Positions 1 through 64,000 of a stretch of DNA of 64,000 nt are shown one piece after another. The DNA is from Candidatus Termititenax sp. Its GTDB lineage: Bacteria > Margulisbacteria > Riflemargulisbacteria > GWF2-35-9 > DYQY01. A program made the translations under genes and the position numbers. Below the pieces are notes generated by a model. The model searched no databases and had not been told where the DNA came from. It saw only the letters and a program-made list of their open reading frames with translations. Within the stretch, counting starts at the first letter, position 1; each line of letters opens with the position of its first letter. The stretch is from assembly GCA_020719045.1 (NCBI GenBank), contig DYQY01000002.1, positions 1-64,000 on the forward strand, in the 5' to 3' direction.

Positions 1-61
1 GTCAGCTTTTGGTCAAAATGACAAAAAATTCACTTTATTTTGCAACAGTCCCATAGTCTAA

Positions 62-397
62 GGCATCAAAGGCGGATTAAAAGGCTGTGAGCGCTATTTT
101 GGCATCAACAGAAAGGAACTAGACGGCATGGACGGCTATTTCGCAGTGTCTCTCTGGAAGGACTACTGCAGAACAAAGAATCCTAGTACGTTAGAAACGC
201 TACTTGCCTATAATGTTGAAGATGTTGTTAATTTGGAATATTTAATGCATCAGGCATATAACCTTAAGCTAAGAGATATTCCATTTTCTATTCCAAAATT
301 AGAAATTCCTCCAAGACCAGAAGTACCTTACAAACCAGATATGCAAGTAGTAAAAAAGTTATTGTCGTTTATGGATTTAAAATATCTAAGATATTAA
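62..397 (+). pseudogene. C-terminal part of YprB-type RNase H-like exonuclease, 5' part broken or missing
   Basis: The frame encodes the end of a YprB/RNase_H_2-type 3'-5' exonuclease (DnaQ-like fold). Visible hallmarks are GIKGGLKGCERYFGI, then LLAYNVEDVVNLEYLM, which carries the last catalytic Asp of the fold. The first ATG is at 128, but homology-like sequence begins at least 22 codons earlier, so that ATG is not a true start. A TAA at 59-61 closes the frame exactly where the family continues. In the neighbouring frame the bases before it read HSL, which would join onto GIKGG if one A of the CTAAGG run were removed. This is therefore either a frameshifted gene or a sequence error at a contig edge. 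The function of the surviving part alone is doubtful. Confidence 0.6.
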
Positions 398-421
398 GAT
401 CTCTCGACTATGCTCGAGATG
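395..421. repeat. Short imperfect palindrome after the exonuclease fragment
   Basis: The arms ATCTC(T)CGA and TCGAGAT face each other around a short CTATGC-type loop, between the convergent ends of the exonuclease fragment and the Ldh_2 gene. There is no clear T tract, so it looks more like a small dispersed palindromic element than a classical terminator. I cannot count genome copies from this window. Confidence 0.35.
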
Positions 422-437
422 ACAGAACCCTAAAAAT

Positions 438-1547
438 TTAATCCCAAGGAAATTTAACTGTTCTAATACCAAGCTCTTTCTTCATAATAGAGAAGTCTTT
501 TTGAACACTTGGCGGTAACGTTATTCCATTTTTTTCTCTCTCTTGTCTAGCGATGTATTCTTTCTCGCCAGCAGTATAAATCCTATTTTGACCTGGAGCT
601 TTAGCAGATGCCCTTAGTGCTCTAAGCACTTCTCCAGTATTCTTCTTAAATATCTCTACGTCCACAAAAGCTTCAATGTTTATTGCTAAAAATGAATGAC
701 CAAGCTCTATTGGAGCTGGCTTACCATCTTTAATACCTGAAAGCCCCCAGAGAAAGTTTCCACTCTGAAGCGCTGATGAAAGTATCTCAACAACTGTTGC
801 ATAACCATAACCCTTGTAACCACCAGTCTCATCGCCTATTCCACCAACAGGAACTAATGCGGCAGTACCTTTTACTAAATCCTTTAAAATCTGAGCACTA
901 TCAGTCATCGTTTTACCATCTCGCCCAATCACTAACCCTGGTGGAGTTGGTTGATTTGTTCTCTCATAATACTCTATCTTGCCTCGTTGAGTAACAGAAG
1001 TTGCGCAATCAAGCACAAAAGGAAATGGTTCATCAGTAGGAATACCAAAAGTAAGTGGATTTGTTCCAAGCATGTTCTCAACTCCAAAAGTTGGGGCAAT
1101 AGAAGGCCTGGCATTTGTAGTAACTTGCCCTATCATACCTTCGTCCGAAGCCATTGTTGCATAATATCCAGCAATACCAAAATGAGTTGAATTTCTTGCA
1201 ACAACCATGCCTAAACCATACTTCTTAGCTTTTTTAATAGCCATATCCATGCATTTCTTAGCAACAACAAAACCCATTCCATTATGACCATCAACAACAG
1301 CAGTAGTAGATGTCTGTTTTACTATCTCGAAATTTGTCTTGGTATTCAATATTCCCAGCTTATATCTGTCATAGTAAATAGGCTTTAAACGATTAATCCC
1401 ATGGGAATCAATTCCTCGTAAATCTGATTCAATGAGAATCTCGGCACAAATCTTTGCTTCCGACTTAGGAACACCTATTCTTTGAAAAACTTTAATCATG
1501 AATTCTGCTAAAAAAGCTGCAGATAAGTTGTAATTTTTTTCGCTCAT
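438..1547 (-). CDS. Ldh_2 family malate/L-lactate-type dehydrogenase
   Basis: This 369-aa protein matches the NAD(P)-dependent malate/ureidoglycolate/lactate dehydrogenase family (Ldh_2, YlbC-type), which is unrelated to classical MDH/LDH. Visible family segments are DLRGIDSHGINRL near the N-terminus, VVDGHNGMGFVVAKKCM, VVARNSTHFGIAGYYA (with the family's conserved His), GTNPLTFGIPT, and GGYKGYGYA towards the C-terminus. The length is normal for the family. The substrate cannot be read from sequence; 2-keto/2-hydroxy acids such as malate, lactate or sulfolactate are possible. The IscA-like gene ends 8 bases upstream on the same strand, so the two are probably co-transcribed. Confidence 0.88.
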   Translation of the reverse strand: MSEKNYNLSAAFLAEFMIKVFQRIGVPKSEAKICAEILIESDLRGIDSHGINRLKPIYYDRYKLGILNTKTNFEIVKQTSTTAVVDGHNGMGFVVAKKCMDMAIKKAKKYGLGMVVARNSTHFGIAGYYATMASDEGMIGQVTTNARPSIAPTFGVENMLGTNPLTFGIPTDEPFPFVLDCATSVTQRGKIEYYERTNQPTPPGLVIGRDGKTMTDSAQILKDLVKGTAALVPVGGIGDETGGYKGYGYATVVEILSSALQSGNFLWGLSGIKDGKPAPIELGHSFLAINIEAFVDVEIFKKNTGEVLRALRASAKAPGQNRIYTAGEKEYIARQEREKNGITLPPSVQKDFSIMKKELGIRTVKFPWD

Positions 1548-1555
1548 CCTAACAC

Positions 1556-1819
1556 TTACACCTCATTAATTGTAAGCTCACCTTGTTCATTAAAATCCAT
1601 TACGTAATTAGATAAAGCACGATAAAGCCCATCTTGAATCACTAAAACTTCTTCATGATTAAGTTGCTCGACATAATCATCCTCATACGGGATATCAATT
1701 ACTAAATCAAAAACTTGATCTTCAGTAAGAACCAATCGAATCAACTTACCATCGGAAACATTATTCTCTGCTAATAAAGCTTTTAATTGCGTTAAGGCGT
1801 TATTTGTAATAGTTAACAT
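1556..1819 (-). CDS. Small HesB/IscA-fold-like protein without cysteines
   Basis: An 87-aa protein starting MLTITNNALTQL, with the alternating pattern of the HesB/IscA Fe-S biogenesis fold (LKALLAENN, then LIRLVLTEDQVFDLVIDI, then LVIQDGLYRALS). The frame extends upstream to a TTG at 1831, but the ATG at 1819 has GGAGG five bases upstream (the TTG sits inside that site), so the ATG is preferred. It lacks the three cysteines that bind iron or Fe-S in true IscA, so a cluster-carrier role is unlikely. It belongs with the cysteine-less relatives of unknown role. It lies between the U32 gene upstream and the Ldh_2 gene downstream on the same strand. Confidence 0.6.
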   Translation of the reverse strand: MLTITNNALTQLKALLAENNVSDGKLIRLVLTEDQVFDLVIDIPYEDDYVEQLNHEEVLVIQDGLYRALSNYVMDFNEQGELTINEV

Positions 1820-1860
1820 AAAAACCTCCAAATACGACTATACTAACAGTAACATATTTT

Positions 1861-3612
1861 CTATTTTTTAACTAACATCTCACATTTTGAACAATCAAAC
1901 TCTAAACTAAATACACTCTTTTCATCTTTTAACGATAACGGTAGTTTAAGCTTATTATGTTTTAAACACAAATCTAACTCTCTTAGAATACAGTATCTTG
2001 TTTTCATAAGAGGCGCATCTTCAGCGTAACCAAGTTCAACCACATTTTTGGATTTATTAAGTAGTCTTTCAGCATTAACATTTGCTACAAGCATATCTGG
2101 CACATTACTTATTGCAATTTTCTTTCTTGGAGATCGTTCAGGCTCCTTCTCTTCCCTTAACTTTTTTAGTGTCGATAATAATTCATTTCTGGAACTTTTT
2201 AACTCACTTAAAGGAATAAAATATCGCTTCTGTAAATCCAACTCTACTTGATTACACATAAACAAAGTAGTACCAAGCTTACAAAGTGTTTCCGTTATTC
2301 TGTCTTCATAATCAACTGAAACGTTTTCTATCTTATTATTTAGCTTACAACTTGTTTCAAAATGATTTTTATCGCTATCCTTAACTTGCAAAAAATACTC
2401 ACCATTTTTCTCTTGTAAAGCAAAGACTACTTCTATCCTTCTAGCGGTCTTACTTTTACTAAGTCTATCTAAGTACTTTGCATCAAAATTTCTAAAAATT
2501 TTAGTACCAACAGCTATATCTAGTTCTTTGTTTGCCGTAATGCAGCCATTTTCAAAATTATTTACAAAAAAACCTTCTTTATCGTTTGCTAAATATACTA
2601 ATCCATCGCCATTATTAAGCTCTAGATCAGTTTTCACCCATATTTTATTACCATCTGAACTTTCTACTTCCCCAATATACTCTCCCTGTTCAAAAGACAA
2701 ATCAGAATTCACCTGATTAGTTCCATGTAGAAAATAATCTGTATAGCCACGATTAAAAGTTTTTGATAAATCTAGCTCAAAATCAAAAGCTATTACACCT
2801 GAAGAAGCTTTAATTAAGCCTTTTTTGCTTAATATCTCATCTATTTTCTTTCTATAAAAAGCAGTTACATTGCTAACATAATTAATATCTTTTAATCTTC
2901 CCTCAATTTTGAAAGAAGAAACTCCAGCATTAATTAATTCTTCTAAATAGTTTGAGTAGTTAAGGTCTTTCACAGACAAAAGCTTTGTATTCCCTTTCAA
3001 AACCTTACCATCATCATCAACTAAGCTATATTGTTTTCTACATGGCTGAGCACATTCACCACGATTAGCACTCCTGCCTCCAACAACGTAACTCATATTG
3101 CATTCACCGCTGTAACAAACACAAATAGCTCCATGCACAAAGGCCTCTAGCTCAATGTTCGTACTTTCGCTTATCTCAATTATCTCTTTTAAAGAAAGTG
3201 CACGCTCAAGAATGACTCGCTTAAGTCCTAATTCTTCAAAAAATTTAACCTTTTCTTTAGTAATATTTGTTGTTTGAGTACTAATAATAATATCAATATC
3301 AGGTAAATCCATCTCCAATATTCCAAGGTCCTGAATGATAATAGCATCTACTTTTATGTCATATAAATCTTGAATAAGTTGTTCAACTCTAAATAACTCT
3401 CTATCAAAAATAATTGTATTAATAGTTACATAAACTTTTGCATTAAAAAAATGGGCATATTTAACTAACCTAGCAATATCATCTATATTATTCGAAGCAT
3501 CCTTGCGTGCACCGAACTCTGGTCCACCAATATACACAGCATCAGCACCAAACTTTATGGCTGCTATTCCAGACTGTAAATTCTTTGCAGGTGATAGCAA
3601 TTCAATGCTCAT
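1861..3612 (-). CDS. Peptidase U32 family protein, RlhA-like (probable RNA hydroxylation enzyme)
   Basis: A 583-aa member of the U32 family, which despite its name contains tRNA and 23S rRNA hydroxylation factors (TrhP, RlhA). The N-terminus has LLSPAKNLQSGIAAI and GADAVYIGGPEFGAR. The cysteine signature GAICVCYSGECNMSY followed by GECAQPCRK is intact, as is FKIEGRLKD. The extra C-terminal part (about residues 380-583) ends in KTRYCILRELDLC and LEFDCSKCEMLV, the arrangement seen in the longer RlhA/YdcP branch, so the 23S rRNA-type role is favoured over the tRNA-type. It is somewhat shorter than E. coli RlhA. It heads a minus-strand group with the IscA-like and Ldh_2 genes. Confidence 0.82.
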   Translation of the reverse strand: MSIELLSPAKNLQSGIAAIKFGADAVYIGGPEFGARKDASNNIDDIARLVKYAHFFNAKVYVTINTIIFDRELFRVEQLIQDLYDIKVDAIIIQDLGILEMDLPDIDIIISTQTTNITKEKVKFFEELGLKRVILERALSLKEIIEISESTNIELEAFVHGAICVCYSGECNMSYVVGGRSANRGECAQPCRKQYSLVDDDGKVLKGNTKLLSVKDLNYSNYLEELINAGVSSFKIEGRLKDINYVSNVTAFYRKKIDEILSKKGLIKASSGVIAFDFELDLSKTFNRGYTDYFLHGTNQVNSDLSFEQGEYIGEVESSDGNKIWVKTDLELNNGDGLVYLANDKEGFFVNNFENGCITANKELDIAVGTKIFRNFDAKYLDRLSKSKTARRIEVVFALQEKNGEYFLQVKDSDKNHFETSCKLNNKIENVSVDYEDRITETLCKLGTTLFMCNQVELDLQKRYFIPLSELKSSRNELLSTLKKLREEKEPERSPRKKIAISNVPDMLVANVNAERLLNKSKNVVELGYAEDAPLMKTRYCILRELDLCLKHNKLKLPLSLKDEKSVFSLEFDCSKCEMLVKK

Positions 3613-3727
3613 TTGATAATTATATCACCTGTAGCCCCGTCAATAATTAAAAAAGTTGATTTTTGCTCTATTATTGCTAAGATTCCTCTGTTATACTTTT
3701 ATTAAAATCTATTAGGAGGAAAGAAAT

Positions 3728-4054
3728 ATGGCAGAAGTAGGATTAAGTAAACCAGTAACGCTAAAGGCAGATTTAGCAGCATTTTGTGGAGCAAAAACGC
3801 TTCCAAGAACTGCAATCACGCAAAAACTATGGGATTACATTAAAGCTAACAAGTTACAGGCTACAAAAGAAAACGGTAAAGCAGAAGGCGCTGGAAAGTT
3901 CATTGTTGCTGATGCAAAATTACTAAAGCTTTTCAACAACACAAAAGTTAAAAGCAAATCAACAGGCAAAGTTACAGATTTCACAGGACTAAAAGAAGGT
4001 CAAACAATTAGCATGCTACAACTAGCATCAGTTGTTGGCGCTAACATCGAATAA
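3728..4054 (+). CDS. SWIB/MDM2 domain protein
   Basis: A 108-aa protein made almost entirely of one SWIB domain. It opens GLSKPVTLKADLAAFCG, then LPRTAITQKLWDYIKANKLQ, then KFIVADAKLLKLF. SWIB domains are best known from eukaryotic chromatin remodellers, but a stand-alone small form occurs in several bacterial lineages, notably Chlamydia and relatives, where a DNA- or nucleoid-associated role is suspected. A strong AGGAGG lies just upstream of the ATG. It is transcribed alone, between the divergent U32 gene and a convergent methyltransferase, and ends in a very strong terminator, so it is probably well expressed. Confidence 0.88.
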   Translation: MAEVGLSKPVTLKADLAAFCGAKTLPRTAITQKLWDYIKANKLQATKENGKAEGAGKFIVADAKLLKLFNNTKVKSKSTGKVTDFTGLKEGQTISMLQLASVVGANIE

Positions 4055-4063
4055 ATATAGCTT

Positions 4064-4102
4064 AGAGAAAGCCGTCATGGACGGCTTTCTCTATTTCTTT
4101 TT
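4064..4102 (+). terminator. Strong intrinsic terminator after the SWIB gene
   Basis: A perfect 13-bp stem (AGAGAAAGCCGTC / GACGGCTTTCTCT) with a 3-base ATG loop is followed by ATTTCTTTTT. The last bases of the convergent methyltransferase gene overlap the right arm. Confidence 0.92.
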
Positions 4103-5029
4103 CATCAGCCAACACTGGTGAATTCGTTTATTTCTGAAATCTATTGGAATGGTTTGATTTGTTATGTCTTGAACTTCAAACATTGAAAGCATTTTATCTT
4201 CCTCTAGCTCAAACTTTCGAAAATTATTACTAAAATAAATTAAGCCACCTTTGTTTAGTTTATTATAACAAAGTGTCAGTAGTCTTAATTGATCTCGTTC
4301 AACCTCAAACGAATTATCTCTCATCTTTTTAGAATTGCTAAAGGTTGGAGGGTCACAAATAATAACGTCAAATTTATCTTTATTGTTTTCCAAATAATAC
4401 AAACAATCCTGGGCAAGAACTTGATTATTATCTAAATCAAACCCATTAAGCTGAATATTCCTTTTTGTCCACTCCGTATATTGCGTACTCAAATCAACAG
4501 TTGTCGTATGTGTAGCGCCTCCAGCAATAGCATAGCAAGTAAATGAACCAGTATAGGCAAATAGATTAAGAACCGACTTTCCTTCTGAAGCATCTCTTAC
4601 CATTGCACGCGTATTACGATGATCCAAAAATAATCCAGCGTCTAGATAATCACTAAGGTTCACTTCAAACTTAAGTCCATTCTCACTAACTTCCTTAACA
4701 ACACCCTCTTTACTCATTCGCTCATACTGCGTTGTTTGTCGGTATCTTTTCTTAACAAAAAGCTGATTATTAGTTATATTAAAAGTTTTTAGAATCTGAT
4801 CGGACACTGCTTTACAGAAGATTCTTTCTTGTTCATGCGTTTCATCTATAGTTCTTTTGAAGAACCACACAACAACATCTCCGTCATACCAATCTACTAT
4901 TACAGGAAATTCAGGAATATCCTTATCATAAACCCTGTAACAATATACATCGTTTTTACGAGCCCATTTTGCTAGTTGCTTCTTATTCTTTAATATCCTA
5001 TTAGAAAGACTCTCAATATCCATGAGCAT
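4091..5029 (-). CDS. rlmK: RlmK-type 23S rRNA methyltransferase (stand-alone half of RlmKL)
   Basis: This 312-aa protein matches the C-terminal RlmK half of the fused E. coli RlmKL enzyme, which makes m7G2069 in 23S rRNA. Matching landmarks are LSNRILKNKKQLAKWARK, CYRVYDKDIPEF, the GLFLDHRNTR segment, the SAM-binding VLNLFAYTGSFTCYA, the acidic strand TTTVDLSTQYTEW, and the catalytic-type motif CDPPTFSNSKKM. It ends in RNKRIHQCWL, as in the RlmK family. ATG codons at 5029 and 5023 are both possible starts and neither has a clear ribosome-binding site. The complementary RlmL half is encoded about 850 bases away on the other strand. Confidence 0.82.
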   Translation of the reverse strand: MLMDIESLSNRILKNKKQLAKWARKNDVYCYRVYDKDIPEFPVIVDWYDGDVVVWFFKRTIDETHEQERIFCKAVSDQILKTFNITNNQLFVKKRYRQTTQYERMSKEGVVKEVSENGLKFEVNLSDYLDAGLFLDHRNTRAMVRDASEGKSVLNLFAYTGSFTCYAIAGGATHTTTVDLSTQYTEWTKRNIQLNGFDLDNNQVLAQDCLYYLENNKDKFDVIICDPPTFSNSKKMRDNSFEVERDQLRLLTLCYNKLNKGGLIYFSNNFRKFELEEDKMLSMFEVQDITNQTIPIDFRNKRIHQCWLMKKK

Positions 5030-5065
5030 ATTCTATCATGAGTTAAATTGTTTATGTGTTTTAAA

Positions 5066-5104
5066 TCCCCCTGTCTCTTCGCGACATCCCCCTTATGAAA
5101 GGGG
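5066..5104. repeat. C-rich palindromic intergenic element
   Basis: A C-rich stretch with the core CTGTCTCTTCGCGACAT followed by a 6-bp CCCCTT/AAGGGG hairpin stands out in AT-rich intergenic DNA, upstream of the lipoprotein gene. Sequences of this look are often dispersed REP-like elements. It is not an obvious promoter, and copy number cannot be tested here. Confidence 0.35.
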
Positions 5105-5171
5105 AATAAATCTGATACAATAATCTTGTTAATTATATACAGCTATCTATACTTCATTAAGGAGAAAAACA

Positions 5172-5870
5172 ATGAACAAAAAATATATCAGTCTATTATG
5201 TGTTTCTTTATTATTTATCTTTATTTTCTTAACAGGCTGTTCGTCTACCTTAAGATCATCGTCAAATTCTAGTAATTGGGAAGTTGTTGGGACTTCACTC
5301 TTTGACAACTTATCTGCTTCAGCAATAAATGTTGATTTAGCAACTATAACTGGCAATGTTCCTTGCGTCTTTTATCAGACCACAATTAATGCAACGACAA
5401 GAACTGCAATTGTAAAAAAATTCAATGGTACAAACTGGATAGTAATGGAAAGTATAGCTAATGCTTGGGATCCAAACATTGCTTCAGACACAGATGGAAA
5501 TCCTGCAATAGCCTATCTTCAAGCAAACACAGGAAGTCAAGCTGTTGTAAAACATTACAATTCAACAACGGCAACATGGGATTCTCTTGGAGGAGCAACA
5601 CTTGTAAACGCGAAACAACCGATATTGGCTTATGATAAAAATGATAATCTTTACGTAGCCTACGTTGATGGCTCTAACTACATTACAGTAAAAAAATATT
5701 TAAGCTCAAGTAATGCCTGGACAACGGTTGGAAGTGCAGGATTTGCAGGTCCAGTATCCGACATGAAGGTACAGTTTAAAGTAGCTGATAATGGCACATT
5801 ATACGTTCTTTACAATAAAGATAATGGAGACTCAACAAGTTCACTGTACTGCGTGAGATATGTTCCATAA
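5172..5870 (+). CDS. Lipoprotein, beta-propeller-like repeats
   Basis: A 232-aa exported lipoprotein. A lysine-positive start and hydrophobic stretch end in the lipobox FLTGC (Cys23), followed by a Ser-rich linker. The rest has three or four loosely repeated beta-strand blocks, e.g. VVKKFNGTNWIVM, VVKHYNSTTATWDSLGG and TVKKYLSSSNAWTTVG, each followed by strand pairs such as IAYLQ and YVAYVDG. This suggests a partial beta-propeller or sialidase-like sheet. GGAG lies upstream of the ATG in TTAAGGAGAAAAACA. The C-terminus overlaps the start region of the next gene. No function can be assigned. Confidence 0.72.
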   Translation: MNKKYISLLCVSLLFIFIFLTGCSSTLRSSSNSSNWEVVGTSLFDNLSASAINVDLATITGNVPCVFYQTTINATTRTAIVKKFNGTNWIVMESIANAWDPNIASDTDGNPAIAYLQANTGSQAVVKHYNSTTATWDSLGGATLVNAKQPILAYDKNDNLYVAYVDGSNYITVKKYLSSSNAWTTVGSAGFAGPVSDMKVQFKVADNGTLYVLYNKDNGDSTSSLYCVRYVP

Positions 5871-5874
5871 ACAT

Positions 5875-6993
5875 ATGAACTTAATTCTTATCGCTACAAC
5901 AACAATGGGTCTAGAAAAAGAACTCTCGTATGAGTTAAACAAACTTGGCTATACTGAGCAGAAAATTGACAATGGGCGTATTGAGTTCACTGGCGATTTA
6001 GAAGCAATATGTAAAACCAACCTATGGTTAAGAACAGCTGGCAGAGTAATGCTAAAAATTGGAGCATTTACCGCTGAAACCTTTGATGAGCTCTTTGAGA
6101 AAACTAAAGCTCTACCTTGGGGAGAATTTATTGGAAAGAATGACTCATTTCCTGTAAGCAAAATAACAGCGAAAAATGCTACCCTCTTTAGCAAGTCTGA
6201 TAGTCAGGCGATAGTTAAAAAAGCAATTGCAGAAAGCTTAAAGGAATACCACAAATCGACAATACTCTCTGAAACAGGAGCAATGTTTGAAATACGAGTT
6301 CAAAACGAAAAAAATTCAATAATAATGAGCATCGACACCAGTGGATCAGGCTTACATAAACGTGGCTACCGAGAAAACATGAACGAAGCCCCACTTAAGG
6401 AAACATTAGCAGCTGGGCTTGTTATGCTGAGTAGATGGAAGCCAGAGAAAGAAACTCTGCTTGACCCTATGTGTGGAACAGCTACTATCCTTGTTGAAGC
6501 AGGTATGATTGCCAGAAACATGGCACCTGGCCTTAAACGTTCATTTGTATCAGAATCTTGGCAATTTATTCCAAAGAATCTTTGGGTAAAAACTAGAGAA
6601 GAAGCAACAGCCGCTATTAAAAAGGATGTTGAATACAATATATATGGTTCAGACCTTGATTGGAGAGCTTTAAAAATTGCAAGAGAAAACATTAAACTTG
6701 CAGGGCTAGATGATATCTTTATTCAAAACCAGCCACTAAAGGAGGCTCGCTCACGTTTTAATGTAGGAAAAATTATAACTAATCCTCCATATGGGGAAAG
6801 ATTAGAAACACCTGAAGATGCTGAAATATTATACGAAGAAATGGGCAGAGTATTTAGAGAAAACTTCCCTACCTGGGATTACTACGTTTTATGTCCACAT
6901 GAACAACTAGATAAGTTAACAAAACTTCACTCTGCTAAACGCAGAAAACTCTATAATGGTGGCATAAAGTGTCATTATTATATGTACTTCTAA
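5875..6993 (+). CDS. rlmL: THUMP-domain RlmL-type 23S rRNA (m2G) methyltransferase
   Basis: A COG0116 methyltransferase of about 372 aa. The N-terminal part (LIATTTMGLEKELSYELN, then a THUMP domain to about residue 160) is the RNA-binding module. The C-terminal Rossmann domain has LDPMCGTATILVEAG (SAM binding), YGSDLDWRALKIARENI (acidic strand) and the catalytic ITNPPYGERL. RlmL makes m2G2445 in 23S rRNA. ATG codons at 5860 and 5875 are both possible; the second gives the usual family N-terminus, and the first would overlap the lipoprotein gene by 11 bases. With the divergent rlmK gene it supplies both halves of the proteobacterial RlmKL fusion. Confidence 0.84.
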   Translation: MNLILIATTTMGLEKELSYELNKLGYTEQKIDNGRIEFTGDLEAICKTNLWLRTAGRVMLKIGAFTAETFDELFEKTKALPWGEFIGKNDSFPVSKITAKNATLFSKSDSQAIVKKAIAESLKEYHKSTILSETGAMFEIRVQNEKNSIIMSIDTSGSGLHKRGYRENMNEAPLKETLAAGLVMLSRWKPEKETLLDPMCGTATILVEAGMIARNMAPGLKRSFVSESWQFIPKNLWVKTREEATAAIKKDVEYNIYGSDLDWRALKIARENIKLAGLDDIFIQNQPLKEARSRFNVGKIITNPPYGERLETPEDAEILYEEMGRVFRENFPTWDYYVLCPHEQLDKLTKLHSAKRRKLYNGGIKCHYYMYF

Positions 6994-7154
6994 ACACCAT
7001 CTGTGGTGCTTAAACTTAAACTTCAAAATCTAAAAACACCAAATAAAGAAAAATATTAAAAAAAATTTCCAAAAAATATTTACATTAATAAATCCATAAT
7101 GCTATTCTAGAAATAATGTAAAATTACGTCTTTAAAAAATGGAAGGAGATAAAA

Positions 7155-7364
7155 ATGAATGATTATGAATTAACCGGTTTAGTAAAAGAATATATCGCAA
7201 CAGTAGAGTTAAATAATAGGAAAAATACAAATCTTGATCTATTCCAGCTTGAAGACAATTTAAATAGAGAACTAAGTATTGATTTGTTTGTTATAGCAAT
7301 GAACGATAAAATCAATTTTCTACTAGAACAACCACGTATAGCAGATATTTTAGTATCAGCATAA
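7155..7364 (+). CDS. Small hypothetical protein (69 aa)
   Basis: A 69-aa acidic protein with an excellent ribosome-binding site (GGAAGGAG seven bases before the ATG) and its own terminator, so it is very likely a real gene. Most of it is predicted helix: ELTGLVKEYIATVELN, then LDLFQLEDNLNREL, then FVIAMNDKINFLLEQ. There are no cysteines, no signal peptide and no recognised domain. It stands alone between rlmL and a degraded region. Confidence 0.65.
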   Translation: MNDYELTGLVKEYIATVELNNRKNTNLDLFQLEDNLNRELSIDLFVIAMNDKINFLLEQPRIADILVSA

Positions 7365-7371
7365 TTATTTG

Positions 7372-7402
7372 AAAAAGCCAGGTGGTAAACTTGGCTTTTT
7401 TA
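7372..7402 (+). terminator. Intrinsic terminator after the 69-aa gene
   Basis: The stem AAAAAGCCAGG / CTTGGCTTTTT (one G-T wobble) with a TGGTAAA loop runs into the T tract. Confidence 0.85.
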
Positions 7403-7453
7403 TCGTTTAAAATAAATACTAATATTATTTTCACTATGGTATTATATTAATTA

Positions 7454-7683
7454 ATGTCTGTTTTACTTATTCAACTTCCCTTCTGGACTAACAAGGATCA
7501 AGAATATGCTATTAAATGCATCTCAACCCCCAACCTAGGCATTGGATATCTTACCTCAATGCTTCTACAAAGCTGCATAAACACAAAAATTATTGGATTA
7601 AGTTGCTGCTTAATGTTATTAGAGTTTACGACCAAATTGCAAACATTTCTGGACATTACCGTTCATTTAATTTATATAATTGA
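7454..7683 (+). pseudogene. Remnant of a B12-binding radical SAM-type gene
   Basis: An ATG-started frame begins MSVLLIQLPFWTNKD, then PNLGIGYLTSMLLQ. That is the opening strand-loop-helix of a B12-binding domain, as found at the N-terminus of B12-dependent radical SAM proteins (compare VALIHFPP and GVNYLANYLI in the large fusion protein at 52-56 kb). After about residue 50 the frame turns into low-complexity sequence. The -1 frame then gives a plausible protein C-terminus, VIRVYDQIANISGHYRSFNL, ending with TGA at 7681-7683. The simplest reading is a gene with a large internal deletion that left its two ends. There is no ribosome-binding site. Confidence 0.45.
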
Positions 7684-7755
7684 TAACTCCCTTTATCTCC
7701 ATAATATTTATTGATATACTAGTTATAAGAATACTTATTAAGGGGAGTGAAAATA

Positions 7756-7857
7756 ATGGGTAAAGAAGAAAAAGTTAAAAAAGAAAACAAAAAACAACCA
7801 ACAAAAAGTCTTAAAGAAAAAAGACTAGAAAAAAAAGACAAAAAGCACAACTATTAA
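7756..7857 (+). CDS. Lysine-rich 33-aa miniprotein
   Basis: The ATG at 7756 is preceded by AGGGGAGTGAAAATA, a good ribosome-binding site, and the frame ends at TAA 7855-7857, just before a terminator. The product has 33 residues, of which 13 are Lys, with Glu/Asp interspersed, and contains KSLKEKRLEKKDKK. It resembles the tiny basic proteins annotated as hypothetical next to housekeeping genes in several phyla. A nucleic-acid or ribosome association would fit the charge, but this is inference. Confidence 0.6.
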   Translation: MGKEEKVKKENKKQPTKSLKEKRLEKKDKKHNY

Positions 7858-7868
7858 TAAAACTTAAA

Positions 7869-7905
7869 TATAGGGCGAAAAATTTATTTCGCCTTATATT
7901 TTTTC
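7869..7905. terminator. Terminator shared by the miniprotein and ABC-F genes
   Basis: The arms TATAGGGCGAAA and TTTCGCCTTATA face each other across an AATTTA loop. There is a T run on the plus side (ATTTTTT) and A/T-rich flank on the other, so it can end transcription from both convergent genes. Confidence 0.8.
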
Positions 7906-9672
7906 CATTTCCTTCTCTAACATTGAATACTGTTCTTCTAGTTTAATCTGAAAATCATGATTTTCTTTGGATAATTCAGCTAAAACTTTAGCATTATTAA
8001 TAACTGATGCTTCTGCTATCTTTTGATTATTATCAGCTATCTCTTTTTCTAATAACTCTATTCTCTGTTCAATTTTCTTAATCTCATTCTGTACTGCTTT
8101 TGAAGAGACTTTCTTTTCTTTATTAGATTCAACTATTTGCTTGTCAGCTTCTTTTTCAGGCTTTTTCTTCTTTTTACTAACACCAATCTCGTTCTGCCAG
8201 CCTACGGTATCTAAAAATTCCTGATACGTGCCTTCAAAAACCTCTATTCCATCTTCGCTAAACACAACCAAACGGTTAGCTATGCTGTTTAAAAATAGCT
8301 CATTGTGCGTTACTACTAACACAGCTCCTGAAAAATCATTAATAGCTTCAATTAATGAATCGCAAGAGTCCATATCTAAATGGTTGGTTGGCTCGTCTAA
8401 TAGTAAGAAATTTGATGGTGTTAACAATATCTTTCCTAACAATACGCGACTTTTTTCTCCACCTGATAACACCTTAATACTTTTTGTTGCTAAGTCACCA
8501 GAAAACATCATTGCACCACATACGCTTCTAATTATCTTTGGATTTGTTTCACCAGTTGATGCCATAAGTTCTGCTTCAATTGTTTTTGAAGAATGTAGCC
8601 TATCTATATTAGTTTGACCGAAAACACCCATTTTCAATCCTGGGTGACGTGTAATTTCTCCAGCAGTAGGCTTTAATTCCCCACTAAGCAACTTCAGTAG
8701 CGTAGTTTTACCTTTACCATTCTTACCAATAATACAGACTCTATCTTCCTTAGCTATTGTTAAGGAAAAATGCTCAATAAGTTTGTCTTTCCCTGGGTAC
8801 GCAAAAGACACATTCTCGGCATTCAAAACAACCTTTGCTGGGAAATCTGCTTCTGTGAAACTAAACTCAAGGTTTCTAATCTTATCTAGCTTAGATAGTT
8901 CGGTCATTCTATTAAGTGCCTTAACTCTAGACTGTGCCATACCTGCTAAGCTAGCCTTGGCTTTAAACCTAGCAATAAACTCTTCCATCTCTTTACGTTG
9001 TTTCTCGTCTTTAGCTCTTGTTCTCTCAAAAGTTTCTTCTTCTAAAGCAATCTGTTCATAAAGTTTAGCCGTTCCGCCCTCGTTTTTCTTCATTCTCTGA
9101 CGATGGATAATCATCGTGTGTGTTGTTATGCTGTCCATGAATGTTCTATCATGGGTAATTATAATTAGTTCGTTTGGCCAACTAAGTAAAAAACGCTCCA
9201 TCCAACGAATAGAAACAATATCAAGATAGTTAGTAGGTTCGTCTAATAGTAGTAAATTTGGCTCAGACACTAACACTTTGGCTAAATTAAGTCTTACTTG
9301 ATATCCACCAGAAAATATCTTTGGGTCACTGTATAAATCCTCATAGCTAAAACCAAGGCCAAACAATATCTTTTCAACTTTCCAAACATCCTCTTCATGA
9401 CCTACTGGAAGCCCCAAACAGCCTTCCTCAATTACGGTACTACAAGTGAAAGCTAAATGCTGTTGAACATAGCCTATTCTGTAGTTCTTAGGAACTGAAA
9501 TAACTCCATTTGGCGCTGTCTGTTTATTACAAAGAAGATTAAACAGAGTAGTTTTTCCGCTACCATTTCTTCCGACTAAGCCAATCCGCTCTCTTGAATT
9601 TACATTAAAACTAGCTTCCTTAAATAATACTTGCTCACCGTACGCTAAATTTAGCTTATTTACTGTTATCAC
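7894..9672 (-). CDS. ABC-F family ATPase (translation factor type)
   Basis: A soluble protein of about 592 aa with two ABC domains and no membrane segments. Domain 1 has Walker A GRNGSGKTT, signature FSGGYQVRLNLAK and Walker B LLLLDEPTNYLD. Domain 2 has GKNGKGKTT, LSGGEKSRVLLGK and FLLLDEPTNHLD. Between them is the charged inter-domain linker typical of ABC-F proteins. The C-terminus is a Lys/Glu coiled coil (about the last 80 residues), as in Uup/YkpA-type members. The frame opens at 9729, but residues 1-19 are unlike the family; the GTG at 9672 gives the normal start VITVNKLNLAYG and has AGAGGA upstream. That start overlaps the end of the helicase gene, implying translational coupling. Confidence 0.88.
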   Translation of the reverse strand: MITVNKLNLAYGEQVLFKEASFNVNSRERIGLVGRNGSGKTTLFNLLCNKQTAPNGVISVPKNYRIGYVQQHLAFTCSTVIEEGCLGLPVGHEEDVWKVEKILFGLGFSYEDLYSDPKIFSGGYQVRLNLAKVLVSEPNLLLLDEPTNYLDIVSIRWMERFLLSWPNELIIITHDRTFMDSITTHTMIIHRQRMKKNEGGTAKLYEQIALEEETFERTRAKDEKQRKEMEEFIARFKAKASLAGMAQSRVKALNRMTELSKLDKIRNLEFSFTEADFPAKVVLNAENVSFAYPGKDKLIEHFSLTIAKEDRVCIIGKNGKGKTTLLKLLSGELKPTAGEITRHPGLKMGVFGQTNIDRLHSSKTIEAELMASTGETNPKIIRSVCGAMMFSGDLATKSIKVLSGGEKSRVLLGKILLTPSNFLLLDEPTNHLDMDSCDSLIEAINDFSGAVLVVTHNELFLNSIANRLVVFSEDGIEVFEGTYQEFLDTVGWQNEIGVSKKKKKPEKEADKQIVESNKEKKVSSKAVQNEIKKIEQRIELLEKEIADNNQKIAEASVINNAKVLAELSKENHDFQIKLEEQYSMLEKEMEKI

Positions 9673-10870
9673 TTTTTCTATGTCCTCTAAATCCTGGCTT
9701 CTTAAATGGACGGTGAACAACTGGAGCATCAGTTACATGCTTAATCTCTTTATAATTAAATGTTTCAAGCCTAATCCTCTCGATAGTTTCACCTAATTTT
9801 CTTTCTATCTGCTTTACCATAACGCTATCTTCCTCAGAAATAAAAGTAAAAGCATCACCTGTACGCTCTGCTCTACCCGTTCTTCCTATTCTGTGAGTAT
9901 AAGCCTCTGGTGTACTTGGAATATCATAATTAATTACATGAGACACAAGTGATACATCTATACCTCTTGCTGCAATATCAGTTGCAACCATTATCTGATA
10001 CGTCCCTTTACGAAACCCTTCAAGTGCTTCTTGTCTTCTGTTTTGACTCAAATTACCTTGAAGTGAAGTTGCTTTATAACCTTTTGCTTGAAGTTTTTTA
10101 TCTAAATCTTTTGCTCTGTGCTTAGTTCTTGTGAAAATCAAAATAGATTTAGTATCTGTGTGTTTAATTAGCTCAAACAATAAGCCTGTTTTCAAATGCT
10201 GAGGAACTGGATACATTGCATGTTTAATAGTACTAAGTTTTTCATTTACTTTAATAGCAATCTTTACTGGATTCCTTAATGTTTCACTTGCTAGTGACTG
10301 AATGTCACTTGGCATTGTAGCAGAAAACAGTAGAGTCTGTTTGCGATGTGAAGCATATTTTAATATTTTCCTAATGGTTGGCAAAAAGCCCATATCAAAC
10401 ATATGGTCAGCTTCATCTAACACTAAGGTATCTAGCAAGGAAAGGTCAACCTTGCGTGCTTCTAAATGGTCAAGTAGCCTACCAGGACAGGCAACAATGA
10501 TATCTACGCCATTTCTTAGCTGTAGCTCTTGTTTTGCATACCCTACTCCACCGTAGATAACCATACTAGAGATGCCAATCTTTTTACCAAAATCGATTAT
10601 TACATCATTAATCTGTTCAACTAACTCTCTTGTAGGCGCTATTATTAAGGCTCTAACTCTGCCTTTAACTTTTGTAAGCGCGATGTTATGTAATATCGGT
10701 AATACAAATGCTGCTGTCTTACCAGTGCCTGTTTGAGCAAGGCCCATAACGTCTTTACCTTGCATAACTATTGGAATTGCTTCTTGCTGAATTGGTGTTG
10801 GTGTTTCAAAACCCTTTTTAACTAACTCTGACAATATCTCTTTACTTAAACTAAACTGCTCAAAACTCAT
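9656..10870 (-). CDS. DEAD-box ATP-dependent RNA helicase
   Basis: A 404-aa RhlE/CshA-like helicase with every motif: FSLSKEILSELVKKGF and TPTPIQQEAIP (Q motif), AQTGTGKT (I), PTREL (Ia), DEAD (II), SAT (III), VATDIAARGID (V) and HRIGRTGR (VI). A short basic tail (FKKPGFRGHRKS) probably aids RNA binding. It acts in RNA unwinding, for example ribosome assembly or mRNA decay. It is the first gene of a two-gene unit with the ABC-F ATPase, whose start overlaps its last codons. That makes sense as a pair of ribosome-related functions. Confidence 0.92.
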   Translation of the reverse strand: MSFEQFSLSKEILSELVKKGFETPTPIQQEAIPIVMQGKDVMGLAQTGTGKTAAFVLPILHNIALTKVKGRVRALIIAPTRELVEQINDVIIDFGKKIGISSMVIYGGVGYAKQELQLRNGVDIIVACPGRLLDHLEARKVDLSLLDTLVLDEADHMFDMGFLPTIRKILKYASHRKQTLLFSATMPSDIQSLASETLRNPVKIAIKVNEKLSTIKHAMYPVPQHLKTGLLFELIKHTDTKSILIFTRTKHRAKDLDKKLQAKGYKATSLQGNLSQNRRQEALEGFRKGTYQIMVATDIAARGIDVSLVSHVINYDIPSTPEAYTHRIGRTGRAERTGDAFTFISEEDSVMVKQIERKLGETIERIRLETFNYKEIKHVTDAPVVHRPFKKPGFRGHRKSDNSK

Positions 10871-10960
10871 AAATTCCTACTTCCTACTATATATATAACC
10901 TGATGTCTTTTAACACATTTTATTTATAAACTTCAATAGTGTACAGTAATATATTTATAG

Positions 10961-12703
10961 CTATGCTCTAGAAAGATAATCTAGGTCCTTTAATTTACCT
11001 ATTTTTTCCAGTGCTTTTTTTAAAAAATTTGCATTAGTCTTTATCCATGGTTGAAGCAAAGCTCTCTGCCATAATCGCTCTTCCTCCTTAGCAACATGGA
11101 GCTTATTGCCACTAAATGGGTCCTGCTCAGTGTAATACATAACTGACGCTATAGTCATTGGAATTGGTATAAAGCTTTGTACTTGCTTAACTTTTAAATG
11201 CTTTTTCCTTAAATGCATTGCGAGTTCATACATGTCCTTCAAGGTACTTCCAGGATACGATGCAATAAAATATGGGATTAAATACTGCTCCTTCTTGTTT
11301 TGCTTATTTGTTTCCTCAAAAAGCATTTCAAATTCTTCAAATTTATTATTCTTTGGTTTATTCATTAAAGTAAGCACATTATCACAAATATGTTCAGGTG
11401 CTATGCTCATTTGCCCACTAACATGACTCTTGATTATAGCTTTTGCATACTCCCTATCCATTAACGCCATATCAAAGCGTATTCCTGAATTAATAAATAC
11501 CTTCTTAACATTGGAAAGAGAATTAACCTTTCTAATTAGCTCCAAGTGCTTCTGCTGATTTAATTTAAGAAACTTACAAGGATGAGGTGTTAAGCAACTA
11601 GCTCTTTCACACTGCTGCTCTGCACCACACTCACTTGCATACATATTGGCAGTTGGTCCACCAAGATCAAGGATATTTCCCTTAAAATCTTTTGCTTGAG
11701 AGGTAACTGTCTTTACTTCATTTACAACAGATTCCATTGACCTGTTCAATATTTGCTTACCTTGATGAATTCCTAGCGCACAAAAATGACAACCACCATA
11801 ACAACCACGATGTGATACAACAGAATCTTTAACAAAACCCCAGGCAGGAACATCTTCTGTATATGATGTATGTATGTCTCTAACAAATGGCAGCTCAAAT
11901 AATCCATCAAACTCTTCTGTAGATAAAAGGCTTACAGGCTCAATAACAACATACTTATTCTGACATTTCTGAACAGCTTTAGTTTTCTTTGCTGAAGCAA
12001 CAAACTTATGATAATCAACGTGTGATTTTATGAATTTCTTTTTGTCCGCCATCACATCCTCATAGCCATCTAACTCTAGGCCAACACCTTCAGGCAAGAA
12101 ATCACTAATATAAGATGTATTTGGAATATCAACCAATGTCTCCTTATTTCTTATCTTCTCAGCTATCATCAAAATAGCCTTCTCTCCCATCCCATATACT
12201 AAAATATCGGCTCGAGAATCAAACAACACAGGTCTTCTAATGCTATTAGACCAATAATCATAATGAGCAATCCTTCTTAAACTTGCCTCAATCCCACCAA
12301 TTACAAGGGGAACATCCTTATAAATCTTTCTTATGGAGTTACAATAGACTGTAACGGCTCGATCTGGTCTTCTACCAGCAACACCACCTGGTGAGTACAT
12401 ATCTTCTTTTCTAGCTTTCTTATCGGAAGTTTTATTTGCTATAAGCGAGTCTAGGTTTCCAGCAGTTACACCAAAAAACAAATTTGGTTTTCCTAGTTTA
12501 AGAAAATCATCGTCATTACGCCAATCAGGCTGAGCAATTATGCCCACCTTATAACCCTTACTCTCCAGAAACCTACCTAAAATAGAGGCAGCAAAAGACG
12601 GATGGTCAACATATGCATCACCTGTAACAAGAATTATATCAACGCTATCCCAGCCTCTCTGGGCTAGGTCATCCTTAGTAATTGGCAAAAATTGTGAGCT
12701 CAT
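10961..12703 (-). CDS. YgiQ family radical SAM protein
   Basis: A 580-aa protein of the YgiQ family (uncharacterised radical SAM enzymes). The N-terminus has DDLAQRGWDSVDIILVTGDA and the typical AYVDHPSFAASILGRFLE, related to a B12-binding fold. MYSPGGVAGRRPDRAVTVYC and IEASLRRIAHYDYWS follow. The radical SAM cluster motif is CYGGCHFC. Later cysteines include CERASCLTPHPCKF. The C-terminal part has SIAPEHICDNVL and YLIPYFIASYPGST. The substrate is unknown. It is monocistronic, with a divergent DUF4914 gene upstream. Confidence 0.93.
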   Translation of the reverse strand: MSSQFLPITKDDLAQRGWDSVDIILVTGDAYVDHPSFAASILGRFLESKGYKVGIIAQPDWRNDDDFLKLGKPNLFFGVTAGNLDSLIANKTSDKKARKEDMYSPGGVAGRRPDRAVTVYCNSIRKIYKDVPLVIGGIEASLRRIAHYDYWSNSIRRPVLFDSRADILVYGMGEKAILMIAEKIRNKETLVDIPNTSYISDFLPEGVGLELDGYEDVMADKKKFIKSHVDYHKFVASAKKTKAVQKCQNKYVVIEPVSLLSTEEFDGLFELPFVRDIHTSYTEDVPAWGFVKDSVVSHRGCYGGCHFCALGIHQGKQILNRSMESVVNEVKTVTSQAKDFKGNILDLGGPTANMYASECGAEQQCERASCLTPHPCKFLKLNQQKHLELIRKVNSLSNVKKVFINSGIRFDMALMDREYAKAIIKSHVSGQMSIAPEHICDNVLTLMNKPKNNKFEEFEMLFEETNKQNKKEQYLIPYFIASYPGSTLKDMYELAMHLRKKHLKVKQVQSFIPIPMTIASVMYYTEQDPFSGNKLHVAKEEERLWQRALLQPWIKTNANFLKKALEKIGKLKDLDYLSRA

Positions 12704-12789
12704 TTAATCATTCTATTATGAAGATATTGAAAACTCCAGTTTGGTATTATTTATTAAATTCATAATATTTAAAATTTCTCTTAGCCTAA

Positions 12790-12828
12790 ACCATAAAATA
12801 TCTATATAATATAGTTCTAGTTTATGGT
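12790..12828. promoter_or_regulatory. Inverted repeat centred on a TATAAT box, upstream of the DUF4914 gene
   Basis: Eight-base arms ACCATAAA (12790-12797) and TTTATGGT (12821-12828) flank TATAAT at 12805-12810, about 40 bases before the ATG. The symmetry around a possible -10 box looks like an operator, but no good -35 box is visible and the region is AT-rich. Confidence 0.4.
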
Positions 12829-12851
12829 CAAATAGTGATGGGAGAGAATAA

Positions 12852-14735
12852 ATGAGTGTAGTTTGGGCAAAATGGAATATTGAAGATAACATTAAAGATA
12901 TAATGAACACAGCACGTTCTGTGAAGATAGCTCAGAATCGCGAAGAGCTGTTTACGCTAGCAACGAATGGTGGGCAAGATGTATTTAATGTTGAATATTC
13001 ACTACCTGATGGCAGAACCATTACTGAAGCTCAAGTTGTTAAATGCAAAAATGGGCTTACTATAAACTATCTAGACAAAAATATGAGAAGAAGAGATCCT
13101 GACTGCTTAATGATTGGGGACGATAGAGTTACTGATAAAGCAAAATATAAAGACGTGTTCAATAAAGAGTTCTCTAAAACAAGAACAGAAACCTTTGAGT
13201 GGTTAAAAAATCAGGACTTATTAGTTGCAGGCATTTATATTGGTGGAGAACAAACAGGTCTTACTGGTATGATTATTGCTCCTGCAAATGCTGGTTTCTT
13301 TGTTGGTGGACTTGCTGACCTTCAAGGATTCTTGGATTTAAATGACCTAAGCACATACAAGACATTTAACCCTGACTCGATTTTATATCTAGCACCACCT
13401 TTTAGACACACTCACTACAATGGAAAACAAATTGTTGTTCATAATAGAAAAGAAAATCTTCACGAAATATTTTCCTATAACTTATACCCAGGACCAAGTG
13501 CAAAAAAAGGTATCTATGGCGTTTTACTGCAAAAAGGTGAAGAAGAAAACTGGCTAACACTACACGCATCAACCGTACAAGTTGTGACACCTTATGAAAA
13601 CATAACTACATTTCTTCACGAAGGTGCAAGTGGAAGCGGGAAAAGCGAAATGCTTGAACATCCACACCGTGAAAATGATGGTAGATTACTGCTTGGAAGA
13701 AACAAAATATCTGACAAGACTTTCTATGTAACACTTAATCAAACTTGTGCTCTTAGCCCTGTTACTGACGATATGGCTCTTGTTAACAACAAAAAAAGCA
13801 TTAAAGATAAAAAGCTTGTTGTAACAGATGCTGAAAATGCTTGGTTCCTTCGCGTTAACCATATTGAACACTATGGAACTGACCCATTACTAGAAAAGAT
13901 AACTATTCAACCATCAGAACCACTATTATTTCTTAATATACAAGGCGCACCAAATTCAACTGCACTTATATGGGAACACACTGAAGATGAACCAGGAAAG
14001 CCATGCCCTAACCCAAGAGTTATTCTTCCGAGAAAACTTATGCCATCAATTATTGATTCTTTTGCTGAAGTAGACTTTAGAAGCTTTGGTATAAGGACTC
14101 CTTTATGCAGTGAAAAAAATCCTAGTTATGGAATAGTTGGCATGTTTCACCTGTTACCTCCTGCATTAGCTTGGTTGTGGAGACTTGTTTCTCCTAGAGG
14201 TCATAACAACCCAAGCATACTAAATGATGAAGGGCTATCAAGTGAAGGCGTTGGGTCGTATTGGCCTTTTGCAACTGGAAAATATGTTAATCACGCTAAC
14301 CTACTTTTAGAACAAATTATTAATACACCTAATACAAAATACATACTTTTCCCAAATCAGCACGTTGGAAGCTGGGAAGTAGGCTTTATGCCACAATGGA
14401 TTTCCAGAGAGTATTTTGCAAGAAGAGGTGTTGCTAAGTTTACAAAAGAACAGCTTAAACCTGCAAGATGTTCACTACTTGGATATACTCCGGCTAGAGT
14501 AGTAGTCGAAGGTGTTCAAATACCAGAATACTTCTTTAATGTTGAGCATCAACCTGAAGTTGGCATTGAAACCTATGATTATGGAAAAGAACAACTCTAT
14601 AAGTTCTTTGAAAAGACACTTAAGGAGTATCTAGTCCCTGAACTAAATCCATTAGGAAAGAAAATAATTGAGTGTTGCCTTGAAAGAGGTAGCATCGCTG
14701 AACTAGATGCACTTATTTCTTTTGGCGAAAAATAA
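12852..14735 (+). CDS. DUF4914 family protein with PEPCK/HPr-kinase-like P-loop
   Basis: A 627-aa protein of the DUF4914 family, related to phosphoenolpyruvate carboxykinase and HPr kinase. About residue 255 it has the P-loop FLHEGASGSGKSEM, the form seen in HPrK/PEPCK-type kinases, followed by DDMALVNNKKSIKDKK. Conserved aromatic and proline-rich blocks such as LAPPFRHTHYNGKQ and ILFPNQHVGSWEVGFMPQW lie on either side. A nucleotide-dependent phosphoryl-transfer role is likely, but the substrate is unknown. GGGAGAG precedes the ATG. The APH-fold kinase gene starts 25 bases after its stop. Confidence 0.8.
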   Translation: MSVVWAKWNIEDNIKDIMNTARSVKIAQNREELFTLATNGGQDVFNVEYSLPDGRTITEAQVVKCKNGLTINYLDKNMRRRDPDCLMIGDDRVTDKAKYKDVFNKEFSKTRTETFEWLKNQDLLVAGIYIGGEQTGLTGMIIAPANAGFFVGGLADLQGFLDLNDLSTYKTFNPDSILYLAPPFRHTHYNGKQIVVHNRKENLHEIFSYNLYPGPSAKKGIYGVLLQKGEEENWLTLHASTVQVVTPYENITTFLHEGASGSGKSEMLEHPHRENDGRLLLGRNKISDKTFYVTLNQTCALSPVTDDMALVNNKKSIKDKKLVVTDAENAWFLRVNHIEHYGTDPLLEKITIQPSEPLLFLNIQGAPNSTALIWEHTEDEPGKPCPNPRVILPRKLMPSIIDSFAEVDFRSFGIRTPLCSEKNPSYGIVGMFHLLPPALAWLWRLVSPRGHNNPSILNDEGLSSEGVGSYWPFATGKYVNHANLLLEQIINTPNTKYILFPNQHVGSWEVGFMPQWISREYFARRGVAKFTKEQLKPARCSLLGYTPARVVVEGVQIPEYFFNVEHQPEVGIETYDYGKEQLYKFFEKTLKEYLVPELNPLGKKIIECCLERGSIAELDALISFGEK

Positions 14736-14760
14736 GAAATAGTCTACCGCTGTACTAGTT

Positions 14761-16266
14761 ATGCTATATACAGCAAAGACTCTATTAGTTGATTACTGGA
14801 AGTTCAACCCTCAAGAAATAGCCGTATCACAGCAGTTACGTTCATTCTTTCGAGACTCTGAGGTATTCTTTGTCGAGAATAACAACGTAAAATATTTACT
14901 TAAAGCTACACCAATTAAACTAAAGAACCTAATTATTAATAATCAACAGATATCTTCCTTAGTTGCACAACACCAAGTATCAACTATACGGCCAATTAAT
15001 GACTACATTATTAAGAATGACTATATATTTGAGCTCTACCCAATGATGGAGCCACTTGATATTGAAGGAATTAACATTATTTGCACAAATCTAAATAAAA
15101 TATTTACTTGCCTCCAATCTGTAACTGGTGATTTCCCAAAACTTATTCTAACTGATATAAACATTAGTAATCGGCACCTAAATTATTTAGAAAATGCATT
15201 ATTTAAATACTTTCCTTTTATGGAAACCAGCTTTATCCATGGCGATTTTCACCCTCACAATATTTTTTTAAATGACAATACTCTGTATTTAACTGATTGG
15301 GAAACAGCAGCAATTGGACCTAAACTATATGATTTGGCTTTCTTCTGCGGATGCTACGGTCTTCATGGAGAAGAGTTTCTACAATCTACCAATATTGGAC
15401 TTCTATTACAATCCATCAGTAGCAACATGTTTATAGACCAACTATCCATTGATACCTTTCATGCACTGCTTGTATATACTAGGATTAGGTGGCTTATTGT
15501 ATGGGAACAAAACAAAGACAATGAAATGGTTGAAACAGAAAATATATACATTGATTTCTTAATTAGCAATCACGACAAGTTAGTCTCTTTCTGGAAAGAA
15601 AACATAGTATCAAACTTAACTCATAACACTAAATGGATAATAACAGATGCAAATTTCTCAAAAGAAGTTCTTGAACTAAAGAATAATGACAACTTTTCTC
15701 AAATAGATAATAGTGAATTATCATCTAAAATACCTGAACTTATAATAGCTTTCGGGAAAGATAATAACATTAAAAGAAATATAGACCTGCTACTTCTTCA
15801 TGAGCAATTTGCAAAAAATGCTACTTTTATAAATGACTTAATGATTTCCTTTATAAATTTTTCTTTAGATGCTTCCAGACTAAAACAAAAAGTTGCCCTT
15901 AAGCACATTATTTCTATTGTTGAGAACAAATACGCAGATAATGAAATGACTCCAATTTCCCTAGCTTATTTATACAGGAACTATTTTACATTACTTACGG
16001 AAAACAATGACAACAACATGATAGAAGTAAAAAACAAACTTGAAAAACTTCTTAATACATATCCTGACAAAATTGAGTTAGTGGAGGAGTATTCAAGAGT
16101 ATTATCTGGAGAAATTAACTTCTTTCTTATTAACAAAAAAAGAAATAAAGCAAAAAAGTCATATAAAATACTAGAGAATTTAAAAAACTCATATCCAGAA
16201 TCATCGAAAATAGCAGCAACTTATAAAGTTGCTAAAAATAACCTTGAATCAAAATCACTCAACTAA
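14761..16266 (+). CDS. APH/choline-kinase-fold phosphotransferase with helical C-terminal extension
   Basis: A 501-aa protein. Its N-terminal half (about 1-285) is an aminoglycoside phosphotransferase/choline kinase-type fold. The catalytic loop HGDFHPHNIF holds Asp162 and Asn167, and LTDWETAAIGP holds the metal-binding Asp179; DLAFFCGCYG follows. Residues about 290-501 form an Asn/Lys-rich, helical, repeat-like extension with no known domain (possibly TPR-like). The target may be a sugar, choline or another small molecule. It follows the DUF4914 gene closely, so the two putative kinases probably work together. There is no evident ribosome-binding site. Confidence 0.72.
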   Translation: MLYTAKTLLVDYWKFNPQEIAVSQQLRSFFRDSEVFFVENNNVKYLLKATPIKLKNLIINNQQISSLVAQHQVSTIRPINDYIIKNDYIFELYPMMEPLDIEGINIICTNLNKIFTCLQSVTGDFPKLILTDINISNRHLNYLENALFKYFPFMETSFIHGDFHPHNIFLNDNTLYLTDWETAAIGPKLYDLAFFCGCYGLHGEEFLQSTNIGLLLQSISSNMFIDQLSIDTFHALLVYTRIRWLIVWEQNKDNEMVETENIYIDFLISNHDKLVSFWKENIVSNLTHNTKWIITDANFSKEVLELKNNDNFSQIDNSELSSKIPELIIAFGKDNNIKRNIDLLLLHEQFAKNATFINDLMISFINFSLDASRLKQKVALKHIISIVENKYADNEMTPISLAYLYRNYFTLLTENNDNNMIEVKNKLEKLLNTYPDKIELVEEYSRVLSGEINFFLINKKRNKAKKSYKILENLKNSYPESSKIAATYKVAKNNLESKSLN

Positions 16267-16366
16267 ACTTATCTCGTCAGTCCCTGATACTATAGTCTCA
16301 CTAAAATGCATTTGAGCTAATTGCATAAACCTCTCTATTTCACTGTTATTCCCATAATATTATCTA

Positions 16367-17227
16367 TTAGCTATTCTTTTGATAAAACTTTAAAATATAA
16401 TTAAAGGCTTCTTCGTTATAATCAATCAAAAAAGAATGTTCGTTACCTATCCAAATTAACTGTTTTTGCTTTGATTTAGCTAAAGCATCAATAAACCTAG
16501 CTGATTGTGGTGAAGCAACATCGTCATTCGCGCAATGCAAAATCAGCAATGGGTCATCAACATCATACATTCTTCTCTGAATATACTTAGAATAATCCCA
16601 TAACTCCATTGAAGAACGAATAGGATTTCTTATGTGTGTTATATGTTGGCGATGCTTAGGTATTGGCACATCTAAATACCCTAAGTCCATATTTAGAATA
16701 TAAGTAATTGGATACAACAGTGCACCAAAGGTAATCCTCATATCAGCTGGATAGACAGGAGCACCAGCAACTACAATACTACTTATATCGTAATCTGCAG
16801 CTATATGCAGAGCATTAATTGCCCCAAGAGAAACACCAAAAACATGTACTGCTTTATAATCATTCTTTAGAACTTTAACAACTGATTCTGCTGATTCATG
16901 CCATTGTCTCCAATTTGTATCTTTTAAATCTTGAGGAGTTGTTCCATGTCCGTGCATACGAACACCATAAACATCAAATCCGTTTTCAAACAAAAAATCA
17001 GCTAAAGCTTTTGTTTCAGTTGGATTTGACGTGTAACCATGTATAAGCAAAACAACCTTATTGTTATCATTATGATACTTATAAAAAGAATGCCCATAGC
17101 TAGAAACGCTTAACTCTTTCTCCTTTAATATTTTATTATTAAAGAACGTTAAGGTGCTTTGGTTGTTTGCAAAACTAAAGGAAATAAAAAAGAAAATAAC
17201 AGTAATAGTTAAACTTCTAAAACTCAT
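16367..17227 (-). CDS. Exported alpha/beta hydrolase (carboxylesterase/lipase type)
   Basis: A 286-aa protein with an N-terminal signal peptide (TITVIFFFISFSFA, cleavage near residue 20) and an alpha/beta hydrolase fold. The oxyanion region is VVLLIHGYTSNPTE. The nucleophile elbow is GVSLG (Ser133). The acid is in HCANDDVASP (Asp235 or Asp236) and the base is His264 in GNEHSF. This is a complete triad of the Est30/monoglyceride-lipase-like type. It probably acts on short esters in the periplasm or outside the cell. The substrate is not predictable. It is monocistronic. Confidence 0.85.
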   Translation of the reverse strand: MSFRSLTITVIFFFISFSFANNQSTLTFFNNKILKEKELSVSSYGHSFYKYHNDNNKVVLLIHGYTSNPTETKALADFLFENGFDVYGVRMHGHGTTPQDLKDTNWRQWHESAESVVKVLKNDYKAVHVFGVSLGAINALHIAADYDISSIVVAGAPVYPADMRITFGALLYPITYILNMDLGYLDVPIPKHRQHITHIRNPIRSSMELWDYSKYIQRRMYDVDDPLLILHCANDDVASPQSARFIDALAKSKQKQLIWIGNEHSFLIDYNEEAFNYILKFYQKNS

Positions 17228-17332
17228 AATTCACATAATTCTCCAAACCTATTAATTACACAAATATAATATCATAAAAATTAGCGTTCTAACCTGTCAG
17301 ATGGCTTTTTGCCATGATAATATTTATAAATA

Positions 17333-18331
17333 ATGAACATATTACGCTCTATAAGTATTCTTATGCTTTTACTTTCCTCATCTCTATTTGCAACAGTTAA
17401 TATGACTGGAGTAATAGACAAAGGAAATCACAGTTTTATTATAAAAAGCAATGGAAGCCTCTATGCTGTTGGTGAAAACACAGAGGGCTATATGGGAACA
17501 GGGACTACCTCCACGAGAAACACCTATAGTTACATCCTAAGTAGTGTAAATACCAGCATTTCACCAAATGCTGTGCTTGCAACAGGCTATACTCATAGTT
17601 TGCTTCTCAAATCAGGGCAACTTTGGGGAACTGGATATAATGGAACAGGACAACTTGGAATTAATGACGATGCTAATCGCTCTGTTTGGACTACTATGCC
17701 AGAAGCAGTTGTTACTTTAGCTGCAGGAACATATCACGGTTTTGCAATTAAAAACGACGGAACGTTACTTGCAACTGGCTATAACGGAGTTGGTCAGCTT
17801 GGAACCAGCTCAAACACCAACATATTTGCTTGGACAACAGTTCTTACTACCACCAACGCTGTTGTTGCAGGTGATGGGTTCAGCCTAGCACTTAGAAACG
17901 ATGGCTCAGTTTGGGCTACAGGATACAATGCTAATGGCCAACTTGGAAACGGAACCAGCAGTAATAGCCTATCTTGGATACAAGTAATCACGCAGGATGT
18001 AGTGCAAATAATGGCTGGACATAGCCACAGTCTAGCACTTAAAAGTGATGGCACTTTGTGGACCACTGGATACAATGCTAACGGTCAACTTGGACTAGGA
18101 GATATAACTGATAGATACAGTTGGACTAAAGTTCTTACTGCAAGCGTTTCGTCACTAATGGCAGGTGACCACTTTTCTTTCTTCATAACCACAACTGGTG
18201 ATTTATGGGGAACAGGACAGAACCTTGATGGTCAGCTTGGAATAAACTCCAGTCAAGATGCCCTACTCTGGAAACTAATCACAGGGAATGTCCAAAGCGT
18301 AGGCGCGCAGGCTCTAAACATAGTCATATAA
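17333..18331 (+). CDS. RCC1-repeat exported protein, N-terminal part of a frame-split gene
   Basis: A 332-aa product with a signal peptide (ISILMLLLSSSLFATV) and six RCC1-type propeller repeats, recognised by the recurring core G(T)LWATGYNxxGQLGxG, e.g. VWATGYNANGQLGNG, LWTTGYNANGQLGLG and LWGTGQNLDGQLGINS. The TAA at 18329-18331 cuts the seventh repeat. The next repeat core, LWASGRNVERQLGLA, lies straight after it in the -1 frame, so this stop breaks a longer gene continuing to 20055. It is a cell-surface or secreted propeller protein. It may be a functional truncated product, a decayed gene or a sequencing artefact. Confidence 0.75.
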   Translation: MNILRSISILMLLLSSSLFATVNMTGVIDKGNHSFIIKSNGSLYAVGENTEGYMGTGTTSTRNTYSYILSSVNTSISPNAVLATGYTHSLLLKSGQLWGTGYNGTGQLGINDDANRSVWTTMPEAVVTLAAGTYHGFAIKNDGTLLATGYNGVGQLGTSSNTNIFAWTTVLTTTNAVVAGDGFSLALRNDGSVWATGYNANGQLGNGTSSNSLSWIQVITQDVVQIMAGHSHSLALKSDGTLWTTGYNANGQLGLGDITDRYSWTKVLTASVSSLMAGDHFSFFITTTGDLWGTGQNLDGQLGINSSQDALLWKLITGNVQSVGAQALNIVI

Positions 18332-20055
18332 TTAAAAATAATAACACCCTATGGGCTAGCGGAAGAAACGTTGAGAGACAACTCGGGCTAGCTTCTTTAT
18401 CAAATTACTATGTTTGGAACCGTGTTCCAACCCTCAACAACCAACCTACCTGCAATGCTGGAGTTAGTGTTTCTATCCATGCTGGCACTCAAGTAACACT
18501 TACAGGATATTACTATGACACAGATGATGATGTACTATCACTGAATTGGAGAATTCTTAGCAAGCCAGCTGGTAGCACCTTAACTACAAATCTATCTACA
18601 CAAAGCATCTGCCAATTCACTCCAGATTTAGTTGGAACTTATAACTTACAATTTACAGTCTCAGACTCACTTACTTCTGTATTAAGTACTGTTTCTGTAT
18701 TTGCAACCAACACAAGACCAACAGCAAATGCAGGCTCATCTGGAAACTATCCTGTTCTAACCTTAGTTCAATTATCAGCACAAAACTCTACAGATAATGA
18801 AGGCGACAATCTTCTGTATCGTTGGCAATTAACGTCTAAGCCTTCTGGCAGTGTTCAGACTATAAGCACCAGCAATCTCATAACTACCAACCTTTTACTC
18901 GACATCATAGGAACATATAATGTATTGCTCATTGTTTCAGATAACTGGAGTCAATCATCAGCATCAATAACGATTGTAGCTCGTGCAGTGTTTGATCCAA
19001 TAGCGCCCACCTACTCTATAACACTTGCTAACAAATACGTAACCTCTCAAGTAGGCGTATCTATAAATTTCAGCGAAAACATGCAATCAAGCCCATTTTC
19101 CCTTCGATTACTATATGACAATGGAACCTCAGAAAACATATTAAGCGGTTCATGGATTACAACTAAGCTATGGACATCTACCTTTATACCAAGTTCTAGT
19201 TGTGGATTTCTTGTAACAGTAATGGTTAATGAAGCAAGAGGAAATGATGGAAACGATGTAAGTCATGGAAACTCTCTGGTAGGCACATATTCGATAATCC
19301 AGTCTCTTTCCAAAACCAACCCACTAACTGGAATAATACTTACGGCAGTAATTCCATCGACTGCAGTTACAATAAATGTTGTACCAATAATCAGCTTTGA
19401 TAACACAATTTCAATAAATATTGCCAACATTCCTTCTTTTGACCGTTTAAGTAATGAATATATCTATAATTTATCGCTATATGATAGCTTCATTTTTTGT
19501 CTGCAAAACTCTGGAAACCATATCGGCCTTCCAACTGCAAACATCCAAACTTATGCAGAACTAAGCTTCTATCGTTCTGGACTTGGATTAAACAACAAAG
19601 TGCGATTATATGCCTATAATCCATCAACTAATCTATGGACTGATATAGGAATAACACTTAGTTCTACTCAATCAGACCAGATAACATATCGAACTTCTTT
19701 ACAAACGAAATTTGCGTTAGTTGCAATTGAGACACTAACATCGTCATCAAGCCAACAGCTACTTATTAACAACCCATTATCAGCACCTAACCCATTTAAT
19801 CCACTACAAGAAGTTGCTCATATTGGATACTTTATTAATTCGCCAGTGCTAACTAAACTATATATTTACAGTATAAATGGATTACTTATCCATACAGCTA
19901 CAAAGCAAAGTGTGGTTGGCTATAACGAATTCGAATGGGATGGTCGCTCTAGCTTTGGATATACCATTGGAAGCGACCTCTATTACGCTTATCTTGTTGC
20001 AGAAAACTCTCTTGGAAAAGCGCAAGCAGTTATAAAGATAGTGGTGAAAAAATGA
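18331..20055 (+). CDS. Continuation: last RCC1 repeat, PKD-like domains and C-terminal FlgD-Ig/secretion tail
   Basis: This frame is open from before 18331 to 20055; the first ATG (18925) falls inside a domain, so it is not an independent gene start. In order it encodes an RCC1 repeat (LWASGRNVERQLG), two Ig/PKD-like domains (about 18445-18980; VTLTGYYYDTDDDVLSLNW, LVQLSAQNSTDNEGDNLLY), a domain of Ig-like strands, and a C-terminal FlgD-Ig-like domain. That last domain starts with PNPFNP and ends YNEFEWDGRSSFGY then DLYYAYLVAENSLG. PNPFNP tails mark proteins sent to the surface by type IX-like or related routes. With the upstream part it would form a protein of about 905 aa. It overlaps the next gene by 4 bases (ATGA). 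Confidence 0.72.
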   Translation: MKNNNTLWASGRNVERQLGLASLSNYYVWNRVPTLNNQPTCNAGVSVSIHAGTQVTLTGYYYDTDDDVLSLNWRILSKPAGSTLTTNLSTQSICQFTPDLVGTYNLQFTVSDSLTSVLSTVSVFATNTRPTANAGSSGNYPVLTLVQLSAQNSTDNEGDNLLYRWQLTSKPSGSVQTISTSNLITTNLLLDIIGTYNVLLIVSDNWSQSSASITIVARAVFDPIAPTYSITLANKYVTSQVGVSINFSENMQSSPFSLRLLYDNGTSENILSGSWITTKLWTSTFIPSSSCGFLVTVMVNEARGNDGNDVSHGNSLVGTYSIIQSLSKTNPLTGIILTAVIPSTAVTINVVPIISFDNTISINIANIPSFDRLSNEYIYNLSLYDSFIFCLQNSGNHIGLPTANIQTYAELSFYRSGLGLNNKVRLYAYNPSTNLWTDIGITLSSTQSDQITYRTSLQTKFALVAIETLTSSSSQQLLINNPLSAPNPFNPLQEVAHIGYFINSPVLTKLYIYSINGLLIHTATKQSVVGYNEFEWDGRSSFGYTIGSDLYYAYLVAENSLGKAQAVIKIVVKK

Positions 20056-20948
20056 GTCGAATAAGCAAAATATTTATATATTCTTTCCTTCTCACTATCA
20101 CTACAATTTGTACTAATTCCGTATTTGCAGAAACATATAACAGTGCTGGTTACTGGCTAGAAATTATACCTGATGCTAGAGCAAGTGCCATGGGTGGCGC
20201 AAATACTGCCATTGCTTCCTCAGCTCTTGCTACTTACTGGAACCCAGCAGGCATCTATATGGAAAACAGTTGGCAATCCACCTATCTTGGTATGATGTCA
20301 GGCATGCAAAAATATCTATCATTAGCAGCCGCATTCCCAATACCAGAGGGAACTTTCGGGGCAAGCATCATGGCACTCAGCTCTGATGGTATAAAGCAAA
20401 CTATCTATCAAAATGGTAGACCTATTGAAACTGGGACTGAACTAAATCTGCTATATGCCCTTATCTCTACCACTTATGCTACAGAAGCTGATGGATGGCA
20501 TACAGGAGTCACATGTAGACTTCTTATGCATCAACTTGCCAATGAAACTGCATCAGGGTTTGGAATTGATGTAGGAATCAAAAGAAACTATGGACAATGG
20601 ACCATTGGTGGATACAAAACTTTTCTGCCAATAATCCTCCGCTGGAGAAATGGAACAACAGAAGCTATTCAGTCTCAAACAAGAATAGGAGTTGGATATC
20701 AGCCTTTTAAGTTTCTTACAATAGCATCAGATATTAATCTCGAGCAAAGTAGTCGTCCAATAACAATAGGAATGGAATTCACCTTATTAAATTTTGCATT
20801 TCGATTGGGTTACGGTGGCAGTACCGCTCTTATTAATGCTGGGATGGGAATGTCCTTTAAGGATACTGAAATAGACTTAAGCTACAGCATCTCAGAACAT
20901 GCTCACATCTCCCCAGAATATAGACTGTCTTACAGTTCTAAATTCTAA
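20052..20948 (+). CDS. PorV/UPF0164-like outer-membrane beta-barrel protein
   Basis: A 298-aa protein with a signal peptide ending near VFAETY. The diagnostic start of the PorV/PorQ/UPF0164 group is clear: IPDARASAMGGANTAIASS then YWNPAGIYMEN. The rest is alternating beta-strands with Gly and aromatic residues, as in FadL-like barrels. PorV is the outer-membrane shuttle that receives type IX secretion cargo. The 4-base overlap with a gene encoding a PNPFNP/FlgD-Ig-tailed protein makes a cargo-partner relation plausible. It could equally be a general porin-like barrel. Confidence 0.75.
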   Translation: MSRISKIFIYSFLLTITTICTNSVFAETYNSAGYWLEIIPDARASAMGGANTAIASSALATYWNPAGIYMENSWQSTYLGMMSGMQKYLSLAAAFPIPEGTFGASIMALSSDGIKQTIYQNGRPIETGTELNLLYALISTTYATEADGWHTGVTCRLLMHQLANETASGFGIDVGIKRNYGQWTIGGYKTFLPIILRWRNGTTEAIQSQTRIGVGYQPFKFLTIASDINLEQSSRPITIGMEFTLLNFAFRLGYGGSTALINAGMGMSFKDTEIDLSYSISEHAHISPEYRLSYSSKF

Positions 20949-20954
20949 TGTGGT

Positions 20955-22691
20955 TCACTTACTTGTAACAAGTCCACTGACTTCAACTTTAGACCAAGGC
21001 TTATCCCAACGATAGAAACTTAGATTTATCTTCCCATCTTCAGACTTAAGTGAATACGGAAACTTTAGTGGTATTCCTGATGGTATTATAAATCTTGAAA
21101 AGCGACCTATTCCAGTTGGCTTAAGCTCACTTGGATAATGTATCTTTAACTTTGCTTTATCAAAATCCACTATACGTGTTGTGTTAATCTCTGGCATATC
21201 AATAACCTCTACTTTGCTTCCTCCCTCAATCTCGATAACTAAACCATCTGAAAATATCATTCGATTACCTTCTCTTAAATAAAATGCACTATTTATGTCG
21301 AGTATGGTATTTTCGTCATGACCAAATAAAGGAAGGATATATCGAGAAGCTACTAATAAAACTGAAAAAATACCAGCACTTAAACTAACCTCTAATGGCA
21401 TATTTAAGCTATTAAATAAAACTGATAATCCTAAACCAATAAACAAAGCTACCTGATACATAATAAGTGACAAATTTTCTTCAAAAGCATAAATACTCCA
21501 GAAATTATTCTTAATAGAAGCCATATTCTCCGTATCCTGAATCCTATCCATTGCTATCTTAAAAGAAATTTTGTCTATTGCAGAAGAGGCATAAGCAGCC
21601 ATATATAGTGAAATCATATAGGCAACGGTAAATAGTCCAACCTTTAAGTTATCACTGAATATACTAGTTGCTGAATTATATACAGGTGGATACAAGCATA
21701 GAAGCAAAACAGAGCTCATGGTAGCAATTGATATAGCTTGTCGTTTCTGTGCAATAAGTGACCTCAATGTCTCATAGCTTTCGCCCATTTCCCATAAAGG
21801 AACTAACTCATCTAGTGCCTTTCCTAGTCTTTCTCTTGCCTCTATAGAATCAATCTTCTTTGATGAGCGACTGATTCCTAAGGTATTAAATAAAACAGTT
21901 GTTCTACTTATAAAACCAAGCAAGGCAGCAACCTTGAATGAGTCTTGAGCCTGAGTAAGAATAGATAATAGAATAAACCCTTCCAAAAGGCCCTCTCCAG
22001 CATACCCAAAAGCATTGCCTAATGCAGACTTAGCGTAAATTGGATCCTTAAGTGCCAAGCAAAACAATCGAAAATTTGCACTAATAGTGCGATTCGGAAC
22101 TGACATTAAAGATAATTGAGCTTTATTATTAACAAATGGCCAATTATCATTAATACTCTGTAAATTCACAAGAAAAAGTCCGTTTTTATCATATGCATAT
22201 AATTCATTAAAAAACTCTTGTCTTATAAGCACTTCTTCTTGGCAAAAAATAATATTCTCTGGATAGGTATCTAAAATAAACTCAAGAGGCAGTTTATCGG
22301 ATATTGATTTATCACATCTCTTAACAAGTATTAAAAGTGTATTTTCCATACCTTTAACCTGATGCATCAAAACTAAAGCATCTGCAAATAATTTAATGCA
22401 CTGCTCATCTTCATCCCAATAGTTATGATAAACCAACTTATAGATTGTTCCTGGCTCATTTTCCTTTGCAAGTATTTTTACAACAGCTTCTCTAACATTA
22501 GGATCGGTTATCTCTATCCTACTTATAAGTTCTGCTGACCTTTTATCAATAATAACTGGGTCTAAATAGATAGCAGTCTTTAGCTCTCCCTGATTAAGAA
22601 AAAATGCGGTTTCCAAGTCCTCAGGCAAAACATAGTTAGGTCTAAAAGAAACATCATTAACGGCAACACTAACTATCTTTTGTTTTAACAA
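20955..22691 (-). CDS. Multi-domain membrane protein of unknown function
   Basis: A 578-aa protein I do not recognise. Residues 1-210 are soluble, including a stretch that reads like a Rossmann-type alternation (NTLLILVKRCDKS, NIIFCQEEVLI). Hydrophobic helices follow (IATMSSVLLLCLYPPVY, LFTVAYMISLYMAAYASS, IMYQVALFIGLGLSVLF, IFSVLLVASRYILPLF) between about residues 215 and 460. The C-terminal 120 residues are beta-rich and soluble. The start is a TTG at 22691 with AAGGAG eight bases upstream; that site lies inside a long hairpin described separately. It is monocistronic, converging with the PorV-like gene. Confidence 0.65.
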   Translation of the reverse strand: MLKQKIVSVAVNDVSFRPNYVLPEDLETAFFLNQGELKTAIYLDPVIIDKRSAELISRIEITDPNVREAVVKILAKENEPGTIYKLVYHNYWDEDEQCIKLFADALVLMHQVKGMENTLLILVKRCDKSISDKLPLEFILDTYPENIIFCQEEVLIRQEFFNELYAYDKNGLFLVNLQSINDNWPFVNNKAQLSLMSVPNRTISANFRLFCLALKDPIYAKSALGNAFGYAGEGLLEGFILLSILTQAQDSFKVAALLGFISRTTVLFNTLGISRSSKKIDSIEARERLGKALDELVPLWEMGESYETLRSLIAQKRQAISIATMSSVLLLCLYPPVYNSATSIFSDNLKVGLFTVAYMISLYMAAYASSAIDKISFKIAMDRIQDTENMASIKNNFWSIYAFEENLSLIMYQVALFIGLGLSVLFNSLNMPLEVSLSAGIFSVLLVASRYILPLFGHDENTILDINSAFYLREGNRMIFSDGLVIEIEGGSKVEVIDMPEINTTRIVDFDKAKLKIHYPSELKPTGIGRFSRFIIPSGIPLKFPYSLKSEDGKINLSFYRWDKPWSKVEVSGLVTSK

Positions 22692-22698
22692 TTATAAA

Positions 22699-22744
22699 TC
22701 TCCTTACGATATATATAACTTTTCAGATATATATCGTAAGGAGA
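22699..22744 (-). promoter_or_regulatory. 18-bp perfect hairpin enclosing the ribosome-binding site of the membrane-protein gene
   Basis: The arms 22699-22716 and 22727-22744 are perfectly complementary around a 10-base loop. Read on the minus strand, the 3' arm ends in CGTAAGGAGA, so the AAGGAG that serves the TTG start at 22691 is fully paired. Most of the stem is AU pairs. This arrangement could hold translation off until the helix melts or is bound. It might instead act as a terminator for the upstream efp transcript, but no T run follows. Confidence 0.65.
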
Positions 22745-22786
22745 AATAATTTATTTCAGTAAAAATGTGATACAAGGATACTGAGA

Positions 22787-23350
22787 CTATTTCTGTTCTC
22801 TACCTACATACTCTTTAGTTGTTGTATCAATGATAATAATTTCGCCTTCTTTTAAAAAGTACGGAACTTGTACTTCTAATCCAGTTTCAACTGTTGCTGG
22901 CTTAGTTACTTTTCCAGAAGAATCACCTCTTGTTACTTCTTCAGTATAAGTAATCTTTAGATTAGCTGATTTTGGCAAATCGATACTTACTGCTTTTCCT
23001 TCATAGAAAAGAATATCAACAACCTGTTCTTCTAAAATAAAATATATAGCATCACCTAAGTCATCTTTAGTAATCTCTACTTGGTCAAATGTTTCCTGGT
23101 CCATAAAAGAATAAGAATCATTTGTTGCATATAAATATTGCATTTTCTTAACATCAAGTCTTACATCATCTAACTTGTCTGTAATCGTATAAGAGGTTTC
23201 TGATAATGCGTTTGTTGTCATGTTTTTTAACTTCATTTTAATAATTGCATTTTGTCTTGCTGCTCTATAGTACTCACACTTTACAATCAAAAAAAGGTCA
23301 TTTCCTCTTTTGATAATATTTCCTGATCTTACGTCTCCTGCTAATTTCAT
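22787..23350 (-). CDS. efp: Translation elongation factor P, Arg32 (EarP) type
   Basis: A 187-aa EF-P of normal length with three OB/KOW-type domains. It relieves ribosome stalling at polyproline. The tip of the first domain reads YYRAARQNAIIKMKLKN. The residue in place of the usual modified lysine is arginine, and by count it is Arg32, the residue that EarP rhamnosylates in Pseudomonas and Neisseria. There is no Lys or PGK-type loop as in EpmA-dependent EF-P. The C-terminal segment (GLEVQVPYFLKEGEIIIID) is typical. GGGAG precedes the ATG. Its stop-to-start distance from the upstream earP gene is 10 bases, so they form one unit. Confidence 0.95.
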   Translation of the reverse strand: MKLAGDVRSGNIIKRGNDLFLIVKCEYYRAARQNAIIKMKLKNMTTNALSETSYTITDKLDDVRLDVKKMQYLYATNDSYSFMDQETFDQVEITKDDLGDAIYFILEEQVVDILFYEGKAVSIDLPKSANLKITYTEEVTRGDSSGKVTKPATVETGLEVQVPYFLKEGEIIIIDTTTKEYVGREQK

Positions 23351-23360
23351 TTTTTACTCC

Positions 23361-24458
23361 CTATATTTGCTCGATAAACTTAAATAATCTTTCTATCAAT
23401 GTCCCGTTTTCCTGAATCTTACTTCTAAGTTTATGAAAATTTAGTCTTATTTTATCAAGGTTATTAATAAATGAATAGATGATGTCTTCGATTTCTTCAT
23501 CTTTTAAGCTGCAAACACTATTATAATAATGAAATATAGTCTTAAAATTATTAAACTGCTGATTATCTTCGAAAGAACTTTCCATCATTTCTATAAAAGC
23601 ATTAAGTTTTAAAAGATGCACAGAATCACTCTGAGGATAAAGTTGCCAGAAAAATGGGTTTGATGCATTTATAGCCTGCATTAATGAATCCTCGCCTCTT
23701 ATAAAATTAAAGTCAGAAACACGAAGCAACTCATCAAACTCAGTCTGCTCATAAAATCTTGGGAAAATCAGACGCAAATTACCTTTTACTAAATCGATGT
23801 TTTTAAATACTTTTTGACTTTTCTCTCCGCACACAAATAAATATACATTTTTTTCACTTTTCGATAATGCATTAACTAATTGATTTACTTCATCACCATA
23901 ATTAAATAAAACACCTATTAATCCATCATCGTCACTTATCGCATTTTCTTTCACAAAATAATCCTTACTGTATTTACTAGCACTACCATTACCTACCAAT
24001 ATCCCACCGCTGTGTTCATCAAATCCTGGAATATAAAAAAACTTACGTGCACTACCCTCAATATGTGACTGACTTCCATGAACTTCTTTACCCCATGCTT
24101 CAGCAGTTACACCCTCCAAGACTATTACTAACTTGCTCTGCTCAAAAACCTTTAATTCATATTCTAATGGTAAAGCTGTTGCTAATAATTGAATGACAAG
24201 AGGAGCAGGAGTAACTTCTGTAATAGAAATCTTTGTTATATCTATAAACTTAATACCAGCTACTGTCTGAGTAGCTAATTTAGGACTTATAGAGTTATCG
24301 AGCAAATGCAATAATTGAATATCATCAATAAACAACCGAACATTGGCTAATGAACAATACTCTAAATATAACCTAGCCAACCTTAAAGCAATTCCAGCAT
24401 CACCATAATTATCAACAACTTGGAAATGAATATCTACATCATTATTTGGTAACTTCAT
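23361..24458 (-). CDS. earP: EarP, EF-P arginine rhamnosyltransferase
   Basis: A 365-aa protein of the EarP (DUF2331) family, a GT-B glycosyltransferase that transfers rhamnose from dTDP-L-rhamnose to Arg32 of EF-P. The N-terminal VVDNYGDAGIALRLARL holds the conserved Asp16 and Asp20. FFYIPGFDEHSGGIL follows. The nucleotide-sugar region has SDFNFIRGEDSLMQAI (RGEDS at 254-258, catalytic-type Glu256), then PFFWQLYPQSDSVHLLKL. The length is normal. It lies directly upstream of efp, whose acceptor residue is indeed Arg32. A dTDP-rhamnose supply must be encoded elsewhere. Confidence 0.92.
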   Translation of the reverse strand: MKLPNNDVDIHFQVVDNYGDAGIALRLARLYLEYCSLANVRLFIDDIQLLHLLDNSISPKLATQTVAGIKFIDITKISITEVTPAPLVIQLLATALPLEYELKVFEQSKLVIVLEGVTAEAWGKEVHGSQSHIEGSARKFFYIPGFDEHSGGILVGNGSASKYSKDYFVKENAISDDDGLIGVLFNYGDEVNQLVNALSKSEKNVYLFVCGEKSQKVFKNIDLVKGNLRLIFPRFYEQTEFDELLRVSDFNFIRGEDSLMQAINASNPFFWQLYPQSDSVHLLKLNAFIEMMESSFEDNQQFNNFKTIFHYYNSVCSLKDEEIEDIIYSFINNLDKIRLNFHKLRSKIQENGTLIERLFKFIEQI

Positions 24459-24649
24459 TCTGCTATTTTAGCTTATTTTAAATAAATCTATATAAATAAT
24501 TAGAAGAAACTAGAATCATACTTTAACAAAGCAGGTAAAAGTGAGCAAATAAACATAAATAGAGGCATTTTGTGCCTAGTAAAAAGAAATTTTCTTGATT
24601 ATAATAGAGTATATAAAATCCAAATAATTAAACAAAAGAAAGGGATAAT

Positions 24650-25354
24650 ATGTTTGCAGACGATGAATTAAAAGATTTTGATTTCGAAGAATTAGATAAT
24701 GAAATTGGTCTAGGTGAACTATTAAAACAAAAAGATAATTTTTTTGTTTCTCTTATTAAAAAGATAATTTTTGCAGTTCTTGTAATCCTTATTGGTATTA
24801 TGGTCTTTTATGCGAGCTTCACTATAGGAAAAGTTCTTTTTCTTTCTGATAGTCCAACAATTAATCCATCGGAAGAAGCAATTAGCTACAATGATATCGT
24901 TGCTGATAACAAAGCAGCTACAGAGAATGCTTCAACTCAAACTGCAAATGTAGTTCCAACAGAAGTTATACCTGCACCTGTTGTTAAAGAAAAACCAGTA
25001 GCTATTCCTGTTAAAAAAGAAGAAGTTAAACCTATAGCCGTTATTGCTAAGGAAGCTGTTAAAGCACTACCTGTGCAGAAACCTGTTCAAGTAGCTCCAG
25101 TAGTTCAAAATAATCAGGCTACTCAATATGCATTAATTGCTGGAACCTTTGGTCAAATGGCCAATGCTAAGAACTTAGAAAGCACTCTTGTAAAAAAAGG
25201 ATATAAGGTGGAAATTAAGCCTATTCCAAAAAATGGTACAACCTTCTATCGTGTAATTGCAGCTACTGTAAATAGTCTTGAAGCAGCAAATAGCACTAAA
25301 AAAGCTTTACTATCTAACGGTATTGAAGTTTTCGTAGAAACAGTTAAAAACTAA
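24650..25354 (+). CDS. SPOR-domain single-pass membrane protein
   Basis: A 234-aa protein: an acidic cytoplasmic N-terminus (ADDELKDFDFEELDNE), one transmembrane helix at about 37-63, a Pro/Val/Lys-rich linker of about 90 residues, and a C-terminal SPOR domain from about 158 (QYALIAGTFGQMANAKNLES to VFVETVKN). SPOR domains bind denuded glycan at the division septum, so a cell-wall or division role is likely. AAAGGGATA lies before the ATG. mreB starts 4 bases after its stop, so the two are co-expressed. Confidence 0.88.
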   Translation: MFADDELKDFDFEELDNEIGLGELLKQKDNFFVSLIKKIIFAVLVILIGIMVFYASFTIGKVLFLSDSPTINPSEEAISYNDIVADNKAATENASTQTANVVPTEVIPAPVVKEKPVAIPVKKEEVKPIAVIAKEAVKALPVQKPVQVAPVVQNNQATQYALIAGTFGQMANAKNLESTLVKKGYKVEIKPIPKNGTTFYRVIAATVNSLEAANSTKKALLSNGIEVFVETVKN

Positions 25355-25357
25355 TAA

Positions 25358-26386
25358 ATGCTATTTGAAAACATGAGACAAGACATTGGAATCGACCTTG
25401 GTACTGCGAATACTGTTGTATTCGTAAAAGGCAAAGGAATCCTTCTAAGAGAACCATCTGTTGTTGCTATTGAAAAAAACACACGTCAACTTATGGCTAT
25501 TGGCAAAGAAGCCAAGCTTATGGTTGGCAGAACTCCAGGAAACATTATTGCCATGCGTCCATTAAAAGACGGGGTTATCGTTGACTTTGAAATAACCGAG
25601 CAGATGATTAGAAGTTTCATAAATAAAATTTATCCAAACAGATGGGCTTCTGTATTTAAGCCAAGAATAATAATCGGAGTTCCTTCTGGCATAACTAATG
25701 TTGAAAGACGTGCAGTTATTGAAGCATCAAGCCAAGCTGGCGCAAAAGAAACCTTCCTTATTGAAGAGCCAATGGCTGCTGCTATAGGAGCTAACCTACC
25801 AATTGAAGAACCAACAGGTAACATGATTGTTGATATCGGTGGGGGCACTACAGAGGTTGCTGTAATTTCTCTTGGCGGAATAGTGGTTGCTAGATCAATA
25901 AGAGTAGCTGGTGATGAGATGGACCAAGCTATCGTTAATCATTGCAGAAAAAGCTACAACCTTCTAATTGGAGAAAGAACTGCAGAATCAATTAAAATAC
26001 AAATAGGATCAGCCTATCCAAAGCTAAAAGAAAAAGAAATGGAAGTTAATGGCAGAGACTTAGTTACAGGACTTCCACGAACATTCACGCTTACTTCCTC
26101 TGAAATAAGACACGCTTTAATTGAGCCGGTTAATACTATTGTTCAAACAGTCAGGCTAACACTTGAACAAACTCCTCCTGAGCTATCTGTGGACATTTCT
26201 AATAACGGAATATACCTTGCTGGTGGAGGCGCGCTTCTAAAAGGATTAGACAAATACATCTCTGACGAAACTGGTCTTAAAGTTAAGATAGTAGATGACC
26301 CACTCTCCAGTGTAGCTTACGGAACTGGTAAAGTTCTAGAGGACATGGACAGATTAAGAAAAGTTCTTATATCTGATAATACCTAA
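25358..26386 (+). CDS. mreB: Rod shape-determining protein MreB
   Basis: A 342-aa bacterial actin. It begins [20 protein letters not shown] (phosphate 1 loop) after a short lead. It continues with [17 protein letters not shown], then [17 protein letters not shown] (phosphate 2) and [16 protein letters not shown] (adenosine motif). It polymerises under the inner membrane to guide lateral wall synthesis. The usual mreC/mreD genes do not follow; the next gene is a convergent histidine kinase. It is paired instead with the SPOR gene upstream. Confidence 0.97.
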
Positions 26387-26393
26387 TAAATAA

Positions 26394-28766
26394 TTACTTA
26401 TAGTTTGGAAGGAATAACTTAAATTCTGTTCCAACTGATTCTTTACTCTCTACTGTTATATCGCCTTTAGCATCTTCAACAATCTTCTTAACTATTGCTA
26501 GACCTAATCCAGTACCAGTAAGGTTCTTTCTTTTTGTGTAAAAAGGCTTAAATATTGTATTTAAGTGCTCGGAAGGAATTCCCACACCATTATCCTTAAC
26601 AGAAACACATATCATGTTTCTGTTCTCTATAACTGTCTCATATCCTGAAATGATTACTTCCTTTAAATCTATATCGTTTTCAATAACAGCCTTAATGGCA
26701 TTATCAATAATGTTCATTGTCACCTTTTGCACTTGATGCTCAAACATCATAACTTTTGCCTCAGGAATATCATCAATAGTAAGCACTACATTATTCTTCT
26801 TCACCTCATCTGAGGCACTAAACTGATTAGTAATCCGAAGCAATAATCTATTCAAGCTTACTTTCTCCGTCGGGATATCCTTAGATGTTCTTGAATAGTC
26901 TAAAAAGTCATCTGCTATTTTTCTTAGCTTGTCATTTATCTGCATAGTTTCATCAATTACAGAATTAATCTCTTTATTGTTTACAAGCAAATACTTAAGG
27001 CTCTTCAAAAGCTTTGATTTATCTTGTAAATTGCTTTTCTCAAGCTCTTCATACAAGTTAACTATTACTTTATCGTTATTATTAATAATCTCTTCTTGTT
27101 TAACATATGTAAACAATCTGTTCATTGAACTTAAAGGGTTTCTAATATCATGTGCCACCTCGCCTGACAGCTTGCCCATTGCAGATAGTTGCTCTTCTTC
27201 AATAAGCCGTTCTTGCGCACTTTTCAGCTCTACTAAGGCTTCTCGTAATTGCTCATTTTTCTCTTCAAGCTCCTGCTTATGCTCCATATGCATCTTTTTT
27301 TCAATTGATATTCTTGTTTTTTCTTCAATCTCAAAAATTCTCATCAGAACTAAAGAACCTTGATTAATCATAAATCTTAACAACCTAAAATCCTTTGGTT
27401 TGAATCTCTCACCACTCTTTTTACGAGAAACAACAAGTATGCCATTTAGTTTATTCTTAAAGACACTTCCTACTAACGCTTCAGCTCCTATTAAATCAAA
27501 TACAGACAAACACTCTTTTAGCTTAACGTCATCATTGTAATCTATTGTTTTGATTAACTCTTCCTTAACCAAAATATTTCCCTGAGCTTTTTCAATTACA
27601 GAAAAAAGGGAGTGCGTGCTACTTATGGATAATAGCTTAGAGCGCTTCCTTGTATCTATAAAATTATCCATTTGGTCTAACTCAACATAGTAATATTTAG
27701 TCTTTGTTTTATTTGGCAAGAACATCCCTGCATCCTGTACTTTTAAATACTTCAAAATATCTTCTTGTAGACTATAAAGCAAAAAATATATATCAGTAAT
27801 CTCACTTAACTTCCTATTAACTCTATCCAACACCTTATCGTAATTGTAGTCAGCAGCATAAAACAAACTATCTGTAAGACGTTTCATCCACTCTTTAATA
27901 TACTCAGAAAAAATTATAAATACTGTCCAAAGAATAGCTGTTAGCAGATAAGAATGATCTCCAACTATTGAAAATAATTTATCAGAAAGAAAGTTTACAA
28001 GCATAACAAAAGGTAAAATAACTAATAAAAACAGCACTAAAAAGTAGGAGCTTCTCTTTAAAATTATTTCCACATCAAGAAACTTTAAATATAAAATATT
28101 AAACACCATAAACATGCCAAAAATTACTCCAAAGAAACTAGAAAGCAAATTAAAGACAGAATAAGATAAATTACTATTTATATCTGGAATCAATAAATAA
28201 TAGAAAACTGCACAAAACAACGCAAAAACAGAACCAACAATAAAAAACTTGATACTCTTTGTGTCTTCCTTTTTTCTAATATATATAGCGCTAACAAGGT
28301 CTATAAAAGAAATTGCTAATAAAATAAAAAAATAAGCAATAAACACATACCAACCAATAGCTGGTTCTATAATATACCTATTATCAAACTTCAATACCAC
28401 ATCTGAACGAAACAAATCGGTAAAATTTAAAATTAGTAAAATAAGTGAAACAGGAAAAAAATAAAATAAAATTTTGGTTCTATCTATTCTTGTAAATAGC
28501 TGAGTAAAACGATTATACACTATTGGAATAAAAACCATTGCAAAATAATATAAATAATCAGCATACAATGCAACTGAGTCTGTTCTAGTAATTCCCTGTA
28601 TAAAACACGCAAGACCACCTAAAGACATCAAGATACTAAAAAACAAATAATATAAATTTAATTTCTCATGCTTATTATTAAAAAAAACAATTAATCCAAG
28701 TGGTAAATTAATAAGTATCACCAATAAAGGTGAAATTCTACTGAAATATATTAAAAAATCATACAT
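26394..28766 (-). CDS. Sensor histidine kinase with multi-TM N-terminus and GAF-like region
   Basis: A 790-aa kinase. Residues 1-300 hold about eight hydrophobic helices in the style of a 7TM-type sensor module. A cytoplasmic region of about 310-490 looks GAF-like (AEALVGSVFKNKLNGILVV), followed by a coiled coil. The HisKA box is MGKLSGEVAHDIRNPLSSM. The ATPase domain has DNAIKAVIEND (N box), VKDNGVGIPSEHLNTIFKPF (G1/F) and TGTGLGLAIVKKIV (G2). It has no receiver domain. The upstream synthase gene stops only 3 bases before its ATG, which suggests that the kinase senses something connected with that enzyme. Confidence 0.88.
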   Translation of the reverse strand: MYDFLIYFSRISPLLVILINLPLGLIVFFNNKHEKLNLYYLFFSILMSLGGLACFIQGITRTDSVALYADYLYYFAMVFIPIVYNRFTQLFTRIDRTKILFYFFPVSLILLILNFTDLFRSDVVLKFDNRYIIEPAIGWYVFIAYFFILLAISFIDLVSAIYIRKKEDTKSIKFFIVGSVFALFCAVFYYLLIPDINSNLSYSVFNLLSSFFGVIFGMFMVFNILYLKFLDVEIILKRSSYFLVLFLLVILPFVMLVNFLSDKLFSIVGDHSYLLTAILWTVFIIFSEYIKEWMKRLTDSLFYAADYNYDKVLDRVNRKLSEITDIYFLLYSLQEDILKYLKVQDAGMFLPNKTKTKYYYVELDQMDNFIDTRKRSKLLSISSTHSLFSVIEKAQGNILVKEELIKTIDYNDDVKLKECLSVFDLIGAEALVGSVFKNKLNGILVVSRKKSGERFKPKDFRLLRFMINQGSLVLMRIFEIEEKTRISIEKKMHMEHKQELEEKNEQLREALVELKSAQERLIEEEQLSAMGKLSGEVAHDIRNPLSSMNRLFTYVKQEEIINNNDKVIVNLYEELEKSNLQDKSKLLKSLKYLLVNNKEINSVIDETMQINDKLRKIADDFLDYSRTSKDIPTEKVSLNRLLLRITNQFSASDEVKKNNVVLTIDDIPEAKVMMFEHQVQKVTMNIIDNAIKAVIENDIDLKEVIISGYETVIENRNMICVSVKDNGVGIPSEHLNTIFKPFYTKRKNLTGTGLGLAIVKKIVEDAKGDITVESKESVGTEFKLFLPNYK

Positions 28767-28769
28767 AAA

Positions 28770-30158
28770 CTACTCAGATATTTTTTTATAAGAATTATAA
28801 AGGATGTCTACAGTGTTATTAATATCCTCTTTTGTGTGGTTAGCTGTAACAATAAACCTTAATCTACCTTCATTTAACCCAACAACAGGATATGCAACCC
28901 AATTAGTAAAAATACCATTTTCATAAATATCCTTGCACATAAGAGATAATTTATTTGGATCACTCATATAAATAGGAACAATTGGACTTGTACTATTTCT
29001 ACAATCAAAGCCTTTTTCTAACAGCTTTCCTCTAAAATGATTAGTATTCCTCCATAAAATATCCTGATATGTGCTATCTCTTGTTATTATCTCTAATGCT
29101 TTATAAACAGCTCCAGCATCTCCTGGGCTAAGACAAGCTTGAAAAAGATAAGGACTAGATTTAACCTGTATATAAGTTGCTAACTCTTTGCTACAACTAA
29201 TAATCCCACCAGCAGCACCAGTTGATTTAGATAGTGTCGTCATCATAACATCAACATCATCAATACAGCCTCTATCATAACAAAGGCCACGACCTTGTGC
29301 TCCATAAAAACCAAAAGAATGTGCCTCATCAACGTATAATAAGAAGTTATATTTGCTCTTTAGCTTAGCAATAACTTCCACTGGTGCTTCTTCACCACTC
29401 ATTGAATACACCGACTCAATGACAACCAACACAGTATTATATGACCCAGAATATTTTTTTAGTTTCTTCTCTAAATCCTCAGGATCGTTATGTCTAAATG
29501 GAAGCAACTGTGCTTTACTTAACTTAACTCCATCAATAATACTTGCATGGCATTCTTTATCAATTAACACCAAATCATCAGAGCCAACCAACGCTGAAAT
29601 AGCTCCAAGATTAGCTGTATATCCTGTAGGGAAAATAATACTCTCTTCTTTACCCCAATACTTACTAAAAAATTGCTCAATTTTTCTATGAATTTCATTC
29701 ATTCCACCAGCAACCATTGATGTTCCAGCCCCAGTACCATATCTTCTAATGCATTCTTGTGAAAACTTAATTACTTCCGGATTTCTATTTAACCCTAAAT
29801 AATGATTAAGGTTCCAAACATAATGTTTCTTATTTGACTTTATACTGTCTGTTCTATTAAGAATAACTCCGACATTATTACTTGCTTCTTTAATGTAACG
29901 ATCGTATGGGTATACTTCTTTCTTAGTTTGGAATTCTTTAAGTGCATAGACAATCTCAGAGCGTTTTTTAATATCAAGGCTCTTATCCATACTAGCTTTT
30001 TTTGCAATGAACCCTATCTGAGAGCTAATATCTAAATCATAACCATGCTTAGTAATGACTTCAGACTGAAGATTATTATTTACTATTATCTTTACGTCAG
30101 GATTTTCTATAACATTAACTGCTATATTTTTACTATGAGTATACAAGCTTTCCCCCAC
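28770..30158 (-). CDS. Alpha-oxoamine synthase family PLP enzyme (KBL/BioF/CqsA-like)
   Basis: A 462-aa class II fold-I aminotransferase relative that condenses an amino acid with an acyl-CoA. The pocket motifs are complete: GTGAGTSMVAGG, FPTGYTANLGAISAL, ECHASIIDG, YVDEAHSFGFYGAQGRG (PLP-contacting Asp277) and TTLSKSTGAAGG with the PLP lysine, Lys311. It carries an extra N-terminal segment of about 90 residues compared with BioF or KBL. Products in this family include 7-keto-8-aminopelargonate, aminoketobutyrate, 3-ketosphinganine and CAI-1/LAI-1 precursors. No biotin or sphingolipid genes are adjacent. Two signalling genes flank it, favouring a signal-molecule synthase, though lipid synthesis is possible. 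Confidence 0.85.
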   Translation of the reverse strand: MGESLYTHSKNIAVNVIENPDVKIIVNNNLQSEVITKHGYDLDISSQIGFIAKKASMDKSLDIKKRSEIVYALKEFQTKKEVYPYDRYIKEASNNVGVILNRTDSIKSNKKHYVWNLNHYLGLNRNPEVIKFSQECIRRYGTGAGTSMVAGGMNEIHRKIEQFFSKYWGKEESIIFPTGYTANLGAISALVGSDDLVLIDKECHASIIDGVKLSKAQLLPFRHNDPEDLEKKLKKYSGSYNTVLVVIESVYSMSGEEAPVEVIAKLKSKYNFLLYVDEAHSFGFYGAQGRGLCYDRGCIDDVDVMMTTLSKSTGAAGGIISCSKELATYIQVKSSPYLFQACLSPGDAGAVYKALEIITRDSTYQDILWRNTNHFRGKLLEKGFDCRNSTSPIVPIYMSDPNKLSLMCKDIYENGIFTNWVAYPVVGLNEGRLRFIVTANHTKEDINNTVDILYNSYKKISE

Positions 30159-30223
30159 TCCATTGGTTTATCCCCTTTTAAATCATATATAAAATAAATC
30201 AATATTGCAAGTACGGACAGTCA

Positions 30224-31456
30224 TTAGATAAAAATATGGTAAAAGAGTCCAACTCCAGGTCGATTATCTAAAATCAATTGTCCATTAAGGATTTCCTCTG
30301 CTCCATTCTTAATCATCCAACTACCTAACCCTGTACCATCTGCCTTTCCTTTAGACACGTATGGCTCAAAGAAGTTACTAACTAATTCTTCAGGTAGTCC
30401 ACCTGCATTGTCACCAACTACTATAACTAGCTGAACATTCTCCTTATTTACTCTTGATAAATAATCTTTATATGCTTCAGAATAATCCTCAAATGTCATT
30501 ATTTTTATATCAATCTTTGGATCCTTAATTTTATTTTGATGAAATGCATCACTTGAGTTCTTTATAATATTTAAAATAATCTGAGTAAAAAGAGTATTCT
30601 TATCTGAAACAACATCACCTTCATGCAAATACTCAACATTCATAATAAACCTCTTTGAGTACTGCAATTCCAAAATCTCTAAAAAGTCATTAAAAGACTC
30701 CTTTATATTCATACTCTGTAGCTGAACAGTAATGTTCTTCTCTTTAGCATATTGAAAAAGAACAAGTTGATTTGAATTAAAAAATTGAACCATTTTCTTT
30801 AGTCTTTCAACTAATTCATATGTCCTGCCTAAATCCCCAGCCTTCATAAACCTTTTAATTAAATCAGGCATCATTAGTATTGGAGCAAACATATTTTTTA
30901 AGTCGTGTAACAAGCCAGCCAACATCTTATTTTTTTCCTGAAAAATCTTTGTACGCTCAAGTTCAATCACATGCTTATACGACTGAATAGCATTAATTAA
31001 AGAATCCATAATCATTTCAACTTCATTTACATGATTCTTAACAATATAACCATGTGGTCTGTATTTCTTATATATATCAAAGCCATCACCATAAGTAGCT
31101 TGATATCCTGTAATAAATATTATTGGCACATTAACATCAATTTCCTTAATATAATTAAAAACTTCGAAACCATCCATATCTGGCAACCTTATATCCAGAA
31201 GAATAGCCATAACATCGTGAAATTTTTCCTGATACTCTCGAATAGCTTGATTCCCATTACTGCAAGAGATAATATTAAAACTCTTCCTCAAAAGCTTATT
31301 CATAGAAGACAGCTGGTACTGATCGTCATCAACTACCATAATTGTATCTTTATTCTCATCTTTTTTTTGATTAGATTTTTTTGAGTTACCTAGAATTTCA
31401 TCAATAGACACATCACCTACTGATTTAGAGTTTAATATATCATCTACGCTTGCCAC
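30224..31456 (-). CDS. Receiver domain fused to a histidine kinase core
   Basis: A 410-aa protein. Residues 1-37 are a Lys/Asp-rich leader with two copies of a short motif (SVDDILNSKS, then SIDEILGNSKKS). A receiver domain follows (VVDDDQ acidic pocket, phosphoacceptor Asp88 in AILLDIRLPDMDG, FITG, then YIVKN with Lys). After a helix comes a HisKA-like box (MLAGLLHDLKNMFAP) and an ATPase domain (NIIKNSSDAF, VGDNAGGLPEELVSNFFEPY, DGTGLGSWMIKNGA). There are no TM segments. A REC-first hybrid like this can relay phosphate from the neighbouring membrane kinase. panB lies 15 bases upstream. Confidence 0.85.
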   Translation of the reverse strand: MASVDDILNSKSVGDVSIDEILGNSKKSNQKKDENKDTIMVVDDDQYQLSSMNKLLRKSFNIISCSNGNQAIREYQEKFHDVMAILLDIRLPDMDGFEVFNYIKEIDVNVPIIFITGYQATYGDGFDIYKKYRPHGYIVKNHVNEVEMIMDSLINAIQSYKHVIELERTKIFQEKNKMLAGLLHDLKNMFAPILMMPDLIKRFMKAGDLGRTYELVERLKKMVQFFNSNQLVLFQYAKEKNITVQLQSMNIKESFNDFLEILELQYSKRFIMNVEYLHEGDVVSDKNTLFTQIILNIIKNSSDAFHQNKIKDPKIDIKIMTFEDYSEAYKDYLSRVNKENVQLVIVVGDNAGGLPEELVSNFFEPYVSKGKADGTGLGSWMIKNGAEEILNGQLILDNRPGVGLFYHIFI

Positions 31457-31471
31457 TAATTATTATCCTAA

Positions 31472-32263
31472 CTAAAAAGAATTCTCGTTGCTTGGAAAAA
31501 TTCCTTTTGTAATATCTTCTTTATAAGATAATACAGCATCTCGTATATCATCAGCAAGACTAGCGTATCTTTTTACAAATTTTGGCTTAAATTTAGTAAA
31601 TAAGCCTAATGCATCATAGGATACAAGTATTTGACCATCACAATATTTACCAGCACCGATTCCGATTGTTGGAATAGAAATGGACTCTGTAATTTTTTTA
31701 GCTAACTCTTCAGGTACCATCTCTAAAAATAAAAGAGAAACTCCAGCTTTCTCTAACTTTTTAGCGTCAGAAACAATATTCGTTGCACTCTCATCAGTTC
31801 TTCCCTGAACAACATTGCCACCGAACCTATTTATCTGCTGAGGAGTGAAACCTAAATGACCAGAAACCATTATTCCAGCCTCAACCATCCTATCAATAAC
31901 GCTTATAGTAAAATCACCAGCTCCTTCTACCTTTACACCATGAGCGCCTGCCCTTAACAACTTTGTTGCATTCTTTATTGCCTCACCTACGGACTCATGA
32001 CAAGCAGCAAAAGGCATATCCGCTAGAATCAAAGAATTTTTGGCACCATTTGCAACAGCTCTTGTATGATACTCCATCATCTCAACAGTCACAGGAATAG
32101 TTGTATCAAAGCCATACACAACATTACCCATAGAATCACCAACTAAAAGCAAATCAACACCAGCCTCGCTGAAAATAGAGGCCATTATGGCATCATAAGC
32201 AGTCAAAGCAACTATCTTATCTGAACTATTCTTTCTTTCTTGAAGCGTTTTAATACTAATCAT
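31472..32263 (-). CDS. panB: 3-methyl-2-oxobutanoate hydroxymethyltransferase
   Basis: A 263-aa PanB, first step of pantothenate synthesis (ketopantoate from alpha-ketoisovalerate and methylene-THF). Visible motifs are ALTAYDAIMASIFSEAGVD, LVGDSMGNVVYGFDTT (metal Asp), LILADMPFA, GAHGVKVEGA, MVSGHLGFTPQ and GIGAGKYCDGQILV. The length is normal. It overlaps cdaA by 4 bases (ATGA). panC and panD are not in the window. Confidence 0.96.
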   Translation of the reverse strand: MISIKTLQERKNSSDKIVALTAYDAIMASIFSEAGVDLLLVGDSMGNVVYGFDTTIPVTVEMMEYHTRAVANGAKNSLILADMPFAACHESVGEAIKNATKLLRAGAHGVKVEGAGDFTISVIDRMVEAGIMVSGHLGFTPQQINRFGGNVVQGRTDESATNIVSDAKKLEKAGVSLLFLEMVPEELAKKITESISIPTIGIGAGKYCDGQILVSYDALGLFTKFKPKFVKRYASLADDIRDAVLSYKEDITKGIFPSNENSF

Positions 32264-33129
32264 AAATCATCACTCTTTTTAAAAGCTGAAAATAAGTTAT
32301 CCAAAACATGCTGAAACCCTTTTGATGTATCTTTTGTGGATGTACTTTCTATATCAACTTCCAAATACGAAAGCAAATGCTCACCTAGTTTTTTTCTGTT
32401 CAATTTTCTATAAAGCTTTCCATCTTTAGCTATAGAAATAATACCAGTCTCTTCTGATGTTACTAACACAATAGCATCTGTTAGCTCTACCAAACCAAGC
32501 GCTGCGCGATGCCTAGTACCAAGTGACCTGTCCCTTAACTTGCTTTGAGTTAAAGGAAGCAAACAACCTGCTGCCTCTATTCTACTGCCAGTCAACACAA
32601 CAGCTCCATCATGCAATGGATTTTTGCCATAAAAAATACTTATCAATAACTCATTTGAAAAAACAGCATTTAACTCAACTCCAGTGTCTTTGATACTGTC
32701 TAAATTATTCATTCTTTCAATAACAACTATTGAACCTATCTTATTCTCAGCAAGCATATCAATAACTTTAATTAAATTTTGAATGAATTGTATAGAAAAA
32801 GTATTATCGCTCACCTTATCATGTGCCCATAGATTACTAAACGGGGTTCCCTGCCCTAATCGCTCTAAAAACTGTCTAAGCTCAGGCTGAAACACTATCA
32901 GGAAAACAAATAGCATTATCATAGCTAATTTCTGCATCAACCAATCAATAGTATATAACTGCAAGAAATGACTTATACTGTATAAAATAAGAATAATTAA
33001 AAAACCTTGAAGTAATTTGTTTGCATTTCTATTTCGCGTCCAAACAAGCACATTATAAATAAAAAAAGAAACTATCGAGACATCTATAAGGTCTTGCCAT
33101 CTAAAGAAAAATAAAGAACTGTAATCCAC
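32260..33129 (-). CDS. cdaA: Diadenylate cyclase CdaA (c-di-AMP synthase)
   Basis: A 289-aa CdaA. Three N-terminal membrane helices (SFFIYNVLVW, FLIILILYSISHFLQLY, MIMLFVFLIVFQ) precede the DisA_N-type cyclase domain with DGAVVLTG and GTRHRAALGL, the two signature motifs. It makes the second messenger c-di-AMP, which controls potassium, turgor and wall balance. The usual partners cdaR and glmM are absent; it sits 1 base downstream of lysA and overlaps panB, embedded in an amino-acid/cofactor operon. Confidence 0.93.
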   Translation of the reverse strand: MDYSSLFFFRWQDLIDVSIVSFFIYNVLVWTRNRNANKLLQGFLIILILYSISHFLQLYTIDWLMQKLAMIMLFVFLIVFQPELRQFLERLGQGTPFSNLWAHDKVSDNTFSIQFIQNLIKVIDMLAENKIGSIVVIERMNNLDSIKDTGVELNAVFSNELLISIFYGKNPLHDGAVVLTGSRIEAAGCLLPLTQSKLRDRSLGTRHRAALGLVELTDAIVLVTSEETGIISIAKDGKLYRKLNRKKLGEHLLSYLEVDIESTSTKDTSKGFQHVLDNLFSAFKKSDDL

Positions 33130-33130
33130 G

Positions 33131-34390
33131 CTAAATCCTTATATCGTTTCTGACAATGTCATCAAGAGTTTCTCTTTTCAAGACCAATCTAGACTTGCTA
33201 TCTTCCACAAAAACCATAGCTGGCTTTCTGTACCTATTATAATTACTAGACATAGAATAATTGTATGCACCAGTTGCATGTACAATAAGCAAATCACCTT
33301 TATGAACCTCTGGTAAATCAATATCCTTTATTAAAATATCTCCAGACTCACAAAACTTTCCTGCTACTGAATATTTTTTTAAATTCTTTTTGGGTTTATT
33401 TACAATTTCTGCTGAATATTCAGCACCATAAGTAATTGGTCTTGGATTATCAGCCATACCACCATCAATAGAAATATAGTTTTTTAGTCCTACAATCTCC
33501 TTAATCCCACCGACTGAATAAACAGTTGAACCAGCATTAGCGACTATTGACCTTCCTGGCTCAAGAATAAGCATTGGCTCTATTGGAAAATTAACTCTTT
33601 TTAATGCTAACTTCATGCTTTCAGCAATACTTGATACGAACTCTCTAATACTAGGAGGATCATCCTGTTCTGTGTATCTAATACCTATGCCACCACCAAT
33701 ATCAATAACCGAAGCAAGAATACCTGTATTATTCTTCACATCAACAGCAATATCAATTAACTTATCAATAATCACATGATATGGGTCAGTGTCGAAAATC
33801 TGTGAACCAATATGTGCATGAAATCCAACAAAATCAAACTCTGGATACTTCTGAGTTTCCTTAACAAAACCAACAACATTCTCTAAATTGACACCAAACT
33901 TACTATCACGCTGACCTGTCCTAATAAAATCATGAGTATGAGCTTCAATTTCTGGAGCAACTCTCACCATAATCGTCACCTTCTTGCTTAACCGCAACTC
34001 AGAATATACTTCATGAATAGTATTTAATTCATCTACATTATCAACAACTATAACTCCTACTCCTTTTTGTAGAGCATACTTTATCTCATCAATGGTTTTA
34101 TTATTACCATGAAAATATGCTTTCTCAGCTGAAACTCCTGCATTTAGCATGGAATAGAACTCACCATCAGAAACTACATCGAAATAAATACCTTCAGCAT
34201 CTAATACTTGATAAAGAGCGGTTAAAGATAGTGCCTTGCTTGCATAAGATATCCTAGTGTTTGGATAATAGTTTTTAATAGAAAGATAATCACTAGCTAC
34301 TTTTCGTACAGCTTCAATATCCAGAATATATAACGGTGTTCCATATTCTTTAGCTAAATTAGCAACATCACATCCAGCAATTTTTTCCAC
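33131..34390 (-). CDS. lysA: Diaminopimelate decarboxylase
   Basis: A 419-aa LysA, last step of lysine synthesis. The PLP lysine is in ISYASKALSL (Lys52). HAHIGSQI, IDIGGGIGI, LEPGRSIVANAG, GKFCESGDIL (catalytic Cys across the dimer) and GAYNYSMSSNYN are all present. Full length. Its ATG overlaps the last base of cimA's stop, so translation is coupled. Confidence 0.97.
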   Translation of the reverse strand: MEKIAGCDVANLAKEYGTPLYILDIEAVRKVASDYLSIKNYYPNTRISYASKALSLTALYQVLDAEGIYFDVVSDGEFYSMLNAGVSAEKAYFHGNNKTIDEIKYALQKGVGVIVVDNVDELNTIHEVYSELRLSKKVTIMVRVAPEIEAHTHDFIRTGQRDSKFGVNLENVVGFVKETQKYPEFDFVGFHAHIGSQIFDTDPYHVIIDKLIDIAVDVKNNTGILASVIDIGGGIGIRYTEQDDPPSIREFVSSIAESMKLALKRVNFPIEPMLILEPGRSIVANAGSTVYSVGGIKEIVGLKNYISIDGGMADNPRPITYGAEYSAEIVNKPKKNLKKYSVAGKFCESGDILIKDIDLPEVHKGDLLIVHATGAYNYSMSSNYNRYRKPAMVFVEDSKSRLVLKRETLDDIVRNDIRI

Positions 34391-35958
34391 TATTTAGACC
34401 TCTCTTTAAGTAGCTTATACTCGATACTATCAATAAGAGCAAACCAACTAGCTTCAATAATATTTGCACTCACACCTACAGTACCCCAGGTTTCGTAATC
34501 ATCCTGCGACTCAATAATAACTCTTACTTTTGCATCTGTTCCGTCAGTACTATTAAGTACCCTTACTCGATAATCAACCAGATGCATGGTCTTTATCTCT
34601 GGGAATTTTGACTCTATTGCTTTTCTTAATGCATGGTCAAGCGCACCAACAGGACCTGCGCCCTCACCTGCAGTATGAATAATCTCATCATTAATCATTA
34701 ACTTTACAGTTGCCTCTACTAAATGATAATCATCCTTTGCATATCTATCATTAATAACTCTAAAACTTACTAAATCAAAAAATCTTTTATGCATACCAGT
34801 TGCTCTCTTAAGCATAAGCTCAAAAGACGCCTCACCCTCTTCAAACTGATAGCCAATCTTCTCTAACTCTTTAATGTCTTTTAACAACTCTTTTACCGCA
34901 GGATCCTTATCATCTAAGTTAATACCTATCTTTTCAGCCTTATACTTTAAATTACTTACACCTGATAATTCTGAAACAAGTACTCTTTGTTCATTACCTA
35001 CAAGCTCTGGCTTAATATGTTCATAAGTTTCAGAATGTTTATTTATAGCGCTAACGTGTATGCCACCTTTATGAGCAAAAGCACTTTTCCCAACGTAGGC
35101 TAAATGATTGTTATGTGGCAAATTGGCAATCTCGCTAATATGTCTTGATACTTCTGTTAAAGTTCTTAGCTCCTCATCTGTCATACAATTAATGTTCATT
35201 TTTAACTTAAGAGAAGGAATTATGGAACATAAGTTAGCGTTTCCAGCTCTTTCTCCATAACCATTAATGGTTCCCTGCACTTGAACTGCACCATTATGAA
35301 CAGCAATCAGAGAATTAGCTACAGCTAACTCTGAATCATTATGTGCATGTATCCCTAACGGAGTATTGACCTTTGTTTTAACAACCCTAATAATCTCTTC
35401 TACTTCATGCGTAAGTGTTCCACCATTAGTGTCAGCAAGAACCAATACATCAACACCACCTGCTTCAGCTGCCCGAAGTGCTTTAATCGCATACTCAGGG
35501 TTCTTTTTATAACCATCAAAGAAATGCTCAGCATCAAAAAATACTTCATCCATATTCTCTTTTAGAAACCTAATAGAATCTGTAATAAGCTCTAAGTTAT
35601 CTTCTAGACTAATCTTAAGCGCATGCGTAACATGGAAATCCCATGCTTTACCGAAAATACAAGCTACTCTAACGCCTGAATCTACAATAGCTCTCAAATT
35701 TACATCATCACTTGCTTTATTGCCATGACGTTTTGTACTACCAAAAGCAACCATTTTTGCTCTCTTCAGCTTAACACTCTTCATTGCATTAAAAAAATCT
35801 ACAGCTTTTGGATTAGAACCAGGCCATCCACCTTCTAAATAATGAATACCCATCTCATCTAATAACTTAGCAATCTTTATCTTATCAGAAACAGTAAAGG
35901 ATATCCCCTCACTCTGTTCTCCGTCTCGTAACGTTGTATCAAATAGTTTTACTTGCAT
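34390..35958 (-). CDS. cimA: (R)-citramalate synthase
   Basis: A 522-aa member of the isopropylmalate/homocitrate/citramalate synthase family. It has the start LFDTTLRDGEQSEGISFTV and the metal-binding GIHAHNDSELAVANS. YLEGGWPGSNPKA, FGSTKRHGNKASDD and HKGGIHVSA match the CimA branch rather than LeuA. The C-terminal regulatory domain is present (GPVGALDHALRKAI). Citramalate synthase makes isoleucine precursors from pyruvate and acetyl-CoA without threonine. It is the first gene of the minus-strand operon cimA-lysA-cdaA-panB. Confidence 0.93.
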   Translation of the reverse strand: MQVKLFDTTLRDGEQSEGISFTVSDKIKIAKLLDEMGIHYLEGGWPGSNPKAVDFFNAMKSVKLKRAKMVAFGSTKRHGNKASDDVNLRAIVDSGVRVACIFGKAWDFHVTHALKISLEDNLELITDSIRFLKENMDEVFFDAEHFFDGYKKNPEYAIKALRAAEAGGVDVLVLADTNGGTLTHEVEEIIRVVKTKVNTPLGIHAHNDSELAVANSLIAVHNGAVQVQGTINGYGERAGNANLCSIIPSLKLKMNINCMTDEELRTLTEVSRHISEIANLPHNNHLAYVGKSAFAHKGGIHVSAINKHSETYEHIKPELVGNEQRVLVSELSGVSNLKYKAEKIGINLDDKDPAVKELLKDIKELEKIGYQFEEGEASFELMLKRATGMHKRFFDLVSFRVINDRYAKDDYHLVEATVKLMINDEIIHTAGEGAGPVGALDHALRKAIESKFPEIKTMHLVDYRVRVLNSTDGTDAKVRVIIESQDDYETWGTVGVSANIIEASWFALIDSIEYKLLKERSK

Positions 35959-35965
35959 AGGATTT

Positions 35966-36010
35966 ATTATAAAGATAAAAGGTAAAAGATAAAAGTCAAA
36001 AGATTAAAGC
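35966..36010. repeat. A-rich degenerate direct repeats upstream of cimA
   Basis: Three imperfect copies of a unit like AAAAGATAAAAG(G/T) in tandem lie between the divergent cimA and LysM-protein genes. A similar series in the opposite orientation occurs at 39947-39985. Its role is unknown. Confidence 0.45.
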
Positions 36011-36088
36011 TATACATAAAATTCTATGTTTAAAAAAATCAATCTGCGGGCATATACAAAATAGATACAAGGGAAGAGGGTGGTATTT

Positions 36089-36568
36089 TTGAATATAGTT
36101 AGAAAAAGAAGCTACGTTGTTACAGAAGACCAAGAATCATTAGAATCAATAATTAGAGCAAATTATGGTGAAATAAAAAAAATTAGAGATGTAGTAGTAT
36201 TTCTAGAGCAATTCAATTTAGTACTATCATCTGAGTTATACAAAGGTGATGTTATACAGCTACCTAACCTACCGAAGTATCTTACAGGAGAAAACCCTTC
36301 CTATGTAAAGTATCCTTTCAAAAAAACAGATAACTTAAAACAAATCATAAGTAATTACTATGAAAATGAACCAATAGACATAGATAAAACCGAAAAATAT
36401 ATAAAAAAAATAAGCAATATCAAGGCTGAACCAAAAGCAAAAGATATAATATTGCTTCCAGTTAACCTACCCAGCTATTTTTACTGCAACAAACTGAAAA
36501 CAAATTCGATAAATTTTATGGAATGTTTTAATAAAGTAATCGAAAACAATGAATTTGAAGAACAATAA
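36089..36568 (+). CDS. Protein with two LysM-like modules
   Basis: A protein of about 159 aa. Two diverged LysM-like modules can be aligned by eye: the first runs from RKRSYVVTEDQESLESII to YKGDVIQLPNLP, the second from VKYPFKKTDNLKQIISNYY to KAKDIILLPVNLP. LysM modules bind glycan such as peptidoglycan. The open frame begins with GTG at 36080, but the TTG at 36089 sits eight bases after AGAGGG and is the better start. There is no signal peptide. The next gene starts 17 bases downstream and also looks wall-related. Confidence 0.55.
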   Translation: MNIVRKRSYVVTEDQESLESIIRANYGEIKKIRDVVVFLEQFNLVLSSELYKGDVIQLPNLPKYLTGENPSYVKYPFKKTDNLKQIISNYYENEPIDIDKTEKYIKKISNIKAEPKAKDIILLPVNLPSYFYCNKLKTNSINFMECFNKVIENNEFEEQ

Positions 36569-36585
36569 ATAAAGGAGAATAGAAA

Positions 36586-37350
36586 ATGAGCGGAGAATAT
36601 ATATCAGGATTAAGAAATGTCAGAAGTAATTTTAACAGCATAGATACTTCAAAAGATGGGAAATTGGACACAACTGAAATAGCTACTGCAATAAAAAATC
36701 AAACTATATCGCCAGAAGGAAGCAAATTCCTTGAGGGCGTATTATACAACAAAGCAACTATTTTTAATAAAATCACTACAATTGAAGATGATGGGCCAAA
36801 TATATCAGCAAACGATCTTAAAACTCTTGAGATTTGTACTGATGGTAGACAAGGTGATGTAAACGTAGCAGGGAAAGCCCTTTTTAGTCAATCAAAGGAG
36901 GTAATCACCTCAGAAGATATAAAAAGAAACCTTACATCTAAAAAAGCTACAAAAGAAGAGCTAACTGCATTGATTAATACATATTGTGATTTAGGAACAA
37001 AAGGTAAAACAAAGGACAAGCTTTTACCATCAGGGAAAAACCTACCAGAAATAAGAGATGTTATGTTTGTTCAGACTCCTGCAGGAACAGGTTCTTATAA
37101 AATAGACAGTAATAGATCAAAAGAATTCCTTAAAAATATTCAAAATACACTTACTATACTTGGATATGCACCAAAATCTGACAAAATTGAAGATATTCAA
37201 AGCGCTTTTAAAAGTTATCAAAACAACACCTCAGGAAAAGCAACTGGAAATTTTGGTTATCACACATGGAAAAGCATGATGGAAAACCTTTCAGAACTTT
37301 CCGGTGACAATAAAAAATGCGCTACCCCATTTAACGACTTAGACGACTAA
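36586..37350 (+). CDS. EF-hand protein with peptidoglycan-binding-like C-terminus
   Basis: A 254-aa protein without a signal peptide. Residues 20-31 form a textbook EF-hand loop (DTSKDGKLDTTE), so calcium binding is likely. The C-terminal 70 residues (FLKNIQNTLTILGYA, IQSAFKSYQNN, TGNFGYHTWKSMMENL) resemble a PG_binding_1 helical domain, a module found on wall hydrolases. The middle is not recognised. AAGGAG precedes the ATG. Its end overlaps the convergent TIGR03545 gene by 20 bases. With the LysM gene it may form a small wall-associated unit. Confidence 0.55.
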   Translation: MSGEYISGLRNVRSNFNSIDTSKDGKLDTTEIATAIKNQTISPEGSKFLEGVLYNKATIFNKITTIEDDGPNISANDLKTLEICTDGRQGDVNVAGKALFSQSKEVITSEDIKRNLTSKKATKEELTALINTYCDLGTKGKTKDKLLPSGKNLPEIRDVMFVQTPAGTGSYKIDSNRSKEFLKNIQNTLTILGYAPKSDKIEDIQSAFKSYQNNTSGKATGNFGYHTWKSMMENLSELSGDNKKCATPFNDLDD

Positions 37351-38959
37351 GCTCTTTCTTGAAATTATCTTCTTGTTCTTTCACAAAACCTTTCCACTGA
37401 TCGGAAAGGTTTTGTTTTATGCTTTCAATCTGCTTATCTATCATCTCTTGAGTAGCTTTCGCCATATATTCATCTACATTAGTATCTATTGTTAATTTAT
37501 CACCGTCTAAATCTATACTAACAATAAAAGACGATATATTACCCAAACTCTCAAACAAGAACCTTTCAATTACAGACTTACTCTCAATCGCTGGAAGCTG
37601 CTCTAAATTTAGTCCATTTGTCTTTAAGTTAATCTTTGAAAACAACTTATCTTTATCAAATCCACCATTAAAGTTAACATCGTACTTACCTTGCCTTATC
37701 TGCAAAGGAATCTGACTAGGGTCCCAATACACACTCTTAAACGGCTGGTTGTTCATATACCCATTTACAGCAATATACACATCATCTCTTAAATCTATTG
37801 TAAGTTTAGCAAAGAAAGCAACTGGCCCTAAATTCTGAAATAGCTCTAAAGTAGTTGGTAGGTTTCTAACGCTCTGTTTATAAGTAATATCCTTACCTAT
37901 TCCCTTAAAAGCATTTCCGTTTTTATCCACACCATCAATAGTAATATTATTAATATAGAACACTGGATAGCTGTCTTTTACAGGAAAAGCAACATCTACA
38001 CCTTTAAATCCAAACAACTTCTTTTTCTTCTTATCACCCTTTAAAACCCTAATCACTTCAATACCTTTTTTGGCCATCTCAATATAACCATTTACTTTTT
38101 CTCCAATAATATCAGAAACAAAAGACCTCTTCTTGTCTTCAACAAAAGCTAGCTTACTATTAATTAAACCAACATCTAACTTACCAGCATACTCAACATT
38201 CTTTTTTGCTAATTCTATTTTTTTATTAAAATTGACTATTGAGTCAGCCTTAGCATCATAAGCAGCTTTAACTTTCTTATATTCCCTCTCCAGTCTCGCT
38301 ATCTCCTGAGAATACTCTGGCAACTTCATGAAATCTGTTGGTCTATTGCTTTCTAGCTTCTTTATGGCTGATTCCAACTCTTTTAAATTATTCTCTAAAT
38401 CTGCGGAAGCTAATACTTTCTGCATCTCATCATAGGATACTCTTATTTCATTTAACTCTGACTCTAAAACTTTAGCAAATTTCGCTTTACTTAGATCAAG
38501 AAAACTATCAACACCTAGCCTATCCTTTAAACTATCTACTGAATAATACGCCATTGTATTATTGGCAATCTTTTTTGCCTCTTTTTTAACAAAATTATCT
38601 TTCTTTGGCTTTTCCTCTTCGTAGTAAACCATTGACCTTGGGACTATCTTCATACCAGAAACTTGCATATTAGTTACTACGAACCTAGCCTTAAGTAACT
38701 GGGTTGTGTTTAAGTCAAAAAGTATCTTTTCAATAGCCGTAGCATTTTCAGCTTTTTTAGAAAAAACCACAACGTCAGACATTACCATCTTTCCTTCAAA
38801 TATATGCAGTTTCAATTTATATATTTGAACTACAAAATTGGCTTTGGATAATGACCTCTGTAAAGACACTCTTACTAAATTATCTAAAAAAAAGTATCTA
38901 AAAATTACTAAACATAAAATAATTATTACAAAAGGAATAAAATATTTCTTTCTAATCAT
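37331..38959 (-). CDS. TIGR03545 family protein (AsmA-like)
   Basis: A 542-aa protein with an N-terminal membrane anchor (YFIPFVIIILCLVIFRYFF), AsmA-like strands (LHIFEGKMVMSDVVVFS, ARFVVTNMQVSGM), a long charged coiled coil (about 150-290) and a beta-rich C-terminal part. It matches the TIGR03545 family, which travels with TIGR03546, as here. AsmA-like proteins are linked to lipid transport across the envelope, so a periplasmic bridge role is plausible but unproven. It is coupled to the upstream partner gene by a 1-base overlap. Confidence 0.8.
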   Translation of the reverse strand: MIRKKYFIPFVIIILCLVIFRYFFLDNLVRVSLQRSLSKANFVVQIYKLKLHIFEGKMVMSDVVVFSKKAENATAIEKILFDLNTTQLLKARFVVTNMQVSGMKIVPRSMVYYEEEKPKKDNFVKKEAKKIANNTMAYYSVDSLKDRLGVDSFLDLSKAKFAKVLESELNEIRVSYDEMQKVLASADLENNLKELESAIKKLESNRPTDFMKLPEYSQEIARLEREYKKVKAAYDAKADSIVNFNKKIELAKKNVEYAGKLDVGLINSKLAFVEDKKRSFVSDIIGEKVNGYIEMAKKGIEVIRVLKGDKKKKKLFGFKGVDVAFPVKDSYPVFYINNITIDGVDKNGNAFKGIGKDITYKQSVRNLPTTLELFQNLGPVAFFAKLTIDLRDDVYIAVNGYMNNQPFKSVYWDPSQIPLQIRQGKYDVNFNGGFDKDKLFSKINLKTNGLNLEQLPAIESKSVIERFLFESLGNISSFIVSIDLDGDKLTIDTNVDEYMAKATQEMIDKQIESIKQNLSDQWKGFVKEQEDNFKKELSRLSR

Positions 38960-39504
38960 TACAATACTTTCCGCAATTCAGCATATTTTTCAGAATATTT
39001 AAGAAACAACTTATAAAAATTTGATGCCTTTATTACTTTAACAATCCATATTTTTTCAAAAAAAGCATTAACCTTGGCTTGATATTTTTCTCTATAAAGC
39101 AAAATTCCCTTTACTGAGAGAAGTTGGATTGGATATAGAAGAAAAACACCTAATATCAGCCCACCTAAAACTGCAGTATTATTAAACTTAGTAAAAGGAA
39201 AAATAGGAGTATTATATAGTGTAGTCCAAATCCCATTTAACGCTTCCATCTTTAGAAGATATAGTCCTAAATTATGAGCCCAGATTACAATTTGAAAGTT
39301 AATTATCTTGAAAATTAACGAGAAAATAAAAAAACTAGGCAAATGAACCATGAATAAATAAACAATTAGCAATATCGCCAAATGAATAAGATTAAACCCA
39401 GGCATTAGCGCAAACAGAAAAGCAATAGCAATAGCCCATCCAATTTGCTTCGGTGAATCATTACTCATTATGAAAGTTATTAAAGAAAATACCTGGCTTA
39501 TCAT
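38959..39504 (-). CDS. TIGR03546/DUF2062-like membrane protein
   Basis: A protein of about 181 aa from the ATG at 39504, beginning MISQVFSLITFIMSNDSPKQ; a GTG at 39531 would add nine residues that do not resemble the family. It has hydrophobic segments IGWAIAIAFLFALMPGFNLI, HLAILLIVYLFMVHLPSF and AVLGGLILGVFLLYPIQL. SPKQIGWAIAIAF and the MPG turn are typical of the TIGR03546 family, partner of TIGR03545. The function is unknown, probably in the envelope. Confidence 0.78.
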   Translation of the reverse strand: MISQVFSLITFIMSNDSPKQIGWAIAIAFLFALMPGFNLIHLAILLIVYLFMVHLPSFFIFSLIFKIINFQIVIWAHNLGLYLLKMEALNGIWTTLYNTPIFPFTKFNNTAVLGGLILGVFLLYPIQLLSVKGILLYREKYQAKVNAFFEKIWIVKVIKASNFYKLFLKYSEKYAELRKVL

Positions 39505-39562
39505 GTGAGCAATTTTATAACGACAGTGCACAATAATCCAGAGTTTAGTTTATAATAAAGAC

Positions 39563-39952
39563 ATGAACTACGAACGAGCATCTATACCACAGAGAATGGC
39601 GGCATTTATAATTACATGGATGCTAACCTTCTCTGTAATTACGCTAAGTACACCTTTAGCTAAAACAGAAACATTGAACTACATTATTATTTTACTAACT
39701 TACCTTTGTGTACTTTGCTTATTTTATTTACATAGCTCTTGCCCTGGTAAGTTCATTATGAATATACAAGTAATCTCATCTATTAACCATAAACCCGCTA
39801 GTTTATGGTTAATGCTCTATAGGGAGAACATTGGGAAATTAATTAGTTCCATTTTTTATATTGGCTTTATTTATGTCTTATTTAATAAAGACCAACTGGC
39901 CGTACACGACTTAATCTGTAAAACTTATGTAACTAAAGTCAATAATCGTTAA
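39563..39952 (+). CDS. RDD family membrane protein
   Basis: A 129-aa protein with three transmembrane helices (MAAFIITWMLTFSVI, LNYIIILLTYLCVLCLFYL, ISSIFYIGFIYVLF). RDD signatures are present: IPQRMAAFII with the first Arg, CPGKFIMNIQV after helix 2, and QLAVHDLICKTYV at the end. RDD proteins are small membrane proteins, some implicated in ion or proton exchange. It is divergent from the TIGR03546 gene and precedes folE by 45 bases. Confidence 0.8.
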   Translation: MNYERASIPQRMAAFIITWMLTFSVITLSTPLAKTETLNYIIILLTYLCVLCLFYLHSSCPGKFIMNIQVISSINHKPASLWLMLYRENIGKLISSIFYIGFIYVLFNKDQLAVHDLICKTYVTKVNNR

Positions 39953-39985
39953 TCTTTCGTCTTTAATCTTTCGTCTTTAGTCTTT
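39947..39985. repeat. T-rich tandem repeat before folE
   Basis: About three copies of TAATCTTTCGTCTT in tandem, overlapping the end of the RDD gene and running to 12 bases before the folE ATG. It resembles the reverse complement of the A-rich repeat at 35966-36010. Confidence 0.5.
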
Positions 39986-39996
39986 ATAATACTCAT

Positions 39997-40557
39997 ATGA
40001 AAAAAATTAATACAAATAAAATCGAAAAAGCAGTTAAGTCCATCCTTGAGGCTATTGGAGAAGACCCAAACAGAGAAGGTTTAATTGAAACACCTAAAAG
40101 AATAGCAAAAATGTATGGAGAGATTTTTGCTGGAATCTCTGCTGACCCAAAAGAACACATTAAGCTTTTCCATGATGAAAATCATCAAGAAATGGTAATC
40201 GCAAAAAACATCGAATTCTATTCAATGTGCGAGCACCACATGTTACCCTTCTTCGGTAAAGTGTGTATTGCCTATATCCCAAACAAGAAAATTTCTGGAA
40301 TTAGCAAATTGGCTAGAATTACTGATACCTTTGCAAAAAGACTTCAATTGCAAGAAAGACTAACAACGCAAATTGCTAATTTTATTATGGAAGAGTTTGA
40401 GCCACAAGGCGTAATGGTTTACATAGAAGCTGAGCATCTCTGCATGAGCATGCGTGGTGTTCAGAAACCAGGAACTACAATGGTTACATCAGCCGTACGA
40501 GGTGTTTTTGATACAGACCAAAAGACTCGCAACGAAGCGCTTCTGCTTTTTAAATAA
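39997..40557 (+). CDS. folE: GTP cyclohydrolase I
   Basis: A 186-aa FolE, making dihydroneopterin triphosphate from GTP for folate or related pterins. All hallmarks are present: [19 protein letters not shown], the zinc-binding [29 protein letters not shown], and [19 protein letters not shown]. The length is normal. It stands alone. Confidence 0.97.
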
Positions 40558-40650
40558 ACAAAAAAAGAAACAAAAAAATAGGATATTTATTCTTCGAAAG
40601 TGTACCCTCTTTTGATAGACACTAGCCATAATAAATGATAGGATTTAATC

Positions 40651-41271
40651 ATGGAAAACATTCAAAATAACGAACCAGATATCAGATTCACCTTAACAGA
40701 AACTTCAAAAAACAACTACGAAGTCACAACCTCACGGTTTATTGGAACAAAAGGAATTGGAAACACTCCAGAAGATGCACTAGAAGACCTTCTTATGAAA
40801 ATCAGTAAAGAATTTGAGGAAATATCCAAAGATATTCTAGTTACAACAATGCATAAAAATGAAATAATTAAGAAATACAGACGTTCTTTGTATAAAGCAA
40901 AAAAACTTTCTAATAAAAGAAATTTCTTAGTTAAAATATGGGAAGCTGTTCTTTTCAAATTTAAATTCATAAAAAAAGACCAAAATGTTCAAATTTATAT
41001 TAAAGATAAAACAAATATTGAAAATCTTCTAAAAAAGGTTGGAGACAATCTAAATAAAAGAATTTCATCCGAAAAAATTAAAGGTAAATTATTACCTAAG
41101 TTAATTAACAGTAACGTGCTTCCTCATCCTGGAATAATTTTTCATGATGAAGCAATGCTAATTAATACAGCACCAATGCAAAAAGAAATACCAATCCAAT
41201 TATATTTGGATGAAGAAGGAAATACGCTTGACGATGTATTCCCTTATGGTATAGTTGTTAACCTGAATTAA
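40651..41271 (+). CDS. Hypothetical protein upstream of thrS
   Basis: A 206-aa protein I do not recognise. The N-terminus (RFTLTETSKNNYEVTTS, then GNTPEDALEDLLMKI) has the strand-strand-helix rhythm of a HicB-like domain, but this is weak. The middle (about 70-140) is Lys-rich and helical. The C-terminus is a short beta-like stretch (IPIQLYLDEEGNTLDDV). Its stop is one base before the thrS ATG, so the two are co-translated. thrS here lacks its usual TGS domain, but this protein does not look like one. Confidence 0.5.
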   Translation: MENIQNNEPDIRFTLTETSKNNYEVTTSRFIGTKGIGNTPEDALEDLLMKISKEFEEISKDILVTTMHKNEIIKKYRRSLYKAKKLSNKRNFLVKIWEAVLFKFKFIKKDQNVQIYIKDKTNIENLLKKVGDNLNKRISSEKIKGKLLPKLINSNVLPHPGIIFHDEAMLINTAPMQKEIPIQLYLDEEGNTLDDVFPYGIVVNLN

Positions 41272-41272
41272 T

Positions 41273-43000
41273 ATGAGCGATTTAGTAACCTTAAGACACA
41301 CAGCATCACATATCCTTGCGCAAGCAGTAACTAGATTATACCCAGGAACAAAACTTGGAATCGGGCCAGCTATAGACAATGGCTTTTACTATGACTTTGA
41401 GTTCCCTTCACCCATATCAGAAGACGACCTTCCAAAAATTGAAGAAGAAATGAAGAAAATAGTTAAAGCAAATATTCCTATTGTTAAATGTGTATTCACA
41501 AAAGAAGATGCTCTTTCTAAGGCTGATGTAACAAGCCAACTTTACAAGAAAGAACTTATAGCTGAACTTCCTGAAAAAGACGAAATTAGCTACTACACTC
41601 AAGGTGACTTTGAAGATCTTTGCAGAGGACCACATCTTGAAAGCACAGGCAGATTACAAGCATTCAAGTTACAAAAAGTTGCTGGTGCTTATTGGCGTGG
41701 CGACGAAAAGAAACCTATGCTTCAAAGAATTTATGGAACAGCTTTTGCAACCAAAGACGAACTAAAACAATATTTATTCCAGCTTGAAGAGGCTGAAAAA
41801 AGAGACCACAGAAAACTAGGGAAGGAACTAGACCTTTTCAGTATCCAAGAAGAAACAGGTCCAGGACTTATTTACTGGCACCCAAAAGGAGCTAGACTTA
41901 GACATATTCTTGAGTCATTTTGGAAGGACGAGCACTTTGACAACGGATATGACATGATATATACACCTCATATTGGTCAAAGCTGGCTATGGGAAACATC
42001 TGGACACCTAGGTTTTTATGCTGAAAACATGTTTTCACCTATGAAAATTGATGAAAAAGAATACTACTTAAAACCGATGAACTGTCCTTTCCATATTATG
42101 ATATACAAATCACAACTTCGCTCTTATCGCGATCTTCCACTTAGATGGGCAGAACTTGGTACCGTATATAGATACGAACGTTCCGGCGTTCTTCATGGCA
42201 CTATGAGAGTAAGAGGATTCACACAAGACGATGCTCACATTTTCTGTACTCCAGAGCAAATGGAAAAAGAAATCCATGAAGTAATACGGTTCTCTAACTA
42301 TATTTTAAACACTCTTGGTTTCAAAGAAATAGATTATTATGTATCAACCAAACCAACCAAATCTGTTGGCGACCAATCTTTATGGGATAGCGCTATTGCT
42401 GGACTAAAAAAAGCATTAGAAATGGAAGACATTACTAATTACAAAATAGACGAAGGTGGTGGAGCATTCTATGGTCCGAAAATCGACTTTAAGATTAAGG
42501 ACGCACTCAATAGAGAATGGCAGCTTTCAACCATCCAATTTGACTTCAATTTGCCTGAACGTTTCGATATGACATATATTGGACAGGACGGACAGAAACA
42601 CAGACCATATATGATTCACAGAGCTTTACTTGGATCACTAGAAAGGTTCTTTGGAATACTTATTGAACATTATTCAGGGAAATTTCCCTTCTGGCTATCC
42701 CCTACTCAATTTAAAATTATTACAGTTAATGACTCTGAAACAATAACTAGTTTTGCAAACGAAATATTTACTAAACTAAAGAGTGCTGGGTTTAGAGGTG
42801 AGATTGATAATAGAAATGAAAAATTAGGCTTCAAAATAAGGGACGCTCAAAAGCAAAAAACACCTTACTCCTTTATTATTGGAGAAAAAGAAGCAGAAGA
42901 GAAAACGCTATCTATTAGGAAACACGGAGAACAAGAAAACATCACACTAAACTTTGATGAAGTTATTACTTTATTTAATAAGGCAAACTGTAAATCTTAA
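41273..43000 (+). CDS. thrS: Threonyl-tRNA synthetase lacking the TGS domain
   Basis: A 575-aa ThrS. It starts directly in the editing domain (LRHTASHILAQAV, with the two editing histidines; partner motif DLCRGPH), so the N-terminal TGS domain of about 60 residues present in E. coli ThrS is absent. The class II core is complete: motif 2 YRYERSGVLHGTMRVRGF, zinc-site MNCPFH, DEGGGAFYGPKIDF and motif 3 RALLGSLERFFGILIEHY. The anticodon-binding domain follows. TGS-less forms are known in some lineages and remain active. Confidence 0.95.
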   Translation: MSDLVTLRHTASHILAQAVTRLYPGTKLGIGPAIDNGFYYDFEFPSPISEDDLPKIEEEMKKIVKANIPIVKCVFTKEDALSKADVTSQLYKKELIAELPEKDEISYYTQGDFEDLCRGPHLESTGRLQAFKLQKVAGAYWRGDEKKPMLQRIYGTAFATKDELKQYLFQLEEAEKRDHRKLGKELDLFSIQEETGPGLIYWHPKGARLRHILESFWKDEHFDNGYDMIYTPHIGQSWLWETSGHLGFYAENMFSPMKIDEKEYYLKPMNCPFHIMIYKSQLRSYRDLPLRWAELGTVYRYERSGVLHGTMRVRGFTQDDAHIFCTPEQMEKEIHEVIRFSNYILNTLGFKEIDYYVSTKPTKSVGDQSLWDSAIAGLKKALEMEDITNYKIDEGGGAFYGPKIDFKIKDALNREWQLSTIQFDFNLPERFDMTYIGQDGQKHRPYMIHRALLGSLERFFGILIEHYSGKFPFWLSPTQFKIITVNDSETITSFANEIFTKLKSAGFRGEIDNRNEKLGFKIRDAQKQKTPYSFIIGEKEAEEKTLSIRKHGEQENITLNFDEVITLFNKANCKS

Positions 43001-43059
43001 GTAGTAAACAATGAACATCATGAATGAAAATATTATTAGGTATACGCATCAACTAATGC

Positions 43060-43088
43060 TTGCACGCAGCGTTGTCGAAGTGTATAAT
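43060..43088 (+). promoter_or_regulatory. Sigma70-type promoter for infC-rpmI-rplT
   Basis: TTGCAC (43060-43065) and TATAAT (43083-43088) are separated by exactly 17 bases, about 30 bases before the infC start region. It is the best promoter I see in the window. Confidence 0.75.
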
Positions 43089-43117
43089 CGTTAGGGACTT
43101 TAATAGGAGGATGCGCG

Positions 43118-43630
43118 ATAGTAAAACATTTGCCAAAAAATAAAGAGATACAGGCTTCTCAAATAAGACTGATAGACGAAGATAGTAAAGAACAAAAAAT
43201 CGTAAGTCTAACAGATGCTTTAGCGATGGCTAAGGAGCAAGAGCTTGACCTAGTTGCAGTATCTCCAGGTTCTGAACCTCCTGTTTGTAAAATAATGGAT
43301 TATACTCATTATCTATACAACCAAAGTAAGATTGAGAAAAAAGCCAAAAAAGGCAGCAAAAGTGGCGTTATTAAAGAATTGAAGTTAAGCCCTAAAATTA
43401 GTGAGCACGACTTTCAAGTTAGAGTAAACGCTGGTATTAAATTTTTAGAAAAAGGTTACAAAGTAAAAGTAACATTAATGTTCAAAGGAAGAGAAATAAC
43501 CCACTCTGAACTTGGAATGAATATGATGACTAAGTTCATGGCTGATCTACAAGAAGTAGCAACAGTAGAACAAGAACCATGCACTAACGGTAAATTCATA
43601 AACATGATGTTAATACCAAAAAAGAAATAA
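43118..43630 (+). CDS. infC: Translation initiation factor IF-3, probable AUA start
   Basis: An IF-3 of about 170 aa with the normal two-domain layout: [34 protein letters not shown], the lysine-rich linker, then the C-domain ([38 protein letters not shown]). The first conventional start in frame is TTG at 43130, but no ribosome-binding site fits it well. A perfect AGGAGG (43105-43110) lies 7 bases before an in-frame ATA at 43118, giving [11 protein letters not shown]. infC classically uses rare AUU/AUC/AUA starts so that IF-3 can repress its own translation. The ATA is therefore the likely start. Confidence 0.9.
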
Positions 43631-43653
43631 AGTATTTCACAGGAGAAGTAAAA

Positions 43654-43848
43654 ATGCCAAAAATGAAAACAAGAAGTTCTGCTAAAAAAAGATTTAAAGT
43701 AACTGGTACTGGGAAGATTAGACACTATAAAATCAATGGTTCCCATATCCTTGAAAAAGAGTCTGCTAAAAAGAAGAAAAACAGAAAAGGCGCTGTTGTT
43801 CTTGATGGTACAAACTACGCAAAAGTAAGAAAGATGCTTGTTATCTAA
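43654..43848 (+). CDS. rpmI: Ribosomal protein bL35
   Basis: A 64-aa L35: [20 protein letters not shown] and [17 protein letters not shown] are typical. AGGAG precedes the ATG. It lies between infC and rplT in the classical order. Confidence 0.97.
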
Positions 43849-43878
43849 GCATTATTAAGTCGGTAGAAGGAGCATACA

Positions 43879-44223
43879 ATGGTAAGAGTTAAAAGAGGAC
43901 ACGTAAGAATAGCAAAAAGAAAGAAGATTCTAGACCTAGCAAAAGGTTTTTATGGATCATTACATACATTATTTAGACCTGCTAAACAAGCAGTTTATCA
44001 AGCATTAACAAATGCTTTCCGTGGAAGAAGAGAGAAAAAAAGAGTTTATAGAGGAATATGGATTACTAGAATGAACGCTGCTTGTAGAGAAAACGGAGTT
44101 TCATACAGCAAGTTTATTAATCTTTGCAAAAAAAAGAACGTTCAGATCAACAGAAAAATGATGGCTGAAATAGCTATGTTTGATCCAGCAGGCTTCAAGA
44201 AAATAGTAGAAACAGTTAAATAA
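43879..44223 (+). CDS. rplT: Ribosomal protein bL20
   Basis: A 114-aa L20 with MVRVKRGHVRIAKRKKILDL, AKGFYGSLHTLFRPAKQAV and RGIWITRMNAACRENG. It is a 23S rRNA-binding assembly protein and, in many bacteria, the repressor of its own operon. No obvious L20-binding leader could be drawn by eye in the short region upstream of infC. Confidence 0.97.
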   Translation: MVRVKRGHVRIAKRKKILDLAKGFYGSLHTLFRPAKQAVYQALTNAFRGRREKKRVYRGIWITRMNAACRENGVSYSKFINLCKKKNVQINRKMMAEIAMFDPAGFKKIVETVK

Positions 44224-44233
44224 AGGAGCTTTA

Positions 44234-44803
44234 ATGATTGAAATGCAACTGGGTGGATTAGGATTCGACCCGAGGAACATGTCACCGATTATTCTTCTTA
44301 GAGATGCCGAAGAAAAGAATTTTCTTCCAATATGGATAGGCATGTTTGAAGCAGCAGCAATCGCTATGGAACTTCAAGACTTTAAGCCACCTAGACCAAT
44401 GACTCATGATTTACTAGTTGGTATTATTGACATACTAGGTGGAGCTGTTGACCGTATAGTTATTTCCGACATTAAAGATGATACATTCTATTCCAGTATA
44501 GATTTAATAGCACCGGCTGGACACATCAATTTAGATTTACTAGAAGGCAATATAATTGCTGATAAAGAATTAAAAGATGGTGAAGACGCTGATACCGAGA
44601 TTATTAGACTTGATGCACGTCCATCTGATGCAATAGCTATTGCCGTTAGAACTAATGCACCTATTTTCGTAAGTGAGCAAGTAATGTTCAAAGCTAAAAT
44701 GGTTAATGCAGAAAAAGACCAAGAAGAAACCAAAAAATTCAAAGACTTCATTGAAAACATCAACCCTGAAGATTTTGAAAAATACTTCAATCAAAAACAA
44801 TAG
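44234..44803 (+). CDS. Bifunctional nuclease family protein (BFN/DUF151)
   Basis: A 189-aa protein. The BFN domain covers about 1-140: IILLRDAEEKNFLPIWIGM, EAAAIAMELQDFKPPRPMTHDLL, then LDARPSDAIAIAVRTNAPIFVS. The rest is a charged tail. The family has reported DNase/RNase activity in plants and is widespread in bacteria, but its bacterial role is unclear. It starts 10 bases after rplT with AAAGGAG, so it belongs to the same transcript. Confidence 0.88.
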   Translation: MIEMQLGGLGFDPRNMSPIILLRDAEEKNFLPIWIGMFEAAAIAMELQDFKPPRPMTHDLLVGIIDILGGAVDRIVISDIKDDTFYSSIDLIAPAGHINLDLLEGNIIADKELKDGEDADTEIIRLDARPSDAIAIAVRTNAPIFVSEQVMFKAKMVNAEKDQEETKKFKDFIENINPEDFEKYFNQKQ

Positions 44804-44910
44804 CTCGCTAGCGCTCGTAGCAATCAGTGAATAGTGAAATTAATCTTTTATCAAATAATCAAGAGACAAAGTCGCCTAAACAGATAAACAAGTGATATAA
44901 TTTCACTAAG

Positions 44911-46281
44911 ATGACTCAATCTATTATCTGGTTTAATCTAAATAAATATTCAGAACAATTCAACAAATACTCCATCAAGCAAAACAGTAGCTATCTTGTT
45001 GCTCCAGATTTATTTTACATAGATACTCTTAATGATAAATATATTGTATTTGCACCGCTGCTTTATAGAGTTTACTATATCCCAAAACAATACATATCAA
45101 GCACTACTCCATTAATATTAAATGAAGAGAATTTAGATGAACTAATTAAAGCCAATCTGTTCTTACCTGAAGATATTATTAATTCGCTCTACCCTACCAA
45201 AAAAGACTGCAAAACTTTTAATCCAAACATTAGACTCCTTCTTACAACGGCCTGCAATCTAAACTGTGTATATTGCTATGCTAACGCTAATAAAACATCT
45301 AACTTAATTAGCATAGAGAATCTACAATCATTTATTAACTCTGTTCCATCTAATGTTAAAGCACTAGAGATTGAGTTTCATGGTGGAGAACCAACTGTTG
45401 CGTTTAAGCGAATGCAAGAAACATATAACCTAATAGTTAGCAAATTCCCAGAATCCACTTTTATGATACAAACGAATGGTGTTTTTAATGATAAAGTTAT
45501 GGACTGGTTAATATCTAACAACATTAGAATTAACTTTTCAATAGACGGTGATGAAGAAACACACAATATCCAACGACCTGCCATTAGCATTAACACTAAT
45601 AGCTTTAAGGAATTACTTAGAAATATTAAAAAAGCACAAGAAAAAGGAACTGGAACCGCCTGTATCGTTACGGTAACAGCATTTAACTTAGATAAAATGC
45701 AGGATACCTTTAATTTTTTAAAGGAGCATAATTTTAAATACATAAAATTTAATCCATTATTTGAAGAAGGACGTGCCCTAGCTGACAGTAAGAGCACAAT
45801 GTCTTCTCCTAACCTTGAGACATTTGCAAAAAACCTAGCCAAAATAAGCATTGAAGCATTTCAAAAAAAAATAATGATAGACTCTGACCTACTACCTAAC
45901 ATTCATACTAAAAAAGCATCATATTACAGATGTGGCGCTGTTTGCAGCCAAATGACCATTTGTGCTGATGGCAACATAATTGCTTGTGCTGATGCCTACT
46001 ATCTAACTGAAGACAAAAATGACAATCCATTCTTTTTCTCGTCAATAAACGAAAACAGTATTATCTATAATGAAGGACATCAACAAATACTCAACAACTC
46101 TACAGCAGACAACTACCCTATCTGCCAAAAATGTTTTCTAAAATGGCACTGCTCTGGAGGATGTAAAATTGAAAACTACCTTAAAAACAAAGATATTATG
46201 ATTCCTGATTCTGTAAGCTGTAATGCAAAACAAATATTCTTAACAGAGTACTTGAAGGAAATCGGAAGCAACATACTTTAA
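44911..46281 (+). CDS. SPASM-domain radical SAM protein (peptide-maturase type)
   Basis: A 456-aa enzyme. Residues 1-105 are a wing-like N-terminal region. The radical SAM motif is CNLNCVYC (Cys115, Cys119, Cys122), followed by IEFHGGEPTVAFKRM, MIQTNG and INFSIDGDEETHN, the layout of anaerobic sulfatase-maturase-like and RiPP-maturase enzymes. The C-terminus is a SPASM domain with auxiliary-cluster cysteines (CSQMTICADGNIIACADAY, CQKCFLKWHCSGGCKIENY). A peptide or protein substrate is expected. It converges on the giant 1174-aa protein gene, with a terminator between. The radical SAM/SPASM part of the 1223-aa fusion is a clear paralogue. Confidence 0.88.
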   Translation: MTQSIIWFNLNKYSEQFNKYSIKQNSSYLVAPDLFYIDTLNDKYIVFAPLLYRVYYIPKQYISSTTPLILNEENLDELIKANLFLPEDIINSLYPTKKDCKTFNPNIRLLLTTACNLNCVYCYANANKTSNLISIENLQSFINSVPSNVKALEIEFHGGEPTVAFKRMQETYNLIVSKFPESTFMIQTNGVFNDKVMDWLISNNIRINFSIDGDEETHNIQRPAISINTNSFKELLRNIKKAQEKGTGTACIVTVTAFNLDKMQDTFNFLKEHNFKYIKFNPLFEEGRALADSKSTMSSPNLETFAKNLAKISIEAFQKKIMIDSDLLPNIHTKKASYYRCGAVCSQMTICADGNIIACADAYYLTEDKNDNPFFFSSINENSIIYNEGHQQILNNSTADNYPICQKCFLKWHCSGGCKIENYLKNKDIMIPDSVSCNAKQIFLTEYLKEIGSNIL

Positions 46282-46287
46282 AACAAA

Positions 46288-46313
46288 AAAGCCCACTCTT
46301 TCAAGTGGGCTTT
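46288..46313. terminator. Bidirectional terminator between the SPASM enzyme and giant protein genes
   Basis: A perfect 10-bp stem, AAAGCCCACT / AGTGGGCTTT, with a 6-base loop. An A run on one side and a T run on the other suit both convergent genes. Confidence 0.88.
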
Positions 46314-46348
46314 AATACGCTAATTAATTAATGCTAGTTATTAGTTGA

Positions 46349-49300
46349 TTATGTACTAGCACCTGCTGCTGGTTGTACTTCTTCATCTTCTTCTCCTGGA
46401 AGTTTTGGTTTACCATCATCGCCATTATAACTATGAGTGCTTGAGAAAGACCAATCACTTACATCTTGTTCATAGTCCAAAATAAGATTCAAAGTGCTTC
46501 TGTCACTTGAAGACAAAAGACTGAATGCTCTATAAGAATTAGCGTTTTCATCAGCATAATTACTACCATAAGATCTGTTAATAATACCAAAATCTTCCAT
46601 TGACATGTCTACATGTTGAACAAAGTAACCTGAACCATTACTTCCAATGAATCCTGTTATTCCAACTAAGTTATTAAGAGCATCAGCAACTTTATTAGAC
46701 ATTAAACCTTGATTATCGGCTAAATAATTACTCATTGATGAACTATGACCTATCGCAGAAAGAAGAGATCCTTCTTCACCTTGAGAGATAAAAACTACCC
46801 TCTTAATATTGTTATAGTATGCAGGTCCATCAGTAGCATTTAAATCAAATCCAATAACTCCGGATAATGCTTTACTAACTAATGTATCAGCTAACTCTGG
46901 TTTCTGATCTTCAAGAGCTGCTTGATACAGATACTCAGCTGCAACAACAATAGAATCAACATTCAATAGGAAATCGCTATTATCAGTAACTCCAAACGCT
47001 GCTAAACTTTCACCCTTATCAAGATTAACACTAGCAGCAGCAATAACTGCTTGTGCTTGTATTTGACCAAGAGCATTATCTAAATCATTAATGTTCCCTC
47101 TGGAAGCAGCTACAACTGCTTCTCTTAAGTAAGCCTGGACTAAACCGTCACCAGCAAGTGCTTTTTCTTGAAGTGAAGTAAACAAACTTTCTGCAGAAAC
47201 ATTATCTATAAGCTCAATAAGAGTATTTATCTCTTTAAAATCACTAGCTGGAATAGTTGTCTGATGTATCATGAATGTTGCTATGTCCGCAAAAACTCTT
47301 TGTGTATCAGCGCCCCAATTATTCTCAAATCCTTTAGCTATAAATGACATTGCATTTATATCTGGATACATCTGAAATACCATGTCTGTAAATCTGCTAG
47401 TTTTTGCTTCACTTGGATTACTTACCAACAACTTAACAAGAGAATCAGCTAAATCTTGAGACCTTGGCTTTCCTTGTTGGAAATAAACCTGTAAAGCATC
47501 ATTAAACTCAGCTGGGTCTGAAACCTGATAGTAAAGAGATGCTATCGAATCTGAACCCACATATTCAATTAATGTATCAATAGCTAATGATAATGAATCT
47601 GCGTTCATGTTATTAAACAAACTAACTAATCTACTATCTACGCCACTATCTGCTGATATGCCTAGTCTCATAAAAACTTGAAACATTCCTTCTTTATCAA
47701 CAGCTATTTGTGATAATAATGGTGCAAACTTCTCTACACTTATATTTCCGGACAAGTAACCATCAATCATATTATCAGCAATAACACTATTCATTTCTCC
47801 AGGATTATCTATAAAAAACTGAGCAAAATTATCATTATATGTATTTGGATTATCAATATCTATTGATAAGTTTAGCGATAAGTAGTTACGTAATGCATCA
47901 TTGATTCTTCCAGTTAAAGCTGTAACTCTTGATGTGTTTTGACTATCTGCACCAGTTACTGAGGTATAACCTTCTACATAAGCAGCTTGGTCCCCTACTT
48001 GACCAGTTATTTGGTAATTCTGTGCTGAACCTGCTCTATGAATATCTTGATTAATATAAGCAGTAGGCCCATCTATCACACCAGCAACACCAGAAGCATT
48101 ATATGTTCCATTTTCAGTGGCACTACCCATAAATACACCAGTTTGCATTTCAACATTCTGAGCTAAATCTTCTTGATGAACTAAAGTCCTATTACTATAA
48201 TCTTCTCCGAGTAATTCCATCTCGTTATTTGTGCTAGCTTTTAATGCAGATAAATCACCACTAGCCTCTTCAAAGAAAATCATTGCAACAGGGTCACAGT
48301 TTCTACACTTAGCATCATAAAAAGAAGAATGCGTTGCAACAGTAGTACTCACAAGAGCAGTTTGAGCAAAACGTTCAGTACCAAATAATAACTGAAAATC
48401 ATCATTAGTTCCAGAATTAATCTTCGTATACTCTACACCAGTGGCAGTGTCAGCTCCTGTTACGTTTACTGTAAGACCTCCACCAGCTAGTAAATCTACT
48501 ACCCTTGCTACTGTAACTGCATTACCATTAGCATCAACTACGCCTAATCCAGTTACATCTACAGTTAATGAACTTATGTCATCAGCTCCACCACCATATG
48601 TTTTATATGTTCCTGAAGTATTAACACCAGGATGTGCAGAAGTGATACGGTTATAAACTTCTTGTGGTACATAAAAATATCCATTACTATTTTGCTCACT
48701 AGATGATGCTCTATTTGTAGTTATATGAAAATTATGCCATCTGCCAGCCGCAGAACCAACCACCCAACTATTAGTTGTTGAAGCTCTATTAATAACTCTT
48801 GTTTCTGAATCCCCCTTAATCTCTACTGTTGCATTCTTTAATGCAGTAACAAAATCATTAACAGCCTCACCTTGATACATTGCATTTTGATTATAGGTTC
48901 CATCACCATTATCAGCATCTATCATTGCTGCAGCCATACCTGCTATCCATGTTGCATCATATGTTGTTCCAGCCCAATCTAATTTAGCATTATCTCCTTC
49001 TGAAGCAAGCCAGTTCTGTAATTGATAACCGTATGCCAAGCTTCTTGAGGATTCAACACCGATAGTAGTATTTGTATCAACACTCAACTCTCCACTAGTT
49101 GATTTAATAGTATCAGATTGAAACACATGGACTTCTACCCCACCTGCAAGATTTTCAGCTGTATCCTTTGAAACTGCATCAGTAATATTAACGTTGTATA
49201 CAAGATCTGCATCTACTGTACTATCAATATCAAATTTAATGTTAATAACCCCATTATTTAATCCATTTACGTCATTTTGCTCAAAATTAGAAGTGCCAGT

Positions 49301-49873
49301 AATATCAATAGTATTCTTAAATCCTTCAGTCACATTGTTATTAAGTAGGACACTATTATCAATATCATAATTAAGTAAATATTCACCATTTGCATGTTCA
49401 CTTTCCCAACCAGTATCATCTAGGGCAACCGATAATGCATTGCTCGCAAAAGTTAACCCTTCAGACATGGCATCAGAAACTGAAACTGAACCAATGTTTG
49501 ATACCCCGTGCGCATCAGCAGTGCCTAATATCATCGTATCAATAATTAATCCATCTGTATCAGCAACGAAAATTTGAAAATCAGTATCATCACCTGACTG
49601 AATACCGTCCAAACCATCTGCATCTTTGATTGTTAAAAGATCAAAATCAATTACAGGTTTGCCATTAGCTCCAATATCATCAAAATCAAAAACAACCGAT
49701 TCCCCACCCTCAATATTTATTTCTAACCCAGAATTTACTTTACTTTGAAGAGCCGCATAATCTATAGCCCCATTATTATAACAGCCTAACTTTATTGCTA
49801 AAGCCTCCATATCGATTACTCTATCTGCTACACTAAAATCTTCCCCAGATCTAAAACTTATTGACTCTACCAT
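46349..49873 (-). CDS. Giant Asp/Asn-rich protein (1174 aa), unknown function
   Basis: I recognise no family. It starts MVESISFRSGEDFSVADRVI with AAGGGGGG just upstream, and has no signal peptide and no TM helix. Residues 1-300 are acidic and beta-rich (IFVADTDGLIIDTMIL, INIKFDIDSTVDADLVYNV). The middle is Gly/Asn/Thr-rich with one cysteine pair, CRNC. Residues about 700-1090 become helical and are rich in Leu/Ala/Ser. It ends in an acidic, Pro-rich tail (PGEEDEEVQPAAGAST). Composition suits an extracellular or surface protein exported by a non-Sec route. Neighbours are a methyltransferase and ankyrin gene upstream and a SPASM radical SAM gene opposite. Confidence 0.6.
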   Translation of the reverse strand: MVESISFRSGEDFSVADRVIDMEALAIKLGCYNNGAIDYAALQSKVNSGLEINIEGGESVVFDFDDIGANGKPVIDFDLLTIKDADGLDGIQSGDDTDFQIFVADTDGLIIDTMILGTADAHGVSNIGSVSVSDAMSEGLTFASNALSVALDDTGWESEHANGEYLLNYDIDNSVLLNNNVTEGFKNTIDITGTSNFEQNDVNGLNNGVINIKFDIDSTVDADLVYNVNITDAVSKDTAENLAGGVEVHVFQSDTIKSTSGELSVDTNTTIGVESSRSLAYGYQLQNWLASEGDNAKLDWAGTTYDATWIAGMAAAMIDADNGDGTYNQNAMYQGEAVNDFVTALKNATVEIKGDSETRVINRASTTNSWVVGSAAGRWHNFHITTNRASSSEQNSNGYFYVPQEVYNRITSAHPGVNTSGTYKTYGGGADDISSLTVDVTGLGVVDANGNAVTVARVVDLLAGGGLTVNVTGADTATGVEYTKINSGTNDDFQLLFGTERFAQTALVSTTVATHSSFYDAKCRNCDPVAMIFFEEASGDLSALKASTNNEMELLGEDYSNRTLVHQEDLAQNVEMQTGVFMGSATENGTYNASGVAGVIDGPTAYINQDIHRAGSAQNYQITGQVGDQAAYVEGYTSVTGADSQNTSRVTALTGRINDALRNYLSLNLSIDIDNPNTYNDNFAQFFIDNPGEMNSVIADNMIDGYLSGNISVEKFAPLLSQIAVDKEGMFQVFMRLGISADSGVDSRLVSLFNNMNADSLSLAIDTLIEYVGSDSIASLYYQVSDPAEFNDALQVYFQQGKPRSQDLADSLVKLLVSNPSEAKTSRFTDMVFQMYPDINAMSFIAKGFENNWGADTQRVFADIATFMIHQTTIPASDFKEINTLIELIDNVSAESLFTSLQEKALAGDGLVQAYLREAVVAASRGNINDLDNALGQIQAQAVIAAASVNLDKGESLAAFGVTDNSDFLLNVDSIVVAAEYLYQAALEDQKPELADTLVSKALSGVIGFDLNATDGPAYYNNIKRVVFISQGEEGSLLSAIGHSSSMSNYLADNQGLMSNKVADALNNLVGITGFIGSNGSGYFVQHVDMSMEDFGIINRSYGSNYADENANSYRAFSLLSSSDRSTLNLILDYEQDVSDWSFSSTHSYNGDDGKPKLPGEEDEEVQPAAGAST

Positions 49874-49971
49874 AATAATTCCCCCCTTAATTTTTTTATC
49901 AATAAAATATTATTTTTATCTACTCTCAATATTAATATCGAAGGTTCCAAGAAAACCCATGCATCGATAGT

Positions 49972-50733
49972 TTATGATGTATGCGATATTAAGAAATATT
50001 TATCCCCACCAAGCGATACTTTATCTACCATATCCCAATAAAATGACAGCAAAGCATCAGTCTCAGCAACACTCCAAAAAAAAGATTTTGATGTTACTTT
50101 TTCTAGTTGATTACTTTCAGAGTAATACTCCCTCTCAATCATTCCAGTACCAATATCGTAACCTTTCTCTTCGCTTATAAGTCTTTCCCCATAACCTTCA
50201 GCATAAGCTTTCTTATAATAATTACCATCTAAAAAAATAGCTTTTCTTCTATCCATTTCTTGAATGATAAACATCCCATCAGTAGTTAATACATCCTTAA
50301 CTGATGAATAAAGTTTGATGCTCTCTTTAGGTGAAAAATGTGGAGTAGAAAGACCATACATTATAACGACATCAAATTTCTGATTAAAACGCTTTATATT
50401 CAAAGCATCACAAACTTTAAAAACAGAACCACTTACACCTAAGGTTGCTGAAAGCCTAGCACTTTCCATAAGCAAGTCACGGGTATCAGTTACTAAAACT
50501 TTAATTTTTTTATCAGGAAACAAGGAAGAAAACACAAGTGACCCATACCCAGCTCCAGCGCAAATTTCTAAGATACTCCATTCATCTTTTTCTAGTAATT
50601 TACGTAGAATCAAGTTTGAATCTTGTAACTGTTTGAAATATGAAATAGTCTCAGCTAAATACTTAGCACCACGGTCGGATGAAGAATCATCTGGCCAAAA
50701 ATATAATTCATACAAGTTACTATTCTTCAGCAC
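49972..50733 (-). CDS. Class I SAM-dependent methyltransferase
   Basis: A 253-aa methyltransferase. Motif I is SILEICAGAGYGSLVFSSLF (Glu56 to Gly64), then KVLVTDTRDLLMESA (acidic strand), FDVVIMYGLSTPHFSPKES (motif II region) and DGMFIIQEMD. The N-terminus and C-terminus are not family-specific, so the substrate is open. Its start overlaps the ankyrin gene's end by 14 bases and the giant protein gene follows 98 bases later. It could modify that protein, a peptide or a small molecule. Confidence 0.75.
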   Translation of the reverse strand: MLKNSNLYELYFWPDDSSSDRGAKYLAETISYFKQLQDSNLILRKLLEKDEWSILEICAGAGYGSLVFSSLFPDKKIKVLVTDTRDLLMESARLSATLGVSGSVFKVCDALNIKRFNQKFDVVIMYGLSTPHFSPKESIKLYSSVKDVLTTDGMFIIQEMDRRKAIFLDGNYYKKAYAEGYGERLISEEKGYDIGTGMIEREYYSESNQLEKVTSKSFFWSVAETDALLSFYWDMVDKVSLGGDKYFLISHTS

Positions 50734-51385
50734 CGATAGACTGCAAATAATTAATAACTTCTAATCTATTTGCTCTTTTTGCCATTGCTAATGCTGTAGT
50801 ATTATCAGACATCCTTAAATTAATATCTGCCCCCTTATTGTAAAGCAAAACTATTTTATCGATATCATCTTTAAGTGCTGCTATCATTAATGGTGTTGTC
50901 CCATACTTAGAACCTCTTGCATTAACATCAGCTCCTTTGCCTATTAAATAGCCAAACATTCTCTCGTGTCCATATACTAAAGAAGTAATAAGCGGAGTCC
51001 ATCCATCAGCATCTACTACATTAATATTCGCTTGGTTTTCCAACATAAAAGTAGCAACCTTAAGACTATTATAAGCAGACGCACATAACAAAGCGACATT
51101 CTTGGAAACAACCTTTGATTCTACTAGAGGAATAATCCCCTTAGGTGAATCAGACAAAAGCACATTAATTAATGCTTGGACTTTCTCATCCTCAAACTCT
51201 TTAAACTTCTCTTGAATAACTTTCAGTGATTGCATTTCGTCCAATGTATTACCAACCACCAAAGAATCTAACATCCTTTTAGCAATCCGTGGATTAAAGG
51301 CAACTTGTTCATTGTTTTTAAAAGCATTAATATACTTTACTGTTTCTTTAGGATTTATTTTCCATAAAGCTATTTTTAATTCCAT
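50720..51385 (-). CDS. Ankyrin-repeat protein
   Basis: A 221-aa soluble protein. From about residue 95 it has three or four ankyrin repeats: NVALLCASAYNSLKVATFML, DGWTPLITSLVYGHERMFGY, GTTPLMIAALKDDIDKIVLL and NTTALAMAKRANRLEVINYL. The first 90 residues are helical and unassigned. Ankyrin repeats mediate protein-protein binding. AGGGGG precedes the ATG. It is the first gene of a unit with the methyltransferase and perhaps the giant protein, so it may be an adaptor. Confidence 0.82.
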   Translation of the reverse strand: MELKIALWKINPKETVKYINAFKNNEQVAFNPRIAKRMLDSLVVGNTLDEMQSLKVIQEKFKEFEDEKVQALINVLLSDSPKGIIPLVESKVVSKNVALLCASAYNSLKVATFMLENQANINVVDADGWTPLITSLVYGHERMFGYLIGKGADVNARGSKYGTTPLMIAALKDDIDKIVLLYNKGADINLRMSDNTTALAMAKRANRLEVINYLQSIGAEE

Positions 51386-51487
51386 AAAAGTTACCCCCTT
51401 ATTATAATAATAATTATATAATTATTACCTACCTATAATTTAACCTAATATACTGATTTTATCCAGTATTTTTGATATACTTTAAAT

Positions 51488-52315
51488 ATGAATTATATTT
51501 GGGATAATATTGATAAACATCTTAGCAAAGATCAAATTAAAAGCTTTTTAAAACTAGATGGGATTGATTTAGAAACAGCTGATTTGCTTACCAAAATTAA
51601 GTCACGCAAACTATCTTACACTTCACTTAATTTAATAAACAAAAATGACTATATCTTAGATATTGCATGTGGGCTTGGAGAAGACTGTATTGAACTCTCC
51701 GACTTAACTGGAACAAATGGCAAGATTGTAGGTATCGACATCTCTGAAACTCTTACAAAAGAAGCAACAAACGTTAGTATAATGCACAGGATAAACAATA
51801 TATCCTACCAAACTATGGATGCACATGAATTAGATTATACAGACAATATATTTGATGTTGTCTGCATTAAAAGAAGCCTGCAACATATGGTGAATCCAAA
51901 AAAAGTTATTAACGAAGCATTACGCGTACTTAAATCAGGCGGAAAAATCATTGTAATTGAGCCTGATAGAGGGTCTGCGATTATTAATCATCCTGATAGA
52001 CAAATGACTAGAATGATTATGACTTATATTGAAGAAGTAGTCAGAAACCCTTGGATTGGCAGACAACTTAAACAGTTACTCAACACAAATAACACAAGTC
52101 AACTTACACTAAACTTCGACATAGACGTATTATCTTCATACGAAACCATAAACAATAATTTCGGTTTGGAAAAAGCAACTGCATACCTAATAAACCTTAA
52201 ACTTATAAGTCACGAACAATCAAACAATTGGCTAAACATATTAAAAGACCTTGATAAAACAAACCAACTATTCTGCTCTACTACACAATTTATTGCCACT
52301 GGCATTAAAGCTTAA
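51488..52315 (+). CDS. UbiE/Methyltransf_11-type methyltransferase
   Basis: A 275-aa class I methyltransferase: motif I ILDIACGLGEDCIELSDL (Asp58), IVGIDISETLTKEA, MDAHELDYTDNIFDVVCIKR, and ALRVLKSGGKIIVIEPD. The family includes quinone, sterol and small-molecule methyltransferases. About 50 helical residues precede the fold. Its last four bases overlap the convergent 1223-aa fusion gene. It is divergent from the ankyrin gene, sharing a 100-base AT-rich spacer. Confidence 0.8.
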   Translation: MNYIWDNIDKHLSKDQIKSFLKLDGIDLETADLLTKIKSRKLSYTSLNLINKNDYILDIACGLGEDCIELSDLTGTNGKIVGIDISETLTKEATNVSIMHRINNISYQTMDAHELDYTDNIFDVVCIKRSLQHMVNPKKVINEALRVLKSGGKIIVIEPDRGSAIINHPDRQMTRMIMTYIEEVVRNPWIGRQLKQLLNTNNTSQLTLNFDIDVLSSYETINNNFGLEKATAYLINLKLISHEQSNNWLNILKDLDKTNQLFCSTTQFIATGIKA

Positions 52316-55300
52316 GAGACAATTAGTCTCTCTATGTAGCTATCTAATATCTTAATTTGCTCTAATTTAAATTTATGGATTCTCTCAGCTGATTCAATAA
52401 AATCATTGGTTCCTACTTGTTCTTCTCCAGTGTATTTTTTACGATAAAATTCATTTAATTGTTTCTTTAAGTTGTTTGCATTACTACTATATAGTTGCCT
52501 AGATGATAAAAAAGAAGAACCTATCTGATTAAAATTTACAATTAATTCATCATACAACTTCTTTTTAACCTGATACTTATGAGAAATTGCTCTATTCGCC
52601 AAGTAATCCTTACTCATTTCATATCCAGTGGATTGAGGTAGATTCTCAAAGAAAAAAATCTCCACATGATCAATATTCCAAATATTTCTTTTTATATAAT
52701 CCAGTGTCATAACTACATCATCCACACCCTCTTCTGGAAGCCCTACAATAAATGAAGCGTGGATAAAAATGCCTGCCTCCGCAACATTTGCAATAACAGT
52801 CTCATTATCATTAATAGTTGTACCTTTATTGACAACATCTAATACATGTTGCGAATTACTTTCTATCCCAAAAGACAAATAGACGGCTCCAGCCTCTGCA
52901 AGCTTATGGCAAAAATCTTTATCAAAAACACTATCAATTCGAACATATGCACTCCAATACATCTTATCTTCATTAGTCAGCTTATTAACAAAATCTTTTA
53001 ACCAATTAGGGCTTCCGTTAAGCAGCATATCCGTAAAATAAAACAAGTTACACTGATGGCTCTTCACGTGAAAATTCATCTCAGAAACCACATCTTCTAC
53101 GCTTTTAAGTCGATATCCATTCCACAATATTTTATGGGAACAAAAAGAACAATTAGAACTACACCCACGTGAAGCAAAAATAGGGATAACTTGATGAACA
53201 AATTTACCGTCCTCGTAGCCACTTACATAGTTAAGCTTTGAAACGCCCACTTTAATATCCAATTTATTCTCGTCCTTATATAAAACAAAATCCTCGTTAA
53301 TATTCTCCCTTGTTATAACTCCTTGGATGTTATTATTGCCATTCACATATGACAACACTTTCTCTTCTCCCTCTTTCAATATAAGAGCATCACCCATCTC
53401 TGCACGTAGAAAATCTTTGTATTTCTCTACCTCCATATAAACATCTGGACCACCGAGAAATAAATTATATTTCTTCTTGGGTTTTACATTCTCAAGGAAA
53501 ACTTTAATAAACTCATAGGTATTATCAAAACTTGAGAGTCCAACAAAAGTATAGTTTTTACTGATAAGAACCGCTGACACTCTGGAAATATAAGCATCAA
53601 TAAAACCTTTAAATCCACTATCTTTTAAATAATTATCACTAAAACAAAATGTCTTCCTCCACTCATCTTTATGGTTATAGTACATATCCTTATTCAAATC
53701 GATAACTTCACATTTTATTCCCTTATTTATCAAGTAATTGGCAAGGTAATTGACTCCAGGAGGAGGAAGCATTGGAGTAACAGGAGGAAAATGTATCAAT
53801 GCTACCTTAAGAGATAAAGAACCATGAATATAGCTTTTCAAATACTCGACAATAAAATAGGTTTTAGCCTCACATCTATCCTTATATACTTTATACATAT
53901 CACCATTAAGCTCATAGCATTGAAGTAAACAATCACCCGCACAGTTCCATTTAAGCAAACAATGCTTACACTCAGGCATGTTCTCTGTAACTCTACACCT
54001 AAGCTTTTCTTCATTACCAACATTAATCTTTACTTTAGGCCCAATATTAGCCCAAACAAAAGGATTATCTGACCCTGCACCTTTATCATAAGCCCTGGTA
54101 CAAGAACAAACATCACCATTCGCATAAACACCAACACCAGCCTTACAAGCATCACACTGATAATTTCTCGGAATATACTGGAAAAAATCAGGCAAAAAAT
54201 CTGAAACCAAATAAACCCCTTCTTTGTCAGCTTTCATTTTTATCTCAAGGTAATTATTAACAAAGGTCATTAAATCAACGTCTCGTTTTGCAGGATGGTC
54301 ATTCTTTTGCGATCTACCCAAAAATGAATGCACTGGATTCATCATCATTGCTCTTACACCTAATAACTTAATAAACTCGTAAATACTCAGCAACTTATCC
54401 TGTGAATACTCTGTAATAACAGAAACAGTTGAAACACTCACGCCTTGTTCTATCATCTTTGAAATATTGGAAGTTATTTTATCAAAAACATCTACCCCAT
54501 CAGTTCTCTGAACATCGTTTACTTCTTTGTTTCCATCTATAGAAACGCTGACAACAATTTTCTTTTCAACTATCCAATCAATAATTCCAGCAGGAAACAA
54601 CCCATTCGTTTGCAACCTAATAGTGCGACTATTCGTTTTACTATCAATATAATCAACTATCTTCTTAATTTCGTTAATCATTAAGGTTGGTTCTCCACCA
54701 CCATGGAATTCAACTTCAATATTATGAAGGTTATCACCGTAAAGTTTTATTAAGTACTCAATAGCCTGTTCTGCAGATATTTCAGCCTTAATTTCATTAC
54801 ACTCTCCAGAACTTAAGTAACAATACTTACACCTCAAATTACAATTATTGGTCATATGAAAGCGAACTTTTTTAACAAACCCATTGTGTCTTTCTAAATC
54901 ATTAGGTGATTGTTTAAAATAAGTCTGACCTCTAGCAACAAGTAAGCCAGCCTTCAAAAAATGACTTTTATAAAGATCATTAAATTCAATTGGTGAAAAA
55001 TTCTTAAAATACCTATTAGGAACACCAACCATCCTACCTATTAATGGAAGGAAAAAATAAACACGCTCATTTCTTTTCTCAATAAAAAAAATATCTTTAA
55101 CTAACTCTGATTCAACAGAACCACTTACTACAAACTCCTGACTAAACTTACCAAAATGAGTAATATCTATCCCAGATATTAGTTTCTGAACCTTATTAAT
55201 AATTCCCTCATATATTTCTTGTGGAATAAATTCCTTTTCCCACCCTGACACAATCGACTTTCCTATGTCCTTAAAATACAACTCAGTAACTAAGTCAGCT

Positions 55301-55983
55301 AAAGACTCACGTCTTTTATATTCAACTTCATTTCCATCTAAAGAAAACCCATTTTGTATTAAAATCCTATCAGTAAAATAGTGAGCTAACTCATGAACAC
55401 CTACAAAGAATATTTCATCAGAAAGATTCTTTACGTTCGGTACAGCTATTGCAAACCCATTCCTTCCTGGAAAACCAACAGATTTACCACGTTTTTCAGG
55501 CATATTCTTAATAAGCCATATATGTAAATCCTCTTTGTACTCTATCCCAGAAACATATGAAAGGAACTTAAGTGCATGGATAAATTTCTCAATATTATTA
55601 CTTTTAAAAGCAGCTAATTCAACTATCACAGTTTCAGAGTCCCAACTATCAACATAACTCTGATACTCTTTCACTATCCACTCAAAAGAATCCTTTGATA
55701 CATTATCAAGCTGGTTCTTATAACCTTCAGTATTAGGAAAATTTCTAAAATAGAAGAGCATATTCTCTTTTAATGACTTAACCTTATTAATATCCATATA
55801 AAACGGAAAATGAGAAACTATCTGCAAATTATTAACAAGGAAATCTCTTAAATCCTGTGGAATAACGACTTTATGATTATCTACATATTTTTGATTATAA
55901 ACAGCATATGGCTCACTAACATCTTGTTGAACTAAAATGTGATACCAAAAATTTACAAAGATATCATAGTTAAGTTGAATCAT
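52312..55983 (-). CDS. Triple fusion: HExxH domain, SPASM radical SAM domain, B12-binding radical SAM domain
   Basis: A 1223-aa protein with three modules. (1) Residues 1 to about 360 contain FFVGVHELAHYFTDR (HELAH, 197-201) and ESLADLVTELYF about 25 residues later, the layout of a zinc-metallopeptidase-like site with Glu226 as possible third ligand. (2) About 372-715 is a radical SAM domain (CNLRCKYC; Cys381, 385, 388) with EVEFHGGGEPT, RLQTNG, VSIDG, then a SPASM region with many cysteines (610-704, e.g. CKHCLLKWNCAGDC). (3) About 725-1223 is a B12-binding fold (VALIHFPP, GVNYLANYLINKG, LFLGGPD) followed by a second radical SAM domain (CSSNCSFC; Cys941, 945, 948). It sits 59 bases downstream of the giant repeat protein gene on the same strand. 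Confidence 0.85.
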   Translation of the reverse strand: MIQLNYDIFVNFWYHILVQQDVSEPYAVYNQKYVDNHKVVIPQDLRDFLVNNLQIVSHFPFYMDINKVKSLKENMLFYFRNFPNTEGYKNQLDNVSKDSFEWIVKEYQSYVDSWDSETVIVELAAFKSNNIEKFIHALKFLSYVSGIEYKEDLHIWLIKNMPEKRGKSVGFPGRNGFAIAVPNVKNLSDEIFFVGVHELAHYFTDRILIQNGFSLDGNEVEYKRRESLADLVTELYFKDIGKSIVSGWEKEFIPQEIYEGIINKVQKLISGIDITHFGKFSQEFVVSGSVESELVKDIFFIEKRNERVYFFLPLIGRMVGVPNRYFKNFSPIEFNDLYKSHFLKAGLLVARGQTYFKQSPNDLERHNGFVKKVRFHMTNNCNLRCKYCYLSSGECNEIKAEISAEQAIEYLIKLYGDNLHNIEVEFHGGGEPTLMINEIKKIVDYIDSKTNSRTIRLQTNGLFPAGIIDWIVEKKIVVSVSIDGNKEVNDVQRTDGVDVFDKITSNISKMIEQGVSVSTVSVITEYSQDKLLSIYEFIKLLGVRAMMMNPVHSFLGRSQKNDHPAKRDVDLMTFVNNYLEIKMKADKEGVYLVSDFLPDFFQYIPRNYQCDACKAGVGVYANGDVCSCTRAYDKGAGSDNPFVWANIGPKVKINVGNEEKLRCRVTENMPECKHCLLKWNCAGDCLLQCYELNGDMYKVYKDRCEAKTYFIVEYLKSYIHGSLSLKVALIHFPPVTPMLPPPGVNYLANYLINKGIKCEVIDLNKDMYYNHKDEWRKTFCFSDNYLKDSGFKGFIDAYISRVSAVLISKNYTFVGLSSFDNTYEFIKVFLENVKPKKKYNLFLGGPDVYMEVEKYKDFLRAEMGDALILKEGEEKVLSYVNGNNNIQGVITRENINEDFVLYKDENKLDIKVGVSKLNYVSGYEDGKFVHQVIPIFASRGCSSNCSFCSHKILWNGYRLKSVEDVVSEMNFHVKSHQCNLFYFTDMLLNGSPNWLKDFVNKLTNEDKMYWSAYVRIDSVFDKDFCHKLAEAGAVYLSFGIESNSQHVLDVVNKGTTINDNETVIANVAEAGIFIHASFIVGLPEEGVDDVVMTLDYIKRNIWNIDHVEIFFFENLPQSTGYEMSKDYLANRAISHKYQVKKKLYDELIVNFNQIGSSFLSSRQLYSSNANNLKKQLNEFYRKKYTGEEQVGTNDFIESAERIHKFKLEQIKILDSYIERLIVS

Positions 55984-56042
55984 TATTACATTCTAAAACG
56001 TCTAACACTTGCAGGACAAGCTATTCTAACTTTATTAAATTA

Positions 56043-59000
56043 CTATTTCTTAGAAATAGACTTCAAATAAGACTTAAATTGACTTCGTTTAGAGTCAGCT
56101 ATTTGAGCAGAAACCTCTTCGTCTTTCTTTTTAGCGAGCTGTTCATCGTAATCTGCTTTTCTTCTATCATACTCAAGATTCAGTTCATCATTAGCAATTG
56201 AAATCATAATTCTAGCTAATAGAACTTCCATATAAATACTATTTAACTCAATCAATGAGTGGGCTGAACTTGCGTTGGCTCCAACAGAAACATTATTCCA
56301 CCCAATATTATGGAAAAAATCGTAAAACTGTCTAACCTTAGCTTCATCATTTGGACTAAAGACATCCTTCAAGAACTTAACCTGTTTGGAAAATTCATCA
56401 TATGTCATATCAGCAACTTTGCTAGATTTGAGCTGTATTACTTGATCCTGAACTGCGATATCTCCTCTGTCATAGTTAATTACTCTCATAACCTTTAGAG
56501 CTCCAAACAAACTTGATTCATCGAGTTTAACACCATCACCATTTTTTGAATGTACACTAATGGATACATCATTACCTTGAAATGATTTAACATTCTGGCC
56601 TGAAGTACTAAGCATTAAATCGCCAAAAACTAAAGTACGACCAAACTCATCTCTCATCGCTCTTTCCAAAGTAGACCTTATATTATCTTTACCCTGAGAT
56701 TCATCATACTTCATCTCAGACACTTTAGCCTTTACTGTTGCGTGTTGATTTACATTTCCTGTTTCCATATCATAATCAAACTTTGAAAAATCCATTTTAT
56801 TATCAATCTCTGAAGAAGTTGAATTCTTAACTACTCTACCTCCCGTTTCATACCATCCAACTGACTTTGTCATAGATAAAGTGTCAGCTTTTGAAGCTAT
56901 CTCTCCATCGGTTGAAACAAAAGCATTTTCAACAAACCTTGATTGAAACTCTGCACCCATAATTAATGAATCAAACCCATTCCGCATATAAAATTCATCT
57001 CTAAACAAGGACTCAAGCGTACTATTAGCACTTCCTATGGCTAACATTTCTTTAACTTGTTTGGCGTAATCATTGTACCTATCAGTCTGTATCTTCAAAT
57101 ATCCCATATTAGATTTTGCTCTATCTCTTAATAGCAACAACGCGTCATAAACAGTTAACTGACCATCTTCACTGCCATCGCCACTATAATCAGAAAGAGC
57201 TAACCACTCACTAGTATTCTCGGATTTAAGAAAATCTCTTTCATATTCCTGCTGCACAGTATTACTATTCTCTAAGTACCCATAATTGGTTCTTTGAAGA
57301 TTCCCTCCCCAATTACCAGTTGCCCAAACATTCTGAAAAGAAGTTAATTCTCCACCAGAAGTAATAGTCCCATTAAAATTACACGCACTAAAGGCAATAA
57401 CTGTTCGCTCAGAACCTTCAACCTTAGTATATTTATCTTTACCAAAATATTTTTCAGTAGGAAAAGTATAACCTTGTGCTGTATGTGAAACAGACGCGGT
57501 GCCACCACTTACAGTTAATCCACTTGAAGGCTCATTTCTTACGAAAGTTGAAGTCACTACAGAGTCTCCTTTTCTATAATTAGCAGAATAAGAAACTTTA
57601 AACGTAAATCCATAATTAGCACTAATTTGTCTAATAGCTGCTGCCAACTCAGGATTAAAATTAATAGAACTTGAGCTACCGCCCCCCACACTATTAAACG
57701 CAGCACTAATATTGTTTGCCATTACTGCAAAATCTGCCTGTGCTTTAGTCTTAAATGTAGAGTTATTTGTTACTGCCTTAGCATAATCGACACCATTCTG
57801 ACTTTCCCAAGTATCATCATCCTGAATAGACCATTTATTTTCAATAATATCACTAATCTTTTCAATAATATCAAAATCTTTATAGCTAATAACCCCACCC
57901 TTTGTTCCAGTTGTAAGTAGAGGAGGAAGAGTTATACCAGCAACTTCGCTAGGAACATTCTTTTTCACAAAATCCCATAATACACCTAACTCATCATCTA
58001 TAAAAAAATAGTCAGAATTTGCAGGATTTGCAGGAATTGAACTATCTACCCACTTAAACCCCTCAGCTTCCTTATATGCCTTTACCTGCCTGACTGTCTG
58101 CACAAAATCAGGAGATATAAACATAGCAATTAACGAGTCTTTTGTATTAACTTTTAGATTTTTATTACCAAATGCAGTATAGTTAATATTTACAACTCCA
58201 TTTACCCAAGCAGACAACTCATTTCCAAATAATTTATTATTAATCCTAGAAATAAGGCCAGATGCTCCATAAATCTGATCCTTCGTATATATAGTCACAT
58301 CCCCAGCACTGTTCTTATAGCCTTCTCGAGTTAATATATCAAAAGATGGAATTCCTAATGAAGGATTAATACCTTGCAGAATCTCATACTGATTATCGAT
58401 ATTGTTACCAGAAGTATCTTTCTTATTTACAAGGATACCCTCAGTTAATAACACTTTCTCTAAAATGCTATCGTTTATTTCGCTAGAAGTTATTGTAAAT
58501 TCGCCAAAATCATCCATCCATATAGGAGTAATGGTATCATTATTAGTAAAATCTAGCATATTAAACTGAGTGGTTGATACAGAAGCATTATTTGTTCCTG
58601 AGTCTGCAAAATCTATTGCACTCATTTTATTGTAAAGACTACTTACAAAAGTCTTTATATGTTCATAATCTTCTTTCACTGATTTTGCAATAATATCACT
58701 AACAAAATTTCGTTTATCAGAAGTAATTTCTTCTTTTCCTTCTCCATTTAAAATAGGATACTCAGCTCCAGTTACTACGTCTTTCAAGCCTTGTTTAACA
58801 CTGGCTACTTGACTTTTAAATAACTGCGAAAATGTGCCTTCTAAAACTAAACTATCAATTTTACTTAACATTTGACTTACCGTATCTGTTTCAGAAACTA
58901 TTTGTAAACTTCCAACAGCATCAATAATATTATTATCTTTAAGTTTATCAATTAATAGTTGGTTAGCATATACTGAAATATAATTTTTAAATGTTTCTAC

Positions 59001-62000
59001 TTTAACTAACCCACCAGCTGTCTTCCCATCTAACCATCCTGTCAACTTAGCATCTAAAATATCATAAGGAGATGTAAGGCCCATAGTTGAAGCAACCGCC
59101 GGAGGAGTCTTAATCTTATAACAATCATTTCCATCTTCGTCGGCAATTATCTCATCTTCAAAAACACTCCCAAAAAGCTGATTTGCAATATCTTGATAAA
59201 TATTATCTGCCATAGTATCCATAGCAGTAGCAATACCATTTTTTGTTACCAGACCAATTCCAAGAATATCTTCAGTAGAGTCATTGCCAAAAATACTTGT
59301 ACTTTGCAAATATGCTTTCCTATCCTCTAATAATGCATCATAAGATGATTTTAATGGATCCAAAAAATTAAACTTATATTCCATTGAAGATTTAATAGAT
59401 GTTTCTGTTGACGCAGTAGAAGTACCAAAGTAACCAAGAATACTACCATTAGCATCTGCCAAAATAGATTTAACCTTAGGTGCAGTATTCTTATTATAAG
59501 TAAGTTCATACAAATAATTGTTCCCATATTCACTAACATCAATTGACCAATCAGTGCTATTTGCAGATGTAGGAACATATGTTAATCCTGCATTCTGAAA
59601 AGCCTTCTGAGCCTTAGAAACATCAGTAATTACTCCTATTCTTGCTACGGTCGCATCTACATCAACAAGTGGCATTCCTGCACTTACTGCATATTCAGTA
59701 GCATCAATAACTACACCATTATCTTTAGCAATAGTTACGAAACTACCATCAGAAAAGACATCATAAGTATTCCAACCCATAACAGCTTTAACAGTCATCC
59801 TTAGTGAATCATTTAATTTACTCTCATAACCTTCATTAACTGTATTAACATAAGGAGCTGGAGTAACTCCTTGATCTAAACCCTCAATTGGACTAAACCC
59901 GATATCAACACCATTACTATTAACTCTAACAATACAGCCTTCCCAGTTATTACCAGTTTTATAAGCCAAGCTAACATCAAACTCTCCAGCTTGTCCTGAC
60001 TTTTTAATAGTTGCCTTCCAATTAGCTTTATTAGCAACTGTTGCCGCAAATGGTGCACCAGTAGTAGAAATTAGCTTATTAAAAATTACTGCGTTATCTA
60101 TCGGTATTTCTGCAGTAGCATTATTTGCTAAATACTGAAACATTGCATTATAATCAGTTTTAATCGCAGTATCATCTATAAAACCATTAGGCATTGATTG
60201 AGTAATATATTCAACTAATGGTGCTGTGCTTCCGATATTCTTAAACCCAATATCCTTACCTGTATCATTCACTCTAACCACAAATTGCTTAGGAACATCT
60301 GGGGCAACTGCATCAACATCAATATTCACAGTAATATCATATTTACCAACCCCAACACCTGTAATACTTGCATTCCAGCTTGCAGTATTTGCTAATCTTG
60401 CCACAAAGTTATCAGAGGTCATACCAATCAAACTGTTAATAACAACTGGATTAGAAATATTAATCACATTAGTTGGTGTTAAGTCCAGATTTGCAAAAAT
60501 ATCTTTAAAATAATTGACATCAACTACATCTGCCATACCATTCCCTAGCTTAACAACTTCATAGTTATGAATGTTTTTAGTACAATAAGCATTTAAACTG
60601 TTAAGATCTTCAGAAAATCTAGTAGAACCAACATCTGCGCCACTATCATTAACCTCAATAATAAATCCTTTATATGTAGGTTTAGCAGCTAAACTATCAT
60701 TATATTTAACATGTATTTCATATACATTGTTATTTCTAACAACATCTACTTGGTATTTATCAGTATTACCAGGCACTCCAACTACACCTGCTGCCTCATC
60801 AGCTTCAACAGCAGCTATTGCTCTAAAATTGTATACTCTCCCAGCGGCTAATAATTTATTTATAGTATCTACATCATTAATTCTCCTTAAACCACTATTA
60901 TCTTTAACTCCTGGATTTTCCAATGCTGATTGGAAAACTTTAGGATGCGTAGTAATTAAATTATTTGTGATAACTGTTGCCGGATACTCTGTCATAGATA
61001 TAAGATTTACAGCGCTCCCTAAATCAGTAGGGTCTAAAGAAGTAATATTACCAATAGAGGAATAACCAACATCTTTACCAGAAGCATCGACTCTTACAGT
61101 GAGTCCTTTTATGCCATCAACTGCTCCCTTCCATCTAATTGTCACATCATATGCGCCCAAATAGTTGTTATTATCAGGGGTTGGAACAGGGTCTAATATA
61201 GTTTTTTTCTTAATAACCAAACTCCAATCAGTTTGGTTAGCAACTGTTGCTACAAAATCATTATTCCCAGTAATTGCATAAAGCTTTTTAAATAGTTCAT
61301 GATTATCTAATGACACAAATTCACCATCAGCTAAAGCATCAACTTGAGCTAACAATGGAGAACTTGCACCATCCTTATACAATTTATTACAATCAGCAAA
61401 GAAACCATTATTGACCGCTTTATAATGAGGCTCTTGATAAGAAAACACGTCAACACTACACATACTACTTAAATTTGCTAAATTTTCTATCTTACTTTTT
61501 CCTACATCTTTACCATCTCTTCCAATTCTAACTATATAACCTTTTGCCTGAACACCATCAGTATACTTAACATGAACATCGTTGGTATCTCCTGAGGTTG
61601 ACTTCTTAATGTCTATCTTCCATAAAGTATTATTATTAAACTGAGCGTCAAATGCTGGAGCAACCCCATCAAGAACAGGGTTATCGCTTTGCAACGGCGC
61701 AATATTTAAAAAACGATTAGCTATACCTATGTTTGGGACATTAACCACAGCACCAGCAACCGCAACATTTTCTGCATTAACACCATCTCTATTTGCATCT
61801 AAATAGCTAAAAACACTATCATAGTAATCTGATTCTTCACTCCCTATTAATCCCTGAAGGTTAGAAGTACGATATAACCCCACATCCACACTTTTTGTAA
61901 CCTCTGAGTCCAGACTTTGAAGAGCAATATCCGCCTGACTAATCCCAATGTCTTTCCCTGAAGCATCAAGCTTAACTCTATACCCTGTAATACTAGTTCC

Positions 62001-64000
62001 ATTTTGATATTTTAACTGTACATCATAACCGCCAGTAACCTTCTTTATTGAAGACTTCCAGTTAGTAGCACCATCAGTTGCTGTAAAATCACTTACACCA
62101 ACAACATCATGCAATAATTTATTAAACTGATTTGCAGTATTTAACTGTACTGTTTTAGTAGGATAAGCATCTAAAAACTGATAGATAGTATATATATTCT
62201 GCTCGTCTGGTGCAGGGACTGCCTGATAACTATCAGTAGCGCCCATTGCCACGTTCCTAACTGTTACTGGCTTCCTCTCAGCATTTAGCAGTGGAGTATA
62301 TAGACGATTATATTTATCAACGCTGTATGTTACACCGCTAAAAGTAGCTTGTTGCCCAGTCCAACTAAACGGCTCGGTTGACTCCTTGTCAGCTTCGTTA
62401 ATCAATCCATCATTGTTAGCATCAACAGGAGATGCAAATGACATCATCATGTAGAAATTATTCATCTTCTGCATTTCTGCTATCATACTAAAATACATTT
62501 TATCCACCATATTTACTTCATAACGAGCAGAATCTACTCCATCCATAAACTGATCACTATCTGGTATCTGTTTAGAACTTACATATGGAGACTCTGCTGT
62601 TGTTCGAGCTATTTCTGCTGGATAATATCCTAAATCTAATATACCTTTTTCATATAAATTCTCTGTGGTTGTTTCCCCATTTTGTTTTACTCCTGCAACA
62701 TTTCTAACAGTTCCATACTGAATATAATGAAACTTATCTATCATATTAATATCATTAAACATCCTAGCTTGGTCATTAACTGTGTCAGTTAAAATTGAAA
62801 ACATATCACCAGTATTATTAGAAACCTGAAAAGACATATCAATTATTTTTTCCATCTCAGCAGAAGCCTTTGCTGAGCCATAATTATCAACATTGCTAGT
62901 ATAGTTTTTATAGTAATGACTCATTGTTTCAATTGCATTGCTTACTACTCTCTGTCTATAACTATCATCTTCTTCGATTGAACCATCAGTTGCTTTTTTA
63001 TATAGTACAGTACTTGCGATATCCGTTCTTGTATCTAGGTAATCTATTATGAAATTCTTGCTATTAGCAGTTTCATCTTTTATTACCAACATATCACCAG
63101 CAGACTTCTTTATCTTTGTAATAAAATCGTTTAACTGAATCCATTTTGTTGCTTCATTTCCAACTGGATTCGTTACATAATATATTTTCTCTTGATTATC
63201 TTTTTTATAAGCAGTCCCATCCCTTCCAGGATAAGAACCAGTTAAAACAGTTGCCCTATCTGCATCAGCTACCTTAGAAATCATCCAATCTTTAGCCTCT
63301 TTAACTAACGACAAAAGCTGAGCTAAATTTGTCTCATTTATTTGTGAACCAGACTCAACTGAAGCTGAAACTTTTCTAAGCATACTATTTAAATCATCTA
63401 GACATTTAGGCCTTTTGTTATTCTCATCTACAAAAGAATCATCGATAAGCAAATTAGGAAGTTCGAGTTTATTCTCTTTTAATGCCCTGTTCAGTGAATC
63501 TTGATACAAAGTAAACATTGCCTGATTGGTTGTATATTCAATAGCTCTCTTATTCAACCAATTAAGCTTTTCAATTTTTCTATCTACAGGGTCAGTAATA
63601 ATCTTCCCAACATCTTTTGGGATAAAATAATTATACATTCTTTCATATCTACCAGCTACTGTCTGAACATCCATATACAGATAATCTTCAGTAGTGTCAC
63701 ACTGCCATATATCAGGGTTAGTGTATTTAGAAACAGCATCTTTTATATCTGGGTCTGAATCCTGTATTCCAAATATTGTGGACATAGCGTAAGTATATCT
63801 TCTTCTCGATTCTAACATCATCATAGACATATTAAATACATCTTTATCTTCCCATTTAGTGTCATCAGCTGCTGGTTGTGAAAAATCAATACCTTTTCTA
63901 GCTAACTCATAAATATTTGGAATATAGGCTGCTTCGTGATTTCCTTCCAGACCGCTTACTTTAATCTTTATCTTATTTAAAAAAGACTCAAACTCTCCTG
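56043..64000 (-). CDS. Giant repeat protein, over 2650 aa, N-terminus beyond the window
   Basis: The frame stays open past the ATG at 63830 to the window edge (EGNHEAAYIPNIYEL and KWEDKDVFNMS precede it), so that ATG is internal and the gene is partial. I do not recognise a family. The first part is helical. From about 62.2 to 59.4 kb there are six or seven degenerate units of roughly 120-150 aa, each with FNKLL-type helix, a DWxxxIKK strand, and VRVDASGKDVGYSSIGNITS or a close variant. The C-terminal 1000 residues are mixed, with calcium-type loops (DANNDGLINEAD, SGDGSEDGQLTVYDALLLL), ending in a charged coiled coil. The downstream gene is the triple-fusion radical SAM enzyme. Confidence 0.7.
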   Translation of the reverse strand, partial: GEFESFLNKIKIKVSGLEGNHEAAYIPNIYELARKGIDFSQPAADDTKWEDKDVFNMSMMMLESRRRYTYAMSTIFGIQDSDPDIKDAVSKYTNPDIWQCDTTEDYLYMDVQTVAGRYERMYNYFIPKDVGKIITDPVDRKIEKLNWLNKRAIEYTTNQAMFTLYQDSLNRALKENKLELPNLLIDDSFVDENNKRPKCLDDLNSMLRKVSASVESGSQINETNLAQLLSLVKEAKDWMISKVADADRATVLTGSYPGRDGTAYKKDNQEKIYYVTNPVGNEATKWIQLNDFITKIKKSAGDMLVIKDETANSKNFIIDYLDTRTDIASTVLYKKATDGSIEEDDSYRQRVVSNAIETMSHYYKNYTSNVDNYGSAKASAEMEKIIDMSFQVSNNTGDMFSILTDTVNDQARMFNDINMIDKFHYIQYGTVRNVAGVKQNGETTTENLYEKGILDLGYYPAEIARTTAESPYVSSKQIPDSDQFMDGVDSARYEVNMVDKMYFSMIAEMQKMNNFYMMMSFASPVDANNDGLINEADKESTEPFSWTGQQATFSGVTYSVDKYNRLYTPLLNAERKPVTVRNVAMGATDSYQAVPAPDEQNIYTIYQFLDAYPTKTVQLNTANQFNKLLHDVVGVSDFTATDGATNWKSSIKKVTGGYDVQLKYQNGTSITGYRVKLDASGKDIGISQADIALQSLDSEVTKSVDVGLYRTSNLQGLIGSEESDYYDSVFSYLDANRDGVNAENVAVAGAVVNVPNIGIANRFLNIAPLQSDNPVLDGVAPAFDAQFNNNTLWKIDIKKSTSGDTNDVHVKYTDGVQAKGYIVRIGRDGKDVGKSKIENLANLSSMCSVDVFSYQEPHYKAVNNGFFADCNKLYKDGASSPLLAQVDALADGEFVSLDNHELFKKLYAITGNNDFVATVANQTDWSLVIKKKTILDPVPTPDNNNYLGAYDVTIRWKGAVDGIKGLTVRVDASGKDVGYSSIGNITSLDPTDLGSAVNLISMTEYPATVITNNLITTHPKVFQSALENPGVKDNSGLRRINDVDTINKLLAAGRVYNFRAIAAVEADEAAGVVGVPGNTDKYQVDVVRNNNVYEIHVKYNDSLAAKPTYKGFIIEVNDSGADVGSTRFSEDLNSLNAYCTKNIHNYEVVKLGNGMADVVDVNYFKDIFANLDLTPTNVINISNPVVINSLIGMTSDNFVARLANTASWNASITGVGVGKYDITVNIDVDAVAPDVPKQFVVRVNDTGKDIGFKNIGSTAPLVEYITQSMPNGFIDDTAIKTDYNAMFQYLANNATAEIPIDNAVIFNKLISTTGAPFAATVANKANWKATIKKSGQAGEFDVSLAYKTGNNWEGCIVRVNSNGVDIGFSPIEGLDQGVTPAPYVNTVNEGYESKLNDSLRMTVKAVMGWNTYDVFSDGSFVTIAKDNGVVIDATEYAVSAGMPLVDVDATVARIGVITDVSKAQKAFQNAGLTYVPTSANSTDWSIDVSEYGNNYLYELTYNKNTAPKVKSILADANGSILGYFGTSTASTETSIKSSMEYKFNFLDPLKSSYDALLEDRKAYLQSTSIFGNDSTEDILGIGLVTKNGIATAMDTMADNIYQDIANQLFGSVFEDEIIADEDGNDCYKIKTPPAVASTMGLTSPYDILDAKLTGWLDGKTAGGLVKVETFKNYISVYANQLLIDKLKDNNIIDAVGSLQIVSETDTVSQMLSKIDSLVLEGTFSQLFKSQVASVKQGLKDVVTGAEYPILNGEGKEEITSDKRNFVSDIIAKSVKEDYEHIKTFVSSLYNKMSAIDFADSGTNNASVSTTQFNMLDFTNNDTITPIWMDDFGEFTITSSEINDSILEKVLLTEGILVNKKDTSGNNIDNQYEILQGINPSLGIPSFDILTREGYKNSAGDVTIYTKDQIYGASGLISRINNKLFGNELSAWVNGVVNINYTAFGNKNLKVNTKDSLIAMFISPDFVQTVRQVKAYKEAEGFKWVDSSIPANPANSDYFFIDDELGVLWDFVKKNVPSEVAGITLPPLLTTGTKGGVISYKDFDIIEKISDIIENKWSIQDDDTWESQNGVDYAKAVTNNSTFKTKAQADFAVMANNISAAFNSVGGGSSSSINFNPELAAAIRQISANYGFTFKVSYSANYRKGDSVVTSTFVRNEPSSGLTVSGGTASVSHTAQGYTFPTEKYFGKDKYTKVEGSERTVIAFSACNFNGTITSGGELTSFQNVWATGNWGGNLQRTNYGYLENSNTVQQEYERDFLKSENTSEWLALSDYSGDGSEDGQLTVYDALLLLRDRAKSNMGYLKIQTDRYNDYAKQVKEMLAIGSANSTLESLFRDEFYMRNGFDSLIMGAEFQSRFVENAFVSTDGEIASKADTLSMTKSVGWYETGGRVVKNSTSSEIDNKMDFSKFDYDMETGNVNQHATVKAKVSEMKYDESQGKDNIRSTLERAMRDEFGRTLVFGDLMLSTSGQNVKSFQGNDVSISVHSKNGDGVKLDESSLFGALKVMRVINYDRGDIAVQDQVIQLKSSKVADMTYDEFSKQVKFLKDVFSPNDEAKVRQFYDFFHNIGWNNVSVGANASSAHSLIELNSIYMEVLLARIMISIANDELNLEYDRRKADYDEQLAKKKDEEVSAQIADSKRSQFKSYLKSISKK
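59395..62200 (-). repeat. Array of about seven degenerate 120-150-aa repeats inside the giant protein gene
   Basis: The conserved core is V(R/K)(V/L)xxxGKD(V/I)Gxxx(I)xxL. Copies read from 5' to 3' of the gene lie near 61946-61975 (LDASGKDIGIS), 61482-61540 (GRDGKDVGKS), 61032-61097 (DASGKDVGYS), 60600-60665 (NDSGADVGST), 60222-60281 (NDTGKDIGFK), 59870-59930 (NSNGVDIGFS) and a worn copy near 59395-59465 (DANGSILGYF). Confidence 0.75.

Follow-up and report, generated by a model that had tools for sequence, protein, structure and literature searches.

A fused HExxH, SPASM and B12-type radical SAM protein of Marinamargulisbacteria and its candidate protein substrate

An uninterrupted single reading frame at positions 52312-55983 (minus strand) of the window, the 64,000-nucleotide stretch of DNA analyzed in this study, encodes a protein of 1223 amino acids in which an HExxH domain, a SPASM radical SAM domain and a B12-type radical SAM domain are joined in one polypeptide, as an earlier note on this DNA had claimed. 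The window comes from a little-studied marine bacterium and belongs to a 1.75-Mb genome (G000) that is 99% complete. The protein is a real single-chain enzyme derived from two adjacent genes that became fused, one for an HExxH-SPASM maturase and the other for a B12-type radical SAM enzyme. We give about an even chance (0.5) to the reading that this enzyme matures a co-encoded protein of 1174 amino acids at the sequence CR[NM]CDPVA, most likely in the cytoplasm.

From its N-terminus, the chain comprises the HExxH domain (residues 1-272; 55168-55983; minus strand here and below unless stated), a new family seen only in Marinamargulisbacteria; an accessory region (residues about 273-358; 54910-55167) that is common to a stand-alone maturase of the same gene cluster; a radical SAM/SPASM domain (residues 359-718; 53830-54909) nearest to PapB-type maturases; and a B12-binding-type radical SAM enzyme (residues 722-1223; 52315-53820). 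The three named domains are thus all present, with the accessory region making the protein more than the three-part chain that the earlier note described. The catalytic motifs are intact, again in line with that note: the HELAH motif (residues 197-201; 55381-55395), the first radical SAM cluster CNLRCKYC (CxxxCxxC, residues 381-388; 54820-54843), the complete set of SPASM cysteines (residues 610-704; 53872-54156; C610/C613/C626/C628, C672/C675/C681/C685 and C704) and the second radical SAM cluster CSSNCSFC (CxxxCxxC, residues 941-948; 53140-53163).

The possibility that an assembly chimera had joined two genes is ruled out by a sister species (G001), which carries the same chain. There contig C80 stops at residue 599 of the chain, and contig C1 opens with its continuation; within the SPASM part the two contig ends have exactly 127 bases in common, the pattern that a k-mer break within a single continuous gene would leave. 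In a more distant Marinamargulisbacterium of the same order (G005; uncultured Candidatus Marinamargulisbacteria bacterium, contig CAIUCY010000106.1), two genes are found, the one encoding a 678-amino-acid HExxH-SPASM protein and the next a 470-amino-acid B12-radical SAM protein. These genes overlap by 11 bases (GTGAGTCTTGA), and their protein sequences abut at the junction of the fused chain. Since the same parts are two overlapping genes in G005, the 1223-amino-acid chain is a gene fusion; a tightly coupled gene pair appears to have been turned into one gene, and the separate B12 enzyme gene of G005 indicates that two co-operating enzymes were fused recently to give the triple chain. Every part of the fused chain, the HExxH domain included, is under purifying selection, with dN far below a saturated dS between G000 and G001.

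Pfam Radical_SAM matches the chain twice. The strongest NCBIfam match of the middle part is PapB (122.6 bits), and the C-terminal part matches PhpK, BchE and HpnJ (about 85-91 bits); these scores are far above chance, yet none reaches a curated cut-off, that of the PapB model (NF047865) being 340 bits. The stand-alone maturase scores 128.8 bits with the same model. QhpD also matches the SPASM proteins, HxsB and the SCIFF maturase are other peptide maturases near both of them, and the SPASM part of the fused chain matches the ChlB radical SAM domain (structure 9gm3) as well. In the C-terminal part, a B12-binding-like region (PPPGVNYL at 740, GGPDV at 844) precedes the second CxxxCxxC motif; the Pfam B12-binding model PF02310 matches at 739-874 with E=2.3e-5 and 24.6 bits against a cut-off of 32.1, and the radical SAM core is clear. 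Among solved structures this part matches OxsB, a cobalamin radical SAM enzyme (5ul2). A PADLOC match to viperin (50.6 bits) was taken as generic radical SAM similarity.

Neither Pfam nor NCBIfam has a model that matches the HExxH domain, and PDB sequences gave no meaningful match. With a profile built on four homologues the domain is found in 4 of 74 genomes of the phylum and 4 of 383 relatives, in one order only; one of the four (G003) has lost the motifs, and a fifth genome matched by the profile (G006) is excluded from the count because its match covers the accessory region only. The AlphaFold model of the domain, built with these four sequences, reaches a mean pLDDT of 65, a moderate quality, and a Foldseek search with it against PDB returned nothing significant; a match to TigE (85 columns, prob 0.30, E 5.8) was set aside. 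Block values are mostly 75-88 for the HELAH helix (residues 187-210) and for a second helix (residues 219-239) that carries ESLAD (residues 226-230; 55294-55308). The earlier note would have given up its reading if the HELAH segment were buried and lacked a third metal ligand; E226, invariant in the four homologues and placed on this confidently modeled helix, is a candidate for that role. H197, H201 and E226 form the HExxH plus downstream glutamate combination of gluzincin metallopeptidases, and the layout HExxH-x(18-26)-E-x2-A-D/E is retained in G000, G001 and G005. Profile comparison gives peptidase M78 a Prob of 51 (local) and 40 (global), versus 14 and 0.06 for the ChlB-type oxygenase family, a lean that is weak and comes mostly from the motif itself. 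This layout, together with the weak M78 lean, leads us to prefer a gluzincin-type metal site, and the domain is probably a protein-cutting one, with peptidase activity predicted from sequence.

A rather unlikely alternative makes the HExxH domain a ChlB-like oxygenase that uses non-haem iron and alpha-ketoglutarate; the fused enzyme would then cross-link, hydroxylate and methylate with no cutting. ChlB-type HExxH-radical SAM fusions are described as oxygenases hydroxylating Asp and His (PMC12636437), and the candidate site discussed below contains an Asp, besides the match of the SPASM part to the ChlB structure. However, the corresponding model TIGR04267 matches none of the four homologues even at E=10, nor anything in the window's own genome, and both the profile comparison and the gluzincin-like layout point the other way. 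The domain order is also reversed: in ChlB and FxsB the HExxH domain comes after the radical SAM domain. We consider it unlikely, too, that the HExxH part only binds or has a structural role and catalyzes nothing, which would reduce the fused enzyme to a two-chemistry radical maturase. In its favor, the G003 homologue has SQLAH where the others have HExxH and carries no radical SAM cluster, which means that the fold persists in that genome without catalysis; the domain is also the least conserved one between the sister species G000 and G001 (54% identity). Against it, all three genomes that preserve their radical SAM sites preserve HExxH and E226 as well, and G003 has lost its radical SAM site along with the motif.

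The fused gene lies in a cluster with genes for the stand-alone PapB-like radical SAM/SPASM maturase, a 456-amino-acid paralogue of the fused one (44911-46281, plus strand); the 1174-amino-acid candidate substrate (46349-49873); a SAM methyltransferase (Methyltransf_25; 49972-50733); an ankyrin-repeat protein (50720-51385); and a UbiE-like methyltransferase (51488-52315, plus strand) convergent with the maturase gene. Directly upstream of the maturase gene is that of a giant protein of 2995 amino acids (in-window part 56043-63830). This set is likewise found as one group in G001 and G005. The G005 genes for the giant protein, a 1137-amino-acid homologue of the candidate substrate, the methyltransferase, the HExxH-SPASM protein and the B12 enzyme follow in succession on one strand, with spacings of 22, -4 and -11 bases from the 1137-amino-acid homologue onward. 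Among eight genomes of the class, the Methyltransf_25 gene occurs in three, exactly those with an intact maturase (G000, G001 and G005). The cluster has no intergenic space for a short precursor peptide.

Several further observations concern the surroundings of the cluster. The ankyrin protein is 86% conserved between the sister species, versus 48-77% for the other cluster proteins. In G006 the stand-alone maturase and the ankyrin gene lie side by side where a contig breaks off (L034 1-2204): the contig begins 136 bases before the ankyrin gene, and the other cluster genes may simply be missing from that assembly. The giant gene extends to contig position 65030 (L036 44-9031), in the operon order GH8 (BcsZ-like), 229 amino acids, 314 amino acids, giant protein, and the same order is seen in G003. 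The giant protein has no Pfam or NCBIfam match, and its homologues occur in six of the eight class genomes. Flagellar-type genes (fliI, fliH, fliF, fliE and flgC by eye; L037 10694-15936) lie some 28 kb upstream of the maturase gene, and one may speculate that the large proteins could be exported by a flagellar-type system. By eye, a short frame at 7454-7714 of the window resembles a truncated N-terminal piece of a B12-binding radical SAM protein and is possibly a gene remnant. Rfam had no match in the window, and a search of viral contigs, phages and plasmids found no relatives.

The family of the 1174-amino-acid protein is present in 3 of 74 genomes of the phylum (G000, G001 and G005), the same three that have an intact HExxH-SPASM protein. 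It is weakly conserved, with 158 of 1,002 ungapped columns identical across all three members. Its best-conserved stretch is CRxCDPVA, which holds its only conserved cysteines; eight of the ten columns of CR[NM]CDPVA[ML]I are identical, whereas shuffled columns reach seven at the 99th percentile. In the window protein the candidate modification site is CRNCDP (residues 523-528; 48290-48307), which contains a CX3D motif. PapB joins Cys to Asp across CX3D motifs (PMC9413430), and C523-x3-D527 has that spacing. A DNA pattern for CR-x-CDPVA finds, in the phylum, the three genes of this family and one further frame, in a fourth genome (G013), which overlaps a subtilase gene and was taken as chance. 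The structure model of the N-terminal half of the protein is of low confidence (pLDDT 41). On these grounds the 1174-amino-acid protein is the best substrate candidate and CR[NM]CDPVA the candidate site, a link that rests on three genomes of one order that are incompletely independent.

Could the enzyme act on something else? The giant protein directly upstream adjoins the maturase gene in G000, G001 and G003, even where the maturase is degenerate, but we think it an improbable substrate, as G002 and G004, neither of which has an HExxH maturase, encode it too, and its cysteines are hardly conserved (two common to G000 and G001, none in G003 or in the C-terminal part of the G005 protein). Still less probable, in our judgment, is that the cluster makes or modifies a target other than a ribosomally made protein, for example a quinone or lipid, and that the fusion is incidental. 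That would suit the UbiE-like methyltransferase and the relationship of the B12 enzymes to HpnJ, BchE and PhpK, which act on small molecules. Against it, the two SPASM proteins are nearest to peptide maturases (PapB, HxsB and the SCIFF maturase), and a protein with just one conserved CX3D site co-occurs with the cluster. Our preferred target is, as before, the 1174-amino-acid protein.

The intact set is found in only three genomes, all of one order, and pattern scans of 84,980 genomes find close relatives only. The maturase homologue of G003 (L035 8214-9911), a 565-amino-acid open frame still behind the giant gene, lacks both HExxH and CxxxCxxC, and that genome lacks the 1174-amino-acid protein, so that loss of the catalytic motifs accompanies loss of the candidate substrate. 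The degenerate homologue perhaps has a binding or chaperone role.

From these likenesses we infer that the fused enzyme would form a Cys-Asp thioether, C-methylate and cut. The accessory region would bind the substrate, as a possible substrate-recognition element. By its PapB/QhpD-like sequence and the motif in the candidate substrate, the PapB-like SPASM domain would form a Cys-Asp thioether within C-x3-D, and the stand-alone paralogue may join in thioether formation, perhaps on the second cysteine. The B12-type domain, judging by its family, would C-methylate a nearby carbon. The HExxH domain, through H197, H201 and E226, would cut the substrate or its leader part, by analogy with QhpE, the separate protease of the qhp system; this is the weakest step. 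The two methyltransferases would modify the same product, and the proposal fixes no order of steps. The earlier note had envisaged cutting and two modifications on one substrate; the layout of the cluster does fit several modifications of one co-encoded substrate, with cutting the more conjectural part. In a more ambitious version, which we put forward only tentatively, a fusion of protease, thioether-forming and C-methylating activities cooperates with the second SPASM maturase and the two methyltransferases to build a multi-step modification at a single CRxCDPVA site. The target, of about 120 kDa, probably structural and with no export signal visible by eye, would then be a large protein subject to RiPP-type chemistry in an uncultured phylum, with a new HExxH family involved.

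Most of what is known about radical SAM maturases concerns short peptides, and to our knowledge few large proteins are known to be modified, among them sulfatases, QhpC and methyl-CoM reductase. An HExxH domain and two radical SAM chemistries in one chain, with a candidate site nearby, offer a test case for the coupling of maturation steps, and the fused enzyme would be a useful source of a tethered multi-step biocatalyst. The proposal also gives a testable function to an unassigned large protein family of Marinamargulisbacteria.

Each part of the chain has its counterpart among known systems. Like peptidase M78 (ImmA/IrrE, PF06114), the HExxH domain has HExxH followed by an E-x2-A-[DN] helix and a weak profile similarity; unlike it, the domain has no Pfam match, its spacing and surrounding helices differ, and no such M78 fusion was met in this study. 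The C-terminal part shares with B12-binding radical SAM methyltransferases (the PhpK, BchE, HpnJ and ApyD models, and OxsB) a B12-binding-like Rossmann region followed by the CxxxCxxC core, but here it is fused behind a SPASM maturase and no model reaches its cut-off. A search of mainly open-access literature found nothing relevant on a two-radical-SAM SPASM-B12 chain, an absence that carries little weight. With PapB (NF047865), the best NCBIfam match of both SPASM proteins, and with QhpD (TIGR03906), the cluster has in common the radical SAM/SPASM core and a CX3D-type Cys-Asp site in the candidate substrate. In the qhp system QhpD makes Cys-to-Asp/Glu bonds in a protein subunit, which a co-operonic protease then trims (PMC7876137). 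There the gene for a large protein substrate accompanies that of the maturase, as does the gene for the candidate substrate here. In contrast, the scores of our proteins with these models are far below the curated cut-offs, neither PapB nor QhpD has the N-terminal HExxH and C-terminal B12 radical SAM parts, and in place of the short CX3D-repeat precursor of PapB there is a single CX3D in a 1174-amino-acid protein. ChlB and FxsB (TIGR04267) likewise combine a SPASM-type radical SAM domain with an HExxH domain in one chain, the latter an alpha-ketoglutarate oxygenase (work cited in PMC12636437). The HExxH-radical SAM pair as such is therefore not new, which qualifies the earlier note's statement that no family of this three-part order is known to it. 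In the fused chain this domain belongs to a different, unmatched family and stands N-terminal to the radical SAM domain, a B12 radical SAM enzyme is added, and no cyclophane precursor was seen. What is new is the different HExxH family, its N-terminal position, the third fused enzyme and a large protein as the candidate target.
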